Source: an uncultured Oscillospiraceae bacterium (GTDB lineage Bacteria; Bacillota; Clostridia; Oscillospirales; Oscillospiraceae). Taken from it: DNA of 64,000 nt. The notes beneath the pieces were generated by a model that was given only the letters and a program-made list of their open reading frames with translations, was not told where the DNA came from and searched no databases. The stretch covers positions 1-64,000 of the forward strand of contig CANQMO010000010.1 of NCBI GenBank assembly GCA_947624985.1, in the 5' to 3' direction. This document shows positions 1 to 64,000 of the stretch, piece by piece. Made by a program: the position numbers and the translations under genes. Numbering within the stretch: position 1 is the stretch's first letter; each line of letters begins with the position of its first letter.

Positions 1-2487
1 ACCATCTGCGGCATGGAGAACGTGGACCCGGTGGGCGTGCACACCGGCGACTCCATCGTGGTGGCGCCCATCCTGTCGCTGAACGACCACGATCTGAAAA
101 TGCTCAACGACAGCGCCATCAGGATCATCCGGGAGCTGAAGATCGAGGGGGGCTGCAACGTGCAGTTCGCGCTCCACCCGGAGACCAGCGAGTATTACCT
201 CATCGAGGTCAATCCCCGGGTCAGCCGTTCCTCGGCCCTGGCCAGTAAGGCCAGCGGCTATCCTATCGCCCGGGTCACCGCCAAGATCGCCATGGGCATG
301 GCGCTGGAGGATATCCCCGTGGCCGGCGGCACCGCCGCCATCGAGCCCAGTCTGGACTATATCGTGGCCAAATTTCCCCGCTTCCCCTTTGACAAGTTTG
401 CCGACGCGCCCAATATCCTGGGGACCCAGATGAAGGCCACCGGCGAGGTCATGGGCATAGGCTCCACGCTGGAGGAGTGCTTCCTCAAGTCCGTCCGCTC
501 TCTGGAGACCGGCGTGTGCCACTTCCATATGGCCAAATTCGACGATATGGGCGAGAGCGAGCTGCTGGGATATATCGGCGAGTTCCGGGACGACGGCATC
601 TTCGCTGTGGCGGAGCTTCTGCGCCGGGGCGTCAGTATTGAAAAGCTCCATGAGGTCACCATGATCACGGAACTGTTCCTGGAGTCGGTGAAGAAGATCG
701 TGGACATGGAAAAGACGCTGGCGGCCCGCGTCAACGACGTGGACACCCTGAAGGCCGCCAAGCAGATGGGCTTTTCCGACAAATATATCGCCCGGCTCTG
801 GAACCTGACCGAGGCGGAGGTGTACGAAAAGCGGAAGGCCCGCGGTATCACGCCTGTTTTCAGGATGGTGGACACCCTGCACACGGGCAAATACATCGCC
901 TACCTCTATTCCTCCTATACCGGCGAGAACGCTTCGCGGCTGACGGATAAAAAGAAGATCGTGGTGCTGGGGGCTGGGCCCATCCGTATCGGCCAGGGAG
1001 TGGAATTCGACTATTCCACCGTCCACGCGGTGCAGACCATCAAAAAGGCCGGGTATGAGGCTATCATCATCAACAACAACCCGGAGACGGTCTCCACCGA
1101 TTACACCACCGCCGATAAGCTGTACTTTGAGCCGCTCACCCCGGAGGACGCCATGGCTATCATCGACTTTGAAAAGCCGGAGGGCGTCATTGCCTCTCTG
1201 GGCGGTCAGACGGCCATCAACCTGGCCCAGCCGCTGATGGAGCGGGGCGTGAAGATCATCGGGACGGACTGCGCGGCCATCGAGCGGGCGGAGGACAGGG
1301 ACGCTTTCGAGCGGCTGCTGAAAGCCCTTGACATCCCCCAGCCCGCCGGCCGGGCGGTCACCAACATCGACGACGGCGTGAAGGCCGCGGGGGAGATCGG
1401 CTACCCGGTGCTGGTGCGGCCCAGCTTCGTGCTGGGGGGCCGGGCCATGCAGATCGTGGGGGACGAGGAGCAGCTTCGCCGCTACCTCAAGACCGCCGTG
1501 GAGATCGACGCGGACAGGCCCGTGCTGGTGGACAAGTATATCCAGGGCAAGGAGGTGGAGGTGGACGCCATCTGCGACGGGCGGGACGTGTTCGTGCCCG
1601 GGATCATGGAGCTTGTGGAGCGCACGGGCATCCACTCCGGCGACTCCATCAGTGTGTATCCCACTTTCAGCGTATCGGACAAGGTGAAGGGGATCATTCT
1701 GCAATACGCAAAGAAGCTGGGCCTCGGTATTGGTATCGTGGGGCTTTACAACATCCAGTTCATCGTGGACAGGAACGACAGTGTGTATGTCATCGAGGTG
1801 AACCCCCGTTCCAGCCGGACGGTGCCGTTTCTTTCCAAGGCCACCGGTTATTCTCTGGCGGATATCGCCACCGAGGTCATACTGGGCAAGAGCCTGAAGG
1901 AACAGGGGATATTCGACCTGTACCCCCGGGAAAAGGAGCGGTTCTATGTGAAGGTGCCCGTGTTCTCCTTCAATAAGCTCAAGGGCATGGACGCCTATCT
2001 GTCCCCGGAGATGAAATCCACCGGGGAGGCCATCGGCTACGACGACAAGCTGAACCGGGCTCTCTACAAGGCGTTGCAGGCCGCCGGGACGCGTCTGCAA
2101 AACTACGGCACCGTGTTCGCCACCATCTGCCGCCGGGACCAGCCGGAGGCTCTGCCGCTGATACGCCGGTTTTACAATCTGGGCTTCAACATCGAGGCCA
2201 CCGAGGGCACGGCGGAGTTTTTGAAGAAAAACGGCATCCGCACCCATGTGCTCCGCAAGATCAGCGAGGGCAGCGAGGAGATACCGGATGCTATCCGTCA
2301 GGGCCATTTGGCCTACGTCATCAACACCCGGGACATCGGCTCGGAAAAGGGCATGACCGACGGCGGCAAGATACGCCGTCTGGCCACGGAGAACAACGTG
2401 ACCATCTTCACCTCTTTGGACACGGTCCGGGTGCTGCTGGACGTGCTGGAGGAGACCACGCTGACCATCTCCACCATCGACGCCTGA
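1..2487 (+). CDS. carB: Carbamoyl-phosphate synthase large subunit, 5' end cut by the window
   Basis: This is the large subunit of cytosolic carbamoyl-phosphate synthase, which makes carbamoyl phosphate from ammonia, bicarbonate and two ATP for pyrimidine and arginine synthesis. The frame is open from base 1, so about 240 N-terminal residues of a roughly 1070-residue family are missing. The visible 828 residues begin late in the first ATP-grasp unit (NPRVSRSSALASKA), continue through the oligomerisation region to the second ATP-grasp unit (VLVRPSFVLGGRAM, NPRSSRTVPFLSKA) and end in an MGS-like regulatory domain. The gene lies 3 bases before pyrK, so it heads the visible part of a pyrimidine operon. 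No frameshift is seen. Confidence 0.97.
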   Translation, partial: TICGMENVDPVGVHTGDSIVVAPILSLNDHDLKMLNDSAIRIIRELKIEGGCNVQFALHPETSEYYLIEVNPRVSRSSALASKASGYPIARVTAKIAMGMALEDIPVAGGTAAIEPSLDYIVAKFPRFPFDKFADAPNILGTQMKATGEVMGIGSTLEECFLKSVRSLETGVCHFHMAKFDDMGESELLGYIGEFRDDGIFAVAELLRRGVSIEKLHEVTMITELFLESVKKIVDMEKTLAARVNDVDTLKAAKQMGFSDKYIARLWNLTEAEVYEKRKARGITPVFRMVDTLHTGKYIAYLYSSYTGENASRLTDKKKIVVLGAGPIRIGQGVEFDYSTVHAVQTIKKAGYEAIIINNNPETVSTDYTTADKLYFEPLTPEDAMAIIDFEKPEGVIASLGGQTAINLAQPLMERGVKIIGTDCAAIERAEDRDAFERLLKALDIPQPAGRAVTNIDDGVKAAGEIGYPVLVRPSFVLGGRAMQIVGDEEQLRRYLKTAVEIDADRPVLVDKYIQGKEVEVDAICDGRDVFVPGIMELVERTGIHSGDSISVYPTFSVSDKVKGIILQYAKKLGLGIGIVGLYNIQFIVDRNDSVYVIEVNPRSSRTVPFLSKATGYSLADIATEVILGKSLKEQGIFDLYPREKERFYVKVPVFSFNKLKGMDAYLSPEMKSTGEAIGYDDKLNRALYKALQAAGTRLQNYGTVFATICRRDQPEALPLIRRFYNLGFNIEATEGTAEFLKKNGIRTHVLRKISEGSEEIPDAIRQGHLAYVINTRDIGSEKGMTDGGKIRRLATENNVTIFTSLDTVRVLLDVLEETTLTISTIDA

Positions 2488-2490
2488 GAG

Positions 2491-3228
2491 ATGGAGCAGG
2501 GCATTTTTACCGTGATAGAAAACGCGCCCATCGCGCCGGGCACATACCGCATGGTCCTTGCCTGCGATACGCCGCCCGTCACCGCGCCGGGGCAGTTTGT
2601 GAATATCCGTCTGCCCGGGCTCTTTCTGCGAAGGCCCATCTCCGTGTGCGATGCGGAGGGCGACAGGCTCACGCTGCTTTACAAGACCGTTGGCCGGGGC
2701 ACGGAGCAGATGGCGGCCATGGAGCCGGGCCAGACGCTGGAGATGCTCACCGGCCTCGGAAACGGCTTTACCCTGGCGGACGGCGGCAAAACGCCGCTGC
2801 TGGTGGGCGGCGGCGTCGGCGCCGCGCCGCTGTATCTGCTGGCAAAGAAGCTCGTCGCGGGCGGGGCACGGCCCCATGTGGCGCTGGGCTTCAACAGGGC
2901 GGACGAGGTGTTTTACACGGAGCGGTTCGCCGCGCTGGGCGCGGACGTGACCGTGGCCACGGCGGATGGGAGCGTGGGCGTGAAGGGCCTCGTGACCGAC
3001 GCGATGGCGGAGCTTTCCTACAGCTACGTCTACGCCTGCGGGCCGGAGGCCATGCTGCGCGCCGTGTGGGAGAGGACGGAAGGAGACGGGCAGTTTTCCT
3101 TTGAAGCCCGGATGGGCTGCGGCTTCGGGGCCTGCATGGGCTGCACCCGGGAGACGGTCAACGGACCCAGGCGGGTGTGCAGGGACGGACCCGTGTTCCG
3201 AAAGGAGGAGATACTGTGGCGGACCTGA
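2491..3228 (+). CDS. pyrK: Dihydroorotate dehydrogenase B, electron-transfer subunit
   Basis: PyrK carries FAD and a [2Fe-2S] cluster and passes electrons from the PyrD flavin to NAD. The 245-residue protein has an N-terminal flavin-binding barrel (RRPIS motif), a pyridine-nucleotide-binding region (GGGVGAAPL), and a C-terminal cysteine cluster with the pattern C-x4-C-x2-C followed by a fourth cysteine (CGFGACMGC, then RVC). Length and motif order match the family. The last 13 bases overlap the start of pyrD, which fits production of the two partner subunits together. Confidence 0.95.
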   Translation: MEQGIFTVIENAPIAPGTYRMVLACDTPPVTAPGQFVNIRLPGLFLRRPISVCDAEGDRLTLLYKTVGRGTEQMAAMEPGQTLEMLTGLGNGFTLADGGKTPLLVGGGVGAAPLYLLAKKLVAGGARPHVALGFNRADEVFYTERFAALGADVTVATADGSVGVKGLVTDAMAELSYSYVYACGPEAMLRAVWERTEGDGQFSFEARMGCGFGACMGCTRETVNGPRRVCRDGPVFRKEEILWRT

Positions 3229-4130
3229 GTGTGGACCTGTGCGGGATCAGGCTGGATAACCCGGTCATCCCCGCCTCGGGCACCTTTGGATACGGCTATG
3301 AGTTTGCCGACTATTACGACATCGACTGCCTGGGCACCTTCTCCTTCAAAGGCACCACCCGTCAGCCCCGCTTCGGCAACCCGCAGCCCCGGATCGCGGA
3401 GTGTACCGGCGGCATGCTCAACGCCGTCGGGTTGCAAAACCCCGGTGTGGACAGGGTCATTTCCGAGGAACTGCCCAGGCTGGCAAAGGTATTCCACAAG
3501 CCGGTGATGGCGAACGTCAGCGGCTTTTCGGTGGAGGACTATGCCTATACCTGCCGGAAGCTGGACGAACAGCCTCAGGTGGGCTGGCTGGAGGTCAATA
3601 TCAGCTGCCCCAATGTCCATGGGGGCGGCATGATCTTCGGCACGGACCCGGACGCCGCTTCTTCGGTCGTCCGGGCGGTGAAGGCCGTCACCGCAAAGCC
3701 GGTGATCGTGAAGCTGACGCCCAATGTGACCGATATCGTGGCCATGGCGCGGGCCTGTGAGGCGGCGGGAGCGGACGGGATAAGCCTTATCAACACGCTC
3801 CAGGCCATGCGTATCGACCTGCGCACGCGCAGGCCGCTGCTGGCCAATATCACCGGCGGCCTGTCCGGTCCGGCGGTGTTCCCGGTGGCGCTGCGGATGG
3901 TATATCAGGTCTCCCGGGCGGTCCGTATCCCCGTGGTGGGCATGGGCGGCGTCAGCTCCGCGGAGGACGTGATCGAGATGATGCTGGCGGGCGCTTCCGC
4001 CGTGGAGGTGGGCGCGGCCAATCTGGCGGACCCCTTCGCCTGCCGGGATATCATCGCGGCGCTTCCCGGGACCATGGAGAAGTACGGTATACAAGATCTG
4101 CGCGACATCATAGGAGGCGCTCATGGGTAA
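3216..4130 (+). CDS. pyrD: Dihydroorotate dehydrogenase B, catalytic subunit
   Basis: This FMN enzyme oxidises dihydroorotate to orotate and works as a complex with PyrK. I chose the GTG at 3216 because an ideal ribosome binding site (AAAGGAGGAG, 3201-3210) lies just upstream; it gives a 304-residue protein beginning VADLSVDLCGIRL. The class 1B active-site region NISCPNV, the FMN-contact segment VKLTPNV and the glycine-rich GMGGV segment are all present. The adjacent pyrK supports the NAD-linked class 1B type over a fumarate-dependent 1A type. It overlaps pyrF by 8 bases. Confidence 0.95.
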   Translation: MADLSVDLCGIRLDNPVIPASGTFGYGYEFADYYDIDCLGTFSFKGTTRQPRFGNPQPRIAECTGGMLNAVGLQNPGVDRVISEELPRLAKVFHKPVMANVSGFSVEDYAYTCRKLDEQPQVGWLEVNISCPNVHGGGMIFGTDPDAASSVVRAVKAVTAKPVIVKLTPNVTDIVAMARACEAAGADGISLINTLQAMRIDLRTRRPLLANITGGLSGPAVFPVALRMVYQVSRAVRIPVVGMGGVSSAEDVIEMMLAGASAVEVGAANLADPFACRDIIAALPGTMEKYGIQDLRDIIGGAHG

Positions 4131-4824
4131 AGATGTGATCGTGGCCTGCGACTTTGCGGGCGCTCAGGCCGTATACGGTTTTCTTGACAGATTCGCGGGG
4201 GAGAAAAAGCCCTTCGTGAAGATCGGCATGGAGCTTTTCTATGCCGAGGGGCCGGAGATCGTCCGGCAGATCAAAAAGAGGGGACACAGGATATTTCTGG
4301 ACCTGAAGCTGCACGATATCCCCAATACGGTGAAGAAGGCCATGGCGGTGCTGTCGGCGCTGGACGTGGATATCTGCAACCTGCATGCCGCGGGGACACG
4401 CGCCATGATGGAGGCGGCGCTGGAGGGCCTGACGCGGCCGGACGGCACAAGGCCGCTGCTTATCGCCGTGACCCAGCTGACCAGCACCGACCAGCGGAGC
4501 ATGGAGCGCGACCTGCTCATCCGTGAGCCCCTGGACCAGGTGGTGCTCCACTACGCCGCCACGGCCCGGAGCGCGGGACTGGACGGCGTGGTCTGCTCGC
4601 CGCTGGAGGCGGGGAAGATACATGAGCGGTTCGGCGGGGACTTTCTGACCGTAACCCCCGGCATCCGCTTCGCGGACGGGGACCGGGGGGACCAGAAGCG
4701 GGTCACGACCCCCGCGGAGGCAAAAAAGATCGGCTCCGACTACATCGTGGTGGGCAGGCCCATCACCGCTGCGGCGGACCCGGTGGCGGCCTATGAGCGG
4801 TGCGTGGCGGAATTTGTGGACTGA
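4123..4824 (+). CDS. pyrF: Orotidine 5'-phosphate decarboxylase
   Basis: PyrF removes CO2 from OMP to give UMP, the last step of de novo pyrimidine synthesis. The 233-residue TIM-barrel protein carries the charged catalytic signature DLKLHDIPNT and a C-terminal phosphate-binding segment (VTPGIRF ... VVGRPIT). These features and the length place it in the short, type 1 subfamily. A GGAGG-type ribosome binding site sits just before the ATG, inside the end of pyrD, so translation is probably coupled. Confidence 0.96.
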   Translation: MGKDVIVACDFAGAQAVYGFLDRFAGEKKPFVKIGMELFYAEGPEIVRQIKKRGHRIFLDLKLHDIPNTVKKAMAVLSALDVDICNLHAAGTRAMMEAALEGLTRPDGTRPLLIAVTQLTSTDQRSMERDLLIREPLDQVVLHYAATARSAGLDGVVCSPLEAGKIHERFGGDFLTVTPGIRFADGDRGDQKRVTTPAEAKKIGSDYIVVGRPITAAADPVAAYERCVAEFVD

Positions 4825-4834
4825 GGTGAGAGAT

Positions 4835-5470
4835 ATGGAATTGAAAACGCTCATTGCGAAGGACCTTTTGAAGATACAGGCCGTGTTCTTCCGGCCAGAG
4901 GAACCCTTCATCTGGGCCAGCGGGATCAAAAGCCCCGTGTACTGCGACAACCGCCTCACCCTGACCGCGCCGGAGGTGCGCGACGACGTAGAGAACGGTC
5001 TGGCGCGGCTCATCCGGGAAAAGTACCCCCAGGCGGAGGTGCTGATGGGCACGTCCACCGCCGGTATCGCCCACGCTGCCATCACCGGGCACATCCTGGG
5101 CCTGCCCATGGGCTACGTTCGCTCGGGAGCCAAGGACCACGGCCGGAAAAACCAGATCGAGGGCAGGCTGGAGCCCGGTCAGAAGGTGGTCGTGGTGGAG
5201 GACCTGATCTCCACCGGCGGGAGCGTGCTGGAGGTCGTGAACGTGCTGCGGCAGGCCGGAGCGGAGGTGCTGGGGATCGTGTCGATCTTCACCTACGGCA
5301 TGAAAAAGGGCCTGGAACGCCTGGCGGAGGCCGATGTGGAGAATACCTCCCTCACGGACTTTGACGAGATCGTCCGGGTGGCGGCGGAAGAGGGGTATAT
5401 CAGGTCCGGGGACGTGACCCGGCTGCTCGCTTTCCGCGACGATCCCTCCGATGAGAGCTGGATGGGGTGA
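4835..5470 (+). CDS. pyrE: Orotate phosphoribosyltransferase
   Basis: PyrE transfers phosphoribose from PRPP to orotate to make OMP. I placed the start at the ATG at 4835, which follows a GAGGTGAG ribosome binding site in the 10-base gap after pyrF; a longer frame reaching into pyrF has no supporting signal. The 211-residue protein has the substrate segment WASGIKSPVYCDNR near its N-terminus and the PRPP-binding motif VVVVEDLISTGGS around residue 120. The gene is 3 bases upstream of pyrB. Confidence 0.95.
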   Translation: MELKTLIAKDLLKIQAVFFRPEEPFIWASGIKSPVYCDNRLTLTAPEVRDDVENGLARLIREKYPQAEVLMGTSTAGIAHAAITGHILGLPMGYVRSGAKDHGRKNQIEGRLEPGQKVVVVEDLISTGGSVLEVVNVLRQAGAEVLGIVSIFTYGMKKGLERLAEADVENTSLTDFDEIVRVAAEEGYIRSGDVTRLLAFRDDPSDESWMG

Positions 5471-5473
5471 GCC

Positions 5474-6565
5474 ATGAGAAGCGTCATCGACATTCTGGAC
5501 CTTTCGACAGATGAACTGGACAGCCTGACCGGCACGGCGCTGGATATCATTGACCATCCGGCGGACTATGCCCAGGCCTGCCGGGGGAAAAAGCTGGCGA
5601 CGCTGTTTTTCGAGCCCTCCACCCGGACTCGGCTCAGCTTTGAGGCGGCCATGTACGAGCTGGGCGGCAACGTGCTGGGTTTTTCCGAGGCGGCAAGCTC
5701 CTCCGCGGCCAAGGGCGAGAGCGTGGCGGACACGGCGAAGATCGTCAGCTGCTATGCCGACATCATCGCCATGCGCCACCCCCGGGAGGGCGCGGCGCTG
5801 GTGGCGGCGATGAACGCCACGGTGCCGGTCATCAACGGCGGCGACGGGGGGCACTGTCATCCGACGCAGACGCTGGCGGACCTGCTCACCATCCGGCGGG
5901 AGATGGGCCGGTTCGACCATCTCACCATCGGCGTGTGCGGCGACCTGCGATATGGCCGGACCGTCCACTCGCTCATCAACGCCATGAGCCGGTATGAGGG
6001 CACCCGATTCGTCCTCATCTCACCGGAGGAGCTCCGCGTTCCGGCCTATGTGGAACGGGAAACGCTGCAAAAAAACGGCGTTCCCTACAGGCAGACAGCC
6101 GATCTGGACGGGGCGATACCGTCCCTCGACGTCCTGTACATGACCCGTATCCAGCGGGAGCGGTTCTCTGACCCGGCGCAGTATGAGCGGCTGAAGGACT
6201 GCTATGTCCTCACCCCGGATAAGCTGGCGAACGCCGGAAAGAACATGGCTGTCCTCCATCCGCTGCCACGGGTCAACGAGATCAGCGTGGCGGTGGACGC
6301 CGATCCCCGGGCCGCCTACTTCCGGCAGGCGCTGAACGGAAAATATATGCGCATGGCGCTCATTTTGATGCTGCTGAGCGAGGCGGAGAAGTCCGCCGAC
6401 AGAAATATATCTCTGCCGGACGGGTGTCTGACCGGCGCTCACACCTGCCGCAATCCGCGGTGTATCTCCGCCGTGGAACAGGAGCTGCCCCGCGTGTTCC
6501 GACCCGACGGTCACGAGAAGGGCGTTTATCGCTGCCTCTACTGTGAGACGGCGGCGGAAGATTGA
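5474..6565 (+). CDS. pyrB: Aspartate carbamoyltransferase with a fused PyrI-type zinc tail
   Basis: The first 310 or so residues form a complete catalytic chain that condenses carbamoyl phosphate with aspartate; FFEPSTRTRLSFEAA, HPTQTLADL and HPLPRVNEI are visible. The protein is 363 residues, about 50 longer than usual. The extension holds four cysteines, CRNPRC and CLYC, with C-x4-C-x23-C-x2-C spacing, the same as the zinc domain of the E. coli regulatory chain PyrI. The nucleotide-binding domain of PyrI is absent. I infer that the tail binds zinc and packs against the catalytic chain, and that CTP/ATP control is lacking here. It ends the visible operon. Confidence 0.93.
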   Translation: MRSVIDILDLSTDELDSLTGTALDIIDHPADYAQACRGKKLATLFFEPSTRTRLSFEAAMYELGGNVLGFSEAASSSAAKGESVADTAKIVSCYADIIAMRHPREGAALVAAMNATVPVINGGDGGHCHPTQTLADLLTIRREMGRFDHLTIGVCGDLRYGRTVHSLINAMSRYEGTRFVLISPEELRVPAYVERETLQKNGVPYRQTADLDGAIPSLDVLYMTRIQRERFSDPAQYERLKDCYVLTPDKLANAGKNMAVLHPLPRVNEISVAVDADPRAAYFRQALNGKYMRMALILMLLSEAEKSADRNISLPDGCLTGAHTCRNPRCISAVEQELPRVFRPDGHEKGVYRCLYCETAAED

Positions 6566-6597
6566 AAATACCCCCCGACGCGGCTGCGTCGGGGGGC
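6561..6597 (-). terminator. Rho-independent terminator between converging pyrB and coaX-like genes
   Basis: Perfect 11-base arms (CCCCCCGACGC at 6571-6581 and its complement at 6586-6596) enclose a 4-base loop. On the minus strand the stem is followed by TATTTTC, so it ends the coaX-like transcript. On the plus strand no T-run follows, although the strong stem may still protect the 3' end of the pyr message. Confidence 0.8.
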
Positions 6598-6613
6598 GCG
6601 CGATCTATGCAGG

Positions 6614-7387
6614 TCAGTGCTTCCGGTTCTTCTGCCAGATGAGCCACAGGCCGCGATGGATAAGATCCTTGTCGATGTTTATGCCCCTTCGGCGGCAGTG
6701 GGGGATCACCGCCTCGGCCCAGACGCCGGTGGCGACCACCGTGGCGCTCTGGCCCAGTTCTTCTTCCATGCCCGTCAGAAGGCCGTCCAGCATGGCGGCG
6801 GCGCCGTAGATGATACCGGAGCGCATGCTCTCGTCCGTGTTTTTGCAGATGATGTGGCCCGGCGCGTTGGGGATGACGTTGTGCAGCAGGGACGCCCGGC
6901 TGGTGAGGGCGGCGGAGGACACCATAATGCCCGGCGCGATGACGCCGCCGATGTAGCAGCCGGAGCCGTCTGTGACGCCGAGACCGATGGCCGTGTCCAT
7001 CTCCACGGTGATGACGGGCAGGGGATAGGCGGCCTGGGCGGCCACGGCGGCGGCCACAAAATCGCTCCCAAGTTCGGAGGGGTCGTCCAGCCGGATGTTG
7101 AGCCCTGTCTTTACGCCGGGGCCCACCACCATGGGCGCGGCGCCGGTCAGAAGCTCCAGCGCCGTCTGGAGCACCAGCGTCAGCTCCGGCACCACGGAGG
7201 AGAGGATACACCCGTCCGGCCTGCGGCCGGCCGGGTCCTGCTGCTCCAGCAGCAGACGCATGAGCGCCGCGTATTCGTCCGCCGTCCGATTCCTGACGGT
7301 GGCCATCTGGCAGGAAAAACGCACGTTGCCCCCGTCAACACCGGCCATGGTGATACGGGAATTGGACAGGTCCACAGTCAATAGCAT
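6614..7387 (-). CDS. Divergent type III pantothenate kinase (CoaX-like) with altered catalytic motifs
   Basis: The 257-residue protein aligns over its full length with type III pantothenate kinases, which phosphorylate pantothenate at the start of coenzyme A synthesis. Shared segments include TADEYAALM, GPGVKTGLNIR, GGVIAPGI and VATGVW. Key motifs have drifted: the DxGNT phosphate motif reads DLSNS, GADR reads GSDF, and DFGTATT reads EMDTAIG. The frame is intact with its own promoter, so this looks like a maintained paralogue with changed or lost catalysis. The start at 7387 follows a GGGAAG site; a longer frame has no better signal. Confidence 0.8.
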   Translation of the reverse strand: MLLTVDLSNSRITMAGVDGGNVRFSCQMATVRNRTADEYAALMRLLLEQQDPAGRRPDGCILSSVVPELTLVLQTALELLTGAAPMVVGPGVKTGLNIRLDDPSELGSDFVAAAVAAQAAYPLPVITVEMDTAIGLGVTDGSGCYIGGVIAPGIMVSSAALTSRASLLHNVIPNAPGHIICKNTDESMRSGIIYGAAAMLDGLLTGMEEELGQSATVVATGVWAEAVIPHCRRRGINIDKDLIHRGLWLIWQKNRKH

Positions 7388-7407
7388 ATCAATCACTTCC
7401 CGCCCAC

Positions 7408-7436
7408 AGAATACCAAATAATCCCGTCTCTGTCAA
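7408..7436 (-). promoter_or_regulatory. Vegetative promoter of the coaX-like gene
   Basis: On the minus strand a perfect -35 box TTGACA (complement of 7431-7436) and TATTCT (complement of 7408-7413) are separated by 17 bases. It overlaps the 3' end of the flippase gene, so the coaX-like gene can be expressed on its own. Confidence 0.65.
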
Positions 7437-8932
7437 AGGCTACTTATGCTCCCGCGCATGACAATGCAGTACAGTCCCAGCCCGCCGGCCATAGAGAGGG
7501 CCAGCGCCCCGACGCTCTCCATGGCGCCGGTGTAAACGCCGAGGAGCCGGGCCAGACCGCCGCACAGCAGCGCCCACAGCAATACGCGCGCCGTCTTACG
7601 CCAGCCGATGGCGAAGCCCGATACTTTTTTCAGCCTCCACAGGCTGAGGACGAAGTTGAATATCTCCGTGAAGCATATGACGAACACATAGGCGCTCACG
7701 CCCCATTCCGGCAGCAGGAGCCATACCATCAGCGCGGACAGGCCGACGTCCGCGATGTTCACATACATGCAGAACATCATCTCGTCCAGCCCCTTCAGAC
7801 AGCCGTCCGCGGACATGTCCATATACATCACCGGCACGATCAGCGCGAAAAGCCGAATATAGCGCCCCGCCTCTTCCGAGCCGTACAGCGCGACGCCCAG
7901 ACTGTCGCCAAGGCCCAGGAACAGGCCCGCCGTTATGGCGCAAAACAGCAGACTTTTATACAGGACGTCCTCCGTGACGCGGCGGATACTGTCCGTGCGG
8001 CCCTGTATCTGCCGCTCGGTGAGCTTGGGCACGATGAGCTCCGCCACCGCCATCATCAGGCAGGAGGGGAACAGCACCACTGGCAGAGCCATACCGTGTA
8101 CGACGCCGTAGCTGGCCAGCGCCGTCTCCGCCGTGAGCCCGGACGCGCGCAGGCCCCGGGGCACCAGAAGATGTTGCAGGGTGGAAAGACCGCTGCGGGC
8201 ATAGGAGGCCGCGGCCAGAGGCAGCGCCAGACGCAGGAGCCGGTTCGTCATGCCCGTCATGGGCGGGGCGTCCTTTGCCCGGCGGATGCCGTGACGGCGC
8301 CGGTCGAATACATAGGCTACGCCAAGGGTCCCCACGCCGAATATCTCTCCGATAAGCGACCCGCCCGTGATGATGGCGACGGCATATTCCAGATTGTCCG
8401 CCGGCGCCACCAGCAGCATGGCGGCGGTCACGCCGATGGCCACGATCTGCTGGCACACAGACACCACGACGCTCTTCCACACTCTGCCCACCGCGGTGAA
8501 GTAGCCGTTCATCACCGAATCGACGCCGGTCAGGGGCATGGTCAGCGCCAGGAGCATGAGAGGGCGGACCGTCCTCGCGTCCTCCAGCCATAGAAAGCCC
8601 AGCGGCTCCGCCGCCAGCAGGAGGATGAGACCGGCCGCCAGCCCGAAGAACAGCCCGTACAGCGTGCAGGCGCTCAGGGCCTGAGCCGCGCCGTGTGGCC
8701 GCCCAAGGCCCCGTTCCTCCGAAACCAGCCTGGTGACGGCGTACCGGCTGCCGGACATAGCTACCGTGACGGCCAGCGCGTTCACGCTCATCACGAGCTG
8801 AAAAAGACCGATACCGGCCTCGCCGATACGCCCGACCAGCCATATCTGCCATATCATCCCCACGAACCGCATAGCAAGACCGGAGACGGTCAGAAGGGTC
8901 GTGTTGAACGCAAGGGTCTTATCCCGCAGCAA
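7433..8932 (-). CDS. SpoVB-like MOP-family lipid-linked oligosaccharide flippase
   Basis: This 499-residue membrane protein has about 12-14 hydrophobic segments and reads as a polysaccharide-biosynthesis (MOP/MATE superfamily) transporter of the SpoVB/MurJ kind, which flip lipid-linked sugar precursors. The N-terminal helix region (LLTVSGLAMRFVGMIWQIWL) and GLDEMMFCMYVNI segment fit SpoVB-type proteins. I chose the TTG at 8932 because GGGAGGAG lies 5-6 bases upstream; in-frame ATGs at 8968 and 8947 lack such a site. A role in spore cortex or envelope glycan assembly is inferred; the exact substrate cannot be told. Confidence 0.75.
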   Translation of the reverse strand: MLRDKTLAFNTTLLTVSGLAMRFVGMIWQIWLVGRIGEAGIGLFQLVMSVNALAVTVAMSGSRYAVTRLVSEERGLGRPHGAAQALSACTLYGLFFGLAAGLILLLAAEPLGFLWLEDARTVRPLMLLALTMPLTGVDSVMNGYFTAVGRVWKSVVVSVCQQIVAIGVTAAMLLVAPADNLEYAVAIITGGSLIGEIFGVGTLGVAYVFDRRRHGIRRAKDAPPMTGMTNRLLRLALPLAAASYARSGLSTLQHLLVPRGLRASGLTAETALASYGVVHGMALPVVLFPSCLMMAVAELIVPKLTERQIQGRTDSIRRVTEDVLYKSLLFCAITAGLFLGLGDSLGVALYGSEEAGRYIRLFALIVPVMYMDMSADGCLKGLDEMMFCMYVNIADVGLSALMVWLLLPEWGVSAYVFVICFTEIFNFVLSLWRLKKVSGFAIGWRKTARVLLWALLCGGLARLLGVYTGAMESVGALALSMAGGLGLYCIVMRGSISSL

Positions 8933-8951
8933 GCAAACTCCTCCCATGCAC

Positions 8952-8980
8952 TTGCGTAAAATCCCCATAACGGGTATAAT
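8952..8980 (+). promoter_or_regulatory. Vegetative promoter of ispD-ispF
   Basis: TTGCGT (8952-8957) and a perfect TATAAT (8975-8980) are separated by 17 bases, in the divergent region between the flippase gene and ispD. The expected start point is near 8987, about 35 bases before ispD. Confidence 0.75.
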
Positions 8981-9021
8981 CCACTATATGGGACAAAATC
9001 GGCTCTTATGTTGAGGTGCCT

Positions 9022-9762
9022 ATGGGCGAGATGGCAGAAAAACTGAAGCTGGTCCGGCTGCCGTACGCGGCGGCGGTGATCGTAGCGGGCGGCTCCGGCA
9101 GCCGCTTCGGCGGCGATAAGCTGATGGCGGACCTGGGCGGTATGCCGGTGCTGGCCCGCACGCTGCTGGCATTTGAAAGGGCGGAGGCGGTCCGGGCCAT
9201 CGTGGTGGCCGCCAGGGCCGACGCCGTGGAGCAGGTGCAGGATCTGGGCCGGCAGTTCGGCATATCCAAGCTCACCGCCGTGACCGCCGGCGGCGTGACC
9301 CGGTCGGGGTCGTGTCTTGCCGGCGTGCTGGCCGTGCCGCCGGAGGCGGAGCTCATCGCCATCCATGACGGGGCCCGGCCGCTGGTGACGGAGGACGTGA
9401 TCACAAACGCGCTGTGGACCGCGTACCGGCACACCGCCGCGCTGCCGGCCATCCCGGTGCGGGATACGATCAAACAGGCGAAGGACGGCCTGGTGACACA
9501 CACCCCGGACCGGTCCGTCCTCTTTGCCGCGCAGACGCCCCAGTGCTTTCAGGCCGACCTGATCCGGGCGGCCCTGCTGGACGCGGCGGAAAACGCTCCG
9601 GAGGTGACGGACGACTGTCTGGCGGTGGAGCGTATCGGCGGGCGGATATACCTGGCCAAAGGCAGCGAAGAGAACATCAAGATCACGACGCCGCTGGATC
9701 TGAAGATCGCGGAGACGATCCTGGTGGGAAGGAGCGGGTATGAGGATAGGGCACGGATATGA
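9022..9762 (+). CDS. ispD: 2-C-methyl-D-erythritol 4-phosphate cytidylyltransferase
   Basis: IspD couples CTP to methylerythritol phosphate in the non-mevalonate isoprenoid pathway. The 246-residue protein has the nucleotide-binding loop [17 protein letters not shown] near the N-terminus, the HDGARPLVT segment at about residue 115 and a C-terminal EENIKITTP motif, all typical of the family. The start at 9022 follows TTGAGGTG closely; ATG 9031 is an alternative. Its last 23 bases overlap ispF, the next cytosolic enzyme but one in the same pathway. Confidence 0.94.
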
Positions 9763-10207
9763 CGCCCACCGGCTGGTGGAAGGCCGCAGACTGGTGCTGG
9801 GCGGTGTGGAGATACCCTTTGAAAAGGGGCTTTTGGGCCACTCTGACGCGGACGTGCTGCTGCACGCGCTGGCGGACGCCCTTCTGGGCGCCGCGGCCCT
9901 GGGGGATATCGGGCACCTGTTCCCGGACAGCGACCCGGCCACCGAGGGCATCGACAGCCGCGTCATCCTGCGCGCCGCCGTGAAGGCGGTCCGGGAGGCC
10001 GGCTTTGGGATAGAGAACTGCGATGTGACCGTCATCGCCCAGCGGCCGAAGCTGGCGCCCTATCTGGACGAAATGCGCCGGAACATAGCCGACGACCTGC
10101 AAGTGGACATATCCCGCGTCAGCGTCAAAGCCACCACCGAGGAGCGCATGGGCTTCACCGGCGAGGGCGAGGGCATGAGCTGCCATGCCGTCGCGCTGCT
10201 GAAATAG
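9740..10207 (+). CDS. ispF: 2-C-methyl-D-erythritol 2,4-cyclodiphosphate synthase
   Basis: IspF cyclises the CDP-methylerythritol phosphate derivative with loss of CMP. The 155-residue protein contains the N-terminal metal ligands in GHGYDAHR, the [11 protein letters not shown] motif and the C-terminal segment [14 protein letters not shown], all family hallmarks. It starts inside ispD and is followed after about 25 bases by a hairpin that also covers the ribosome binding site of the next gene. Confidence 0.95.
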
Positions 10208-10232
10208 GCGCGGCGGCTGTGTTGCCAATAAC

Positions 10233-10284
10233 GATCCTCCCGCATACAATGGCATGAACCATTCGCGGGAGGATCATTATTATG
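10233..10284 (+). promoter_or_regulatory. Hairpin covering the ribosome binding site, with a sporulation-type -10 box in its loop
   Basis: An 11-base perfect inverted repeat (GATCCTCCCGC 10233-10243; GCGGGAGGATC 10265-10275) contains the GGGAGG ribosome binding site of the downstream gene in its 3' arm. An inner repeat AATGG/CCATT (10248-10252/10259-10263) lengthens the stem. The loop region carries CATACAAT (10243-10250), which fits the sigma-E -10 consensus; no convincing -35 is seen. The stem is followed by ATTATTATG, so it could also work as a weak terminator for ispF. A shorter relative sits at 27911-27954. Confidence 0.6.
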
Positions 10285-10530
10285 CACTATCTGCTGACAT
10301 TCCGAAGCCTGACCTATGCCCAGCGCGCGGCGCGGGTCCTGGAGCGGGCGGGCATTACGGGAACGGTCTCCCGTGTACCGAAGGCAGCGGCCACGAAGGG
10401 CTGCGCATACTGCGTCATCGTAGCCGCGCGGCATAAGGAGACGGCGGTCAGCATACTGAATATGGCGGGCTTTTCGCCGGAGCGGACGCTTCTGCGCAAC
10501 GCGGACGGAACTGTGGAGGCGGAGAAATGA
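10282..10530 (+). CDS. DUF3343 putative Se/S-carrier-like small protein
   Basis: This 82-residue protein begins MHYLLTFRSLTYAQRAARVL and has a central KGCAYCV motif with two cysteines. This layout matches DUF3343, annotated as putative Se/S carrier-like. It overlaps the following cysteine desulfurase-like gene by 4 bases, so the two are probably made together; a role in handing sulfur or selenium from that enzyme to an acceptor is inference. Its ribosome binding site lies in a strong hairpin. Confidence 0.75.
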   Translation: MHYLLTFRSLTYAQRAARVLERAGITGTVSRVPKAAATKGCAYCVIVAARHKETAVSILNMAGFSPERTLLRNADGTVEAEK

Positions 10531-11645
10531 TCTATCTGGACAGCGCCGCCACTTCTCTGCAAAAACCGGCCGCCGTCCGCTATGCCGTAGCGGAGGCCAT
10601 GCGCACCATGTCCAGTCCTGGACGCGGCGGCTATGAAAGCGCCATGCTGGCCGCCGACACGGTACTGGACTGCCGCAGCGCGCTGGCGGATCTGCTGTGC
10701 GTGCGCGACCTGGAGCAGGTGGTATTCACCTCCAGCGCCACCCACGGCCTCAACATCGCCATCCGAAGCCTTGTAAAGCCGGGGGACAAAGTGGTCATCT
10801 CGGGCTATGAGCATAACGCCGTGTGGCGGCCTCTGTGGGGGATCGGCGCGGATATCCACGTGGCCGCCTCGCCGCTGTTCGACCCGGACGCCGCTGTGGC
10901 AGCCTTTCAGAGGGAACTGCCCGGCGCGAAGGCCGCCGTCTGCTGTCAGGTGTCCAACGTGTTCGGCTATATCCTGCCGGTGGAGCGTATCGCGGCCCTG
11001 TGCCGGGCCGCGGGCGTGCCGCTGATCGTGGACGCCTCTCAGGGCGCGGGCAGCGTGGGACTGGATTTTGAGAACCTGGGCTGCGCCTTTGCCGCCATGC
11101 CGGGCCACAAGGGCCTTCTCGGCCCGCAGGGGACTGGCGTGCTCCTGTGCAGGTCGCCGGACGTGACGCCGCTGTTTTACGGCGGCACGGGCTCCCAGAG
11201 CCAGGACGCCGCCATGCCGGACTTTCTGCCGGACCGGCTGGAACCGGGCACCCACAATGTGCCGGGTATCGCCGGACTGCTGGAGGGGGTGCGCTGGCTG
11301 CAAAAAAGGACCTGCGCCGCTGTGCTGGACCACGAGAGAGAGCTCCTGGCGGCGTTTTCCCGGCGGCTGGACGGCGTGGAGCGGGTGCGCAAGTTCATTG
11401 CCCCGGACCCCGCCGTGCAGACGGGCGTCCTGTCCGTACAGATAGACGGCCTCGACTGTGAGGAGGCGGCCAGACTGCTGGCGGAACGGGGGGTGGCCGT
11501 GCGGGCGGGCCTGCACTGCGCGCCCCTGGCGCACACCACGGCCGGCACCATCGACGAGGGCACCGTGCGCTTCAGTTTTTCGCCCTTCAACACCTTCGCG
11601 GAGGTCTTTGACGCGGCGGACAGCCTGCGGGATATCCTGCTTTAA
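10527..11645 (+). CDS. Cysteine desulfurase family protein (class V aminotransferase)
   Basis: The 372-residue protein is a PLP enzyme of the NifS/CsdA class, which removes sulfur or selenium from cysteine or selenocysteine. It shows the N-terminal YLDSAATS motif, the PLP lysine in MPGHKGLLGPQGTG, a GTHNVPGI segment and the active-site cysteine in AGLHCAPLAH near residue 332. It most resembles the family TIGR01977, which in other bacteria occurs near selenium-related genes. Pairing with a DUF3343 protein supports a sulfur/selenium-handling role over simple Fe-S cluster assembly, but the substrate is not proven. Confidence 0.85.
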   Translation: MIYLDSAATSLQKPAAVRYAVAEAMRTMSSPGRGGYESAMLAADTVLDCRSALADLLCVRDLEQVVFTSSATHGLNIAIRSLVKPGDKVVISGYEHNAVWRPLWGIGADIHVAASPLFDPDAAVAAFQRELPGAKAAVCCQVSNVFGYILPVERIAALCRAAGVPLIVDASQGAGSVGLDFENLGCAFAAMPGHKGLLGPQGTGVLLCRSPDVTPLFYGGTGSQSQDAAMPDFLPDRLEPGTHNVPGIAGLLEGVRWLQKRTCAAVLDHERELLAAFSRRLDGVERVRKFIAPDPAVQTGVLSVQIDGLDCEEAARLLAERGVAVRAGLHCAPLAHTTAGTIDEGTVRFSFSPFNTFAEVFDAADSLRDILL

Positions 11646-11652
11646 AATACCG

Positions 11653-11695
11653 GTGGCGCCGGAGGGGGAGATCCTTTCCGGCGCCGCTGATTTTT
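11653..11695 (+). terminator. Rho-independent terminator after the cysteine desulfurase-like gene
   Basis: Arms GGCGCCGGA (11655-11663) and TCCGGCGCC (11677-11685) form a strong stem followed by CGCTGATTTTT. It separates the sulfur-handling pair from the cdaA operon. Confidence 0.8.
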
Positions 11696-11708
11696 ATGCG
11701 TCCGGTGG

Positions 11709-11737
11709 TTGCCAACGGACGGATTTTGTTATATAAT
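11709..11737 (+). promoter_or_regulatory. Vegetative promoter of the cdaA operon, possibly one of two
   Basis: TTGCCA (11709-11714) and a perfect TATAAT (11732-11737) are 17 bases apart. A second candidate follows at once: a perfect TTGACA (11744-11749) with AAAGAT at 11767-11772, also 17 bases apart. Either could drive cdaA-cdaR-rseC-DUF5685. Confidence 0.75.
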
Positions 11738-11793
11738 ACAAAGTTGACAAAGAGTAAACAGTTTTCAAAGATCGATTGTGACGGTGTCTTTGT

Positions 11794-12657
11794 ATGGGTA
11801 ATTCTATGACCAATCTGAACGACTCGCTGCGGCTCATTCTCTCCATGGGCTGGTCGGATATATTGGACGTGCTGATCGTGGCGGTGGCCATTTACGCGCT
11901 GATCACATTTATCCGCCGCACGAACGCCGTCCGCTTTGCCCAGGGCATACTCCTGCTCCTGCTGGCGCTGTGGGTATCCACCATCCTGAATCTGACGCTG
12001 ACCAGCTTCGTTCTGCGGCAGGTGTTTGAGATAGGCGTCCTGGCGGTGGTGGTGCTGTTCCAGCCGGAGATACGCCGGGCCCTGGAGCGTGTGGGCTCCT
12101 ACCGGTTTTTTTCCATCTTCGGCAGGGAGATAGGCGGCCAGACGCTGGAGAAAGCCATCCGGCAGACGGTCTATGCCTGTGAGGACATGTCCCGGAGCCG
12201 GACGGGGGCGCTGATCGTGTTCGAGCGGATGAATCGGCTCAACGAGCCCCTGGCCTCCGGCACCCAGGTGGACGCCATCGTCTCGGCGGAGCTTTTGAAG
12301 AATATCTTTTATGACAAATCGCCGCTGCACGACGGCGCGGTGATCGTCAAGGACGGGCGTATCGCCGCGGCTGGCTGCATGCTGCCGCTCAGCGAGAACG
12401 CCAATCTGAGCCGGGATTTGGGCATGCGCCATCGGGCGGGTATCGGTATGAGCGAGCGGTCCGACGCCGTGGTGGTCATCGTCTCGGAGGAGACGGGCGG
12501 TATCAGCGTGGCGGAGGACGGGCTTTTGAAGCGTCATCTGACGCGGGATACTTTCGAGGCCCTGCTGCGCCGGGAGCTGCTCCCGGCGGAGGAGCCGCAG
12601 CGAGGCAGGCTGCGGGGCAGGCTGGATCGTATAAAGGGGAAGGAAAATGCAGAATAA
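11794..12657 (+). CDS. cdaA: Membrane diadenylate cyclase CdaA
   Basis: CdaA condenses two ATP to cyclic di-AMP, a second messenger for potassium and osmotic balance and cell-wall integrity. The 287-residue protein has three N-terminal membrane helices (about residues 20-85) and a DAC domain with the catalytic HDGAV motif near residue 185 and the RHRAG motif near 218. An ATG at 11806 is an alternative start; neither has a strong ribosome binding site. It overlaps its partner cdaR by 11 bases, the usual Firmicute arrangement. Confidence 0.93.
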   Translation: MGNSMTNLNDSLRLILSMGWSDILDVLIVAVAIYALITFIRRTNAVRFAQGILLLLLALWVSTILNLTLTSFVLRQVFEIGVLAVVVLFQPEIRRALERVGSYRFFSIFGREIGGQTLEKAIRQTVYACEDMSRSRTGALIVFERMNRLNEPLASGTQVDAIVSAELLKNIFYDKSPLHDGAVIVKDGRIAAAGCMLPLSENANLSRDLGMRHRAGIGMSERSDAVVVIVSEETGGISVAEDGLLKRHLTRDTFEALLRRELLPAEEPQRGRLRGRLDRIKGKENAE

Positions 12658-13918
12658 GGCAGGGATGAGCTTTATCGGCAAGCTGCGGGACAGCCGCCTT
12701 TTCTGGGCGGCGGTCAGTCTGTGTGCCGCCCTGTTCATCTGGGTATACTATACGTCGAACTATGGGGTGACACAGACCCGGGTGTTTTACGGCGTGGAGG
12801 TCACCTTCCTGGGGCAGGACGCCATGCGGGACACCCAGAGCCTTGTTGTGTCCAGTCAGGACGTCAACACCGTGAACGTGACGCTGCGGGGCACCCGCCG
12901 GGATATCACCCGGCTCACCAGCGACGATATCAAGGCGGTGGTGAACCTGTCCAACGTGACCATGGCGGGCTACCGCACCATGAACTACAGCCTGTCCTAT
13001 CCCACCACGGTCAACCAGTCCGCCATTCAGGAGGCGGCCAAGTCGCCCTCTACCATCAGCCTACAGATCAGCAAGCTGTCCACGCGCAGCCTGCCGGTGT
13101 CCGGGGCCTTTGACGGCACGACGGTGGAGGGGTATATGATCGACAGCAGCGAGATGGTGTTCGACCCGGCCAATGTGACCTTCACTGGTCCGGAGGAGGA
13201 GCTTGACCAGATCGCCGCCGTTCAGGTCAATGTGGCCAGGGACGATGTGAACGCCACCTTCACCGCCACGGGCAATTTCTCGCTTCTGGACGCCGACGGT
13301 GAAGCGCTGGAATTTGAAGACGTCGTCGCGGACACGGAATCCGTTTCCGTCACCGTACCGGTGAGCGCCATCAAGGAGGTGGCGCTGGACGTGACGCTGA
13401 TCGACGGCGGCGGCGCCGCGGCGGAGACCAATGTGATCAAGACCATCGAGCCGAAGACCATCACCGTGGCCGGCGACGCCGCTACGCTGGACGGACTGAA
13501 CAGCGTTTCTTTGGCCAACATAAATCTTGCCGACTCTCTTACATTCCCGGAGACCACATACAATATCGTCCTGCCGAACGGCGTCGAGTGTCTGAGCGGC
13601 GAGACGACGGCCACGGTGGGCCTTGAGTTCGTCGGGCTGGCCTATGACCTGTTCATCGTCACCAACATGAGCGCCGTCAATGTCCCGGAGGGCTATGAGG
13701 CCAAGATCATCGACGTGAACAAGGTCGTCACGGTCCGGGCACCGTCCAACATCCTGCCCAGGATAACGGCCAACAACATACGGATCGTGGCGGATCTGAC
13801 GGACGCCGTACCCGGCCGGTCCCGGGTACCCACCACCGTCTATGTGGACGGCTATGACACGGCGGGCGCCGTCGGCGCCTATCCGGTATATGTACAGCTG
13901 GAGGAGGCAAAGGAATGA
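12647..13918 (+). CDS. cdaR: CdaA regulatory protein with YbbR repeats
   Basis: CdaR is a membrane-anchored extracellular regulator of CdaA. The 423-residue protein has one N-terminal transmembrane segment (LFWAAVSLCAALFIWVYY, about residues 18-35) and then several YbbR-type beta-rich repeats, seen as recurring blocks such as LPVSGAFDGT and EVALDVTLI. The start follows GGGGAAGGAAA within the end of cdaA. In some Firmicutes glmM follows; here an RseC-like gene does. Confidence 0.88.
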   Translation: MQNKAGMSFIGKLRDSRLFWAAVSLCAALFIWVYYTSNYGVTQTRVFYGVEVTFLGQDAMRDTQSLVVSSQDVNTVNVTLRGTRRDITRLTSDDIKAVVNLSNVTMAGYRTMNYSLSYPTTVNQSAIQEAAKSPSTISLQISKLSTRSLPVSGAFDGTTVEGYMIDSSEMVFDPANVTFTGPEEELDQIAAVQVNVARDDVNATFTATGNFSLLDADGEALEFEDVVADTESVSVTVPVSAIKEVALDVTLIDGGGAAAETNVIKTIEPKTITVAGDAATLDGLNSVSLANINLADSLTFPETTYNIVLPNGVECLSGETTATVGLEFVGLAYDLFIVTNMSAVNVPEGYEAKIIDVNKVVTVRAPSNILPRITANNIRIVADLTDAVPGRSRVPTTVYVDGYDTAGAVGAYPVYVQLEEAKE

Positions 13919-14310
13919 AACAGACCGGCACGGTCACAAAGCTTCTGGACGGCGGTCTCGCTCAGGTCTCTATCGAGCGCGGCACCGCCTGCGGGCACTG
14001 CACCGGCTGCGGCGAGTGCGTCTATGGCAAGCAGATATTCATCGAGGCGGTCAACAAGGTGCTGGCAAAGCCCGGCGACAGGGTCACCGTTGAGAGCGAG
14101 ACCGGCGTCATCATGCAGGTGGCGGTGCTCATCTATCTGGTCCCGGTAGTCATGCTGTTTCTCGGCTACGGCCTGGGCGCGCTGGCGCACCTCTCCCAGG
14201 GCCGATGTATCCTCGCCAGCTTTGTGAGCCTGCTCATCGGCATCGTGTTCATAACGCTGCTGGGCCGCCGTCATAAGAAGATCGACTATACCATCACCGG
14301 TATCCACTGA
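13915..14310 (+). CDS. RseC/MucC-family (SoxR-reducing system) small membrane protein
   Basis: The 131-residue protein has an N-terminal cysteine cluster (CGHCTGCGEC, about residues 23-32) and two transmembrane helices (about 62-82 and 88-110), the layout of RseC/MucC proteins. Relatives occur with Rnf-type electron-transport or redox systems, but nothing of that kind is adjacent here. It overlaps cdaR by 4 bases and shares one base with the next gene, so it belongs to the same transcript. Its role in this context is not known. Confidence 0.8.
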   Translation: MKQTGTVTKLLDGGLAQVSIERGTACGHCTGCGECVYGKQIFIEAVNKVLAKPGDRVTVESETGVIMQVAVLIYLVPVVMLFLGYGLGALAHLSQGRCILASFVSLLIGIVFITLLGRRHKKIDYTITGIH

Positions 14311-15197
14311 TGTACGGTTACGTCCGCCCGGTCAAGGGCGAGATGAAGATATCCGAGTTTGAGCGCTTTCGGGGCGTGTACTGTGGGCTGTGTCACGAGC
14401 TCTCCCGCCGGTACGGGCCGCTGAGCCGGTTTCTGGTCAACTATGATTTCACCTTTCTGGCCATGCTGCTGGCGGGGCCGGACGATACAAAGACCTGTCC
14501 GCGCCGGTGCGCGGCACACCCGATAAAGGCCACGGATTGTCTGATGGCGTGCGCCAGTCTGGAGACGGCGGCAGACATGACCGTGATACTGGGCTGGTGG
14601 AAGATGGCAGACGGCGCGCAGGATGGACATGGCCCGCGTGCTGCCGGCTATAAGGCGGCCTGCCGGGCGCTGAAAGGCGCCTGCGATAAAGCCGCCGCCC
14701 GGCAGCCGGCCTTCGCCGCCGCGGTGGAGGAGAACCTGCGCGGCCTTCGGAAGCTGGAGAGCGAGCACTGTCCCAATCTTGACCAGGCGGCGGACCGGTT
14801 CGCGTCCATACTGCGCTCCATCGGCGCCGGCGAGAGGACGCCGGAGCGCCAGCGTATCACGGGCGAGCTGCTGTATCATTTGGGACGTATCATCTACATC
14901 CTCGACGCGGTGGACGATCTGGCGGAGGACATGCGCACCGGCGACTATAACCCGCTCCGCTACCGTTTCGCGCTGGCGGAGGGGCGGCTGACGCCGGAGC
15001 AGGAGAGGGAGCTTCGCACTGGCCTGCAACTGTCCCATAACGCCATATCCGGCGCCTATGCCCTGATGGAGAGCAACCCGTACGCGGGTATCCTTACGAA
15101 TATCATTTACCTTGGCCTTCCCGCGGCGACCCAGGCGGTCTTTGCCGGCACATGGAACGCCGGGGCAAAACTAAAAAGAGAACGGAGCAGTCTATGA
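14310..15197 (+). CDS. DUF5685 family protein
   Basis: The 295-residue soluble protein opens [20 protein letters not shown] and has cysteines in YCGLCHEL and CPRRCAAHP that could hold a metal. A later all-helical region ([19 protein letters not shown]) resembles the aspartate-rich helix of isoprenoid-synthase folds. I recognise it as DUF5685, a family of unknown function in Clostridia. It overlaps the J-domain gene by 4 bases, which suggests a joint function, perhaps with the chaperone acting on it. No enzymatic activity can be assigned. Confidence 0.75.
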
Positions 15198-15838
15198 ACG
15201 ATCCTTACAGCGTATTGGGCGTATCCCCGTCGGCCTCTGACGACGAGGTCAAAAAAGCGTACCGCGATCTGGCGAGAAAATATCATCCCGACAACTATCA
15301 CGACAATCCGCTGGCGGACCTGGCTTCGGAGAAGATGAAGGAGATCAACGAAGCCTATGACGCCATCACGAAGAGCCGCGAGCAGGGCGGAGGCGGCTCC
15401 TCCTACGGATACGGCGGCGGCGCTTACCAGAGCCAGAGCGCCGGGCAGCGGCAGTATACGGGCGCCAACGCCCAGTATGTGCGGATACGCAACCTCATCA
15501 ACGCCAACGATCTGGCCCAGGCGGAGGCCATGCTCAACGCCATACCCGATCACAACGCGGAGTGGTTCTATCTTATGGGCAGCGTCTGCTGGCGCCGGGG
15601 CTGGATGGATCAGGCGGGACAGTATTTCCGCACCGCGGCCACCATGGAGCCGGGCAACGTGGAATACCGCAACGCCGTACAGTATATGAATCAGGGCGGT
15701 CAGGCGTACCGGCCCGCCGCCGGCATGGATATGATGGGCGGCGACGCCGCCTGCAACATGTGCCAGAACCTGATCTGCGCCGACTGCTGCTGCGAGATGT
15801 GCGGCGGGAACCTGATCCCCTGCATAGGCTGCCGGTGA
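15194..15838 (+). CDS. J-domain (DnaJ-like) protein with cysteine-rich tail
   Basis: The 214-residue protein starts with a J-domain ([20 protein letters not shown], with the HPD triad in KYHPDN), which stimulates a DnaK-type chaperone. A glycine- and tyrosine-rich linker follows (about residues 70-95), then a TPR-like helical part, and finally a tail with nine cysteines within about 28 residues ([17 protein letters not shown]). There is no classical DnaJ zinc domain in the middle, so this is a specialised co-chaperone. I chose ATG 15194 (GGAGCAG upstream) over an earlier in-frame codon. Confidence 0.85.
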
Positions 15839-15839
15839 G

Positions 15840-16343
15840 ATGAACGGTTCGACGAAACGGCTGGCCCGGCTCGCTATATTGGGCGCCATCGGCGTGGTGC
15901 TGCTGCTTCTGGCCTCGGTGCTCCCGGCGGGGCGCCTGGCGCTGGTGGCGGTGTCCAGTCTGCCGGTGTGCGTGACGCTGATGTGTTACGGCATAAAGTG
16001 GTCTGTGGGCGTGTTCGCGGTGACGGCGGCGCTGGGCGCGCTGCTTTATCCCGGCGCCGCGGCCATTATGTATCTGGCCTTTTTCGGGTTCTATCCCATT
16101 GCCAAGAGCCTCTTTGAGCGTATACCCAGCACGCTCTGGTGCTGGGTATGCAAATACGCGCTGTACACGTTCGCGTTCTTGATCTACTGGCTACTGGCGA
16201 AGGCGCTGTTCACGTTTACGGGAAAGGAGCTGTCCTGGTTCGTTCTCTACCCGCTGGGAGCGGCGGTGTTCTTTCTGTATGACCGGGCTTACTCCTCGCT
16301 CATACGGTATTACTTAATGAAGCTTTCGAGGTATTTTCAATGA
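15840..16343 (+). CDS. Hypothetical four- to five-helix membrane protein
   Basis: The 167-residue protein is almost wholly hydrophobic with about five membrane segments, starting at LAILGAIGVVLLLLASVLPA. It ends in a basic tail ([13 protein letters not shown]). I do not recognise a family with confidence. It begins one base after the J-domain gene and overlaps yicC by 4 bases, so it bridges the cdaA operon and the yicC-rsgA cluster. Confidence 0.7.
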   Translation: MNGSTKRLARLAILGAIGVVLLLLASVLPAGRLALVAVSSLPVCVTLMCYGIKWSVGVFAVTAALGALLYPGAAAIMYLAFFGFYPIAKSLFERIPSTLWCWVCKYALYTFAFLIYWLLAKALFTFTGKELSWFVLYPLGAAVFFLYDRAYSSLIRYYLMKLSRYFQ

Positions 16344-17218
16344 TAAAAAGCATGACCGGCTACGGCGGTGCGAAGGCGGAGATAGACGACATCGCCGTGA
16401 CGGCGGAACTGAAAAGCGTCAACAACCGCTTTCTGGACGTCTCCGTGCGGCTGCCGAAAAGCTGCCTGTTCGCCGAGGAAGCCGTCCGTGCCGCCGTGGG
16501 GGCGAAGATCAGCCGGGGCAAGGTGGACGTATTCATCACGGTGGACACCTCCAAGGCGGAGCAGGCCGTTATCCGGGTCAACGAGAATCTGGCGGCGGCA
16601 TACTTGAAGGCCGTGCGGGACACGGCGGAGAGATACGGGCTGGACGGCGATATCTCCGCCCTCAGCCTGGTGCGTTTTCCCGAGGTGCTCAGCACGGAGA
16701 AGTCGGACACGGACCGGGACGCGGTGGCCGGGGCCATCGGCGCCGTTCTGGAGCAGGCGCTGGAGGGATTCGACGCCATGCGCACCCGGGAGGGTGGTAA
16801 GCTGGAGGAGGATATCCTGGGCAAACTGGACGGCCTTGAGACGATGGTCGCCGCGGTGGAGGCCCGCTCTCCGGAGACGGTAGAGGAGTACCGCGAAAAG
16901 CTCCTGGACAGGATGCGCGACGTGCTCGCCGACGCCGCCGTTGACGAAGGCCGGATCCTTCAGGAGGCCGCCATATACGCCGATAAGGTGGCCGTGGACG
17001 AGGAGACGGTGCGGCTGAGAAGCCATATCGACCAGTTCCGGCTCCTTCTCAAGAGCGGCTCGCCGGTGGGACGAAAGCTTGACTTTCTTGTTCAGGAGAT
17101 GAACCGGGAGGCCAATACCACCGGCTCCAAGTGCGCCGACAGTCAGATCGCGCGGACCGTCATCGACATGAAGGCGGAGCTTGAAAAGATCCGCGAGCAG
17201 ATCCAGAACATAGAGTGA
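16340..17218 (+). CDS. yicC: YicC/YloC family endoribonuclease
   Basis: The 292-residue protein begins MIKSMTGYG and has the N-terminal YicC domain ([19 protein letters not shown]) and the C-terminal DUF1732 domain ([19 protein letters not shown]). Members are manganese-dependent endoribonucleases involved in RNA turnover. It heads the conserved Firmicute cluster followed by remA, gmk and rpoZ, matching yloC of Bacillus. Confidence 0.93.
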
Positions 17219-17228
17219 GGCGCTGCGT

Positions 17229-17489
17229 ATGAAGCTCATCAACATCGGTTTCGGCAGCTTCGTGGCGGCGGAACGCATCGTGGCGGCGGTCGAGCCGGAA
17301 TCCAATCCCATCAAGCGGGTGATCGCCCAGGCCAGGGAGAGCGGCCGGCTGGTCGACGCCACATATGGCCGCAAAACGGAGACGGTGCTCGTCATGGACA
17401 GCGGACATGTGATCCTGTGCCCGCGCGATCCGCAGGATGTGGTATCCCGGGCGTGCGCCCCGGAGGGAGGCGTGGGAGATGAAGCGTGA
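17229..17489 (+). CDS. remA: Extracellular matrix regulator RemA (DUF370)
   Basis: RemA is a small DNA-binding protein that activates matrix and osmoprotection genes in Bacillus. The 86-residue sequence [20 protein letters not shown], with ESNPIKRVI and [15 protein letters not shown] further on, is characteristic. It lies between yicC and gmk as in Bacillus and overlaps gmk by 11 bases. The regulated genes in this organism are not apparent. Confidence 0.93.
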
Positions 17490-18093
17490 AAGAGGCATTC
17501 TGATCGTGTTGTCGGGCCCCTCCGGCGCCGGCAAGAGCACGGTGATAAGCGCGCTTTTGAAGTGCCGGGACGATATCCGTTTTTCCGTCTCCGCCACGAC
17601 CCGTCAGCCCCGCCCCGGCGAGGTGGACGGGAAGGACTATTTCTTCCGCAGCAGGGATGAATTCATGCGTATGATCGGCCAGGGCGCCTTTTTGGAGCAC
17701 GCCGAGTATGTCGGCAACCATTACGGCACGCCCGCCGCGCCGGTGGAGGAGGACCTGAACGCCGGATTCAACGTACTTCTGGATATCGAAGTGCAGGGCG
17801 CGGCCCAGGTCATGAAAAAGCGCCCGGACGCGGTGAGCGTCTTTTTGTGCCCGCCCAGTCTGACCGAGCTTGAGCGCCGCCTGCGCGGACGGGGCACCGA
17901 TCCGGAGGAGAAGATCAAATGCCGTCTGGAGACGGCGCGAGAAGAATACAAAATGGCAGGCAACTATACCTACATCGTCGTCAATGACGACGCGCAGACC
18001 GCCGCCGCGGAGCTTGACGCCATCATAACCGCCGGGCTTTGCCGGAGCGAACTGAGACTTGGGACCATACTGGAAGGAGTAAAACCGCTATGA
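17479..18093 (+). CDS. gmk: Guanylate kinase
   Basis: Gmk phosphorylates GMP to GDP in nucleotide supply. The 204-residue protein has the Walker A loop [10 protein letters not shown] near residue 12, the GMP-binding [19 protein letters not shown] segment and the LDIEVQGA motif. I start it at ATG 17479, after GGAGG in the 3' end of remA; a longer frame into remA lacks support. It overlaps rpoZ by 4 bases. Confidence 0.96.
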
Positions 18094-18299
18094 TGCTCTA
18101 TCCCCCCGTGGCCGATCTTGTGGACAAGGTCGGCAGCCGCTATGCACTGATCAATCTTGTGGCCAAGCGCGCCAGAAGTATCTCCGCCGAGGCGGAGAAC
18201 ACCGGCGAGCCCCTGACCAAGAAGCCCGTGTCCGCCGCTATCGACGAGGTCTACACCGGCAAGCTCACCGTCAACAACGGCGAGGAGGAAGAGGCCTGA
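18090..18299 (+). CDS. rpoZ: RNA polymerase omega subunit
   Basis: The 69-residue protein reads [20 protein letters not shown] and then VAKRAR, followed by KPVSAAIDEV, the conserved omega core that wraps the beta-prime C-terminus and aids assembly. The start at 18090 follows GGAAGGAG and overlaps the gmk stop. In Bacillus coaBC comes next; here priA follows after a single base. Confidence 0.94.
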   Translation: MMLYPPVADLVDKVGSRYALINLVAKRARSISAEAENTGEPLTKKPVSAAIDEVYTGKLTVNNGEEEEA

Positions 18300-18300
18300 T

Positions 18301-20751
18301 TTGGCCTGTGAGATGACGGCGCGCGTCGCTGTTTCCGACGTCACCTACTGGGTGGACCGTCCGTATACTTATGCCGTTCCGGAAAGCCTGTCGGACCGGG
18401 TCCGGCCCGGCGTCCGGGTCGCCGTGCCCTTTGGCGGCAGCCGCCCCCGGGAGGGCGTCGTGCTGGCCATGGGCGGGGAGACGGACAAGCGACTGAAGTC
18501 CATCCTGGAAGTGCTGGATGATGAGCCGCTTCTGAGCGCGGACCAGGTGAAACTGGCTCTGTGGATGCGGGAGCGGTTTTTCTGCACGGTGATGGACGCC
18601 GTGCGGGCCATGCTTCCGGCGGGCCTCTGGTACCGCGTCTGGCCGGTCTACCGCCTTGCCGGCGGCATGGCCACGGAGACGGCGTATGACACGGCGAAGG
18701 GCAGGGCGGAGACCCTTGTGCTGGACGCGGTGACAGGTCACGGCGGACGGTGCGAGCTGGCCGATATCGAGGCGGTCTTTGGGGCGAAGAACCCGGGACC
18801 CGCTCTCGCCTCGCTGGTTAAAAAAGGCGTGTTGTGTACCGAGGCGGGCGCCGCCCGCCGGGCCGGAGACAAGACCATCCTGCGCGCCTGTCTCGCGGTG
18901 AGCCCGGAGGAGGCCATGGCCCGCGCGGAGAAGATGGACCGTGCCGTGCGCCAGGCCGCCGTACTGCGGGTGCTGGCGGACATGAGCGAGGCCAGCGTGG
19001 CGGATCTGTGCTACTTCACCGGCGCCGGGCGGGACACGGTCAGGCGCCTTGCGGACAAGGGCCTTGTGACCCTCTCCCGGCAGACGGCCTACCGCCGGCC
19101 TGACTACGGCGCCGGCAGGTCCAGACCGCTGCCGGTGCTGAACCCGGAGCAGAGAGCCGCTTTTGACGGCATAGCCGCCCTCGCGGACGGAATAAAGCCC
19201 CGGGCGGCGCTGCTTTTCGGGGTCACGGGCAGCGGCAAGACCACCATCTATCTGCACCTCATCCAGTCCATGCTGGACCGGGGCAAGACGGCCATATTTC
19301 TCGTGCCGGAGATAGCGCTGACGCCCCAAATGCTCCAGACGTTTTCCTCCCACTTCGGCGACAGCATAGCCGTGCTGCACTCGTCCCTCTCCATGGGCGA
19401 GCGGTATGACGAGTGGAAGCGTATCCGGGCAGGAGATGCGCGGGTGGTCATCGGAACCCGCAGCGCCATCTTTGCGCCGGTGTCCGATCTGGGCGCCGTG
19501 ATCATCGACGAGGAGCAGGAGGACACCTACAAGTCCGAATCCGCTCCCCGGTACCACGCCCGGGACGTGGCGAAATTCCTCTGCGCCCGGCACAACGCCC
19601 TGCTGCTGCTGGGCAGCGCCACGCCGGACGTCTGCTCCCGGTATTACGCCGAGACGGGCCGCTACAGCTTTTTTACGCTGCGCGAGCGGTATAACGCCAT
19701 GCAGCTGCCAGAGGTCCGTATCGCGGATATGAAGCGGGAACTGAAGGCGGGCAACGGCACCAGCATATCCTCCGTTTTGCGGGAGGAGCTGGCGGAGAAC
19801 ATCTCCCGGGGCGAGCAGTCCATCCTCTTCATCAACCGCCGGGGCGCCAGCAAGCTGGTGACCTGCGGCGAGTGTGGGTATACTTATAAGTGCCCCAATT
19901 GTACCGCGTCTCTTACCTACCACAGCGTCGGCAACCGGCTCATGTGCCACTACTGCGGCCACACCCAGCGGGTGGACAGCGTCTGTCCCGCCTGCGGGGG
20001 GAAGCTGAACTTCACCGGCGCCGGGACCCAGAAGGTGGTAGAGCAGCTGCACGAGCTCTTCCCGGATACGTCCATCCTGCGCATGGACACGGACGCGGTG
20101 GCGCCGGTAGGCAGTCACCGGGCTCTTTTTGAGCAGTTTCGCGTCCAGCGTATCCCCATTTTGGTGGGGACCCAAATGGTCACCAAGGGGCTGAATTTTG
20201 AAAATGTCACGCTGGTGGGCGTGCTGAACGCCGATCAGAGCCTGTACGGCAGCGAATACCGGGCGGGGGAGCGGACGTTCTCGCTCATCACCCAGGTCAT
20301 CGGCCGCAGCGGACGGTTTGAAAAGCCTGGCCGGGCGGTCATCCAGACCTTTACCCCGGATAACCAGATCATCCGCCAGGCGGCAAAGCAGGACTACGAC
20401 AGCTTCTATGAAGGGGAGATCGGCCTGCGGAAGGTGCTGGGGACGCCGCCGTTTTCGGAGCTTTTCGTTTTGACGGCCTCCGGACCCGACGAGACGGCCG
20501 TGCTGCGCTGCTGCCGGGATATCCGGGATGAGATGCTGCGGCTGCTGCGGGGACTGCCGGAGACAAAGGTGCTCGGACCCGCGCCGCTGCCGGTGGCGAA
20601 GATGAACAACGCCTGGCGCTATCGGGTGACGGTGAGCTGTCCGGGATCGAGAGCCGTCCGCGCCGCGGTGGATCGGGTGCTGCTTTGGAGCAACGACGCA
20701 AAACGATATAAGGGCGTGTCCGTGTATGCGGACCTTGACCCGCTGAATTGA
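18301..20751 (+). CDS. priA: Primosomal replication restart helicase PriA
   Basis: PriA reloads the replisome at stalled forks. The 816-residue protein has an N-terminal DNA-binding domain, a Walker A motif (GVTGSGKTT, about residue 305), a helicase core and the zinc-binding insertion with four CxxC pairs (CGEC, CPNC, CHYC, CPAC, about residues 522-562). The Walker B box reads DEEQ where the family usually has DEEH. The start is probably TTG 18301 with GAGGAGGAAGAGG upstream; ATG 18313 is possible. Confidence 0.95.
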   Translation: MACEMTARVAVSDVTYWVDRPYTYAVPESLSDRVRPGVRVAVPFGGSRPREGVVLAMGGETDKRLKSILEVLDDEPLLSADQVKLALWMRERFFCTVMDAVRAMLPAGLWYRVWPVYRLAGGMATETAYDTAKGRAETLVLDAVTGHGGRCELADIEAVFGAKNPGPALASLVKKGVLCTEAGAARRAGDKTILRACLAVSPEEAMARAEKMDRAVRQAAVLRVLADMSEASVADLCYFTGAGRDTVRRLADKGLVTLSRQTAYRRPDYGAGRSRPLPVLNPEQRAAFDGIAALADGIKPRAALLFGVTGSGKTTIYLHLIQSMLDRGKTAIFLVPEIALTPQMLQTFSSHFGDSIAVLHSSLSMGERYDEWKRIRAGDARVVIGTRSAIFAPVSDLGAVIIDEEQEDTYKSESAPRYHARDVAKFLCARHNALLLLGSATPDVCSRYYAETGRYSFFTLRERYNAMQLPEVRIADMKRELKAGNGTSISSVLREELAENISRGEQSILFINRRGASKLVTCGECGYTYKCPNCTASLTYHSVGNRLMCHYCGHTQRVDSVCPACGGKLNFTGAGTQKVVEQLHELFPDTSILRMDTDAVAPVGSHRALFEQFRVQRIPILVGTQMVTKGLNFENVTLVGVLNADQSLYGSEYRAGERTFSLITQVIGRSGRFEKPGRAVIQTFTPDNQIIRQAAKQDYDSFYEGEIGLRKVLGTPPFSELFVLTASGPDETAVLRCCRDIRDEMLRLLRGLPETKVLGPAPLPVAKMNNAWRYRVTVSCPGSRAVRAAVDRVLLWSNDAKRYKGVSVYADLDPLN

Positions 20752-20764
20752 CAAGGAGAGACCT

Positions 20765-21286
20765 ATGGCGCTTCGCAATATTTTGAAAGAAGGGGACGAG
20801 GCTCTTTCAAAGCACTGCCGTCCCGTGATGGATTTCAACAGCCGCCTGCACGAGCTGCTGGACGACATGGCCGAGACTATGCTGGAAGCCAACGGCGTCG
20901 GTCTTGCCGCGCCCCAGGTGGGCGTTCTGCGCCGTGCCGTCGTGGTGCTGGAGACCAATGTGCCGGATGGCGAAGAATATGTGATAGAGCTGGTCAACCC
21001 GCAGATCGTGGAGGCGGACGGCGAACAGGAGAGCCCGGAGGGGTGCCTGTCCGTGCCCGGGGCGTTCGGCATGGTGAAGCGGCCCTCCCATGTGAGGGTA
21101 CGTGCCCAGGACCGGAACGGCGAGTGGTTTGAGATCGAGGGCGTGGACCTGACGGCCCGGGCCTTCTGCCACGAACTGGACCATCTGGACGGCCACATGT
21201 TCACGGAGCTTTGCGACCATATCATGACCCAGGAAGAATTGGACGACTATTATAGCCGTGAGCAGGCGCAAGAGGGGAACGAATGA
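20765..21286 (+). CDS. def: Peptide deformylase
   Basis: Def removes the formyl group from the initiator methionine of new proteins. The 173-residue protein contains all three motifs: GVGLAAPQVG, EGCLSVPG and HELDHLDG, giving the cysteine and two histidine metal ligands and the catalytic glutamate. It overlaps fmt by 4 bases, so the enzymes that add and remove formyl groups are made together. Confidence 0.96.
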   Translation: MALRNILKEGDEALSKHCRPVMDFNSRLHELLDDMAETMLEANGVGLAAPQVGVLRRAVVVLETNVPDGEEYVIELVNPQIVEADGEQESPEGCLSVPGAFGMVKRPSHVRVRAQDRNGEWFEIEGVDLTARAFCHELDHLDGHMFTELCDHIMTQEELDDYYSREQAQEGNE

Positions 21287-22200
21287 GGATCGTATTCATG
21301 GGCACGCCGGACTTCGCGGCCTGCTCGCTGCAAAAGCTGATCGACGAGGGCTTTGACCTGGCGGGCGTGTTCTGTCAGCCGGACCGGCCCCGGGACCGGG
21401 GCCACAGGCTGGTCCCGTGCCCGGTGAAACGGACGGCGCTGGACGCGGGCCTGCCGGTCTACCAGCCGGAGAAGCTCCGGGACGGAACGGCTTTGGCCAT
21501 TTTGCGGGAGCTTGCGCCGGAGCTGATCGCCGTTGTGGCCTACGGGAAGATCATCCCTGACGACATCTTGGCGCTGCCCCGGTACGGCTGCGTCAATGTA
21601 CACGGCTCGCTGCTGCCGAAGTACCGGGGCAGCGCCCCCATCCAGCGTGCCGTTCTCGGCGGTGATACGCTCACTGGTGTGACCACCATGTATCTGTCCT
21701 CCGGAATGGACGAGGGCGACATGATCTATACGGCAAAGACCGCCATCGGCGAGACGGAGACCAGCGGCGAGCTATTTGACCGGCTGGCCCCGATGGGAGC
21801 CGAACTGCTCGTCAGGACCCTGCGGGATATCGAGGCCGGAACGGCGCCCCGTATCCCCCAGGACCCACAAGAGGCCACTTACGCGCCGCCCCTTTCCCGG
21901 GAGGAGTCGCCCATCGACTGGACGAGACCCGCCCGTCTGGTGCTGAAGCACATATACGGCATGCAGCCCTGGCCCTGCGCCACGGCGGAGATAAAAGGCA
22001 CGCTTTTCAAGGTGTTCGCCGCGGAGCGGACGGACGAGGAGACCGACAAAGAGCCCGGCACGGTGCTGCGCGCCGGTAAAGAGGGTATCGAGGTGGCCTG
22101 CGGCGGCGGAGAGAGCGTGCGTATCACGGAGCTTCAGGCGGCCGGCGGCAGGCGTATGGGGGCGGGGGCATATCTGCTTGGGCACCCCATGGAGGTCTGA
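21283..22200 (+). CDS. fmt: Methionyl-tRNA formyltransferase
   Basis: Fmt formylates initiator Met-tRNA using 10-formyltetrahydrofolate. The 305-residue protein has the N-terminal FMGTPDFA motif, the catalytic region VNVHGSLLPKYRGSAPIQRA and a C-terminal OB-like domain (KGTLFKVFAAERTDEET). Length is normal. It sits one base before rsmB, as in other Firmicutes. Confidence 0.96.
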   Translation: MRIVFMGTPDFAACSLQKLIDEGFDLAGVFCQPDRPRDRGHRLVPCPVKRTALDAGLPVYQPEKLRDGTALAILRELAPELIAVVAYGKIIPDDILALPRYGCVNVHGSLLPKYRGSAPIQRAVLGGDTLTGVTTMYLSSGMDEGDMIYTAKTAIGETETSGELFDRLAPMGAELLVRTLRDIEAGTAPRIPQDPQEATYAPPLSREESPIDWTRPARLVLKHIYGMQPWPCATAEIKGTLFKVFAAERTDEETDKEPGTVLRAGKEGIEVACGGGESVRITELQAAGGRRMGAGAYLLGHPMEV

Positions 22201-22201
22201 C

Positions 22202-23449
22202 ATGCCCAGAAAAACGGCGCTGGAAGCGCTGGAACGCTTCCGGCGGGATTCTGCCTGGAGCCGACAGGTACTGGAGAGTCTGGCAGGGAAAAACGGCCTG
22301 GACGCCCGCGACACGGCGCTGGCCTCCCGTCTTTTTTACGGCGTGCTGCAAAACCTGGCCCTGTGCGACTATGCCATTGACCGCTTCGCAAAGGGAAAGC
22401 TGGAGCCGAAGGTGCGGGACATCCTGCGTCTGGGAACATATCAGCTTCTGTTTATGGATAAGATACCGGCCAGCGCTGCGGTGGACGAGGCGGTAAAGGC
22501 ATGCCGGGATCTTGGTTACGCCCGCGCCTCCGGGCTCGTGAACGCCGTTCTCCGCCGTATCGCCGGAGAACGGGGGAGCATACCGCCTATCCCGGGAGCC
22601 GGCACGGCGGAGTACCTGTCCGTGCGATACAGCCACCCGAAATGGCTCGTCGCGGAACTGATGGCCCTGCGGGGCTATGACGGGGCCGAGGCTGTGCTGA
22701 GGGCCGACAACGACCTGCCGCCTGTGTTCGTGCAGGTGAATACCTGCCGGACCACGGAGGCGGAGCTTGAAAAGCTCCTGCCCCTGCGCCGGACGAGCGC
22801 CGGGCTCGTTCTGGACCGGTCCGGTGATATCACCGGGACGGAGGCGTTTCAGAAAGGGCTTTTCTATGTGCAGGACCCGGCGGCCCACGCCGCTGTAGAG
22901 GCGGCGGAGCTCACAGCCGGTATGCGTGTGCTGGACGCCTGCGCCGCGCCCGGCGGCAAGAGCTTTGCCGCCGCCATCGCCATGGGGGATGTGGGGTCTG
23001 TGACGGCCAGAGACATTCTGGCAAAAAAGCTGGCGCTCGTGGCCCGGGGAGCCGAGCGGCTGGGCCTTGGCTGCATTCGATGTGAGCCGGGCGACGCCAG
23101 AGATATCGGCGGGGAAGAATATGACGCGGTGTTCGCGGACGTGCCGTGCAGCGGCCTGGGCGTGATCCGAAAAAAGCCCGACATACGCTACCGGGACCCT
23201 GATGATCTCACGGCGCTGCCGGATCTACAGGCGGAGCTTCTGGAGGCCGCCGCCGCGGCGGTGAAGCCCGGCGGGCGGCTGGTCTACTCCACCTGTACCT
23301 GGCGTGAGGCGGAGGATCAGGGCGTGACGGGACCGTTCTTGCGGGCGCACGGAGAGTTTTCCAAAGTGACGGAGCGGACCTTCTGGCCCGATCTGGACGG
23401 AACGGACGGGTTTTATATATGCCGGATGGATCGAGCAAAAAGGACATAA
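22202..23449 (+). CDS. rsmB: 16S rRNA (cytosine-967-C5)-methyltransferase
   Basis: The 415-residue protein joins an N-terminal NusB-like RNA-binding domain (residues 1-140) to a SAM-dependent methyltransferase. The SAM loop CAAPGGKS, the first cysteine motif DVPCSGLG and the second cysteine in YSTCTW are present. I use ATG 22202 because GGAGG lies just upstream in the end of fmt. It overlaps rlmN by 31 bases. Confidence 0.94.
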   Translation: MPRKTALEALERFRRDSAWSRQVLESLAGKNGLDARDTALASRLFYGVLQNLALCDYAIDRFAKGKLEPKVRDILRLGTYQLLFMDKIPASAAVDEAVKACRDLGYARASGLVNAVLRRIAGERGSIPPIPGAGTAEYLSVRYSHPKWLVAELMALRGYDGAEAVLRADNDLPPVFVQVNTCRTTEAELEKLLPLRRTSAGLVLDRSGDITGTEAFQKGLFYVQDPAAHAAVEAAELTAGMRVLDACAAPGGKSFAAAIAMGDVGSVTARDILAKKLALVARGAERLGLGCIRCEPGDARDIGGEEYDAVFADVPCSGLGVIRKKPDIRYRDPDDLTALPDLQAELLEAAAAAVKPGGRLVYSTCTWREAEDQGVTGPFLRAHGEFSKVTERTFWPDLDGTDGFYICRMDRAKRT

Positions 23450-24480
23450 AATCCATGCTGCCGGACGAGCTTGCGGCGGAATTCAAAGCCCTTGGCCTGC
23501 CAGGCTACCGGGCGGGACAGGTGTTCCGCTGGCTTGGCCGGGGCGCCGCCTCCTTTTCGGAGATGAGCGATCTGCCGGCGGCGCTGCGGGACCGGCTGGA
23601 CGGGATTTACACGATCCCCGCGCTGACGCTGCTTCGCAGGCAGATATCCAGGACCGACGGCACGGAGAAGTATCTCTGGGCCCTGCCGGACGGGGAGAGC
23701 GTGGAGACGGTGCTCATGCGCTATAAGCACGGCAACTCCGTGTGTATCTCCTCTCAGGTGGGCTGCCGGATGGGCTGCGCGTTCTGCGCCAGCACCATCG
23801 GTGGCAAGGTCCGGGACCTGGCGGCTTCCGAAATGCTGGACGAGGTGCTGCGCACCGGGCTCACCGCCGGGGCGGAGATATCCAACATCGTGCTCATGGG
23901 TATCGGCGAGCCGCTGGATAATTTTGATAATGTTGTGCGCTTTCTCGCGCTTGTCAACGATCCGAGCGGAGCGGACATCGGTATGCGGCACATATCGCTG
24001 TCCACCTGCGGTTTGGTGGATGCGATTGACAAACTGGCCGGTCTTCATTTACAATTGACCTTGTCCGTGTCCCTGCACGCGCCGGACGACGCGACCCGGT
24101 CCGCGCTGATGCCGGTGAACGGCAGGTATGGGGTAGAGGAGCTGCTGGCCGCCTGCGAGCGGTATTTTAAAAAGACCGGCCGGCGCATTTCCTTTGAATA
24201 TGCCATGGTCCGGGGCGTGAACGACACGGCCGCCCACGCCCGAGAGCTTGCCCGGCGGCTGCGGGGGACGGGCAGCCATGTGAATCTCATCCGGCTCAAC
24301 CATGTGCCGGAGAGAGGTCTGGAGCCGTCCACCCCGGAGGCGGTCCGGGCATTTGAGGAGGTACTTTCCGCCGCCGGTGTGACCGTGACGGTCCGGCGGC
24401 GGCTTGGGAGCGATATCGACGCGGCGTGCGGTCAGCTTCGCCGCGGACAGATGAGGAAGTCATGGAATTCTACGCACTGA
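23419..24480 (+). CDS. rlmN: Dual-specificity 23S rRNA/tRNA adenine-C2 methyltransferase
   Basis: RlmN is a radical-SAM enzyme that methylates A2503 of 23S rRNA and A37 of tRNAs. The 353-residue protein carries the CxxxCxxC cluster motif (CRMGCAFC, about residue 117), MGIGEPLDN, and a C-terminal catalytic cysteine in AACGQL. The start lies inside rsmB without a strong ribosome binding site; the family core begins by about residue 9, so ATG 23455 would be too short. It overlaps the phosphatase gene by 19 bases. Confidence 0.94.
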   Translation: MPDGSSKKDIKSMLPDELAAEFKALGLPGYRAGQVFRWLGRGAASFSEMSDLPAALRDRLDGIYTIPALTLLRRQISRTDGTEKYLWALPDGESVETVLMRYKHGNSVCISSQVGCRMGCAFCASTIGGKVRDLAASEMLDEVLRTGLTAGAEISNIVLMGIGEPLDNFDNVVRFLALVNDPSGADIGMRHISLSTCGLVDAIDKLAGLHLQLTLSVSLHAPDDATRSALMPVNGRYGVEELLAACERYFKKTGRRISFEYAMVRGVNDTAAHARELARRLRGTGSHVNLIRLNHVPERGLEPSTPEAVRAFEEVLSAAGVTVTVRRRLGSDIDAACGQLRRGQMRKSWNSTH

Positions 24481-25202
24481 GCGACAAGGGTCCCCACAGG
24501 ACCGACAATCAGGATTCCTTTGAGATGGGCGCCGTCCGTGACGGGGTCCTTGCCGTGGTATGCGACGGCATGGGCGGCGAGGCCCACGGCCTGCTTGCCA
24601 GCGACCTGGCGGCGGGGCGCTTTTTCGCCTTTACCAGAGCGGCTCTTGAGGCGTCCGACGGGGAGGACTCGGCGGATATCCTGGCCCAGGCGACGGACGC
24701 CGCCAACCGGAAGGTATACCGGTTCGCCCAGCAGTCGGAGGAGTACGGAGGCATGGGCACGACGCTGGTGGCCGGTTACTGGCAGGGCAATACGGCCTAC
24801 TTCATCAATGTGGGCGACAGCCGTGCCTATCGCATAGCCAAGGACGGGATCGTCCAGATCACCAAGGATCACTCCCTGGTCCAGGAGATGATAGACCGGG
24901 GAGAGATCACCCAGGCCCAGGGCAGGAAGCACCCGCAGCTTAAGTACATCACCCGGGCCGTGGGCAGCGAGCGATTCGTCAAGAGCGATTCCTTCACCGT
25001 CCCGATCCGGGAGGGAGACCGTTTCCTGCTCTGCTCCGACGGGCTCATAAAGGCTCTGGAGGACGCCGAGATACACCGGGTGATACTGGCGGAGGACAGC
25101 GCGGAGGCGGCATGCAGGACCCTGCTGCGAGAAGCGATAGAGAACGACGCGAGAGACAACGTGACCGTTGTTGTGATATATCCTAAGAAAGGCGGCGCCT
25201 GA
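24462..25202 (+). CDS. prpC: PP2C-type Ser/Thr protein phosphatase
   Basis: This 246-residue metal-dependent phosphatase reverses phosphorylation by the PASTA kinase encoded next. It has the PP2C motifs RTDNQDSFEMG, CDGMGGEAHG, VGDSRAY, LLCSDGL and the terminal DNVTVV, with the aspartates that hold two metal ions. The start at 24462 follows GATGAGGAAG and trims a longer in-frame extension into rlmN. It is 2 bases from prkC. Confidence 0.95.
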   Translation: MEFYALSDKGPHRTDNQDSFEMGAVRDGVLAVVCDGMGGEAHGLLASDLAAGRFFAFTRAALEASDGEDSADILAQATDAANRKVYRFAQQSEEYGGMGTTLVAGYWQGNTAYFINVGDSRAYRIAKDGIVQITKDHSLVQEMIDRGEITQAQGRKHPQLKYITRAVGSERFVKSDSFTVPIREGDRFLLCSDGLIKALEDAEIHRVILAEDSAEAACRTLLREAIENDARDNVTVVVIYPKKGGA

Positions 25203-25204
25203 AC

Positions 25205-27007
25205 ATGGATAATAAAGTGGATTGGCGTCTCGGAAAAATACTGGACGACCGGTATGAGATCGAATCGGTGCTGGGCATCGGCGGCATGGCCATCGTGTAT
25301 AAGGCGTACGACCGTCAGATGGGCCGTCCTGTGGCGGTGAAGGTCCTGCGGGACGACGTCGCCATGGACGCGGAGAGCCGCAAGCAGTTCCGTAAGGAAT
25401 ACCAGGCGGTGGGGAAGCTGAGCCACCCCAACATCCGCGCCGTGTACGATGTGGTAGTGTCCGGCGACACGGAATACATCGTGATGGAGTATGTTGACGG
25501 TATCAACCTGAAGCAGTATATGAAGAAAAACGGCCCTCTCTCCTGGCAGGAGGCGCTGTATTTCTCCACCCAGATCGCGCAGGCCCTGCGTCACGCCCAC
25601 AGCCGCAATATCGTCCATCTGGACATCAAGCCCCAGAACATCATGCTGCCCAGGGACGGCTCGGTGAAGATCGCTGATTTTGGCATCGCCCAAATGGACG
25701 AGCCTATGGAGGGCGGCAGCGCCGCCGACGAGGCCGTGGGAAGCATACACTATATCTCCCCGGAACAGGCTCGCGGCGAGGCGGTGGACGCCCGGTCGGA
25801 CATCTTCTCGCTGGGTATCGTCATGTATGAGATGCTCACCGGCAGACTGCCCTTTGACGGAGATACCGTGGAGCAGGTGGCGGTGCAGCACTATTCCGTC
25901 ATACCCGACGCGCCCAGCCAGATCAACCCCGACATCCCCCTGGAGCTAGAGGGGATCACGCTGCGGGCTATGGAGCCGGACCCGGATGACCGCTACCCGA
26001 CGGCCGACGACATGCTGGCGGATCTGAACGATTTCAGCCAGGCCATGTCCAGAGCGTCTGAAAAGGCTGCGGTGACGCCCGCAGAGGATACGCAGGATAA
26101 AGTCCCTGTGCGTATCGTAAAAGACGAAGTGCATGTGGTCCGCAAGAACGTGCCCCGTATCAGCCGGGCGGGGGAGCTGTCCAAGGAGGGCTACGCCCGC
26201 CGCCGTATCCGCGCCAACAAGATCAGCATGCTCCTGGGGTTCTCCCTGGTGATCGCCTTTGCGCTGGGCCTGTTCGTATTTGTGTGGCAGTACTGGCTGC
26301 GGGACATATTTGAAGAGACCGAGCGGGTGGAGGTGCCCACGTTCGTGGGACAGAATGTGAACGATATCACGGCAAACGGCGCCATGACGGAGCTTTATAA
26401 CTTTGACGTCAAGTACAGGCCGGACCCCAACACGCCCGCCGACGTCATCCTGGAGCAGGACCCCGCCGCAGGCTCCAGCCGCATGATCGTTTCCAGCGGT
26501 ATCAATGTGTCGCTCACCGTCAGCTCCGGCGTGGAGATGATCCGCCTGCCCACCGATATCGTCAATATCCCCTACACGGAGGCACAGATCCAGCTTACCT
26601 CCCTGGGCCTGAACGTGGGCGTCAGCATGGCGCAGTCCGACTCCGTCACGGCAAACTATGTCATAAGCACCGATCCCGCGCCCGGTGAGGCGGTGGTGAA
26701 CGGCAGCACCGTCACGCTGATCGTCAGCGCCGGACCGGAGGCGACGTATGTCACGGTACCGAACCTCATCGGTGAGACCAAGGCGTCCGCGCTGCTGGCG
26801 CTCCAGCGGGAGGGCCTTATCTGCACGGAGGAGGAGATCACCTATACCGCCTCCGCGCCGGAGGACGCTGGAAAGGTCATCGCACAGAATTATCCCGCGG
26901 GCACGACCATTGTCAGCGGCACGCAGGTATTCGTGACCATAGGTAGCGGCCAGGCTATGCAGGACGATACACAGCAGGTCGTCGCGCCGCCCGCCATGGA
27001 GGACTGA
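25205..27007 (+). CDS. prkC: Membrane Ser/Thr protein kinase with three PASTA domains
   Basis: This kinase senses muropeptides or lipid II and controls wall growth and, in spore formers, germination. The 600-residue protein has an N-terminal kinase domain (GIGGMAIVYKA, ATP lysine K46, DFG at 158-160), a juxtamembrane linker, a transmembrane helix near residues 340-365, and three external PASTA repeats (about 375-440, 441-510, 512-585). The catalytic loop reads HLDIKPQN, so the usual arginine before the catalytic aspartate is leucine. It pairs with prpC upstream. Confidence 0.95.
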   Translation: MDNKVDWRLGKILDDRYEIESVLGIGGMAIVYKAYDRQMGRPVAVKVLRDDVAMDAESRKQFRKEYQAVGKLSHPNIRAVYDVVVSGDTEYIVMEYVDGINLKQYMKKNGPLSWQEALYFSTQIAQALRHAHSRNIVHLDIKPQNIMLPRDGSVKIADFGIAQMDEPMEGGSAADEAVGSIHYISPEQARGEAVDARSDIFSLGIVMYEMLTGRLPFDGDTVEQVAVQHYSVIPDAPSQINPDIPLELEGITLRAMEPDPDDRYPTADDMLADLNDFSQAMSRASEKAAVTPAEDTQDKVPVRIVKDEVHVVRKNVPRISRAGELSKEGYARRRIRANKISMLLGFSLVIAFALGLFVFVWQYWLRDIFEETERVEVPTFVGQNVNDITANGAMTELYNFDVKYRPDPNTPADVILEQDPAAGSSRMIVSSGINVSLTVSSGVEMIRLPTDIVNIPYTEAQIQLTSLGLNVGVSMAQSDSVTANYVISTDPAPGEAVVNGSTVTLIVSAGPEATYVTVPNLIGETKASALLALQREGLICTEEEITYTASAPEDAGKVIAQNYPAGTTIVSGTQVFVTIGSGQAMQDDTQQVVAPPAMED

Positions 27008-27011
27008 CGGC

Positions 27012-27905
27012 TTGCAGAGCGAAGGGGTCATCATGCGCGCTCTCAGCGGATTTTACTATGTCCGCACCCGGGACGCGCTGATCCAGTGCCGCGCCCGGGG
27101 CCGGTTCCGGCTGGACGGCCTGACGCCGCTGGTGGGCGACAGGGTCATGATCGAGCCGAATGCCGACGGCACCGGCTCCGTAGCGCAGATATTGCCGCGG
27201 AAAAACGCCTTTGCCCGCCCGGCTGTGGCGAACGTGGACCGTCTCGTAATGCTCCTGTCCGCCGCGCTGCCTGTGACGGACCCGTATCTGGCGGACCGGG
27301 TGACGGTCCGGTGCGAGAAAAACAACTGCGGCGTGATCCTGGTCGTCAACAAGTGCGATCTTGACCCGGCGGAGAAGCTGCGGGAGATCTATGCCGCCAC
27401 CGGCTATGAGATGTTTGCCGTCAGCGCCAGGACAGGCGAGGGGCTGGACGCGCTGCGGGCCGCTCTCGGGGGAAAGATCTGCTGCTTTACCGGCAACTCC
27501 GGCGTAGGCAAGAGCACGCTCATCAACGCTCTGGCGCCCGATCTTGCCATCCCCACGGCGGAGGTGAGCCGGAAGCTTGGCCGGGGCAGGCACACCACCC
27601 GGCATGTGGAGCTTTTCGACATCGGCGGCGGCACGCTCCTTTTTGACACACCGGGCTTTGCCTCCTTTGGCGACGAGATGGAGACGCCGATCCTGCCGGA
27701 GGAACTGGCCGGCCTGTTCCCGGAATTCGCCCCCTGTCTCGGCGGCTGCCGCTTTGACGACTGCACCCACCGGTCGGAGCCCGGCTGCGCGCTGCGGCGG
27801 GCGGTAGAGGACGGCCGCGTCCACCCGAGCCGGTACGGTTCCTATCTGCGGCTTTACGAGGAAGCGGCCCGGCTGAAACGCTGGCAGATCGAAACGGGAT
27901 CATAA
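27012..27905 (+). CDS. rsgA: Ribosome small-subunit GTPase RsgA
   Basis: RsgA is a circularly permuted GTPase that checks late 30S ribosome assembly. The 297-residue protein has an N-terminal OB fold, the G4 motif NKCDL ahead of the G1 loop GNSGVGKST (about residue 161), and a C-terminal zinc knuckle (CLGGCRFDDCTH and a later cysteine). The TTG at 27012 is preferred: GGAGG lies 8 bases before it and the extension matches the N-terminus of Bacillus CpgA. ATG 27033 is the alternative. In Bacillus rpe follows; it does not here. Confidence 0.93.
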   Translation: MQSEGVIMRALSGFYYVRTRDALIQCRARGRFRLDGLTPLVGDRVMIEPNADGTGSVAQILPRKNAFARPAVANVDRLVMLLSAALPVTDPYLADRVTVRCEKNNCGVILVVNKCDLDPAEKLREIYAATGYEMFAVSARTGEGLDALRAALGGKICCFTGNSGVGKSTLINALAPDLAIPTAEVSRKLGRGRHTTRHVELFDIGGGTLLFDTPGFASFGDEMETPILPEELAGLFPEFAPCLGGCRFDDCTHRSEPGCALRRAVEDGRVHPSRYGSYLRLYEEAARLKRWQIETGS

Positions 27906-27910
27906 CAAAA

Positions 27911-27954
27911 ACCGCCTTTCGCCCATACAATGGACGGGAGGCGGTCTTATTATG
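27911..27954 (+). promoter_or_regulatory. Second hairpin with a sporulation-type -10 box and covered ribosome binding site
   Basis: ACCGCCT (27911-27917) pairs with AGGCGGT (27939-27945), and CCC/GGG (27922-27924/27936-27938) extends the stem past a 4-base bulge. The GGGAGG ribosome binding site (27936-27941) lies in the 3' arm and CATACAAT (27924-27931) in the loop. The core CATACAATGG and the downstream TTATTATGC are identical to those of the element at 10233-10284. The -35 is unclear: TCATAAC (27900-27906) is 17 bases away, longer than usual for sigma-E. Confidence 0.55.
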
Positions 27955-28107
27955 CGCAGACATGGCAAAAGGGGAGGCTGGTGCGGCTATGTGGCCATCG
28001 GCGTGGGTGTTTTCATCATGATGGCCCTGATCCTGCCCAGCTGGTTCTGGTGGGTGATATGTTCCATTCTTCTGGTCTGCGGCGGCATCTGGCTGCTGCG
28101 CTGCTGA
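27952..28107 (+). CDS. 51-residue small membrane protein, probably sporulation-linked
   Basis: A short frame encodes a basic N-terminus (MRRHGKRGGW), a first hydrophobic segment (YVAIGVGVFIMMALIL), a proline turn and a second segment rich in tryptophan (WFWWVICSILLVCGGIWLL), ending RC. The two segments should form a membrane hairpin. A clear GGGAGG precedes the ATG. The gene lies between rsgA and a SipL-like gene and its upstream region carries a sigma-E-like -10 box, which suggests expression during sporulation. No named family could be assigned. Confidence 0.65.
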   Translation: MRRHGKRGGWCGYVAIGVGVFIMMALILPSWFWWVICSILLVCGGIWLLRC

Positions 28108-28135
28108 CATATCCGGCGCCGCGCCGGCATATCCT
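28106..28135 (+). promoter_or_regulatory. Sigma-E-like promoter of the SipL-like gene
   Basis: GACATATC (28106-28113) and CATATCCT (28128-28135) are separated by exactly 14 bases. The -35 is close to the sigma-E form GTCATATT and the -10 to CATACAnT. In C. difficile sipL is transcribed in the mother cell under sigma-E. Confidence 0.65.
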
Positions 28136-28170
28136 TGCCTAGAAAAAATAGTGCAAGGAGCGATCAAATC

Positions 28171-29664
28171 ATGGAAACGGCTCTGAAAAAGGACGTATAC
28201 GAGCACCTGGCCACCGTATGGTCGGGGTCATTCAGCCGGGACTTCACAGCGGAGAGCATCGTGCCGGACGCCATGCCGGATGTGGCCGGTATCATCGACG
28301 CGGACGGCGTCATCACGCTTCGGAGCAAGGAGGCGGAGGCGGGCTCTGTCGCGCTGGCCGCCTCTTTGAGCGTATCGGTGCTGTACATGCCGGAAAACGG
28401 CGGCGTCATGCAGACCATGTCCGTGGCCATACCGGTGGAAATGCGCACGGACGCGCCGGGCGTTGACCAGGACTGCCAGACCGTCGCCAGGGTCCGCGTC
28501 CGCGCCATCGACGCCAGGATGGTCAACTCCCGAAAAATATCTGTCCGGGCCGATGTGGACTGCGAGGCGGCGGCTTACCAGAAGCGCAGCGTGGAGGTCG
28601 CCTCCGGGCTCGACAGCGGCGGGGACGCCATACATATCCTCACAAAAACGGTACCGGTCTCCGTGGTGGCGGACGTGCGGGAAAAGACGTTCGTGGTGAC
28701 GGACGAGTACCAGCTTCCCACCGGTATGGAGACGGTGGAGCGTATTTTGAGCCAGCGGGTAGAGGCGGCCGTGGAGGACGTCAAATATGTCAGCGGCAAG
28801 GTCGTATTCCGGGGAAGGATACGGGCCGGTCTGCTGCTCGCCGGAGCCGACGGACAGATCGGCGCCGCGCGGTATGAAACGGAGTATTCCCAGATCATGG
28901 AAGTCGCCGTGGAGGCGGAGAACGTGCTGGGCTCGGTGACGATGATGTTCACAGGCGTATATTTCGACCTGCCGGAGCGCGACAGCGACGGGCAGATCAA
29001 GGCCGAACTGCATCTTGTGGCCCAGACGGTGTGCAGGCAGTCCCGGGAGATGACCTACATCGCCGATCTTTACAGCAACCGGACAGCGCTGGCCGGTCAG
29101 ACGGAGGCGCTCTCGCTCACGGCGAGCGCCCAGCCCGTTTCCATGCGTCAGACGGTGACGGGCAGCGCGGAGCTGATGGGCGCGGCGGGGGACGTGCTCA
29201 CCGTGAGCGCAACGGTGGGGACGGTCACCACAGAGGGGGAGACAGTAAAGACGACTGTGAACGTGCGCGCCATCATCCGGCAGGACGGCGGCGGCTACAC
29301 CACGGCCCGCTGCCGCCTGTCCGGGGAGTTCACCGCCGATCTGCCTGGGGGCACGGCGTTGCAGGCCGTGAGCGTCAGCGTGACGGACGTATACAGCGGC
29401 GTCACCGGCGGCACGCTGGACGTGCGCGCCGTGCTGCAAATGGAGGCCGTGGCCGCGTCGGCCGGGAACGTCATGGTCCTGACCGGTATCGTGGAGGAGG
29501 AGCAGTCCTGCGCCGAGGCCGCGCCCTCTGTCACGCTGGTCAGGCTGGAGCCGGGGGCGGATATGTGGACGGTGGCAAAAAAATACCACTCGACGGTGGA
29601 GGCCATCTCCGCCGCCAACGGAGAGCGGCAGACGGGCCTTGTTCTGATCCCGAAGGCCAGATAG
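28171..29664 (+). CDS. sipL: SipL-like spore coat morphogenetic protein (DUF3794 repeats plus LysM)
   Basis: SipL binds SpoIVA and anchors the spore coat in Clostridia. The 497-residue protein has DUF3794 (SPOCS) repeats over roughly residues 20-430, seen as recurring blocks such as TFVVTDEYQLPTGMETVERI, and a C-terminal LysM domain (about 450-495) with DMWTVAKKYHSTVEAISAAN. This order matches SipL. No signal peptide is seen, as expected for a mother-cell protein. ATG 28171 follows AAGGAG. spoIVA is at 53065-54537. Orthology is inferred from architecture. Confidence 0.82.
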   Translation: METALKKDVYEHLATVWSGSFSRDFTAESIVPDAMPDVAGIIDADGVITLRSKEAEAGSVALAASLSVSVLYMPENGGVMQTMSVAIPVEMRTDAPGVDQDCQTVARVRVRAIDARMVNSRKISVRADVDCEAAAYQKRSVEVASGLDSGGDAIHILTKTVPVSVVADVREKTFVVTDEYQLPTGMETVERILSQRVEAAVEDVKYVSGKVVFRGRIRAGLLLAGADGQIGAARYETEYSQIMEVAVEAENVLGSVTMMFTGVYFDLPERDSDGQIKAELHLVAQTVCRQSREMTYIADLYSNRTALAGQTEALSLTASAQPVSMRQTVTGSAELMGAAGDVLTVSATVGTVTTEGETVKTTVNVRAIIRQDGGGYTTARCRLSGEFTADLPGGTALQAVSVSVTDVYSGVTGGTLDVRAVLQMEAVAASAGNVMVLTGIVEEEQSCAEAAPSVTLVRLEPGADMWTVAKKYHSTVEAISAANGERQTGLVLIPKAR

Positions 29665-29670
29665 TTGCTG

Positions 29671-29699
29671 TTGCTATTGAGGCGAAACTGTGTTACAAT
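29671..29699 (+). promoter_or_regulatory. Vegetative promoter of yebC, overlapped by an inverted repeat
   Basis: TTGCTA (29671-29676) and TACAAT (29694-29699) are 17 bases apart. GTTACA (29692-29697) and TGTAAC (29704-29709) form an inverted repeat with a 6-base centre over the -10 box and start point, a possible operator. Confidence 0.65.
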
Positions 29700-29734
29700 G
29701 ACCTGTAACGTAACGATACAGGGGGATAAAAACC

Positions 29735-30475
29735 ATGTCCGGACATTCCAAATGGCACAACATACAAAAGACAAAAGGCGCCGCGGACGCCAAGCGGGCG
29801 CAGGCATTCACCAAGATCGCCCGTGAGATCATCGTGGCGGTGAAAGAGGGCGGTAGCGGTGACCCGAAAAACAATATGCGTCTGGCCGCGGTCATCACCA
29901 AGGCCAAGGCCGCCAATATGCCCAATGACAATATCAAGCGCACCATCGACAAGGCCCTTGGCAGCGGCGACACCTCCAGCTTCGAGAGCGTGACCTATGA
30001 GGGCTACGGCCCCAGCGGCGTGGCCGTCATCGTGGAGGCCATGACCGACAACCGCAACCGCACCGCCAGCGACGTGCGGCACACCTTCGACAAGTATAAC
30101 GGCAACCTGGGAGCCACCAACTGCGTCAGCTGGTCCTTTGACCGCAAGGGCGTCATCGTAGTGGACAATGAGGACGGCGATCTGGACGAGGACACCGTGC
30201 TCATGGACGCGATGGAGGCCGGCGCCGTGGATATGGAGACGGAGGAGGGCGTTTTCACCCTCTATACCGCGCCGGAGGACGTGACCGCCGTGGCGGAATA
30301 TATGACCGCCCACGGCTACAAGCTGGACTCCGCCCAGGAGGAAATGGTGCCGCAGTCCTATATCACCCTCACCTCCGAGGGCGACCGGAAGAACATGCAG
30401 AAAATGCTGGATGTGTTCGAGGACAACGACGACGTGCAGAACGTCTGGCACAACTGGGAGAACATGGACGAGTAA
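29735..30475 (+). CDS. yebC: YebC/PmpR-family protein
   Basis: The 246-residue protein begins MSGHSKWHNIQKTKGAADAK and is full length for the YebC family. Members act as DNA-binding regulators and, by recent work, some aid ribosomes at proline-rich stretches. The middle segment GYGPSGVAVIVEAMTDNRNR is diagnostic. The gene ends 6 bases before the RNase P RNA begins, so the two probably share a transcript. Confidence 0.93.
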   Translation: MSGHSKWHNIQKTKGAADAKRAQAFTKIAREIIVAVKEGGSGDPKNNMRLAAVITKAKAANMPNDNIKRTIDKALGSGDTSSFESVTYEGYGPSGVAVIVEAMTDNRNRTASDVRHTFDKYNGNLGATNCVSWSFDRKGVIVVDNEDGDLDEDTVLMDAMEAGAVDMETEEGVFTLYTAPEDVTAVAEYMTAHGYKLDSAQEEMVPQSYITLTSEGDRKNMQKMLDVFEDNDDVQNVWHNWENMDE

Positions 30476-30481
30476 AGGATA

Positions 30482-30826
30482 TGCGAGTTTTCCGAATGGC
30501 CGCGGGCACAGGCCGAAAGGCCGTGCGTGAGGAAAGTCCGGGCTCCGCAGGGCAAGGATAACGGGTAACGCCCGCCGATGGCGACATCAGGACGAGTGCA
30601 ACAGAAACAGACCGCCGTAGTAACGGTAAGGGTGGAAAGGCGGTGTAAGAGACCACCCGGCGCTCTGGCGACAGTGCGCTGCTGTAAACTCTATCCGGAG
30701 CAACACCGTGGAGGGGGAATGGACCGGCCCGGTCCCCCCGGGGAGGTGGCTGGAGCGCGACGGCAACGTCACGCCTAGATAGATGGCCATTTTTAACAGA
30801 ATCCGGCTTACAGGAAGACTCGTTTA
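30482..30826 (+). ncRNA. rnpB: RNase P RNA, bacterial type A
   Basis: This is the catalytic RNA that trims the 5' ends of tRNA precursors. Signature segments appear in order: GAGGAAAGTCCGGGCTCC, AGAGACCACC, GGAGGTGGCTGGAG (L15, which contacts the tRNA CCA end) and ACAGAATCCGGCTTACAGG. The ends pair as helix P1, CGAGTTTTCC (30484-30493) with GGAAGACTCG (30813-30822), with one G-U pair, which sets the boundaries to within a few bases. A terminator follows directly. No clear promoter lies between yebC and this gene. Confidence 0.95.
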
Positions 30827-30828
30827 CC

Positions 30829-30862
30829 AAAAGAGACAGGCGCTTTCGCCTGTCTCTTTTTA
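30829..30862 (+). terminator. Rho-independent terminator of rnpB
   Basis: AAGAGACAGGCG (30831-30842) pairs perfectly with CGCCTGTCTCTT (30847-30858) around a 4-base loop and runs into TTTTT. Confidence 0.9.
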
Positions 30863-30886
30863 CATCATGTTGTAGTTATTCGTTTC

Positions 30887-30915
30887 TTGCGCAACACTAT
30901 ATAGTGCGGTATAAT
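30887..30915 (+). promoter_or_regulatory. Promoter of murD with a palindrome in its spacer
   Basis: TTGCGC (30887-30892) and a perfect TATAAT (30910-30915) are 17 bases apart. The spacer contains the perfect 12-base palindrome CACTATATAGTG (30895-30906), which would lie under bound polymerase and could be an operator. Confidence 0.7.
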
Positions 30916-30935
30916 CTGCGTGGAGGTGTTTTGCC

Positions 30936-32321
30936 TTGACATTGCAGGAGTATTTGTCCGGTCTTGCGGGAAAGCGTGTGGCCGTGGTCGGCGCGGGGCT
31001 TTCCAATCGGCCCCTGATCGGACTTTTGTCCGAGGCGGGGGCGGACGTGACCGTTTGCGACAGATCTTCCCAGGACGCGCTTGGCGCGTTTTATGATACC
31101 TACAGCGCCAGGGGCGTGAAGTTTTGCCTTGGCGAGAACTATACCGACGGCGTCGCCGGCGACGTCATCTTCCGTACTCCCAGCTTTCTGCCGTTTCAGC
31201 CTGCGCTGGCCAGAGCGGCGGCTGCGGGGGCGCAGATCACCAGTGAGATGGAGGTCTTTTTCAGGCTATGTCCCTGTCCGGTCATCGCCGTGACCGGCTC
31301 CGACGGCAAGACGACCACCACCACGATCATCGCAAAGCTGCTGGAGGCCTCCGGTAAAAAGGTCTGGCTCGGCGGCAACATCGGCCATCCGCTCCTGGCG
31401 GAAGTGGACGCGATACGCGCGGATGACCGCGCCGTGCTGGAGCTCAGCTCCTTTCAGCTGCACAGCATGACGTGCTCTCCGGACGTCGCGGTCGTCACCA
31501 ATCTGGCGCCGAACCATCTGGATATCCACAGGGATTATCAGGATTATATCGACGCGAAAAAGCAGATATTCCTCCACCAGCGTCCGGATGGACGGCTGGT
31601 TTTGAATCGTGACAACGCCGTCACCGCCGCCTGCGCCCGTGAGGCAAAGTGTCCTGTAGTCTGGTTCAGCCGGCGGGAAAAGGTGGACCGGGGCGTCTAT
31701 CTGCGCGCCGACGGCGTGATATGCGCTGTCGAGGCCGGGGCGGAGACGCCGATCCTGCCGGCGGGGGAGATCCGCGTGCCCGGCATGCACAACGTGGAGA
31801 ATATGATGGCCGCTTTCGCCGCCGTCTGGGGCATGGTACGGCCGGAGGTGATGGCCCGGACCGCCCGGACCTTCACCGGCGTGGCCCACCGGCTGGAGAC
31901 GGTCCGTGTGCACAGAGGCGTGACGTATATCAACGACTCTATCGCCTCCAGCCCGGACCGGACTATGGCGGGCCTGGCGTGCTTTGACAAAAAGCTCATC
32001 CTTATCGCCGGAGGCAAGGACAAGGGCATTCCCTTTGACAGCCTTGGCCCCGCTGTGTGCCGCCATGTGAAGCGGCTTTACCTGACGGGCATGACGGCGG
32101 AGAAGATCAGGGCCGCCGTAGAGGCGGCGCCGGAATATAAGCCCGGCGCGCCGGAGATATTTGTGATAGAGGATTTTACCGAGACGGTGAAGGCGGCCGC
32201 CGCGTCGGCGGAGCCGGGGGACACGGTGCTGATGAGCCCGGCCAGCACTTCCTTTGACCGATTCAAAAATTTTGAGGAACGGGGCGAGCTGTTCCGCCGG
32301 ATAATAGAGGAGATGGAGTGA
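30936..32321 (+). CDS. murD: UDP-N-acetylmuramoyl-L-alanine-D-glutamate ligase
   Basis: MurD adds D-glutamate to the peptidoglycan precursor in the cytosol. The 461-residue protein has an N-terminal UDP-binding domain (VAVVGAGLSNRPL), the ATP loop VTGSDGKTTTT near residue 115, and the ligase C-terminal domain (NDSIASSPDRTMAGL). The start is TTG 30936, set by GGAGGTG 7 bases upstream. It stands apart from any dcw-type cluster and is followed by two peptidase genes. Confidence 0.95.
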   Translation: MTLQEYLSGLAGKRVAVVGAGLSNRPLIGLLSEAGADVTVCDRSSQDALGAFYDTYSARGVKFCLGENYTDGVAGDVIFRTPSFLPFQPALARAAAAGAQITSEMEVFFRLCPCPVIAVTGSDGKTTTTTIIAKLLEASGKKVWLGGNIGHPLLAEVDAIRADDRAVLELSSFQLHSMTCSPDVAVVTNLAPNHLDIHRDYQDYIDAKKQIFLHQRPDGRLVLNRDNAVTAACAREAKCPVVWFSRREKVDRGVYLRADGVICAVEAGAETPILPAGEIRVPGMHNVENMMAAFAAVWGMVRPEVMARTARTFTGVAHRLETVRVHRGVTYINDSIASSPDRTMAGLACFDKKLILIAGGKDKGIPFDSLGPAVCRHVKRLYLTGMTAEKIRAAVEAAPEYKPGAPEIFVIEDFTETVKAAAASAEPGDTVLMSPASTSFDRFKNFEERGELFRRIIEEME

Positions 32322-32325
32322 GAGC

Positions 32326-33348
32326 ATGGAACTTGTGGGATTGACAAAGCGCCTTTGCGGGCTCTCCGGCCCCTCCGGCTTTGAGCAGCCGGTACGGGCG
32401 TGGATAGCGGAGTATCTGGAGCCCTTTGCCGACGAGATCGGCACCGACCCCCTGGGCAACATGATCGCCGTCAAGCGCTGCGGTAAGCCCGGCGCGAAGC
32501 TGGTGCTGCTGGACGCCCACATGGACGAGATCGGCTTTATCGTCACCGGCGCGGAAAAGGGTTTTTTGTCCTTCGGCATGTTGGGCGGGGTGGATCAGAG
32601 GATGCTGCCCGCCCGGGAGGTACGGGTGCTGACGGAGCCGCCGCTGTTCGGCGTCATCGACACCATGCCGCCCCATGTGCTCAGCGAAGAGGAAAAGAGC
32701 CGGGCCATTGACCCGAACAAGCTTTTCATTGACGTGGGCCTCTGCCAGGAGGAGGCGGAAAAGGCCGTTCCCGCCGGCACGCCGGTGGTTTACGCCGCCT
32801 CCTGCGAGGAGCTTGGGCACGGGAAGCTGTGCGGCAAGGCGCTGGACGACAGGGCCTGCGCGGCCATTATCATAAAAGCGTTTGAAATGCTCAGCGGTCG
32901 GGACCTGAACGTTGACCTCTGCTGCCTTGTGAGCACCCAGGAGGAGGTAGGGCACCGGGGCGCGAAGGTCGCCGCCTGGGGGCTGGAACCCGATATCGCT
33001 CTGGTGGTTGACGTGACCCATGGCAAGACTCCGGACGCGCAAAATGTGCCGTGCTCCTGCGGCAAAGGCGCGGCCATCGGTATCGGCCCCAATATCAACA
33101 GCGCTCTTTCAAAAGAGCTTTTCGCCCTGGCGGAGGCAAGGGGCATAGCCCACCAGCCGAAGGCGGAGCCGGGCGGTAACAGCGGCACCAATGCGGAGGC
33201 GATCCAGATCTCCCGGGAGGGCGTCGCCACGGCGCTCATCAGCCTGCCGCTGAAGTACATGCATACGCCGGTGGAGATGGTATCGCTGGAGGATATGACC
33301 GCCATCGTGGAGCTTCTGACGGCCTATGTGGAAGGTTTGGAGGTTTGA
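32326..33348 (+). CDS. M42 family metallopeptidase, first of two
   Basis: M42 enzymes are cytosolic dinuclear zinc or cobalt aminopeptidases or glucanase-like proteins. The 340-residue protein shows the ligand and catalytic segments LLDAHMDEIGF, KALDDRAC, the glutamate pair in TQEEVGHRGA, DVTHGK and the late histidine in KYMHTP. All expected metal ligands are present, so it should be active, probably in peptide recycling. It starts 4 bases after murD and is followed 4 bases later by a paralogue. Confidence 0.9.
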   Translation: MELVGLTKRLCGLSGPSGFEQPVRAWIAEYLEPFADEIGTDPLGNMIAVKRCGKPGAKLVLLDAHMDEIGFIVTGAEKGFLSFGMLGGVDQRMLPAREVRVLTEPPLFGVIDTMPPHVLSEEEKSRAIDPNKLFIDVGLCQEEAEKAVPAGTPVVYAASCEELGHGKLCGKALDDRACAAIIIKAFEMLSGRDLNVDLCCLVSTQEEVGHRGAKVAAWGLEPDIALVVDVTHGKTPDAQNVPCSCGKGAAIGIGPNINSALSKELFALAEARGIAHQPKAEPGGNSGTNAEAIQISREGVATALISLPLKYMHTPVEMVSLEDMTAIVELLTAYVEGLEV

Positions 33349-33352
33349 GGCG

Positions 33353-34375
33353 ATGTTTTTGGATACCATGGAGACTCTCTGCTGCCTGGGAGGCGTTTCC
33401 GGCGGCGAGGATGAGGTAAGAGATTACATTCTGGAACGGGCCATGCCTTTTGCGGACGAGATAAAGACCGATCCCATGGGCAACCTGATGATATTCAAAA
33501 AAGGCGCCGTGACGCCGGCTGTGCGCGTCATGCTCTGCGCCCACATGGACGAGGTGGGCCTGATCGTGACGGACATCACATCGGACGGCTATCTGCGCTT
33601 TGACCAGGCCGGCGGTATCGACAGACGGGTGCTGATCGGCAAGCAGGTATATGTGGGACAGGACCGGGTGCCCGGCGTGGTGGGCTCCAAGGCGGTACAT
33701 CTGACAACGGCGGAGCAGCGCAAGACCCTGCCCGCCATGAGCGAGATGTACATCGACATCGGCGCCGAAAGCCGGGAGGAGGCGTGCGCGTCCGTTTCTG
33801 TGGGTGATCTTGTCGCCTTTGACGACAGGGTCGTCCGCTTTGGAGACGGCTTTATCAAAGCCAAGGCCATCGACGACCGGGCCGGCTGCGCCACCATGGT
33901 GGAGCTTTTGGAGAGCGAGCTGCCCTGTGACTGCTGGTTTGCCTTCACGGTCCAGGAGGAGGTCGGCGCCCGGGGCGCGACCATCGCCGCCCGGAGCGTG
34001 GAGCCCGATGTAGCGCTGATACTGGAGACCACCACCGCCGCCGATATTCCCGGCACGGAGGGCGCGGATCGTGTCTGTCAGCTGGGGAAGGGCGTCGTCA
34101 TCCCCTTCATGGACCGGGGCACTATCTATAACAGAGAGCTTTTCAGGCTCCTGGGCCGGCTGGCGGACGAAAACGGCATCGCCTGGCAGACCAAGACCAG
34201 GATCGCCGGCGGGACGGACGGCTCCTCCGTGCAGCGTAGTGGCGCCGGCGTGCGTGTGGCGGCGCTGTCCGTGCCGGTGCGGAACATCCACTCACCGGCG
34301 TGCGTCGCCAGGATCGACGAGTGCGAGGCCCAGTACAATCTGGCCCGTCTGTTTTTGGAGGAAATGGCAAAATAA
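33353..34375 (+). CDS. M42 family metallopeptidase, second of two
   Basis: This second 340-residue M42 enzyme has AHMDEVGL, KAIDDRAGC, VQEEVGARGA, the acidic ligand region ETTTAADIPG and the late histidine in RNIHSP. It is related to its upstream neighbour but clearly divergent, so the pair is an old duplication. M42 peptidases often form mixed dodecamers, which could be the case here; that is inference. The start at 33353 follows TGAGGCG just after the previous stop. Confidence 0.9.
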   Translation: MFLDTMETLCCLGGVSGGEDEVRDYILERAMPFADEIKTDPMGNLMIFKKGAVTPAVRVMLCAHMDEVGLIVTDITSDGYLRFDQAGGIDRRVLIGKQVYVGQDRVPGVVGSKAVHLTTAEQRKTLPAMSEMYIDIGAESREEACASVSVGDLVAFDDRVVRFGDGFIKAKAIDDRAGCATMVELLESELPCDCWFAFTVQEEVGARGATIAARSVEPDVALILETTTAADIPGTEGADRVCQLGKGVVIPFMDRGTIYNRELFRLLGRLADENGIAWQTKTRIAGGTDGSSVQRSGAGVRVAALSVPVRNIHSPACVARIDECEAQYNLARLFLEEMAK

Positions 34376-34376
34376 C

Positions 34377-34406
34377 GTCATGACCGGGCCCGCTCCGGCA
34401 TAGATT
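34377..34406 (+). promoter_or_regulatory. Sigma-E-like promoter of yunB
   Basis: GTCATGAC (34377-34384) and CATAGATT (34399-34406) are separated by exactly 14 bases, matching the sigma-E pattern in both boxes. yunB is a sigma-E gene in Bacillus. The same -10 octamer precedes cwlD. Confidence 0.7.
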
Positions 34407-34427
34407 GCCCTGACAGGGGGTGATCCC

Positions 34428-35087
34428 ATGCCGCCGAGACGGTGGCCCCGGCGGGGTGCGCGAGGGTTCAGAGGGAACCGGACGGCCCGGCGGGCCGCGG
34501 CGTTGCTGCTGATCGCCGTGATCGTTATCGGAGTGCTGACGGGCAGCCACTCGCTGCGCGATGTGGTGACGGAATACGCCGCCTCCGAGGCCCGGGACGA
34601 GGTGGTCACAAAAGTGAACGCCATCGTGAAGGATGTGATGGCCCAGTTTCAGGATGACGGCAGGACACTTGTGGACCTTCAGCGGGACGCGCAGGGGAGC
34701 ATAACCGCCGTCAGCGCCAACGCGGCCGTCATCAACAACCTGGCCGCGGAGGTGCTCTCCCGCGCCATAGCGGAAATGCAGGAGGACACGGTAACGGTGG
34801 AGATACCGCTGGCGAACCTGTTCGGCAGCGTGCTCCTGATGAACCACGGACCGTCCCTTTCGGTGCACGTTACGGTGCTGTCCTCCAGTTCCTCCGGCTT
34901 TCACAGCGAGCTTACCGGCGCCGGTATCAACCAGACCAGACATCAGCTTTTTCTGGATCTGGATATACAGTTATCCTTTGTGCTGCCCTGGCGGGCGCTG
35001 GATACATCGGTACAGACGGAGATACTGCTTTCAGAGACGGTGATCGTCGGCGCTGTGCCGAACAGCTATATGAATTGGGAGAGATGA
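34428..35087 (+). CDS. yunB: Sporulation protein YunB
   Basis: The 219-residue protein has a basic N-terminus, one transmembrane segment (AAALLLIAVIVIGVLTG, about residues 24-40) and an outer domain with NAAVINNLAAEV and the family-typical IPLANLFGS. In Bacillus YunB is made in the mother cell and needed for efficient sporulation; its biochemical role is unknown. A GGGGGTGATCCC site precedes the ATG and the promoter is sigma-E-like. ligA begins 3 bases later. Confidence 0.85.
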   Translation: MPPRRWPRRGARGFRGNRTARRAAALLLIAVIVIGVLTGSHSLRDVVTEYAASEARDEVVTKVNAIVKDVMAQFQDDGRTLVDLQRDAQGSITAVSANAAVINNLAAEVLSRAIAEMQEDTVTVEIPLANLFGSVLLMNHGPSLSVHVTVLSSSSSGFHSELTGAGINQTRHQLFLDLDIQLSFVLPWRALDTSVQTEILLSETVIVGAVPNSYMNWER

Positions 35088-35090
35088 CCC

Positions 35091-37064
35091 ATGGAACACA
35101 CGATAGAGGCATACAATGCGCTTGTGGAGAAGCTTCTGGCGCTGTCCGTGGCCTATTACGACAACGACGCGCCTCTCGTCTCCGACTTTGAGTATGACCG
35201 GATGAACAACGAGCTCAAGCGCATGGAGGCGGATCATCCGGAGTGGATACGGCCCGACTCGCCCACCCAGCATGTGGGCGGTCACGTCAGCGAGGCCTTT
35301 GCGCCGGTGGCCCATGAGGTGCCGCTGGAGAGCTTGCAGGACGTGTTCTCCTTTGAGGAGGTGGCCGCCTTCGTGGAAAAGATGGACACCGCGATGGAGG
35401 CCGCCCACGACTATGTGGCGGAGCCCAAGATCGACGGCCTGTCCGTCGCGGTGGAGTACCGGGACGGCAGGTTCTACCGTGGCGCCACCCGCGGCAACGG
35501 GGAAGTGGGGGAGGACGTGACGGAGAATCTCCGCACCATCCGCAGTCTGCCCAAAACGCTGAAAAAAGCGCCGCCGCGTATCATCGTCCGGGGCGAGGTG
35601 TATATGTCCCACGATACCTTCCGCACCATCAACGCCCGGCGGGAGATGGAGGGACAGCCGCCGCTGGCCAATCCCCGCAACGCCGCCGCCGGGTCTCTCC
35701 GGCAGCAGGACCCCGCCGTCTGCGCCCAGCGGATGCTGGACGTGATCTTCTTCAATATCCAGCTTGCCGAGGGCGTCTCCTATTCGGACCACTTTGAGAC
35801 GCTGGAGGCCATGGCCGCCATGGGTCTGCCCGTGGTGGCCCACACCCTCTGCAAAACGCCCGGGGACTGCACCGGCGCCATTGAGGCCATCGGAGAGGGC
35901 CGGGAGGGCTATCCCTTCGATATAGACGGAGCCGTCATCAAGCTGAACGATCTTGCCCAGCGCGCCGCCCTCGGCAGCACGGCCAAGTATCCCCGCTGGG
36001 CGGTGGCCTATAAGTATCCGCCCGAGAAAAAGCCCAGCCGGGTGGTGGATATCCTCATCCAGGTGGGACGCACCGGCGTTTTGACTCCCAAAGCCGTGAT
36101 CGAGCCCATCCGGCTGGCCGGTACCACCGTCACGAACGCTACGCTCCATAACCAGGACTTCATTGAAAATCTTGGCGTGAACGTGGGGGACACGGTGCTG
36201 GTGCAAAAGGCGGGGGAGATCATTCCCGAGGTGCTGGAGGTCGTGAAGAAGCAGAGCGAGGGCGCGTTCCGTTTTCCGGCGGCGTGTCCCGCCTGCGGCG
36301 CGCCGGTGGTCCGGGACGAGGACGGCGCGGCCATCCGCTGCACCGGCGCGGAGTGTCCGGCCCAGCGGCTGCGGAACATCGTGCATTTTGCCTCCAAGGA
36401 CGCAATGGACATTGACGGCCTCGGTCCCGCTGTGGTGGAATCGCTGGATAAGGCGGGCCTCATCCGCACGCCCGCGGAGCTCTACAGCCTTGACGCCAAG
36501 TCTGTGGCGGCGGTGGACCGGATGGGGAAGAAGTCCGCGGAGAATCTGATCGCCAATCTGGAGGAGAGCAAGTCCCGGGGCCTGGCCCGGTTGCTGTGCG
36601 CTTTCGGTATCCGGCAGGTGGGCAGCAAGGCCGCCAGGGTGCTGGCCCGGCACTTCGCGACGCTGGACGAGCTCATGAACGCCACGGAGGAGCAGCTTAC
36701 CGCCATCGAGGATGTGGGGCCCGTCACGGCAAAGTATATCGTTGACTGGTTCGACAGCCCTCAAAGTCTGCACCAGATAAGACTTTTACGGGAGGCGGGC
36801 GTTTCCTTTGCGAGTACGGAAGTGATCGCGGACGACCGCTTTGCCGGCAAGACCTTCGTGCTGACCGGCGCGCTGGAGCGGTTCACCCGCTCGGAGGCGG
36901 AGCAGATCATTGAGCGCTTCGGCGGCAAGGCGTCCGGCTCCGTATCGAAAAAGACATCCTATGTGCTGGCGGGTGCCAATCCCGGTTCCAAGCTCACCAA
37001 GGCGGAGAGCCTGGGCATTCCCGTCATCACGGAAGAGGACTTTGCCAGGCTTATAGAGGAATGA
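35091..37064 (+). CDS. ligA: NAD-dependent DNA ligase
   Basis: LigA seals nicks in replication and repair using NAD. The 657-residue protein has the adenylation lysine in AEPKIDGLSV (about residue 112), the OB fold, the four-cysteine zinc site (CPACGAP and CTGAECP, about residues 402-428), helix-hairpin-helix repeats and a C-terminal BRCT domain (AGKTFVLTGALERFTR). Full length and intact. It ends at a terminator. Confidence 0.97.
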   Translation: MEHTIEAYNALVEKLLALSVAYYDNDAPLVSDFEYDRMNNELKRMEADHPEWIRPDSPTQHVGGHVSEAFAPVAHEVPLESLQDVFSFEEVAAFVEKMDTAMEAAHDYVAEPKIDGLSVAVEYRDGRFYRGATRGNGEVGEDVTENLRTIRSLPKTLKKAPPRIIVRGEVYMSHDTFRTINARREMEGQPPLANPRNAAAGSLRQQDPAVCAQRMLDVIFFNIQLAEGVSYSDHFETLEAMAAMGLPVVAHTLCKTPGDCTGAIEAIGEGREGYPFDIDGAVIKLNDLAQRAALGSTAKYPRWAVAYKYPPEKKPSRVVDILIQVGRTGVLTPKAVIEPIRLAGTTVTNATLHNQDFIENLGVNVGDTVLVQKAGEIIPEVLEVVKKQSEGAFRFPAACPACGAPVVRDEDGAAIRCTGAECPAQRLRNIVHFASKDAMDIDGLGPAVVESLDKAGLIRTPAELYSLDAKSVAAVDRMGKKSAENLIANLEESKSRGLARLLCAFGIRQVGSKAARVLARHFATLDELMNATEEQLTAIEDVGPVTAKYIVDWFDSPQSLHQIRLLREAGVSFASTEVIADDRFAGKTFVLTGALERFTRSEAEQIIERFGGKASGSVSKKTSYVLAGANPGSKLTKAESLGIPVITEEDFARLIEE

Positions 37065-37065
37065 C

Positions 37066-37099
37066 AAGACCGGTCGGGTGATCCCGGCCGGTCTTTCTT
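37066..37099 (+). terminator. Rho-independent terminator of ligA
   Basis: AAGACCGGTCGGG pairs with CCCGGCCGGTCTT (one G-T pair) around TGAT and is followed by TTTCTT. It lies between the converging ligA and cotJC. Confidence 0.85.
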
Positions 37100-37105
37100 A
37101 TAACG

Positions 37106-37708
37106 TTACTTTTTCCTGTCGAACGCCGGGTTGACGGCGTACACGTTGCGCTGATCCATCCTGGAGGTGGCTATGCCCATGGCCTCGCCAAAACGCTGGA
37201 AGTGGACCACTTCCCGCTCCCGCAGGAAACGGATGGCGTCGATCACGTCCGGATCGTCGGCCATGCGCAGGATGTTATCGTAGGTCACCCGGGCCTTCTG
37301 CTCCGCGCCCATGTCCTCGGAAAGATCGGCGATCACGTCGCCTTTGACGGCGAAGCTGGCGGCATTGTAAGGCCAGCCGGCGGCGGCCTGGGCGTAAACG
37401 CCGGCGGTGTGGTCCACAAAATAGTCCTGGAACCCCGCTTTTTCCAGCTGCTCCACGGTCATATTCCGGGTCAGCTGATGAACGATCGTGCCGATCATCT
37501 CCAGATGTCCCAGCTCCTCTACGCCGATGTCGGTCAGAGTGGCTTTTACTTCCGGATAGGGCATGGAGTACCGCTGGCTCAGATACCGCAGGGACGCGCC
37601 GAGCTCTCCGTCCGGCCCACCATATTGGGTGATGATATACTTTGCCATGGCGGGGTTGGGATTTTTAATGCGGACAGGGTACTGCAATTTCTTCTCATAT
37701 ACGAACAT
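37106..37708 (-). CDS. cotJC: Spore coat protein CotJC (manganese-catalase-like)
   Basis: The 200-residue protein begins MFVYEKKLQYPVRIKNPNPA and contains the four-helix metal-binding segments GELGASLRYLSQR, DIGVEELGHLEMIGT, DMGAEQKARVTYDN and REREVVHFQRFGEA, with glutamates and histidines spaced as in manganese catalases. CotJC is an inner spore coat component. The start codon shares one base with the upstream stop, so it is translationally coupled to the CotJA-CotJB gene. Confidence 0.93.
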   Translation of the reverse strand: MFVYEKKLQYPVRIKNPNPAMAKYIITQYGGPDGELGASLRYLSQRYSMPYPEVKATLTDIGVEELGHLEMIGTIVHQLTRNMTVEQLEKAGFQDYFVDHTAGVYAQAAAGWPYNAASFAVKGDVIADLSEDMGAEQKARVTYDNILRMADDPDVIDAIRFLREREVVHFQRFGEAMGIATSRMDQRNVYAVNPAFDRKK

Positions 37709-38154
37709 TATTTCTTACCAGCCTTTCCGCCCGCATTCCAGGGCCAGGGATCCTCGGGCCACACCCAGCAGTCGAACATGGCCGTGTCGGCGCGCATCAC
37801 GGGACCGTACATCTCCACATAGCGCTTGCGGCCTTCCTTTGCCAGCGCGGTGAAGTTTTTCCAGGTCTTGAAAGCCTCCTGGTCGTTGGGATGGGTATCC
37901 AGATATAACGCCAGTTCCTGGCAGACGAAGTCAAGCGCCATCAGCTCGGTCTGCGGGGTCCTCTCCACAGGGCCGTTGGCGACATAGTCCATAAAAGGAA
38001 GATCCAGCCCGGGGAACAGCGTGCCCTTGGCCAGGGCCTCGGCGCTGTCATAGGCCGGTTCCGCGCACTGCTGGGCGGCCAGCATAGGCACTGCCAGCGG
38101 CGCGCAGGAGGGCAGAGGGCCCTCTTTATAGGTACAGGAATCGTTGTTTTGCAA
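37708..38154 (-). CDS. Fused CotJA-CotJB spore coat protein
   Basis: In Bacillus cotJA and cotJB are separate genes ahead of cotJC. Here one 148-residue frame carries both. The first 55 or so residues read like CotJA (CAPLAVPMLAAQQ, then ALAKGTLFPGLDLPF), and the rest like CotJB (ELALYLDTHPNDQEAF, YGPVMRAD, PEDPWPWN). I chose TTG 38154 because AAAGGGGGA lies 7-8 bases upstream and it restores a normal CotJA N-terminus; the frame is open further upstream but without such support. A sigma-E-like promoter precedes it. Confidence 0.75.
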   Translation of the reverse strand: MQNNDSCTYKEGPLPSCAPLAVPMLAAQQCAEPAYDSAEALAKGTLFPGLDLPFMDYVANGPVERTPQTELMALDFVCQELALYLDTHPNDQEAFKTWKNFTALAKEGRKRYVEMYGPVMRADTAMFDCWVWPEDPWPWNAGGKAGKK

Positions 38155-38177
38155 AAAAATTTCCCCCTTTGCACGCC

Positions 38178-38207
38178 ATACTATGCAAAATGGGGAAAAG
38201 CCGTGAT
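38178..38207 (-). promoter_or_regulatory. Possible sigma-E promoter of the cotJ genes
   Basis: On the minus strand CATAGTAT (complement of 38178-38185) stands 14 bases after ATCACGGC (complement of 38200-38207). The -10 matches sigma-E at six of eight places and the -35 only in TCA. The cotJ operon is sigma-E dependent in Bacillus. Confidence 0.45.
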
Positions 38208-38212
38208 TCCTA

Positions 38213-38252
38213 ATAAAAAATCCCCCGCGCAGAGCATTTCTGCGCGGGAGAC
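38213..38252 (-). terminator. Rho-independent terminator of the phosphofructokinase gene
   Basis: Read on the minus strand, CCCGCGCAGA (complement of 38239-38248) pairs with TCTGCGCGGG (complement of 38224-38233) and is followed by GGGATTTTTTA. It isolates the glycolytic gene from cotJ. Confidence 0.88.
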
Positions 38253-38258
38253 GTTGTC

Positions 38259-39500
38259 TTACGCCAGGACCTTTTTGAGCTTGGCATAACGGGGGAGGGA
38301 GCACTCGGTGGGGCGCTCGGGCTCGCCCTGGATCAGAGGCAGCGCGTAATCGATGAAGTCCTTGGTCACAAAGTTGTGCTCCGGAGTGATCCACTCCAGG
38401 GGGACCTTCTTTTCCGCATTGGCCACGGAGGTGAGGGGCAGGAGGATGATGTTGCACTTGTAGCCGCCCTTTTCGTCGGTCGCGCGCTCGAAGGCCACCA
38501 TCTTGCCGGTCTCGCCCTGAACGGCGGCCCGGACGGCCATCCGCCCGGCGAGCTCCGCTTCCTCCACGTCGGTCTTGGAGGCCAGGTGAGCACCGCAGCG
38601 CTGCAACAGGCTGAGCTCGATGGGACGCACCTTGGCGCCGGTGCGCTCTTTCACCAGCTCGCTGAGACGGGCGGCCAAACCGCCCAGCTGGGCATGGCCA
38701 AAGCCGTCGGTAGAGCTGGTCTTGGCCTCGGACACGAAGGTGCCGTCGGCAAAGTGCAGGCCCTCGGACACCGCCACAAGGCAGCTGCCCTTTTCCTTAT
38801 AAATGCGTTCCACGTCGTTCAGGAACGCCTCCTGATCGAAATCAAGCTCCGGCAGGTAGACAAGGTCGGGGCCCGCTCCGAAATGGGTCGCCAGAGCGGC
38901 GGAGGCGGCCAGCCACCCGGCGTGGCGGCCCATGATCTCCATGATGGTCACCTGACCGGTGGGGTAGACCCGCCCGTCCTTGGAGACCTCCATGGCGCTG
39001 GTGGCGATATATTTGGCGGCGGAGGCGAAGCCGGGGCAGTGGTCGGTGCCATATAGATCGTTGTCGATGGTCTTGGGAATGCCCATCACACGGCAGTCCC
39101 AGCCGGACTTGGACATGAAGCGGCTGATCTTGTCGCAGGTGTCCATAGAGTCGTTGCCGCCGTTATAGAAGAAATAGCGCACGTTGTGCTTTTTAAACAC
39201 TTCAAGGATACGCTTATAATCGGTGTCGTCCTTCTCGGGATCGGCCAGCTTATACCGGCAGGAGCCCAGTTCGGAGGCGGGGGTGTTCTTGAGGTAGGCA
39301 AGCTCTTGGGGGTCCTCCAGACCCATGTCATAGAGCTTATCGTTCAGCACGCCGGTGATACCGTGGTCCGCGCCCAGCACCTGGGTGATGTCCTCTGCGG
39401 CCAGGGCCTCGGAGATCGCGCCGTACGCGCTGGCGTTGATGACCGACGTGGGGCCGCCGGACTGCCCGATTATGCAGGCGCCAACAAGTTTATCTGCCAT
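38259..39500 (-). CDS. Phosphofructokinase, probably pyrophosphate-dependent
   Basis: The 413-residue protein phosphorylates fructose 6-phosphate in glycolysis. Motifs typical of PPi-using enzymes are visible: YNGGNDSMDT in place of the ATP-type GGDGS, and MGIPKTIDND with lysine where ATP enzymes have glycine. MEIMGRHAGWLAAS and AVSEGLHF follow. The start at 39500 has GGAGGATAAAAAC upstream; the longer frame enters the promoter. It is divergent from the aldolase gene, with overlapping promoters. Cofactor choice is inferred from the motifs. Confidence 0.88.
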   Translation of the reverse strand: MADKLVGACIIGQSGGPTSVINASAYGAISEALAAEDITQVLGADHGITGVLNDKLYDMGLEDPQELAYLKNTPASELGSCRYKLADPEKDDTDYKRILEVFKKHNVRYFFYNGGNDSMDTCDKISRFMSKSGWDCRVMGIPKTIDNDLYGTDHCPGFASAAKYIATSAMEVSKDGRVYPTGQVTIMEIMGRHAGWLAASAALATHFGAGPDLVYLPELDFDQEAFLNDVERIYKEKGSCLVAVSEGLHFADGTFVSEAKTSSTDGFGHAQLGGLAARLSELVKERTGAKVRPIELSLLQRCGAHLASKTDVEEAELAGRMAVRAAVQGETGKMVAFERATDEKGGYKCNIILLPLTSVANAEKKVPLEWITPEHNFVTKDFIDYALPLIQGEPERPTECSLPRYAKLKKVLA

Positions 39501-39527
39501 GTTTTTATCCTCCAAAAAATGTTTTTG

Positions 39528-39556
39528 TTGATTATAACATAAATGTGCGGTAAAAT
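39528..39556 (+). promoter_or_regulatory. Promoter of the aldolase gene
   Basis: TTGATT (39528-39533) and TAAAAT (39551-39556) are 17 bases apart. The -35 overlaps the -10 of the divergent phosphofructokinase promoter. Confidence 0.7.
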
Positions 39557-39559
39557 AAA
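39531..39559 (-). promoter_or_regulatory. Promoter of the phosphofructokinase gene
   Basis: On the minus strand a perfect TATAAT (complement of 39531-39536) lies 17 bases after TTTATT (complement of 39554-39559). Both boxes overlap those of the divergent aldolase promoter. Confidence 0.65.
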
Positions 39560-39594
39560 GAGCATGGAAAAATATTGTAAAGGAGATCTTTCTT

Positions 39595-40563
39595 ATGCCT
39601 CTCGTAACCTCTACTGAAATGTTCAAGAAGGCCTATGACGGCGGTTATGCCATCGGCGCCTTCAACGTCAACAACATGGAGATCGTCCAGGGTATCACCG
39701 AGGCCTGCCGCGAGGAGCACGCCCCCGTCATCCTGCAGGTGTCCAAAGGCGCCCGCGCCTACGCCAACCACACCTATCTGGTGAAGCTGGTGGAGGCCGC
39801 CGTGGCCGAGTGCCCGGAGATCCCCGTGGTGCTGCACCTTGACCATGGCCCCGACTTTGAGACCTGCAAAAGCTGCATTGACGGCGGCTTCACCTCTGTC
39901 ATGATCGACGCCTCCGGCGAGCCCTTTGCCAAGAATATCGAGATCACCCGCAAGGTGGTGGAGTATGCCCATGACCACGGCGTGGTCGTGGAGGCCGAGC
40001 TCGGCACGCTGGCCGGCGTGGAGGATGACGTGAAGGTGTCTGCCGAGGATTCCAGCTACACCCGTCCCGAGGAAGTGGAGGAGTTCGTCTCCAAGACCGG
40101 CTGCGACAGCCTGGCCATCGCCATCGGCACCAGCCACGGCGCTTACAAGTTCACCGCCGCCCAGTGCACCCGCAACGAGAAGGGTATCCTGGTCCCGCCT
40201 CCTCTGCGGTTCGACGTGCTGGAGGAGGTCTCCAAGCGTCTGCCCGGCTTCCCCATCGTGCTGCACGGCTCTTCCTCCGTGCCCCAGGAGTATGTGAAGA
40301 TGATAAACACCCACGGCGGCAAAATGCCCGACGCCGTCGGCATCCCCGAGGAGCAGCTTCGCAAGGCCGCGACCATGAGCGTTTGCAAGATCAACATCGA
40401 CTCCGATCTGCGTCTGGCCATGACCGGCACCATCCGTCAGTTCTTCGACGAGCACCCCGACAAGTTTGACCCCCGCGAGTATCTGAAGCCCGCCCGCGCC
40501 AATATCAAGGAGCTGGTGCGTCACAAGCTGGTGGACGTGCTGGGCTGCAACGGCAAAGCCTGA
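39595..40563 (+). CDS. fba: Class II fructose-1,6-bisphosphate aldolase
   Basis: This zinc enzyme splits fructose 1,6-bisphosphate into two triose phosphates. The 322-residue protein has the metal ligands in HLDHGPDF, EAELG, GTSHGAYKF and VLHGSSSVP, and the substrate motif NIDSDLRLA. AAGGAG precedes the start. It acts directly after phosphofructokinase, whose gene is divergent from the same control region. Confidence 0.96.
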   Translation: MPLVTSTEMFKKAYDGGYAIGAFNVNNMEIVQGITEACREEHAPVILQVSKGARAYANHTYLVKLVEAAVAECPEIPVVLHLDHGPDFETCKSCIDGGFTSVMIDASGEPFAKNIEITRKVVEYAHDHGVVVEAELGTLAGVEDDVKVSAEDSSYTRPEEVEEFVSKTGCDSLAIAIGTSHGAYKFTAAQCTRNEKGILVPPPLRFDVLEEVSKRLPGFPIVLHGSSSVPQEYVKMINTHGGKMPDAVGIPEEQLRKAATMSVCKINIDSDLRLAMTGTIRQFFDEHPDKFDPREYLKPARANIKELVRHKLVDVLGCNGKA

Positions 40564-40567
40564 TCGA

Positions 40568-42268
40568 ATGGGCTTTCTGCGGGAGATAAAAGAGGCCGTA
40601 GCCGGTCACGGACACGACTGTACCTGCGACAGCTGCATGGCAGAACACCACCACGAGCGGCACGGTTTCGACACGGTGATGGTCTGGCGGCTGATCGCGG
40701 CGGCGGCGCTGTTCGTGGGCGCTTTGGTGTCGGAAAGCGTTCTTCCCTGGCTCTCCCTGACGCTCAATGTGCTTGCCATCCTGTGCGCAGGCTATGACGT
40801 GTTCATCCGGGCCGTGGCGAACATTTTCCACAAGCGCCTTTTTGACGAGAGCCTGCTCATGAGCGTGGTAGCCGTCGCTTCGGTGATCATCAACGAGGCC
40901 AGCGAGGGCGCTTCCGTCATGATCCTCTATCAGCTTGGCGAGCTCTTTCAGGGCTGCGCCGTGGCGAAGGTGCGTCAAAATATCGAGGGGCTCATGGAGA
41001 ACCGCTCGCCGGAGGCCAGCGCCGTTCTGGCGGATGTGCGCTCCGACAAGGGTCCCAAGGGCCGCACGGAAGAATTTATCACCCATTTTGCCCGTATCTA
41101 TACCCCCGTCGTCATCGGCATTGCCGCGGTCATCGCCATTTTCCTGCCGTTCGTGCTGCACACAACGGTCACCGAGGGCGTATACCGGGCCCTCGTGCTC
41201 ATGGTGATCGCCTGTCCCTGCGCCATCGTCATCTCTGTCCCGCTCAGCTACTTTGCGGGTATCGGCGGCGCCACGAGACAGGGTATCCTGTTCAAGAGCA
41301 CCTGCGCCATGGACGACGTGTCCCGGGTCAAAGCCGTGGTCTTTGACAAGACCGGCGCTCTGGAGGGACAGGGGCTTCGGGTCGTGTCCATCAAGAGTGA
41401 GAAGATCGACCCGGACGTGCTTTTGCGCATTGCCGCACACGCCTGCGCGTACTCCGACGCGCCGTATGCGGAGGGGATCAAAAGCTCCTATAAGGGCGTT
41501 ATCTACATCGAGCTCATCCAGAGCTTCCATCAGCAGGAGACCGGTTTCGGTATCACGGTGGAGGTGGACGGGGTCCAGATCATTCTGGGCCTGCCCGACT
41601 TTCTGCGGGAGCACGGCGTCGAGCCCGGCGCGGATACGGTGGATGAAGAGTCCGTTTTTCTGGCCATCGACGGTCAGTACGCGGGACGTATCACCTTTGG
41701 CAGCGTGGCCAAGCCCGATGTGCCCGGCACGGTGACGGTCCTGTCCTGGGATCGGAGCAGGGAAGTGGCCATGCTGGCGGACGAGAGCCCCGCCGCTACG
41801 GAGAAGTTCGCCAAGCAGGTCGGTATCGACGAGTTTTATTCCAATTGCCACCCCTCGGAAAAGGTGGCGGTGGTCAAGCAGATCCAAAACCGGCAGATCC
41901 GGCGCGGCACGCTCATGTTCGTGGGCGACGCGGAGACGAGCGGCGAGTGTATCCGCGAGGCGGACGTGGGCGTGAGCCTGAACGGCGCCCGGTCCGACGC
42001 AGCGATCCAGGCGGCGGACGTGGTCATCATGGGTGCGTCCCCGTCAAAAGTCGTGGCGGCCATGTCCGCAGCCAAACACACCCGCTCCATCGTCTGCCAG
42101 AACATTCTCTTCGCCCTTACCTTCAAGGCGATCATCCTGGTGCTGGATATGTTCGGCACCTGCCCGCTGTGGCTGGCTGTGTTTGCCGACGTGGGCGTGG
42201 CGCTGCTGGCCGTGCTCAACTCCCTGCGGGCTTTCCTCATCCGCGAGCCGGTGATACCGGAAAAATGA
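40568..42268 (+). CDS. P1B-type ATPase-like protein lacking the actuator domain and catalytic motifs
   Basis: The 566-residue protein resembles heavy-metal P-type ATPases but is incomplete in design. It has a His/Cys-rich N-terminus (residues 14-32), membrane helices, the CPC ion motif (216-218) and phosphorylation and nucleotide domains. The whole actuator domain with TGES is missing: LADVRSD (about 155-160) runs straight into TEEFITHFARIYTPV. DKTGT reads DKTGA (260-264), the HP motif is absent near 290-300, and GDGIND reads GDAETS (about 453). The frame is intact. It should not pump by the normal cycle; a sensor, scaffold or binding role is inference. It starts 4 bases after fba without a clear ribosome binding site. 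Confidence 0.8.
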   Translation: MGFLREIKEAVAGHGHDCTCDSCMAEHHHERHGFDTVMVWRLIAAAALFVGALVSESVLPWLSLTLNVLAILCAGYDVFIRAVANIFHKRLFDESLLMSVVAVASVIINEASEGASVMILYQLGELFQGCAVAKVRQNIEGLMENRSPEASAVLADVRSDKGPKGRTEEFITHFARIYTPVVIGIAAVIAIFLPFVLHTTVTEGVYRALVLMVIACPCAIVISVPLSYFAGIGGATRQGILFKSTCAMDDVSRVKAVVFDKTGALEGQGLRVVSIKSEKIDPDVLLRIAAHACAYSDAPYAEGIKSSYKGVIYIELIQSFHQQETGFGITVEVDGVQIILGLPDFLREHGVEPGADTVDEESVFLAIDGQYAGRITFGSVAKPDVPGTVTVLSWDRSREVAMLADESPAATEKFAKQVGIDEFYSNCHPSEKVAVVKQIQNRQIRRGTLMFVGDAETSGECIREADVGVSLNGARSDAAIQAADVVIMGASPSKVVAAMSAAKHTRSIVCQNILFALTFKAIILVLDMFGTCPLWLAVFADVGVALLAVLNSLRAFLIREPVIPEK

Positions 42269-42282
42269 AACGATACCCTCTG

Positions 42283-42318
42283 CCGCCCCGGAGCTTGCTC
42301 CGGGGCGGTACTTTTTTC
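42283..42318 (+). terminator. Rho-independent terminator of the fba operon
   Basis: CCGCCCCGGAGC (42283-42294) and GCTCCGGGGCGG (42297-42308) form a strong stem followed by TACTTTTTT. Confidence 0.9.
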
Positions 42319-42360
42319 TAAACTTAATGAAATCTTAAGAAATTAACTCTTTCATCTTTT

Positions 42361-42376
42361 TGTAACTTGTGTTACA
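42361..42376 (+). promoter_or_regulatory. Inverted repeat upstream of the response regulator
   Basis: TGTAAC (42361-42366) and GTTACA (42371-42376) form a perfect inverted repeat with a 4-base centre, about 25 bases before the start codon. It also reads as two 11-base steps, the spacing used by OmpR-type dimers, so autoregulation is possible. A weak promoter pair TTCATC/TACATT overlaps it. Confidence 0.45.
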
Positions 42377-42400
42377 TTGATAACAAGAGGAGGGGATCGT

Positions 42401-43093
42401 GTGTATACCGTTCTGATCTGTGACGACGACCGGGATATCCGCCGGGCGCTGAACATCTATCTCACCGGCGCCGGCTATCAGGTATTGGAGGCGGCCAATG
42501 GACGCGACGCGCTGAGCATTGCCGAAAGGGAAGAGGTCCACCTGATCCTTCTTGACATCATGATGCCGGACCTGGACGGCGTATCCGCACTGAGCCTGCT
42601 GCGGGAGCGCAGCAACGTTCCGGTGATCCTGCTCACCGCCAAAAGCGAGGATAAGGACAAGATCATGGGGCTGGAACTGGGCGCGGACGACTATGTGACC
42701 AAGCCCTTCAACGCCCAGGAGCTGCTGGCCCGTGTGAACGCGCTGCTGCGGCGGTACATACATATGAACACGAGCGTATCGGAAAAGAAAACATCCTGCC
42801 TGGTGCTGGGCGGCATAGAGCTGGACGACGACACCAAGACCGTTCTGCTGGACGGGGAGGAGGTCGTCATCACGCCGAAGGAGTATGACATACTGAAATT
42901 CTTCATGGAGAACCCGGGGAAGGTGTTTTCCAGCCGGGAGATCTATCGCCGGGTCTGGCAGGACAAGCCCATGGGAGCGGAAGGGACGGTCCCGGTGCAC
43001 ATCCGCCATCTGCGGGAAAAGCTGGAGATCGACCCAGCCTCTCCCCGCTATCTGAAGGTGGTCTGGGGCAAGGGCTACAAGCTGGAGGGGTGA
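42401..43093 (+). CDS. OmpR-family response regulator
   Basis: The 230-residue protein has a receiver domain with acidic pair DDD near the N-terminus, phospho-acceptor D52 in LLDIMMPD, TAK and the KPF motif (VTKPFN), followed by a winged-helix DNA-binding domain (ITPKEYDILKFF, YLKVVWGKGYKLE). The start is GTG 42401, set by AAGAGGAGGGG upstream. It is 4 bases before its sensor kinase. The signal is unknown. Confidence 0.93.
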   Translation: MYTVLICDDDRDIRRALNIYLTGAGYQVLEAANGRDALSIAEREEVHLILLDIMMPDLDGVSALSLLRERSNVPVILLTAKSEDKDKIMGLELGADDYVTKPFNAQELLARVNALLRRYIHMNTSVSEKKTSCLVLGGIELDDDTKTVLLDGEEVVITPKEYDILKFFMENPGKVFSSREIYRRVWQDKPMGAEGTVPVHIRHLREKLEIDPASPRYLKVVWGKGYKLEG

Positions 43094-43097
43094 GTAT

Positions 43098-45017
43098 ATG
43101 CGCACGATCGTGGAAAAACGATGGGTCAGGCTGTTGGCGCTGGCCCTTTTTTTCCTTTTCTCAGCCGGAGCGGCGGTAAGTATTAAGCTGTATAGCTACG
43201 CGCTGGAGGACGGGTGGTACAGCAAGGAGGATTATACCTTTGCCGACACCCGCATGGCCAATAACTATGTGATGGACGCGCTGCGCTTTGTGGCGCAGAA
43301 TCTGAAATGGCTGGGCGAGCCTTCAAACGACTCACTGGGCGGCTATGGGGGCGACGCCTTCTCCTATGTGATAGAGGATATGGACACCGGGAAGGTATTT
43401 GCCGACACCAGGACCGACGCTTCGCAGTTCGTAACGGACTACGGAGAACCCGTCTATGTGGAGGACTGCGATCAGGTCTTTAAGCTGTCAGGCTATGTGG
43501 ATCTGCCCGTCCAGCCGTATGGCGGCTGTTACCGGGAGTACTACCTTTTCAGCTACCTACATCCTCTGAGCCGTGGCTTTTTGCCGGCCGGCGTGGTATC
43601 GGTGCTGCTGGCGGCGGCGCTTTTTGCCTTTGCCGTATTCGGCGCCATACGGATGGGGAGGAAGGGGACCCTTACTGCGCTGGGAAAGCTGCCGTTCGAC
43701 GGCGCGGTGGCGGGATTATATGTGATGGCGCTGCTGCTTATCCCGTTCCTGTATGACTGCGTAGGCTTCAATCTGCGCATAGCCATTCTGCAGATGGGCT
43801 TTACAGAAGAGTGGATGCACAGCCTTTTTACGCTGTGGGTATTCTGTCTGCTGACGCTCATCCTTCTCAACCAGCTTGCGGCGGGGGCTTTCACCGGCCG
43901 CCTCCTTCTGTGCAGGTGGTTGCGGGAAAGAACGCTGAAGGTGCTTGCCATCGCCGCTTATGCCGTGCATTTTTTCCTGATACTGCTGTTGCTGTTGTCT
44001 TTCAGCGGATACTACGGCCTTTCCGATCTTATCATGCAGATCGTGCCGGTCAGACCGGACCAGATAACGCTGTTCCTGGCTCTGTTCGACTGTCTGCTGC
44101 TGCCCTGTTTTATCCAGTGGAACAGGGAAGAGGCCCGTATCCGCAGAGCCTCCGGCGCGCTGGCTTCGGGCGATCTGACCTATAAGGTGAACGCCGAGCG
44201 GCTACATTTGGTCTGGCGCGATCTGGGGCGGGACCTGAACAGTATCGGCGACGGGATGACGGCGGCGGTAGAGGAACGGCTCCGCAGCGAGCGCATGAAA
44301 ACGGAGCTCATCACCAACGTGAGCCACGACCTGAAAACGCCCCTGACCTCCATCATCAACTACATTGAGCTATTGAAAGAGGAGGGGCTGCCGGAGCAGA
44401 CCAGGCGTGAGTATCTGGACGTGCTGGACCGGCAGAGCGCCAAGCTCAAAAAGCTGACCGAGGACGTGATCGAGGCTTCCAAGGCCGCCAGCGGCGTCAT
44501 GGCTGTCAACGCCGAGCTTTTCAATATCAACGAGCTTTTGGAGCAGTCGGTGGGGGAGTACAGCGAGCGGCTGAAGGAGGCGGGGATCCAGCCGGTGATA
44601 CACACGCCGGAGACGGAGACATATATCATGGCGGACGCCAGACTTCTTGGCCGGGTAATGGACAACTTTATCACCAACATCATCAAGTACGCCCAGCCGG
44701 GGACCAGAGCGTATTTTGACCTGGTCACGGGGGACGGCAAGACCGTCATCGCCGTAAAGAACACCTCCCGGGCGCCGCTGGATATACCGGCTGACGAGCT
44801 GATGGAGCGCTTCGTCCGGGGCGACAGCTCCCGCAGCACGGAGGGGAGCGGTCTGGGCCTTTCCATAGCCCGGAGCCTGACCGAGCTCATGGGCGGCCAG
44901 ATGGCGCTCACTTTGGACGGGGACCTGTTCAAGGCGGAGGTGTCGTTCCCGTCCGCGGACGGGGAAACGGCCCCCGGCGCCGTTCATGCCGCCGTGGCGG
45001 CGGTGGATGCGATATGA
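43098..45017 (+). CDS. Membrane sensor histidine kinase
   Basis: The 639-residue kinase has an N-terminal helix (residues 11-31), an outer domain to about 155, then a cluster of about six membrane helices (157-345), a HAMP-like linker, a HisKA domain with H410 in VSHDLKTPLTS, and an ATPase domain (DNFITNIIKYA, GSGLGLSIARSL). The poly-helix input region suggests sensing at or in the membrane. It pairs with the regulator upstream, and a glycosyltransferase gene follows from its own promoter, so an envelope-related signal is plausible but unproven. Confidence 0.9.
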   Translation: MRTIVEKRWVRLLALALFFLFSAGAAVSIKLYSYALEDGWYSKEDYTFADTRMANNYVMDALRFVAQNLKWLGEPSNDSLGGYGGDAFSYVIEDMDTGKVFADTRTDASQFVTDYGEPVYVEDCDQVFKLSGYVDLPVQPYGGCYREYYLFSYLHPLSRGFLPAGVVSVLLAAALFAFAVFGAIRMGRKGTLTALGKLPFDGAVAGLYVMALLLIPFLYDCVGFNLRIAILQMGFTEEWMHSLFTLWVFCLLTLILLNQLAAGAFTGRLLLCRWLRERTLKVLAIAAYAVHFFLILLLLLSFSGYYGLSDLIMQIVPVRPDQITLFLALFDCLLLPCFIQWNREEARIRRASGALASGDLTYKVNAERLHLVWRDLGRDLNSIGDGMTAAVEERLRSERMKTELITNVSHDLKTPLTSIINYIELLKEEGLPEQTRREYLDVLDRQSAKLKKLTEDVIEASKAASGVMAVNAELFNINELLEQSVGEYSERLKEAGIQPVIHTPETETYIMADARLLGRVMDNFITNIIKYAQPGTRAYFDLVTGDGKTVIAVKNTSRAPLDIPADELMERFVRGDSSRSTEGSGLGLSIARSLTELMGGQMALTLDGDLFKAEVSFPSADGETAPGAVHAAVAAVDAI

Positions 45018-45018
45018 C

Positions 45019-45048
45019 TTGACAGCCGGCGCCGCCAGGCGATATACT
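45019..45048 (+). promoter_or_regulatory. Promoter of the glycosyltransferase gene
   Basis: A perfect TTGACA (45019-45024) begins 2 bases after the kinase stop and is followed 18 bases later by TATACT (45043-45048). Confidence 0.75.
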
Positions 45049-45090
45049 TTTATGTACACTGATATGGACCGCCAAAACAGGGGGCAGAAG

Positions 45091-46059
45091 ATGAACACCC
45101 AAACACTTTGTATCGTGGTACCTTGCTACAATGAACAGGAAGTTTTGCCGATCACGTCAAAGCTGTTTCTGGAGGAACTGACGCACCTGATCCGGTGCGG
45201 AAAGGTAGGCGAGGGGAGCCGTATCCTGTTCGTCAACGACGGCAGCGGCGACAGCACCTGGGACATCATCTCCCAGCTCGCCAGGCAGGACGAGCACTTT
45301 ATCGGCATATCCCAAAGCCGCAACCGGGGCCACCAGAACGCGGTGCTTGCCGGTCTTATGGAGGCCCGGGAGAAGTTTGACGTCACCATCTCCATTGACT
45401 GCGACGGACAGGACGATATCGCCGCCATGGAGGCCATGATCGACGCCTATCATGACGGCTGCGACGTGGTGTATGGCGTGCGGAGCAAGCGCGAGACGGA
45501 CACCTTTTTCAAACGCTTCACGGCGGAGGGCTTTTATAAGCTCATGCGGCTCATGGGGGCGGAGGTGGTTTTCAATCACGCGGACTACCGGCTCATATCC
45601 TCCCGGGTGCTGCAGGAGTTCTCCAAATTCCATGAGGTGAATCTGTTCCTGCGGGGTCTTATCCCGCTGGTGGGATTCAAGAGCACCTGCGTCTATTATG
45701 AGCGCCACGAGCGGATGGCCGGCAGTTCTCACTATCCGCTGAAAAAAATGCTGGGCTTCGCGTTCGACGGTATCACGAGCCTGAGCGTCAAGCCCCTACA
45801 GCTCATCTTCTTCTTTGGCTGCTTCGTGGCGTTCCTGAGCTTTATCGGCATCATCTGGGCCGTGGCCGCCTATTTCATGGGCAAGGCGGTGGCCGGCTGG
45901 GCCAGTATGATCTGTATCCTCTGCTTTTTCAGCGGCATACAGCTTATCTGCGTGGGCGTGCTGGGGGAATATATCGGCAAGATCTATCTGGAGACGAAGG
46001 CCAGGCCCCGGTATATCATCAGCGCCCGGACCTGGGAGGAAGAGGACAGCCACAGCTGA
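45091..46059 (+). CDS. GT2-family glycosyltransferase, polyprenyl-phosphate type
   Basis: The 322-residue protein has an N-terminal GT-A domain (CIVVPCYNEQEVLP, FVNDGSGDST, SIDCDGQDD as the metal motif) and two C-terminal membrane helices (about residues 235-255 and 268-295), the plan of DPM1/GtrB-like enzymes that load a sugar onto undecaprenyl phosphate at the membrane. ATG 45091 follows GGGGGCAG; in-frame codons further upstream lie in the promoter. The sugar and the final product are unknown. Confidence 0.85.
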   Translation: MNTQTLCIVVPCYNEQEVLPITSKLFLEELTHLIRCGKVGEGSRILFVNDGSGDSTWDIISQLARQDEHFIGISQSRNRGHQNAVLAGLMEAREKFDVTISIDCDGQDDIAAMEAMIDAYHDGCDVVYGVRSKRETDTFFKRFTAEGFYKLMRLMGAEVVFNHADYRLISSRVLQEFSKFHEVNLFLRGLIPLVGFKSTCVYYERHERMAGSSHYPLKKMLGFAFDGITSLSVKPLQLIFFFGCFVAFLSFIGIIWAVAAYFMGKAVAGWASMICILCFFSGIQLICVGVLGEYIGKIYLETKARPRYIISARTWEEEDSHS

Positions 46060-46073
46060 CCCGATATATCATC

Positions 46074-46105
46074 AGACCCACTGCCTTTTGAGCAGTGGGT
46101 CTTTT
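46074..46105 (+). terminator. Rho-independent terminator of the glycosyltransferase gene
   Basis: AGACCCACTGC (46074-46084) pairs with GCAGTGGGTCT (46092-46102) and runs into TTTT. It lies just before the converging dut gene. Confidence 0.88.
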
Positions 46106-46118
46106 GCTGTGTCTAGCT

Positions 46119-46529
46119 CTATTTTCCCGTGCTGCCGAAGCCGCCGGCGCCTCTGTCCGTCTCGTCCAGAGAATCCACCAGCTCAAGCGCCGGGGTCAGA
46201 ACAGGGAGGATGACCAGCTGCACCAGCTTCATGCCCGCTTCGATGGTCACGTCCTCCTTACCGTGGTTGTAGACCTTGGCCACGATGGGGCCTGTGTACC
46301 CCTCGTCGATAACGCCCTCGCAGAGCAGATTTTTCTTTACATTCAGCCCGCTTTTGCTCTTGAGCATACCCACCGTGTGCTCCGGCAGCGAGACGTGTAC
46401 CCCCGTGTCAAAGACGCCGCTGCCACCGGCGGGGATGGTGACGGTATCTCTGGCGTAAAGGTCCAGGCCCGCGTCGGCGGCGTGGGCACGGGTGGGCACA
46501 TATGCGCCGGGGTCAAGAGTTACTTTCAT
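46119..46529 (-). CDS. dut: Deoxyuridine 5'-triphosphate nucleotidohydrolase
   Basis: Dut hydrolyses dUTP to dUMP, keeping uracil out of DNA. The 136-residue trimeric-type protein has the motifs ADAGLDLYA, SKSGLN, GVIDEGYTG and the terminal RGAGGFGSTG. ATG 46529 follows GGAGGATACGAACG. It overlaps the DHHW-protein gene by 17 bases and so is the last gene of the acylation operon, an unexpected partner. Confidence 0.95.
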   Translation of the reverse strand: MKVTLDPGAYVPTRAHAADAGLDLYARDTVTIPAGGSGVFDTGVHVSLPEHTVGMLKSKSGLNVKKNLLCEGVIDEGYTGPIVAKVYNHGKEDVTIEAGMKLVQLVILPVLTPALELVDSLDETDRGAGGFGSTGK

Positions 46530-47670
46530 CGTTCGTATCCTCCGCAAAGAAGATAGGCCGCAGCAGCGCCAGATTCCGGTCTGTGGAGAAGTTGCTGACG
46601 CTGTACAGCACCAGTATCATATCAAAGCCGTTCTCGTCCGCATACCGGGCAAGAGAATCCTTGTAGTACCGCAGGTCCACCAGGTCGATCCGGGAGAAGT
46701 TCGCCGTCAGGAAGGGGACAAGGCTGTCCGTGTAGGAGTCCCGCACGATCAGGACGGACGGGCCGTCATGACCGGTGTCCACGCGCAGCAGGGAGGTGTT
46801 GCCCCCCAGGAACATGGAGTACTTGTCCTTGACCTGCAAAAAAGAGGTGTCATACATGGGCTCTGTGGCGGGCTCAGGCGAGCCGTAGTCCGTCAGGGTG
46901 ACCGTCCCGTCGTCCGGCACGAAGGTCTCCATCACATCGGGCCTGACCCACGAGAAACCGGAGGAGGAATATGTGGTGCCATAAAAGGCGTCGGAGACCA
47001 CCTGACGGTCGTAGGAGGCAAGGTCCGGGGCAGGGAAGCCCCAGGCACCGCACAGCGCCTGATAGGCGTAGAACGCGCCCAGGCTGGTCCAGTGATGGTC
47101 CGTGCGGTAGAAAATATACTCGTCCGCGTGCTGCCGCAGGGCGGCGGCTATGTCGATGTTGACGGCCTGACTGCGGCCATAAGCCCGGTCAATGACGGCC
47201 TGCTGGCTGTCGGTGGGGGCGTTGTCCGGCAGGAGATAGGACTGGACGTCGCCGGCGCCGGGGATAAGGCCGAAATAGATGGGCGTTTCGCTGTACGCCG
47301 CCCAGGCGTTCAGCGCGTCGATGTTGCCGTCCACGGTCTCACCGGCGGGGGCTTCAAAGTCCGTGATGAGCACGCCGTCGCCGCAGTAGTAAACGCCGTT
47401 GTTCTCCTTTTTGCCGCTGAGAAGCTCACAGCGGGCTTTCAGCGCCGTCCAGGCGTCCCGGAAGGGGAACTGGTCGGTGGTATAGCTCTCGAAATCCGCC
47501 GTGAACGATCCCTCGGCCAGGGCGGTGAGGGAGAACTCCGGCAACCGCTGCAAATAGCGATTTTCCTGTTGGGAAAATTCTACGTCCGGCAGCACCGGCA
47601 GCAGGATAAAGAACAGCCCGATAAAACCGAGGAACACCGCGACGGTGACGATCTTTGCCAGTCGATTCAT
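46513..47670 (-). CDS. DHHW-family (AlgX/AlgJ-like) secreted acylation protein
   Basis: The 385-residue protein has an N-terminal membrane anchor (IVTVAVFLGFIGLFFILLPV) and an outer SGNH-like domain. The motif YRTDHHWTSLGAFYAY near residue 190 names the DHHW family; the serine in VRDSYTDS is a likely nucleophile. Such proteins work with MBOAT acyltransferases to acetylate surface polysaccharides. The MBOAT gene lies 9 bases upstream, supporting this. ATG 47670 follows GAGGTG. Confidence 0.88.
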   Translation of the reverse strand: MNRLAKIVTVAVFLGFIGLFFILLPVLPDVEFSQQENRYLQRLPEFSLTALAEGSFTADFESYTTDQFPFRDAWTALKARCELLSGKKENNGVYYCGDGVLITDFEAPAGETVDGNIDALNAWAAYSETPIYFGLIPGAGDVQSYLLPDNAPTDSQQAVIDRAYGRSQAVNIDIAAALRQHADEYIFYRTDHHWTSLGAFYAYQALCGAWGFPAPDLASYDRQVVSDAFYGTTYSSSGFSWVRPDVMETFVPDDGTVTLTDYGSPEPATEPMYDTSFLQVKDKYSMFLGGNTSLLRVDTGHDGPSVLIVRDSYTDSLVPFLTANFSRIDLVDLRYYKDSLARYADENGFDMILVLYSVSNFSTDRNLALLRPIFFAEDTNDESNS

Positions 47671-47679
47671 AGGCACACC

Positions 47680-49077
47680 TCAAAAACGGAAGTAGAGGAA
47701 GGGGTTATAGGTGGAATCCACCAGATAGGCGGTGGAGACGGTCAGCACCAGCAGGACCAGCACCGGCACGGCCACGGACCGGAGCTTTTCCGGCAGTCTT
47801 GCGAACAGCGCCCTGCCCGCCGGCAGACTGGCAAAGCAGGCCGCCAGCAGCACCGGTCCGAAGCCCGCAAGATAGTACAGGTCCGTACCGCCGCAGAGCC
47901 CTGCCTCGCCGAAGCCGTACATGGCCTTGAAAAACACCATCGTCTGGGCCACGCTGGTCTGCTGGAAGATGACCCAGCCGGAGATCGCTACCGCCAGCGT
48001 GTACAGATGACCCACGAAGTGGGGGAGCTTATCCAGCCAGCGCAGCAAAAATACCTTCTCCAGGATCAGGAAAAAGGCGTAATAAAGCCCCCAGAACAGG
48101 AACGTCCAGCTGGCCCCGTGCCAAAGGCCCGTCAGGGCCCAGACGATCAGAAGATTGAGAAGCTGCCGTTTGAGCCCTTTCCGGCTGCCGCCCAGGGGGA
48201 TGTACACATAGTCCCGAAACCAGGTGCTCAGGCTGATGTGCCACCGCCGCCAGAACTCCGTGACGGTCCGGGAGATGTAGGGGTAGTTAAAGTTTTCCAG
48301 AAACTCGAACCCCAGCATTTTGCCCAGGCCGATGGCCATGTCGGAGTAGCCGGAAAAGTCAAAGTATATTTGCAGGGAAAAGGCGATGGCCGCCATCCAG
48401 GCGCCCACGAAGGTCAGGTCCGCCGCCCCGGTCCCGGCGTAGGCATCCCAGAGCATTCCCACGTTGTTGGCGATGAGGACCTTTTTTCCCAGACCCACGA
48501 TGAACCGCTGCACGCCGGCGGCGAACTTGTCCAGATCCTCATGCCGCTCGTCAAGCTGCTCCGCGATATCCTTGTAGCGGACGATGGGGCCCGCGATCAG
48601 CTGGGGGAACAGAGCCACGAAGGTGCCGAACTTGATAAAGTTCTTCTGCACATAGCCGTCGCCCCGGTAAACGTCGATGGGATAGCTCATGGTCTGGAAG
48701 GTATAGAAGGATATGCCGATGGGCAGCGTCAGCCCCAGGGTGGGGATGGTCACGCCGGGGATCAGGCTCAGGGTCTCCGCCACCAGGTCGAAGTACTTGA
48801 AGAAGAAAAGCATGGCCAGGTTGACGACCGTATTTATAATGAGTACCAGCTTGGCCTTTTTGCGCTCCGCCGCGTACCTGCCGATAAGAAGCCCGCTCAC
48901 ATAGTTGACGCAGATGGAGAAGATCATCAGAAAGATATAGACCGGCTCGCCCCAGCCGTAAAACACCAGATTCACGGCAAAAAGCCACACATTGCGCCAG
49001 CGGGAGGGGACGATGTAATAGACAGCCAGCACGATGGGCAGGTAGATGAACATGAAAAGAATGCTGGAAAAGACCAT
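47680..49077 (-). CDS. MBOAT-family (AlgI/DltB-like) membrane O-acyltransferase
   Basis: The 465-residue protein has about ten membrane segments starting MVFSSILFMFIYLPIVLAVYY, and the family motifs FPQLIAGPIVRY, QIYFDFSGYSDMAIG, FWRRWHISLSTWFRDYVYIPLGG (shown here only as landmarks) and the catalytic histidine in WHGASWTF. It transfers acyl groups across the membrane to a surface glycan with the DHHW protein downstream. The glycan target is unknown. It begins 6 bases after the recombinase gene. Confidence 0.92.
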   Translation of the reverse strand: MVFSSILFMFIYLPIVLAVYYIVPSRWRNVWLFAVNLVFYGWGEPVYIFLMIFSICVNYVSGLLIGRYAAERKKAKLVLIINTVVNLAMLFFFKYFDLVAETLSLIPGVTIPTLGLTLPIGISFYTFQTMSYPIDVYRGDGYVQKNFIKFGTFVALFPQLIAGPIVRYKDIAEQLDERHEDLDKFAAGVQRFIVGLGKKVLIANNVGMLWDAYAGTGAADLTFVGAWMAAIAFSLQIYFDFSGYSDMAIGLGKMLGFEFLENFNYPYISRTVTEFWRRWHISLSTWFRDYVYIPLGGSRKGLKRQLLNLLIVWALTGLWHGASWTFLFWGLYYAFFLILEKVFLLRWLDKLPHFVGHLYTLAVAISGWVIFQQTSVAQTMVFFKAMYGFGEAGLCGGTDLYYLAGFGPVLLAACFASLPAGRALFARLPEKLRSVAVPVLVLLVLTVSTAYLVDSTYNPFLYFRF

Positions 49078-49083
49078 GCTCGT

Positions 49084-50064
49084 TTAATCCTCCGAATCGT
49101 CTTGTCCGGGCGTAAAGCCGGCCAGGGGATTGGCGGCGGCGGCTTTTTTCAACTCGGCGTTCGCGATGTGGGTATATATCTGGGTGGTGTTGAGGCTCTC
49201 ATGTCCCAGGACCTCCTGGAGCGTGCGCACGTCCACGCCGTTTTGCAGCATCAGTGTGGCCGCCGTGTGGCGCAGCTTGTGGGGGGAGATATTGCCCGCG
49301 TCCAGACCGGCCTTCAGGAGCGTCTTGTGGACCATGACCTGGATGGAGTCCACGCTCATGCGCTGGCGGCGGTTGGAGAGGAACACGGCCTTTTTGTCCG
49401 CCGTCGGGATATCCTTGCGCACGGCCAGCCAGGCGTTCAGCGCCTCGATACAGGCGTCGTTCAGATAGACGATCCGCTCCTTGCTGCCCTTGCCGTGGAT
49501 GAGCAGGCTATCCTGCCGGATATCCGACAGGTTCAGGCCCACCATCTCCGAGATACGCAGGCCGCAGTTCAAAAAAAGACACAGAATGCAGTAATCACGC
49601 TCTTTGTTTTTCCCATCCACCGCCATCAGCAGCCGACGGCTCTCCTCCAGCGTCAGATAGTGGGGGAGGGTCTTTTGCAGCTTGGGGGTGTCCAGATCCC
49701 GGACCGGGTCTTCGGTAAGCTGCTTCGTCTTGACGGTGAGGTACCGGTAAAACCCCTTCAGACTTGTGATCATCCGGGCCCGCGAGGCGGCGTTCAGCTC
49801 CCGGTCCCTGGACAGATACGCCAGAAAGTCATAGACCTCCGCCAGCGTGACCGCCCCGTAAAAGTCAAGATCGGCAGAGCGTATATCCACGTCCTCCAGC
49901 GGCGTATCACGGGGGACGAGGCCCCGCGCCACATAAAGATACCGCGTGAAGGTCCGCAGATCCATAAAATACGAATCCACGGTCTTTTTTGACTGCCCTT
50001 TGATGGTGTCATGGTATACGAGAAACTCCCGCAGCACCTGAGACGCCTCATTTTGATAACTCAT
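49084..50064 (-). CDS. XerC/XerD-type tyrosine recombinase
   Basis: The 326-residue protein has an N-terminal SAM-like DNA-binding domain and a catalytic domain with the arginine in CGLRISEM, a lysine in GKGSKER, HKLRHTAA, LGHESLNTTQIYTH and the nucleophilic tyrosine in that last segment. It probably resolves chromosome dimers. No attachment-site pair or integrase neighbours are seen, so I do not call it a mobile-element integrase. ATG 50064 is preferred to 50082, which has no ribosome binding site. It heads the acylation operon. Confidence 0.88.
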   Translation of the reverse strand: MSYQNEASQVLREFLVYHDTIKGQSKKTVDSYFMDLRTFTRYLYVARGLVPRDTPLEDVDIRSADLDFYGAVTLAEVYDFLAYLSRDRELNAASRARMITSLKGFYRYLTVKTKQLTEDPVRDLDTPKLQKTLPHYLTLEESRRLLMAVDGKNKERDYCILCLFLNCGLRISEMVGLNLSDIRQDSLLIHGKGSKERIVYLNDACIEALNAWLAVRKDIPTADKKAVFLSNRRQRMSVDSIQVMVHKTLLKAGLDAGNISPHKLRHTAATLMLQNGVDVRTLQEVLGHESLNTTQIYTHIANAELKKAAAANPLAGFTPGQDDSED

Positions 50065-50087
50065 GGAAAAGACCCCCAACATCTTGT

Positions 50088-50116
50088 ACTATAGCAGAGC
50101 AGAGGAAGCTTGTCCA
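50088..50116 (-). promoter_or_regulatory. Vegetative promoter of the xer-MBOAT-DHHW-dut operon
   Basis: On the minus strand TGGACA (complement of 50111-50116) and TATAGT (complement of 50088-50093) are 17 bases apart, each matching consensus in five of six places. Confidence 0.75.
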
Positions 50117-50120
50117 GAGG

Positions 50121-50164
50121 CAAAATACACAAATAATTCGGCATAATTAATATTATGCCGAATT
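50121..50164 (-). terminator. Terminator after the DUF6873 gene
   Basis: Perfect 13-base arms (AATTCGGCATAAT 50135-50147 and its complement 50152-50164) enclose a 4-base loop, followed on the minus strand by ATTTGTGTATTTT. It overlaps the stop codon of the gene it ends. The stem is AT-rich, unlike its surroundings. Confidence 0.75.
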
Positions 50165-50862
50165 TAGGGGAGGGCCAAAGCCCCGCCGATATCGAAAATG
50201 GGGTCCCGCGTGAGAAATACGGCTTCCCGGCCGTGTTTTTTCAGAAAATCCAAAATACGTTCTTTATCCGGATGACGGTCCATCGTTCCTGTGAACGCGA
50301 TCACATTTTTGTCTAGCATAAATGACGCGCCGCCGATGAATCCGTGATCGTACCCATCCAGCTCGATATATCCCGGACGAATGTCCAGCACGTCCAGCCC
50401 CGCGTTTTTCGAGGCTCTGGAGACGCCAGCGTCCGACGTGATGATGGAATGGTCGTCCACGTTGCACGCGGCGCATTTTGTGTAGCCCTGGGATACGGTC
50501 ACCGGGACGCCGCGCAGATGATCCGATACGGCGGGATCGATCGTCTCAGGATCGAATATGCTGTACTTGCCTGTCTCACACGCGCACAGTCCGACGTCCG
50601 CCGGATACAGGCCGCCTCTCGGTCCCACCGCTGTGTGTACCGTATATCCCATATTAGTTAAATTATTAACAATACTGGCATCCGAACAGACAGCAGGCGC
50701 CGCCACGATCTGCCGTCCGGAGACGAACGCCAGCAGGTCCGCATGGCCGGCCAGTCTCGGGTCCAGCGCCGGATCGTCAGGCAGCCAGATGACGTCGGCC
50801 CCCAGGGCCGCGAGGGGCCGTGCCAATTTATCCTTATACCTCTTCCCTGCCAGCAGCCTCAC
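50164..50862 (-). CDS. DUF6873 family protein (GME fold)
   Basis: The 232-residue protein contains QGYTKCAACNVDDHSIITSD, a DIRPGYIELDGYDHGFIGGA region and FTGTMDRHPD, which I recognise as DUF6873, predicted to adopt the fold of guanidine-modifying enzymes. The cysteine pair in CAAC and conserved acidic residues might form an active site; no reaction is known. GTG 50862 overlaps the radA stop by 4 bases, so it is expressed with radA and cwlD. Confidence 0.75.
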   Translation of the reverse strand: MRLLAGKRYKDKLARPLAALGADVIWLPDDPALDPRLAGHADLLAFVSGRQIVAAPAVCSDASIVNNLTNMGYTVHTAVGPRGGLYPADVGLCACETGKYSIFDPETIDPAVSDHLRGVPVTVSQGYTKCAACNVDDHSIITSDAGVSRASKNAGLDVLDIRPGYIELDGYDHGFIGGASFMLDKNVIAFTGTMDRHPDKERILDFLKKHGREAVFLTRDPIFDIGGALALP

Positions 50863-52208
50863 AGCGTCTTTTCCACCGCTTCCCGCAGTGTTTTGACATG
50901 GATGAGCTCCAGTCCCTTTGGCGGTTTCAGTTCGCCCCGAATACGGGATGGAACGACGCATTGGGTGAATCCCAGCCGGGCGATCTCCGAAAGGCGCAGG
51001 TCCAGGGCCTGAACGCTGCGTATCTCACCGGTGAGGCCCACCTCCCCCACCGCCGCCAGCTTGTCCGGCAGGGGCGTGTCCCGAAAGCTGGACGCCACCG
51101 CCAGGCACGCCGCCAGATCGGCGGCGGGCTCGTCCAGCGTGAGGCCGCCCACCACGTTCACATAGGCGTCGCAGGTGTTCACGTTCATGCCGCCGCGTTT
51201 TTCCAGTACCGCCAGCAGCAGATAAAGCCGGTTATAGTCAAAACCATTGGAGGTGCGCCGGGGCGCGGAAAAGCCCGTAGGCGTCACCAGCGCCTGCACC
51301 TCCGCGAGAATGGGGCGGCTGCCCTCCATCACGCAGGCCACGCAGGTGCCGGGCACGCCCACCGGCCTGCCGGCCAGCATGACCTCGGAGGGATTGGGCA
51401 CCTCCCGCAGTCCCTCCCGGCGCATTTCAAACACGCCTATCTCATTGGTGGATCCGAAACGGTTCTTCTCCGCCCGCAGGATGCGGTAGCTGAGAGAGCC
51501 GTCCCCCTCAAAGTACAGCACGCAGTCCACCATGTGCTCCAGCACCTTGGGCCCGGCAATGGCGCCCTCTTTGTTCACATGGCCCACCACGAAGGCGGTG
51601 AAGCCGCCGGTCTTGGCAAGCTGCATGATCTCCATGGCGCACTGCTTGACCTGGCCCACGCTGCCGGGCGCGGTGGTCATGCCCGGGTCATACACGGTCT
51701 GGATGGAGTCGATGATGACGATATCCGGGCCGAGCTCCTCAATGGCGGCGATCACATCGTTGATGTCCGTGCCCGCCAGCACATGCAGATTGTCACGATC
51801 GACGCCCAGGCGCTGCGCGCGCATTTTCAGTTGATGTTCGCTCTCCTCGCCGGTCACATAGAGAATGCTCTCGTCGGGTCCTATGCTGCCGCAGGCCTGT
51901 AGGAGCAGCGTGGATTTGCCGATACCCGGCGCGCCGCCGAAAAGAACGATGGACCCACGCACAGCCCCGCCGCCCAGCACCCGGTCCAACTCGCCGACGC
52001 CGGTGGAAAACCGCAGTTCATCTCTGTCGTCCAGCTCCGCCAGCCGTTTGGGCATGGCCCGGCGCACCGGACGGACCTTCTCCGCCGCTTTGGGTGCGGC
52101 GGGAGCCTCCACCAGCGTGTTCCAGGCCCGGCAGCTGGGGCACTGGCCCTGCCAGCGGGACGTCTCATACCCGCAGGCCGAACAGAAAAATACCGTTTTC
52201 TCTTTCAT
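50859..52208 (-). CDS. radA: DNA repair protein RadA
   Basis: RadA is a RecA-related ATPase that helps branch migration in recombination. The 449-residue protein has an N-terminal four-cysteine zinc finger (CSACGYETSRWQGQCPSC), a Walker A loop (GGAPGIGKST, about residue 95), the RadA-specific KNRFG motif and a C-terminal Lon-protease-like domain. I start it at ATG 52208 with GAGGAACG upstream; the longer frame runs into cwlD. It overlaps cwlD by 4 bases. Confidence 0.95.
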   Translation of the reverse strand: MKEKTVFFCSACGYETSRWQGQCPSCRAWNTLVEAPAAPKAAEKVRPVRRAMPKRLAELDDRDELRFSTGVGELDRVLGGGAVRGSIVLFGGAPGIGKSTLLLQACGSIGPDESILYVTGEESEHQLKMRAQRLGVDRDNLHVLAGTDINDVIAAIEELGPDIVIIDSIQTVYDPGMTTAPGSVGQVKQCAMEIMQLAKTGGFTAFVVGHVNKEGAIAGPKVLEHMVDCVLYFEGDGSLSYRILRAEKNRFGSTNEIGVFEMRREGLREVPNPSEVMLAGRPVGVPGTCVACVMEGSRPILAEVQALVTPTGFSAPRRTSNGFDYNRLYLLLAVLEKRGGMNVNTCDAYVNVVGGLTLDEPAADLAACLAVASSFRDTPLPDKLAAVGEVGLTGEIRSVQALDLRLSEIARLGFTQCVVPSRIRGELKPPKGLELIHVKTLREAVEKTL

Positions 52209-52912
52209 GTCGTCGTTCCTCTTATGTATTGCAAGTAGCTTCCCAGCAGCACGGCGGCCAGCTTCAGCCGGTATGTGCCTGATCGCAGACTGGCCAGATC
52301 GTCCGGATTTGACAGAAAGCCGCACTCCACCAGCACCGCGGGGCATGTGACCTTTTCCATCAGATAGACCCGGTTATCCACCGCCGTGGCCACCCGCCGG
52401 TTGTTCGGACAGACGAGCGCCGTCAGATTGCTCTGGGCGATCTCAGCCAGCGTATCGCTGCCGGCCGCGTCTGCAAAAAAGACCTGGATACCGTGAGGCG
52501 CCGCCGCCGGGTATTTATTTTGATGTATGCTCAAAAGCACCGCGCCGGGGGTATTGTTCACAAGGCCCACACGGGCGTGCTGATCGGCCACTTTTTTCGC
52601 GGCGATAGAGGTGGCGTCGGCGGGGTAATGGATGTCCTTCCCTTCCCGGGTCATAACGCTCTCAACGCCCCAGAAGCGGGCAAGGGCCTCCAGCCGCAGG
52701 GCGATGTCCAGATTTATATCGCTCTCCAGCGTGCCGTCCGCCGCCACGGCGCCTCCGTCGGCGCCGCCGTGCCCGGCGTCGATGACAAGCACGGGCGGCA
52801 CCGCCGCCGCGTCGGTCTGCACCGTTTTGCGCTGCCCTGCCAGCGCGATGATCGCCAGCAGGATCGCCGCCGCCAGAGGATACCACCATTTGACCTTCCG
52901 CTCATTTTTCAT
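52205..52912 (-). CDS. cwlD: Spore cortex N-acetylmuramoyl-L-alanine amidase CwlD
   Basis: CwlD removes peptide side chains so that muramic-delta-lactam, the cortex marker needed for germination, can form. The 235-residue protein has an N-terminal membrane segment (LAAAILLAIIALAG) and an amidase_3 domain with zinc ligands in VIDAGHGGADGG, a later glutamate and HQNK, and the catalytic glutamate in LVECGFLSN. The start follows GTGAGGTGG. A sigma-E-like promoter lies upstream, matching its control in Bacillus. CwlD over a general autolysin is inferred from size, context and promoter. Confidence 0.87.
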   Translation of the reverse strand: MKNERKVKWWYPLAAAILLAIIALAGQRKTVQTDAAAVPPVLVIDAGHGGADGGAVAADGTLESDINLDIALRLEALARFWGVESVMTREGKDIHYPADATSIAAKKVADQHARVGLVNNTPGAVLLSIHQNKYPAAAPHGIQVFFADAAGSDTLAEIAQSNLTALVCPNNRRVATAVDNRVYLMEKVTCPAVLVECGFLSNPDDLASLRSGTYRLKLAAVLLGSYLQYIRGTTT

Positions 52913-52930
52913 CCACAGCCACCTCACTGC

Positions 52931-52960
52931 AATCTATGAGCGTGAACGGACATCTATTCA
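52931..52960 (-). promoter_or_regulatory. Sigma-E-like promoter of cwlD
   Basis: On the minus strand TGAATAGA (complement of 52953-52960) and CATAGATT (complement of 52931-52938) are 14 bases apart. The -10 octamer is the same as before yunB. Confidence 0.6.
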
Positions 52961-52992
52961 AGGCATATCCGGCGGTATCGGCGATCCGGGCA

Positions 52993-53028
52993 AAAGAAAA
53001 GGCATAATGACGTTTACGCCGTCATTAT
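52993..53028 (-). terminator. Terminator of spoIVA
   Basis: ATAATGACG (53004-53012) and CGTCATTAT (53020-53028) form a perfect 9-base stem with a 7-base loop. On the minus strand the stem is followed by GCCTTTTCTTTTG. Confidence 0.7.
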
Positions 53029-53064
53029 ACCTCGGAACAGACTGTGCACGCAATATTTTTTAGC

Positions 53065-54537
53065 TTATATTATAAAGCAGATGAGGCGGTTCCCGCCGTC
53101 GTTCACCAGGCGCTGGACCGTTACCCGCAGGCGGTTGCGTATATTGGGCGGCATCTGTTGCAGCTTATTGGTGAGTCCCTCCTCCGCGATGTCATAGAGG
53201 GATTTGCCGAATATATTGGACTCCCAGATACGGTTGATGTCCCCGTCAAAGCCCTGTAGCAGGAAGCTCACGATCTGCTCTGATGCCTTCTCGCCTCCTA
53301 CCGCCGGGGAGACCTCGGTCTCCACCTGGGTGCGGAAAAGATGGATGGCCGGGGCGCTGGCCTTCAGCCGCACGCTGTACTTTCCGCCCCGGCTGACGAT
53401 CTGGGGCTCCTGTAGCTCCATCTCCTCCGGGCCGGGCATGATGATCCCGTAGCCTGTCTCTCTGGCCTGGGCCAGCGCCTCGTGGACGTGATCGTACTCC
53501 GTCTTGACGCTTTTCAGTGACCGCAGAAGCTCCATCAGGTCTCCGTCGTCATGGATCTCAAAGCCGGACTGGTCGCTGATGGTCTGGTAATAGAGCGACT
53601 GCTCAAGCTCGATGACGGCCGTCGCCGTGCCGCTGCCCGCCTGGGCGGCGGAGATACGGGCGGAGCTAATAAGTTCGCTTTGCATGAGCCCTTCCACGCC
53701 GCTGTAGGCGTCCTGTAACGCGGACATGTGTTCACCCGCGTCCAGAAGCATGGAATAGAGCGTTTTTTTCAACTCGCTGTCCTCCGGCAGGGCTTCCGCC
53801 CAGGCGGGCAGCCACAGGGAGAGCTCGTTGATGGGAAACTGGAACAGGACCGCTTTCATCACCGCGTTGACGTCCTCCGCCGACAGCTCCTGGCAGTTGA
53901 CGGGCAGGCACGGCACCCGGTACTGCTCGGAGATCTGTGCCGCCAGAGCGCCTGCGGCGGCCCCACAGGGTTCCGCGCTGTTGACGACCACGGCAAAGGG
54001 CTTGCCGATATCCTGCAGCTCCCGTATGACGCGCTCCTCCGCCGCCAGGTAGTTTTCCCGGGGAATATCCCCAAAGCTACCGTCGGTGGTGATCACAAGG
54101 CCGATGGTGGAGTGCTCCGCGATGACCTTTCTTGTCCCCTCTTCCGCCGCCTGAGTCATCGGTATCTCATGGTCATACCAGGGGGTGGTGACCATCCGTT
54201 CCACGCCGTCCTCGTACAGTCCCTCAGCCCCCGGCACGATGTACCCCACGCAGTCGATGAGCCGCACAGAGGCGGAGGCGTCCGTCCCCAGAGAGATGTC
54301 CACCGCCTCCTCCGGGACGAATTTGGGTTCGGCGGTCATGATGGTGCGGCCTGAGCCGGACTGGGGCAACTCGTCGCGGGCGCGTTCCTTCCTGTACACA
54401 TTTTCGATGTTGGGAATGACCTGTATCTCCATGAAACGCTTGATGAAGGTCGATTTTCCCGTCCGCACCGGCCCGACGACGCCCAGATAGATGTCGCCGT
54501 CCGTCCTGCGGGCAATATCTTCATAGATGCTGTCCAC
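53065..54537 (-). CDS. spoIVA: Spore coat morphogenetic ATPase SpoIVA
   Basis: SpoIVA polymerises with ATP on the forespore surface and forms the base of the coat. The 490-residue protein has the conserved opening DIARRTDGDIYLGVVGPVR with Walker A GPVRTGKST (about residues 22-30), the switch-like DCVGYIVPGA and TTDGS segments, a coiled-coil-rich middle and the short C-terminus ending ICFII that docks to the membrane. GTG 54537 follows GGAGGG and gives the usual length (492 in Bacillus). A sigma-E-like promoter precedes it. Confidence 0.97.
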   Translation of the reverse strand: MDSIYEDIARRTDGDIYLGVVGPVRTGKSTFIKRFMEIQVIPNIENVYRKERARDELPQSGSGRTIMTAEPKFVPEEAVDISLGTDASASVRLIDCVGYIVPGAEGLYEDGVERMVTTPWYDHEIPMTQAAEEGTRKVIAEHSTIGLVITTDGSFGDIPRENYLAAEERVIRELQDIGKPFAVVVNSAEPCGAAAGALAAQISEQYRVPCLPVNCQELSAEDVNAVMKAVLFQFPINELSLWLPAWAEALPEDSELKKTLYSMLLDAGEHMSALQDAYSGVEGLMQSELISSARISAAQAGSGTATAVIELEQSLYYQTISDQSGFEIHDDGDLMELLRSLKSVKTEYDHVHEALAQARETGYGIIMPGPEEMELQEPQIVSRGGKYSVRLKASAPAIHLFRTQVETEVSPAVGGEKASEQIVSFLLQGFDGDINRIWESNIFGKSLYDIAEEGLTNKLQQMPPNIRNRLRVTVQRLVNDGGNRLICFII

Positions 54538-54565
54538 AAAAATCCCTCCAAGGCATGTTTGGTTA

Positions 54566-54595
54566 AACATACGCCCGGGAGGGATCATTTATGAC
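54566..54595 (-). promoter_or_regulatory. Sigma-E-like promoter of spoIVA
   Basis: On the minus strand GTCATAAA (complement of 54588-54595) matches the sigma-E -35 well and CGTATGTT (complement of 54566-54573) lies 14 bases on as a weaker -10. The -35 overlaps the stop codon of the upstream gene. A palindrome, ATGTTTGGTTAAACAT (54555-54570), overlaps the -10. Confidence 0.6.
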
Positions 54596-55359
54596 ATAAA
54601 CTGTGCCGTCTGGCCGTGGACCTGAGAAATACTGACCGCCAGGTCCGGGAAAGCCGTATCCAGCCAGTCTTTCAGCACCGGGACCACCACATTCTCCGTG
54701 CAGAAGTGGTCGCCGTCTATGAGATTGACGCCGAGCCTGCTGGCCTCAAGAAACTGGTTGTACTTCACGTCCGCCGTCACATAGGTGTCGCACCCGGCGG
54801 CCGCGGCAAGACCGATATCGCTTCCGCCGGAGCCGCCGCAGACGGCCAGCTTCTTTACGGGCCGCCCCGCGTCGTGGTAGCGCAGGCCGTTGGAGCGCAG
54901 CGCGCCTTTCACAAAGGGCAGAAAGTCGGAAAAGGCCGTCTCGCGCGGGATGGTCCCGATACGCCCAATGCCGGTATCCGGCTCCAGGATACCAGTGACC
55001 GTGCCGCCCAGCGCCGCCATCAGCGCGTCGTTCACGCCGCCCTCCGCCGCGTCCAGATTGGTATGCATACAGATAGCGCCGATGTGGTTTTCCGCGAGAG
55101 CCAGCACAGTGGTGCCGTCTCCGTCCGAGTCCGTGACGGACTTCAGGGCAAAAAACAGCGGATGGTGGCTGACGACGAGCTCGGCGCCCAGCGCCGCCGC
55201 CTCCCGGACCACCGGCTCCGTGATGTCGAGAGACACCAGAACGCGGCGCACTTCCCTGCCGGAACGTCCGACCAGAAGCCCCACATTGTCAAACTCCATC
55301 TTGCGGCTGACGGGCGCCTTTTCGTTCAAAACCGCAAATATCTCACCGATCGTCGGCAC
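54589..55359 (-). CDS. Nif3-like dinuclear metal centre protein
   Basis: The 256-residue protein belongs to the Nif3/YqfO family, hexameric proteins with two bound metals and possible GTP cyclohydrolase-like function. DNVGLLVGR, the metal histidines in VSHHPLFF and CMHTNLDAA, and GDHFCTE are visible. It overlaps trmK by 17 bases, a pairing conserved across Firmicutes. The cellular role is uncertain. Confidence 0.92.
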   Translation of the reverse strand: MPTIGEIFAVLNEKAPVSRKMEFDNVGLLVGRSGREVRRVLVSLDITEPVVREAAALGAELVVSHHPLFFALKSVTDSDGDGTTVLALAENHIGAICMHTNLDAAEGGVNDALMAALGGTVTGILEPDTGIGRIGTIPRETAFSDFLPFVKGALRSNGLRYHDAGRPVKKLAVCGGSGGSDIGLAAAAGCDTYVTADVKYNQFLEASRLGVNLIDGDHFCTENVVVPVLKDWLDTAFPDLAVSISQVHGQTAQFMS

Positions 55360-56014
55360 CGGAAAGCCTCCCTTCGATTATTTTATATTCCTCCAATAGC
55401 CCGGCGGCCGCCAGGTCATGGGGCGCGGCCCTGGCCGCCGAAGCCGCCATGGCCTGTAAATACCGCGGAAACAGCGGGTCGTTCCCGATCTGGGCCAGCA
55501 GACCGAGGTGCAGCTCCGCCTCCGAATAGACCGGGGACGTGCCCCCGGCCGCGCAGAGGATGGGATACAGCCGTCCGGCGTCCTCCGCCAGCCGCTCCGA
55601 GCCGATCGCGTACCCGTTGCCGATCAGCCACCGGCGCAGGTCCGCCTTTTTGCTCTGAGGCTCCAGGATGAGGCGCGTATCCTCCTTTGTCCAAGCGGCC
55701 CGGGAGAGGATGCCGATCATGGTCTCTCCCCCCATCCCCGCGAGGATGACCGTGTCCCCGTCCTCCGGGCCCAGACCGTCCAGACCGTCGGTCTGCATGA
55801 GCCGGATAAACCCGCCGGTCCCGGTCCTTCCGATGAGGGCAGCGGCGTTTTGCAGCGGTCCGGAGCGGATATCTGTGGCCAGCACGCTGCGCGCCCGGCC
55901 GGTCTGCGCCAGCCATACGGGGAGCATGGCGTGGTCCGTTCCCACATCAATGACGGCGGCGCCCGGTCTCACCTGCTCCGCCACAGCCGCCAGTCGCGGC
56001 GATAGACGTATCAT
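55343..56014 (-). CDS. trmK: tRNA (adenine-22-N1)-methyltransferase
   Basis: TrmK methylates A22 of tRNAs. The 223-residue protein has the SAM-binding motif DVGTDHAMLPVWLA, ATDIRSGPL and the GMGGETMI segment, all typical. The start at 56014 has no ribosome binding site of note and lies directly after the T-run of a strong terminator, so how it is transcribed and translated is unclear. The longer frame would run through the terminator stem. Confidence 0.9.
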   Translation of the reverse strand: MIRLSPRLAAVAEQVRPGAAVIDVGTDHAMLPVWLAQTGRARSVLATDIRSGPLQNAAALIGRTGTGGFIRLMQTDGLDGLGPEDGDTVILAGMGGETMIGILSRAAWTKEDTRLILEPQSKKADLRRWLIGNGYAIGSERLAEDAGRLYPILCAAGGTSPVYSEAELHLGLLAQIGNDPLFPRYLQAMAASAARAAPHDLAAAGLLEEYKIIEGRLSGADDR

Positions 56015-56017
56015 ACC

Positions 56018-56056
56018 CAAAAATAAAGAGCGGCGGGGAGCTTCCCCGCCGCTTTT
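56018..56056 (-). terminator. Strong terminator between the DUF1858 gene and trmK, probably two-way
   Basis: AGCGGCGGGGA (56029-56039) and TCCCCGCCGCT (56043-56053) form a perfect 11-base stem with a 3-base loop. On the minus strand CTTTATTTTT follows and ends just before the trmK ATG; on the plus strand TTTT follows. Confidence 0.85.
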
Positions 56057-56062
56057 CAAAGC

Positions 56063-56269
56063 TTACGCGTGCGCGGCGATAAAGTCGTTGACTTCCTTCA
56101 CGAAGGGCTCGACTTCCACACCGTGAACAAGGCAGGCCTGCTCAATGCTCTCGCCCGTGGCATAGGCGCAGCCCAGGCAGTGCATGCCGATACGCTGGAA
56201 CAGAGGCTGGGTCTCCGGAGCGTTCTGCATGATCTCGAAAACGATCGTATCTTTGGTGACCTGATACAT
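56063..56269 (-). CDS. DUF1858 small protein
   Basis: The 68-residue protein (MYQVTKDTIVFEIMQNAPET at its start) has the DUF1858 form with a redox or metal motif HCLGCA near residue 31. Such proteins occur alone or as domains of hybrid-cluster and other redox proteins. Function is unknown. It has a strong promoter, a GGGAGGAG site and its own terminator, so it is a single-gene unit. Confidence 0.85.
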   Translation of the reverse strand: MYQVTKDTIVFEIMQNAPETQPLFQRIGMHCLGCAYATGESIEQACLVHGVEVEPFVKEVNDFIAAHA

Positions 56270-56307
56270 GATATATCTCCTCCCGTTTGTAGTTGTGCGA
56301 TGTGTAT

Positions 56308-56336
56308 ATTATATGCGCCCGAGGCGCGGATTTCAA
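56308..56336 (-). promoter_or_regulatory. Strong vegetative promoter of the DUF1858 gene
   Basis: On the minus strand TTGAAA (complement of 56331-56336) and a perfect TATAAT (complement of 56308-56313) are 17 bases apart. Confidence 0.8.
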
Positions 56337-56337
56337 C

Positions 56338-56377
56338 ATAAAAATAGAGGAAGCGGCAACGCTCCCTCTATTTTTCG
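56338..56377 (-). terminator. Terminator after the zinc-ribbon gene, symmetrical
   Basis: AAAAATAGAGG (56340-56350) and CCTCTATTTTT (56365-56375) pair perfectly, with an inner GCG/CGC step. T-runs follow on both strands, so it can end transcripts in either direction. Confidence 0.85.
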
Positions 56378-56388
56378 GCACATGGCGA

Positions 56389-56670
56389 TCAAAGCTCGCC
56401 GGCACGCATTTTGGCGAAGCACTCGCTGCAGTACACCGGACGGTCGCTCTTCGGCTCGAAGGGGACGCGGGCCTCGCCGCCGCAAGCGGCGCAGGTAGCG
56501 GTGAAGAACTCGCGGGGACCACGGGCAGCGGCCTTACGAGCATCGCGGCAGGCCTTGCAGCGCTGGGGCTCATTCTGGAAGCCGCGCTCAGCGTAGAACT
56601 CCTGCTCACCGGCGGTGAATACGAACTCCTGTCCGCATTCCTTGCATACAAGGGTCTTGTCTTCGTACAT
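56389..56670 (-). CDS. Small zinc-ribbon protein
   Basis: The 93-residue protein has four CxxC pairs: CKEC (about residue 9), CKAC (38), CAAC (57) and CSEC (81), enough for two zinc sites. It matches the zinc-ribbon proteins with a PF13451-type N-terminus (LVCKECGQEFVFTAGEQEFY) often called probable zinc-binding. A nucleic-acid role is likely but unproven. GAGAGGAACC precedes the ATG. It lies 49 bases after sigH and may share its transcript. Confidence 0.8.
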   Translation of the reverse strand: MYEDKTLVCKECGQEFVFTAGEQEFYAERGFQNEPQRCKACRDARKAAARGPREFFTATCAACGGEARVPFEPKSDRPVYCSECFAKMRAGEL

Positions 56671-56719
56671 TTTGGTTCCTCTCTTTTGATATTTTTCCCA
56701 TACGGGCAGTATATTGCGA

Positions 56720-57334
56720 TCAGCTTTCGCTGTTATCGCCTGAGGGCAGCCTGGCCAGCTTGCGCCTGATGCGCTGCACGGCATTATCAACGGCTTTGAC
56801 GTCTCTTCCCGCCGTCACGGCCATCTCCTCATAAGTGAGGCCGTCAAGGTACAGGTCAAGTATCTCAGCTTCCAATTTTGACAGACACCGTGAATAGGCG
56901 GAAATGAACTCGTTTTCGGTCTCTCTGGCTAGAACCTGCTCCTCGGGACTGCGCGCGTAGTAGTGAGTGCCTAGGGACTGGGATTCATCTGAGAGGACAT
57001 CGTCAAGGGAAACACCGTCGTTCAGCGGGGCGTTCTTCAGGCGCCGGGCGCTGCGTACGGCGGAGCGGATACGGTTATGGATACACGTGCGGGCATATGT
57101 CTTAAAAGACGCGCCCTTTTCCCGGTCGTACTCCCGGATGGCGGACAGAAGGCCAAGCATGCCCTCCTGTATCAAATCCTCGCTGTCGCCGCCAATGAGA
57201 AAATACGGGCGGGCGCACATGCGCACCTCGCGGACATAACGTTCCGCCAGCGCCTCCTCCGCCCCGTCGGCCTGCTCTCTGGCAAGGATCTGCAACTGCT
57301 CATCCGATATAGCTTTATACGCATAATTACACAC
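56720..57334 (-). CDS. sigH: RNA polymerase sigma factor SigH (Spo0H-like)
   Basis: SigH directs early sporulation transcription. The 204-residue protein has region 2 with ARPYFLIGGDSEDLIQEGM and YDREKGASFKTYAR, and region 4 with LTYEEMAVTAGRDVKAVDNA, fitting the Spo0H group. The start is the GTG at 57334, only 5 bases after the TATAAT box, with no ribosome binding site, so the message is probably leaderless. A TTG further in would remove conserved residues. The position near the ruv genes is unusual; Bacillus sigH is near rpmG and secE. Confidence 0.85.
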   Translation of the reverse strand: MCNYAYKAISDEQLQILAREQADGAEEALAERYVREVRMCARPYFLIGGDSEDLIQEGMLGLLSAIREYDREKGASFKTYARTCIHNRIRSAVRSARRLKNAPLNDGVSLDDVLSDESQSLGTHYYARSPEEQVLARETENEFISAYSRCLSKLEAEILDLYLDGLTYEEMAVTAGRDVKAVDNAVQRIRRKLARLPSGDNSES

Positions 57335-57339
57335 ACATG

Positions 57340-57367
57340 ATTATAGCGCTTTCAAACAGGAAGTCAA
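57340..57367 (-). promoter_or_regulatory. Promoter of sigH
   Basis: On the minus strand TTGACT (complement of 57362-57367) and a perfect TATAAT (complement of 57340-57345) are 16 bases apart. The predicted start of RNA falls at about 57334, the first base of the coding region. Confidence 0.75.
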
Positions 57368-57410
57368 GCATTTTTTACAAAAAATGTACTTTTTACAAGC
57401 CAAAATTTGA

Positions 57411-57442
57411 CAAAAACCGGCGCTGCGTGTATCCAGCGCCGG
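57411..57442 (-). terminator. Terminator of the infB-ruvB operon
   Basis: CCGGCGCTG and CAGCGCCGG arms (57417-57425 and 57434-57442 on the plus strand) enclose an 8-base loop; TTTTTG follows on the minus strand. Confidence 0.85.
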
Positions 57443-57473
57443 CTTTATCTTTCAAATTTCAAGGAAATATGCG

Positions 57474-58514
57474 TCAAATATCCAGTTTTTGCTGCCCCAG
57501 GTACTCAATGCCCAGGTGCTCATATGCCTTTTGGGTGACGCAGCGGCCCCGGAGCGTGCGGGTGAGAAAACCCTGCTGGAGCAGAAACGGCTCATATACG
57601 TCCTCCAGCGTGACAGCCTCCTCATTGATGGTGGCGGCCAGCGCCTCCAGCCCGACAGGACCGCCGTTATAGAGCTCGATAATGCTGCGGAGCATATGCC
57701 GGTCCACATTGTCGAGCCCCGCTTTATCCACCTCCAGCCGCTGCAACGCCTCATCCGCGATCTCCCTGGTGATGACGCCGGAGCCCTTCACCTGGGCGAA
57801 GTCCCGCACCCGGCGGAGCATCCGGTTGGCGATACGGGGCGTCCCCCGGCTGCGGGAGGCGATCTCCACCGCGCCGGTGGGCTCGATCTCCACGCCGAGG
57901 ATACCGGCGCTGCGCTCCACGATCCGCCGCAGGTCCTCCGTGCTGTACAATTCCAGACGCAGCACCACCCCAAAGCGGTCCCGCAGCGGCGCGGACAGCT
58001 GCCCGGAGCGGGTGGTGGCGCCGATGAGCGTAAAGTGCGGCAGGTCCAGCCGGATAGAGTTGGCCGAGGGCCCCTTGCCGAGAATGATGTCGATGGAGTA
58101 GTCCTCCATGGCCGGGTAAAGTATCTCCTCCACCGAGCGGTTCAGGCGGTGGATCTCGTCCAGAAAGAGGATGTCGTTCTCCTGAAGATTCGTCAGCAGC
58201 GCCACCAGGTCGCCGGGCTTTTCCACGGCCGGACCGGAGGTGATACGCATATTGACGCCCATCTCGTTGGCGATGACGCCCGCCAGCGTGGTCTTGCCAA
58301 GGCCCGGGGGGCCATGGAGCAGAACGTGGTCAAGGGGCTCGTTTCGCATTTTGGCGGCCTCGATGAACACGGCCAGATTCTCCTTGGCCTTCTCCTGCCC
58401 CGTATACTCCGACAGGCGTTTTGGGCGCAAAGACGCCTCTGTGGCGTCCTCCGGCTGGAAGGTAGCGGTGGTCAGGACCTCATCCTGTTCCCCGGCTGAA
58501 AAGTTGATACTCAC
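57474..58514 (-). CDS. ruvB: Holliday junction branch migration helicase RuvB
   Basis: RuvB is the hexameric AAA+ motor that drives Holliday junction migration with RuvA. The 346-residue protein has Walker [10 protein letters not shown] (about residue 69), the DEIHRLNR Walker B, the sensor segment GATTRSG and a C-terminal winged helix. The start is GTG 58514, after GTGAGGACCT. It is last in a ruvC-ruvA-ruvB series. Confidence 0.96.
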
Positions 58515-58529
58515 AGGTCCTCACCTACC

Positions 58530-59135
58530 TCACTTCATCATGTTTCGCAGCGCGGCACGGATGGCGTCCTCCACACTCAGCGCGTCAACGTCGACGCCCT
58601 TCATTGCCGCCGTGCACTCCGCGCGGCTGTAGCCAAGCACTGTCAGCGCGCTCATCACGTCGGCCATTCTTGTCTTTTCCCCGGCAGCGGCGACGACAGG
58701 CGCCGTGCCGGCGGCGCCGGACAGCTCGTCCGCCTGCTTGCCCATCTTGTCCTTCAGCTCCAGTATGATCCGCTGGGCAAGCCGCTTGCCCACGCCCTGG
58801 GCGGCGGTAAGCGCCCTCTCGTCATCGCCCAGCACCGCCATGCACACATGCTCCGGCGTGTTGACGGACAGTATGGCAACCGCCGCCTTGGGCCCCACGC
58901 CGGACACGGAGATGAGCATTTCAAAGCAGCGCTTCTCTCCCAGCGTCGCAAAGCCGTAAAGGTCAAAGGCGTCCTCCCGGACCTGCTCGCAGATATAAAG
59001 TCTGGCGCTCTTGCCTCGCTGGAGCTGCCCCAGCGTGTTGGCGGTGGTGTTCACCGCAAAGCCCACGCCGCCGCAGTCGATGACAGCCAGACCCGGTTCC
59101 ATCTCCGTGATCGTTCCGTTCAGATGGTAGAACAT
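58530..59135 (-). CDS. ruvA: Holliday junction binding protein RuvA
   Basis: RuvA tetramers hold the Holliday junction open. The 201-residue protein begins MFYHLNGTITEMEPGLAVID (OB fold), has helix-hairpin-helix motifs (SVSGVGPKAAVAIL, AAQGVGKRLAQRI) and a C-terminal domain III (VMSALTVLGYSRAE) that contacts RuvB. It overlaps ruvC by 16 bases. Confidence 0.96.
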   Translation of the reverse strand: MFYHLNGTITEMEPGLAVIDCGGVGFAVNTTANTLGQLQRGKSARLYICEQVREDAFDLYGFATLGEKRCFEMLISVSGVGPKAAVAILSVNTPEHVCMAVLGDDERALTAAQGVGKRLAQRIILELKDKMGKQADELSGAAGTAPVVAAAGEKTRMADVMSALTVLGYSRAECTAAMKGVDVDALSVEDAIRAALRNMMK

Positions 59136-59635
59136 CCGCTTTCTCCTTCCTCCGCAGCCAGGCGGCTGGTCATGCTTCTGGCATGGCAGATCGCCAGGGC
59201 CAGGGCGTCCGCCGCGTCGTCGGGCTTGGGCGGCGCCTTCATGTTCAAAAGCCGCTGGACCATGTAGATGACCTGATTTTTCCTGGCATTGCCGTAACCC
59301 ACCACCGCCTGCTTCACCTGCATGGGCGTGTACTCGAAAACCGGCACGCCGCTCCGGTAGGCGCTCAGGAGGATCACGCCCCGCCCGTGGGCTACCGAGA
59401 TACCCGTGGTGATGTTCTTGGAAAAAAACAGCTCCTCAATGGCGATGGCCTCCGGCGAGAAGGTCACGATCAGCTCATTGAGATCGTTGTAGATCATGTC
59501 GAGCCTTGGCGAAAGCGGCGTGTTAGGAGGCGTTGTGATGGCGCCGCAGGCCACATAGGCGTTCCTGCCGCCGACCGCGTCCACCACGCCGAAGCCCACC
59601 GTACCGATCCCGGGGTCGATGCCAAGTATCCTCAC
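59120..59635 (-). CDS. ruvC: Holliday junction resolvase RuvC
   Basis: RuvC cuts Holliday junctions. The 171-residue RNase-H-fold protein carries the catalytic acids in GIDPGIGTVGFG, IAIEELFF and PDDAADALA. Length is normal. It overlaps ribF by 4 bases. Confidence 0.96.
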   Translation of the reverse strand: MRILGIDPGIGTVGFGVVDAVGGRNAYVACGAITTPPNTPLSPRLDMIYNDLNELIVTFSPEAIAIEELFFSKNITTGISVAHGRGVILLSAYRSGVPVFEYTPMQVKQAVVGYGNARKNQVIYMVQRLLNMKAPPKPDDAADALALAICHARSMTSRLAAEEGESGCSTI

Positions 59636-60543
59636 AGCCCCTGTCCCTCCCGGTCACGGAAATACCGCCGCGCGGCCTCGATATCCCGCTGTATCTGGGC
59701 CGCCAGATCATCCTGGGAATCGAAGCGGGTCTCGTCCCGCAGGAAGGCCAGAAAGTCTATGCGGACCCGCGCGCCGTACAGCTCGCCCGCAAAATCCAGC
59801 AGATTTGTCTCCACTGTCACATGCCGATCCCCGTCAAATGTGGGCCGCACGCCCACGTTTGTCACCGCGCATATGGGCCCGTCCGGCAGCCAGGCGCGGG
59901 TGGCGTACACACCGTACCGGGGCACGATGACCCCCGCAGGGATGGGAAAGTTGATGGTGGGGATGCCCATCCGGCGGCCCCGCTGATAGCCGTGGACCAC
60001 CGTGGCGGAAAGCTCGTAGGGATGGCCCAGGAAGCGGGCGGCCTCCGCCATCCTCCCCGCCGCCACGAGCGAGCGGATGTAGGTGGAACTGACCACCACG
60101 CCGTCTATCCGCACCTGCTCCACGATGTCGCAGCCCACGCCGTTTTGTACGCACCAGGCGGCAATGCGCTCCGCCGTGCCGAGCCCCTTCCAGCCGCAGC
60201 AGAAGTCACGGCCCATCACCAGATGTACCGCGCCCAGATCCTCTGTGACCGAGCGGATGAAAGCCTCCCAGGGCGTGCGCATGAAGTCCTCGTCAAAATG
60301 CAGGACCATCACGTCTTCGATCGAGCCGGCCCGGGCGATAAGCTCCCGCCGGTCCTCCATGCTCTCCAGAAGCGGCACGTCGATCCCCCGGACCACCTTG
60401 TCCGGGTGGGCGTCAAAGGTGACGGCCGCCGGCGTGGCGTTCAGCCGCTCCGCCTGCTCCCGCGCCTTTTTCATCAGCGCCTGATGACCCAGATGAACGC
60501 CGTCAAAAAAACCGAGAGCGGCCACGCGCCGTATGTTTCCCAT
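59632..60543 (-). CDS. ribF: Bifunctional riboflavin kinase/FAD synthetase
   Basis: RibF makes FMN and then FAD. The 303-residue protein has the N-terminal nucleotidyltransferase domain (GFFDGVHLGHQAL, DFCCGWKGLG) and the C-terminal riboflavin kinase domain (GRRMGIPTINFP, ETNLLDFAGELYG). ATG 60543 follows GGGGGAGAGGG and shares a base with the truB stop. Its place after truB is conserved in Firmicutes. Confidence 0.95.
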   Translation of the reverse strand: MGNIRRVAALGFFDGVHLGHQALMKKAREQAERLNATPAAVTFDAHPDKVVRGIDVPLLESMEDRRELIARAGSIEDVMVLHFDEDFMRTPWEAFIRSVTEDLGAVHLVMGRDFCCGWKGLGTAERIAAWCVQNGVGCDIVEQVRIDGVVVSSTYIRSLVAAGRMAEAARFLGHPYELSATVVHGYQRGRRMGIPTINFPIPAGVIVPRYGVYATRAWLPDGPICAVTNVGVRPTFDGDRHVTVETNLLDFAGELYGARVRIDFLAFLRDETRFDSQDDLAAQIQRDIEAARRYFRDREGQGL

Positions 60544-61235
60544 CAACCCTCTCCCCCTTGGGTTATAAGCTCCAGGGGCAGGATATAGCCCTCCGGGTCC
60601 GATCTTATCTGCTCCAGCGTGTGGGCCTGGTCCACCGTGAACCGTCCGGCCCGGACTCGCCGCAGGGCGCTCATGCACCCGCCGCAGCCAAGGGCCGCGC
60701 CGATGTCCGCGCAGAGGGTGCGGATATAAGTGCCTTTGGAGCACTCTATCTGAAGTCCCCAGTCCCCGGCCTCATCCTGATCGGTCAGGGCCAGCCGGTG
60801 GATGGTCACAGGACGCGCCTGTCTTTCAACGCTGCCGCCCCGGCGGGCGATCTCATAGAGCTTTTTGCCCCGTACCTTGATGGCGGAGTACATGGGCGGC
60901 GTCTGCATGATGGGACCGCGAAAAGCCTCCAGCGCCGCTTCAACGGTCTGCCGGTCCATCTGTGCCGGCTCGTTCTTTAATACTGTGCCCCAGACGTCCT
61001 GGGTGTCTGTGACCATCCCCAGCCGGAGGCGGGCGGCGTATTCCTTGTTGTCGTTCTCCGCATATTTGGCCGCCTTGGTCCCCTTGCCGGTCAGGACGAC
61101 CAGCAGCCCGGTGGCATTGGGGTCCAGCGTGCCGGTGTGGCCGATGTGGCGCTCGTGGAGCACGCCCCGCAGATGGGCGCACACGTCCATGCTCGTCCAC
61201 CCCGCGGGCTTGTCCACCAGCAGGATACCGTCCAT
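60543..61235 (-). CDS. truB: tRNA pseudouridine-55 synthase, short form
   Basis: TruB makes pseudouridine 55 in the T-loop of tRNAs. The 230-residue protein contains LLVDKPAGWTS, the catalytic aspartate in HTGTLDPNATG, PPMYSAIKVRGKKLYE and GTYIRTLCADIG. It stops soon after that core, so the C-terminal PUA-type domain of the roughly 300-residue family is missing. The stop overlaps the ribF start and no remnant follows. ATG 61235 follows GGAGG. Confidence 0.92.
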   Translation of the reverse strand: MDGILLVDKPAGWTSMDVCAHLRGVLHERHIGHTGTLDPNATGLLVVLTGKGTKAAKYAENDNKEYAARLRLGMVTDTQDVWGTVLKNEPAQMDRQTVEAALEAFRGPIMQTPPMYSAIKVRGKKLYEIARRGGSVERQARPVTIHRLALTDQDEAGDWGLQIECSKGTYIRTLCADIGAALGCGGCMSALRRVRAGRFTVDQAHTLEQIRSDPEGYILPLELITQGGEG

Positions 61236-62185
61236 CAGAGGGCCTCCAGGATATCCCAGACGATCACATCCGCCGTCTCGTCCGGGTCGGAATGTACCGT
61301 GCAACCCGCGGCCATTCGATGGCCGCCGCCGCCGTGCAGCTCGCAGATAGCGGCGGAGTCAAAGTCCTCGCCGCTGCGCAGGCTCACCTTGCACAGCCCC
61401 GGCTCCAGCTCCCGGATGGTTACCGCCACCCGGTTGCCCGCTACCCGGCCCGCCAGGGACGCGATATCGTCACAGTCGTCCTCTGTGGCGCCGGCCTCCG
61501 ACAGCATATCCAGCGTGACGGTGGCCACCGCCACACAGCCGTTTTCCCCGAAACGCTTCAGCCCGCTGTAGATCATGCCCTCCAGCCGCAGGCGGGAGTA
61601 AGAGAACGTGCGGAAAAGCAGCTTGTTGAGACGCTTGTATTCCGCCCCGGCGTCGATGAGCTCCGCCGCCGCCCGGTGGGTGTCCGCTTTAGTATTGGCG
61701 TACACAAAGCAGCCGCAGTCCGTACTCACGGCCACATAGAGGAAGTTCGCGGTGGTCTTGTCGATCTTACCAAGGGCCAGCTTGCCGAGCTCCAGAACGA
61801 TCTCGCCGCAGGAGGCCTTCTCAGGCAGGCACAGAAGCCGTTCGGCATAGCCGCTGTTGGTGGGATGGTGGTCAATGCACAGATCGACCTTTGTCCCGTG
61901 GGAAAACCCCTCCGGAAAGAGATTTTCCGAAGCCAGATCCACCGCCACGACGCAGGCGGGGCTGAACCCCTCCGGCGCCACATAGGGCGAGACAAAGGGC
62001 TCGAACGTCTCTGTCACCTGCGGGTTATCCCACAGATAGGCGATCTTGCCCATCCGGCGGAGGATATGACAAAGGGCGGCGGCACTGCCAAGCGTGTCGC
62101 CGTCCGGGCGGATATGCGTCAGGAGCAGATATCCGTCGTGGTCTTTCAGATAGTCAAAGCATTCAGTCAGATTCATTGTCGTCAT
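61235..62185 (-). CDS. nrnA: DHH-family oligoribonuclease/pAp phosphatase (NrnA-like)
   Basis: NrnA degrades very short RNAs and dephosphorylates pAp. The 316-residue protein has the DHH-type motifs LLTHIRPDGDTLGSAAAL, CIDHHPTN and VSTDCGCF, and a DHHA1 domain ending in the GGGGHRMAAG substrate motif. ATG 62185 or 62176 are both possible starts inside rbfA; no clear ribosome binding site is seen, which fits coupled translation. The infB-rbfA-nrnA-truB-ribF order is conserved in Firmicutes. Confidence 0.93.
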   Translation of the reverse strand: MTTMNLTECFDYLKDHDGYLLLTHIRPDGDTLGSAAALCHILRRMGKIAYLWDNPQVTETFEPFVSPYVAPEGFSPACVVAVDLASENLFPEGFSHGTKVDLCIDHHPTNSGYAERLLCLPEKASCGEIVLELGKLALGKIDKTTANFLYVAVSTDCGCFVYANTKADTHRAAAELIDAGAEYKRLNKLLFRTFSYSRLRLEGMIYSGLKRFGENGCVAVATVTLDMLSEAGATEDDCDDIASLAGRVAGNRVAVTIRELEPGLCKVSLRSGEDFDSAAICELHGGGGHRMAAGCTVHSDPDETADVIVWDILEAL

Positions 62186-62531
62186 GTTCAATATCCAATT
62201 CGTTGATAAGACGGTTGATATACGCGCCGTGGGCGATGGAGTCGTCCAGCACGAAGGTGAGCTCCGGGGTATACCGCAGGTCCAGGCTGTGGCCCAGCTC
62301 CCGGCGGAGATAGCCCGACGCGGATCGGAGCCCGCGCATAAGCTGCTTTTCATCGTACTGTCCAAGGACGCTCAAATATACCTTGCAGTGGCGCAGGTCG
62401 CTGGTCGTGTCGGTGTGGGTCACGGTGAGCATGACGCCCTGCTGCAGGCGCGGGTCCTTCACCTGGCGCAGCTTCTCCGCCAGGACACGGCGGATGTCGT
62501 CGTTGATACGGTCGATATGGTGGTTAGGCAT
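62163..62531 (-). CDS. rbfA: Ribosome-binding factor A
   Basis: RbfA is a KH-fold protein needed for late 30S maturation. The 122-residue sequence ([20 protein letters not shown], then [22 protein letters not shown] in part) is typical. It overlaps infB by 8 bases and nrnA by 23 bases, so translation of all three is linked. Confidence 0.95.
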
Positions 62532-64000
62532 TGATCTGCTCCATCACAAAGCACTCGATGACGTCCTGCTCCTTGATGTCGTTGAACTTATCCACCTGCA
62601 TGCCGCACTCGTATCCGGCGGCCACTTCCCGCACGTCGTCCTTGAACCGGCGCAGGCTGGCAAGATCGCCCTCGTAGACCACGATGTTGTCCCGCAGCAC
62701 GCGGACCTTGCAGCTTCGCTGGATCTTTCCGTCCAGCACATAGCAGCCGCAGACAGTGCCCACCTTGGACACCTTGTAGGTCTGACGGACCTCGGCATGG
62801 CCGATGATCTTCTCCTGGAACTTGGGCGCCAGCAGGCCCTTCATGGCCGCCTCGATCTCGTTGATACAGTCATAGATGACCCGGTACAGGCGGATATCCA
62901 CATCGGAGCGGGCGGCGCTCTCCCGGGCGGCGTTCTCAGGCCGCACGTTGAAGCCCACGATCACCGCGTCGGAGGTGGAGGCCAGCATCACGTCGGATTC
63001 GTTGATTGCGCCCACGGCGCAGTGGATGACCCGGACCCGGACCTCCTCGTTGGAAAGCTTCTCCAGCGACGCCTTCACCGCCTCGGCGCTCCCCTTCACG
63101 TCGGCCTTGACGATGATGTTGAAATCCTTCATCTCGCCTTCCTGGATACGGGCGAACAGATCGTCCAGAGAGACCTTTTTGGGCGCCGTATTGGCGGCCA
63201 GCTTGGCCTTGGCCTTGCGCTCTTCCACCAGTTCGCGGGCCATACGCTCGTCGGCGACGGCGTTGAACACGTCGCCGGCGTTCGGCACCTCGCTCATACC
63301 GGCGATCTCCACCGGCACGGAGGGGCCCGCCTCGGTGACCCGCTGGCCCTTGTCGTTTATCATGGTGCGCACACGTCCCACCGCCGTACCGGCGATGATC
63401 ACGTCGCCCTGGTGCAGCGTGCCGTTTTGCACCAGCACCGTCATGATGGGGCCGCGGCCCTTGTCCAGCCGCGCCTCTATGACGGCGCCGCTGGCGGCGC
63501 GGGCCGGGTTGGCCCGGAGACTGAGCATTTCCGTCTGTAGCGCCAGCATTTCCAAAAGGCTATCCACACCCTGGCCGGTCTTGGCGGAGATCGGACAGAC
63601 GATGGTCTCTCCGCCCCACTCCTCCGGCACCAGGTCATACTCCGTCAGCTCCTGCTTGACGCGCTCGGCGTTGGCGCCGGGCATATCCATCTTGTTGATG
63701 GCCACCACGATGGGGATATTGGCGGCCTTGGCGTGGTTGATGGATTCCACGGTCTGGGGCTTGATCCCCTCTGTGGCCGCCACCACCAGAATGGCGACGT
63801 CCGTCACCATGGCGCCGCGGGCGCGCATGGAGGTGAACGCCTCATGGCCCGGCGTGTCCAGAAAAGTGACCGGATTGCCGCCGATATCCACCACATAGGC
63901 GCCGATGGCCTGGGTGATGCCGCCGGCCTCCCCCGCCGCGACGGCCGTGTTGCGGATGTAGTCCAGAAGGGACGTCTTGCCGTGGTCGACGTGGCCCATG
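62524..64000 (-). CDS. infB: Translation initiation factor IF-2, N-terminal part beyond the window
   Basis: IF-2 brings formyl-Met-tRNA to the 30S subunit. The visible part begins at the G1 loop GHVDHGKTS, followed by DTPGHEAF and the NKMD motif, then domains II, III and IV to a normal C-terminus ([15 protein letters not shown]). The frame continues past the window edge, where the variable N-terminal domains should lie. It is the upstream visible gene of the operon ending at ruvB. Confidence 0.96.

Follow-up and report, generated by a model that had tools for sequence, protein, structure and literature searches.

Candidate hairpins that enclose sporulation promoters and would hide ribosome binding sites upstream of mother-cell genes in uncultured Oscillospiraceae

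Introduction

Sporulation genes can sit immediately downstream of housekeeping genes, from which leaky read-through could yield spore proteins in growing cells. How a gene in this position might be kept silent is the question raised by a short intergenic region in the 64,000-nt stretch of an uncultured Oscillospiraceae genome analysed here (the window). In this region, a -10 box of the mother-cell sigma type lies at the edge of a hairpin whose opposite arm contains the ribosome binding site (Shine–Dalgarno sequence, SD) of the next gene. We present evidence that, in uncultured gut bacteria that form spores, several sporulation genes located behind everyday genes appear to be silenced by a hairpin that hides the ribosome binding site. 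If this is true, a compact element preventing the leak at several genes would be a testable general answer to the question. The features of the locus are as follows.

9740–10207 (+), ispF (YgbB; PF02542, E 7.1e-70), the co-directional upstream housekeeping gene and presumed source of read-through RNA
10233–10243 (+), 5' arm (anti-SD), GATCCTCCCGC; the pairing runs out to 10227 with one mismatch
10243–10250 (+), CATACAAT, a -10 box of mother-cell sigma type where stem and loop meet, 35 nt downstream of the ispF stop codon
10256–10260 (+), predicted transcription start, 5–9 nt past the box
10265–10275 (+), 3' arm, GCGGGAGGATC, containing the ribosome binding site GGGAGG (10267–10272)
10276–10281 (+), ATTATT, the remainder of the spacer that leads from the SD to the start codon; most DUF3343 relatives have a U-tract at this place, the window copy has none
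10282–10530 (+), the putatively gated gene, encoding an 82-aa Se_S_carrier (DUF3343) protein (PF11823, E 5.8e-14)
10527–11645 (+), downstream partner gene, encoding a class-V aminotransferase resembling cysteine desulfurase or Sec lyase (PF00266)

The product of the partner gene matches TIGR01977 with an E-value of 1.4e-101 and 340 bits, under the cut-off of 377. Passages of PMC5322559 tie DUF3343 to selenium or sulfur handling through genome context.

Results

A stable hairpin buries the ribosome binding site of the DUF3343 gene

The region between ispF and the 82-aa gene holds an inverted repeat with two 17-nt arms (10227–10243 and 10265–10281) that are 94% complementary, with one mismatch. 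Its inner stem (10233–10243 with 10265–10275) is a perfect 11-bp helix that encloses GGGAGG, with 9 nt to the ATG at 10282, and the first-pass annotation had described this stem and its coordinates correctly. The annotation had also placed the box at the loop. The position (10243–10250) is right, but the box straddles the stem–loop border rather than lying wholly in the loop, with its first C forming the end of the 5' arm. The RNA of this region is predicted to fold with -31.7 kcal/mol (z -4.22), and none of 200 shuffled sequences was equally stable. When the whole window was scanned against Rfam, no match at gathering score was found at the hairpin site. The relaxed matches there belong to microRNA families (best E 0.0039, with 26 bits where the cut-off is 104) and were taken as chance. 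In the whole window, the gathering score was reached solely by a class A RNase P RNA at 30484–30826 (+).

The stem and the box are conserved upstream of DUF3343 genes

One search found the DUF3343 protein in 49 of 60 genomes, the bacterium's own genome included. Our named collection consists of 33 DUF3343 loci, 32 of them titled Oscillospiraceae and one Ruminococcaceae. A hairpin with a CATANNNT box exists upstream of the DUF3343 orthologue in 31 of these relatives, and the exceptions, in which no hairpin with a box was found upstream of the gene, are the least similar of the 33, L092 and L093. The window and the 31 relatives make up the 32 copies considered below. Eight core pairs, formed between CCTCC[CT]GC and GCGGGAGG, are each present in 29–32 of the 32 copies. 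As judged from the aligned sequences, the stem is conserved, with covariation in its outer pairs; the core barely varies, so the covariation signal is that of the flanking pairs. Among 26 distinct rows, and with shuffles that take no account of relatedness among the rows, we counted 14 Watson–Crick pairs at offset -3 against 6.5 after shuffling (p 0.001, all four types being seen), 12 against 5.7 at offset -4 (p 0.004) and 9 against 5.9 at offset -5 (p 0.05). Two relatives stand out in their layout. L084 (about 1899–1981) has about 64 extra AT-rich nucleotides in the hairpin loop, with the arms and the box intact. In L080 (about 1887–1937), the hairpin is shifted upstream by about 66 nt relative to the aligned ATG, and the true start codon may also lie upstream.

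The layout recurs in the genome and before other sporulation genes

We scanned the bacterium's own genome for SD-pairing stems, defined as at least 8 bp with at least 5 G-C pairs and a 5' arm at or before the box. Such a stem is present at 6 of the 33 sites of the form CATANNNT...GGAGG...ATG, as compared with 0.52 expected from shuffled upstream letters, and at none of the 42 TATAAT...GGAGG...ATG control sites (0.07 expected). These sets represent 33 of 34 box sites, one of two boxes with a common ATG being dropped, and 42 of 44 controls, two duplicates being dropped. A genome scan for the box within a hairpin overlapping a ribosome binding site had been proposed in the first-pass annotation, and the stems found are more frequent than chance would give. 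One of the six sites (C36:1746) was left out of the gates, as we call these elements, for its low pairing probability. The genome holds 24 copies of CATACAAT, and five of them, including that at 27924, lie next to a hairpin and immediately ahead of a start codon. The SD is able to pair with an arm before the box at four of these five sites, one of which (on C3) pairs weakly through a 6-bp stem; at the fifth, L050, the hairpin is downstream of the box. Among the 64 window genes with an SD, six have strong SD stems: two gates (DUF3343 and spoIVA), one case of the same palindrome on the opposite strand and three stems without a box. This gene scan missed the SipL site described below because an alternative start codon had been chosen.

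Gate-like sites were also seen before an EPSP-synthase-family (MurA-like) gene (G000:C22:17015–17066, minus strand) and before a gene with a weak, below-cut-off glycosyltransferase match (G000:C29:8694–8722, minus strand). No Pfam name was obtained for the 51-aa and 72-aa gate genes. In G011, many copies of the palindrome CCTCCCCTTRCACAGGGGAGGC, a repeat family, are found on many contigs among the matches listed.

Two further gates are located in the window.

27911–27954 (+), second gate: arms 27911–27921 and 27935–27945, box CATACAAT at 27924–27931, ATG at 27952
54535–54592 (-), third gate, before spoIVA: -35 ATA at 54592–54590, arms 54586–54578 and 54549–54541, box CGTATGTT at 54573–54566, GTG start codon at 54537

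The second gate precedes a 51-aa gene, which is followed by a SipL/SPOCS-domain gene (28135–29664), and its box lies 18 nt past the rsgA stop codon. The SipL-domain protein is found in 33 of 35 genomes of the genus. We fetched 30 of these loci, and 29 contain the box together with unbroken stems of 9–18 bp; locus L317 ends too close to the gene to show the upstream region. In an alignment of 22 rows in one register (21 distinct), 88.1% of the pair cells are standard pairs, as compared with 45–62% when the arms are slid. The covariation score was reached by 6 of 500 shuffles. Pairs with changes on both sides are no more numerous than chance would give (4 versus 3.3), their count being matched by 192 of 500 shuffles. 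In 25 of 29 SipL loci, as in the second gate of the window, the SD starts 4 nt after the box, so that any transcription start further than 5 nt from the box would cut into the SD. For the SipL SD to survive, transcription would have to begin very near the box.

At the third gate, a 9-bp outer stem hides GGAGG, with CGTATGTT between the arms, and the box is 15 nt past the stop codon of a NIF3-family gene. Upstream of yabP (TIGR02892, over cut-off), we found a near-palindrome of the form CCTCCCATA...ATGGGAGG. Elsewhere in the order, 70 yabP loci were fetched and 66 parsed; 10 of the 66 are gated, in 8 of 21 families, versus 2.4 expected after shuffling, and the other 56, all outside the genus, fail the gate criterion. 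A gene for a 165-aa protein, weakly similar to DUF2383, has gates with differing stems in nine genomes, which had been pre-picked by pattern and whose orthology was judged by eye. The DUF2383 match is weak and below cut-off, with the profile run on L281 alone. The SD of these DUF2383-like copies is similarly close to the box. Thus, the same layout with unrelated stem letters appears, by its sequence pattern, before spoIVA, the SipL-domain operon, yabP and the weakly DUF2383-like gene.

The SD is predicted to be buried in long RNA and freed in short RNA

We calculated the energy needed to open the SD in a long read-through RNA and in a short RNA beginning past the 5' arm, taking the SD as 6 nt for the DUF3343 copies (window included) and SipL and as 5 nt for spoIVA, yabP and the controls. 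For the window, the value is 22.4 kcal/mol in the long RNA versus 6.0 kcal/mol in RNA started 5–9 nt past the box, and a weak fold over the SD is kept in the short form. The median values for the DUF3343 relatives are 13.4 and 7.0 kcal/mol (n=28; L068, L080 and L084 of the 31 were left out for their altered geometry), with no long/short contrast by folding in two of them, L073 and L086. For spoIVA, the medians are 15.1 and 1.8 kcal/mol (n=11), and for yabP 15.7 and 3.3 kcal/mol (n=13, from 17 rows). SipL shows 15.0 versus 1.7 kcal/mol (n=29) when the RNA start is set at the SD. In contrast, the 42 TATAAT controls from the same genome show no change (3.4 versus 3.1 kcal/mol). In these folding models, the SD is predicted to be sequestered in the long RNA.

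The best explanation for these observations is probably a self-excluding promoter gate. RNA reading through from ispF would carry both arms, and its GC-rich hairpin would bury the SD; in many relatives, transcription could also stop at a U-tract between the SD and the start codon. In the sporulating cell, the -35/-10 pair, of which the -10 box lies between the arms, would be used by a mother-cell sigma factor of the E or K type. RNA begun at this nested promoter would lack the 5' arm (10233–10243) and could form no such hairpin, and the gene would be translated. We infer that read-through RNA is either ended at the stem or else untranslatable, and that RNA begun inside the element is exempt from both. 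The first-pass annotation had proposed such a gate on translation; the conserved stem and box, the SD predicted to be buried only in long RNA and the recurrence of the layout support it well through both comparison and folding.

A U-tract follows the stem in many copies

A T-run of at least four is present in the spacer between SD and start codon in 25 of 31 DUF3343 loci, 15 of 28 SipL loci, 6 of 11 spoIVA loci and 7 of 10 DUF2383-like loci. In two sets of control spacers, it is found in 1 of 42 and 1 of 26. On the face of their sequences, many copies are built like an intrinsic terminator in which the SD forms the 3' arm. The window spacer has no T-run of at least four, and a terminator scan with a loop limit of 8 called none at the window site. 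The first-pass annotation had suggested that read-through RNA might alternatively be terminated, and this part of its proposal fits the relatives with a U-tract after the stem but not the window copy. Since the window copy combines a longer stem with the lack of a T-run, the translation block should dominate there.

The element might instead be an insulator working by termination only, that is, an ispF terminator that also carries the promoter and SD of the next gene, with the hiding of the SD having no separate role. The GC-rich stem followed by a T-run in most DUF3343 spacers and the location just past the upstream stop codon are as such an insulator would have them. However, a T-run of four is missing from the window copy and from roughly half of the SipL and spoIVA copies, yet the stem persists, and the feature that stays constant across genes is the SD in the 3' arm. 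We thus regard termination as the only role as unlikely.

The box resembles a mother-cell promoter

Over the 32 DUF3343 copies, the box reads CATACAAT in 28, CATAAGAT in two, CATACACT in one and CATAAAAT in one, with CATA and the final T invariant in 32 of 32 and the middle of the box variable. The layout AC-N17/18-C[AG]TANNNT was found in 30 of 32 DUF3343 copies and in all 29 SipL copies. The window copy is one of the two DUF3343 exceptions, with a -10 box and no AC at N17/18. The layout ATA-N16-C[AG]TANNNT was found in 11 of 11 spoIVA copies and in 16 of 16 parsed yabP copies of the genus (16 of the 17 rows given were used, rows that were unparsed or on the wrong strand being left out), and ATA at N16 or N17 precedes the box in all six parsed copies of spoIIIAA, a mother-cell gene. 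An ATA -35 element marks sigma E promoters and an AC element marks sigma K promoters. With this familiar consensus, calibrated on spoIVA, yabP and spoIIIAA, the copy family has a CATANNNT-like -10 box with an ATA or AC -35 element at fixed spacing. The constant CATA and last T, maintained while the middle of the box varies, together with the kept distance to the -35 element, support the reading that the box behaves as a promoter. The genome encodes two sporulation-type sigma factors of the sigE/sigK type, with 274 and 252 bits against the cut-off of 299 for the sigK model; despite these below-cut-off scores, we take them as the sigE/sigK pair.

In the window copy, a sigma-A-like TTGCCA-N17-TACAAT, matching the consensus at 10 of 12 positions in a scan that covered the window, overlaps the same -10 box. 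A vegetative sigma-A promoter combined with a hairpin at the ribosome binding site would be the same gate, open in growing cells. However, 30 of the 32 copies have AC at N17/18 instead, CATA is kept in all of them although the third position of the hexamer is variable, and the class of box is common to spoIVA and yabP. A sigma-A promoter is thus quite improbable.

A point against the gate comes from spoIIIAA, in which the promoter is present but the SD is unburied, at 3.4 versus 0.4 kcal/mol (n=6). In L401, L394, L396 and other spoIIIAA loci, the CATAGACT box is flanked by an inverted repeat (GGGACA/TGTCCC, for example), with the SD outside. The repeats of the candidate gates could be read as an operator in the DNA, overlapping the -10 box and bound by a dimeric regulator, as the perfect or near-perfect dyads around the box and the spoIIIAA dyad, which excludes the SD, would allow. 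The letters, the length and the distance of the dyad from the box vary by gene and species, however, and what stays is the pairing with the SD, making an operator very improbable. A ligand- or protein-sensing, riboswitch-like leader controlling DUF3343 would suit a stable, conserved hairpin before a gene family of selenium or sulfur context, but it is hardly credible given that the site has no gathering-score Rfam match, that the relaxed microRNA matches are far under their cut-offs and that the conserved unpaired letters are promoter letters common to unrelated genes.

Discussion

Returning to the self-excluding promoter gate, we lean slightly towards a broader view in which it forms part of a developmental insulation code. 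Mother-cell genes behind housekeeping genes, throughout the genus and for yabP in several families, would carry a composite element of about 50 bp in which a terminator-like stem, a ribosome binding site and a sporulation promoter overlap, and only RNA born inside the element would be finished and translated. If so, the element would mark new mother-cell genes, for example DUF3343 and its cysteine-desulfurase partner. It would also provide a sequence signature for mother-cell genes in uncultured Clostridia and a design for insulated promoters.

We found no report of the element in sporulation genes of Clostridia in the literature searched, which covered few subscription journals. The principle is already known from T4 gene e and I-TevI and from sigG of Bacillus subtilis. 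In sections of PMC2988022 and PMC3014915, a hairpin at the ribosome binding site with a late promoter around the 5' arm is described for T4 gene e, soc, 49, I-TevI/II/III and segB and for Aeh1 mobE, and a 100-fold effect of this device is cited for gene e. As is predicted for the putative gates, the long read-through RNA there hides the ribosome binding site, and the RNA from the stage-specific promoter is without the 5' strand. The T4 elements separate time classes of a phage, whereas the candidate gates concern several genes of a cellular sporulation programme, and no fusion with a U-tract is described in those sections. The precedent of sigG, named in the first-pass annotation, is real: according to parts of PMC5942855, a hairpin of 20 or more bp is proposed to block translation of the spoIIGA-sigE read-through RNA and cannot form in RNA from the gene's own promoter, PsigG. 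That case concerns a single gene of the forespore, driven by a sigma F/G promoter, whereas here the boxes are of the mother-cell type, the stems are shorter, and several genes are involved in another bacterial order. The new aspects are that the layout recurs at several mother-cell genes, that it is reused with stems of unrelated sequence and that it is often fused with a terminator-like tract.
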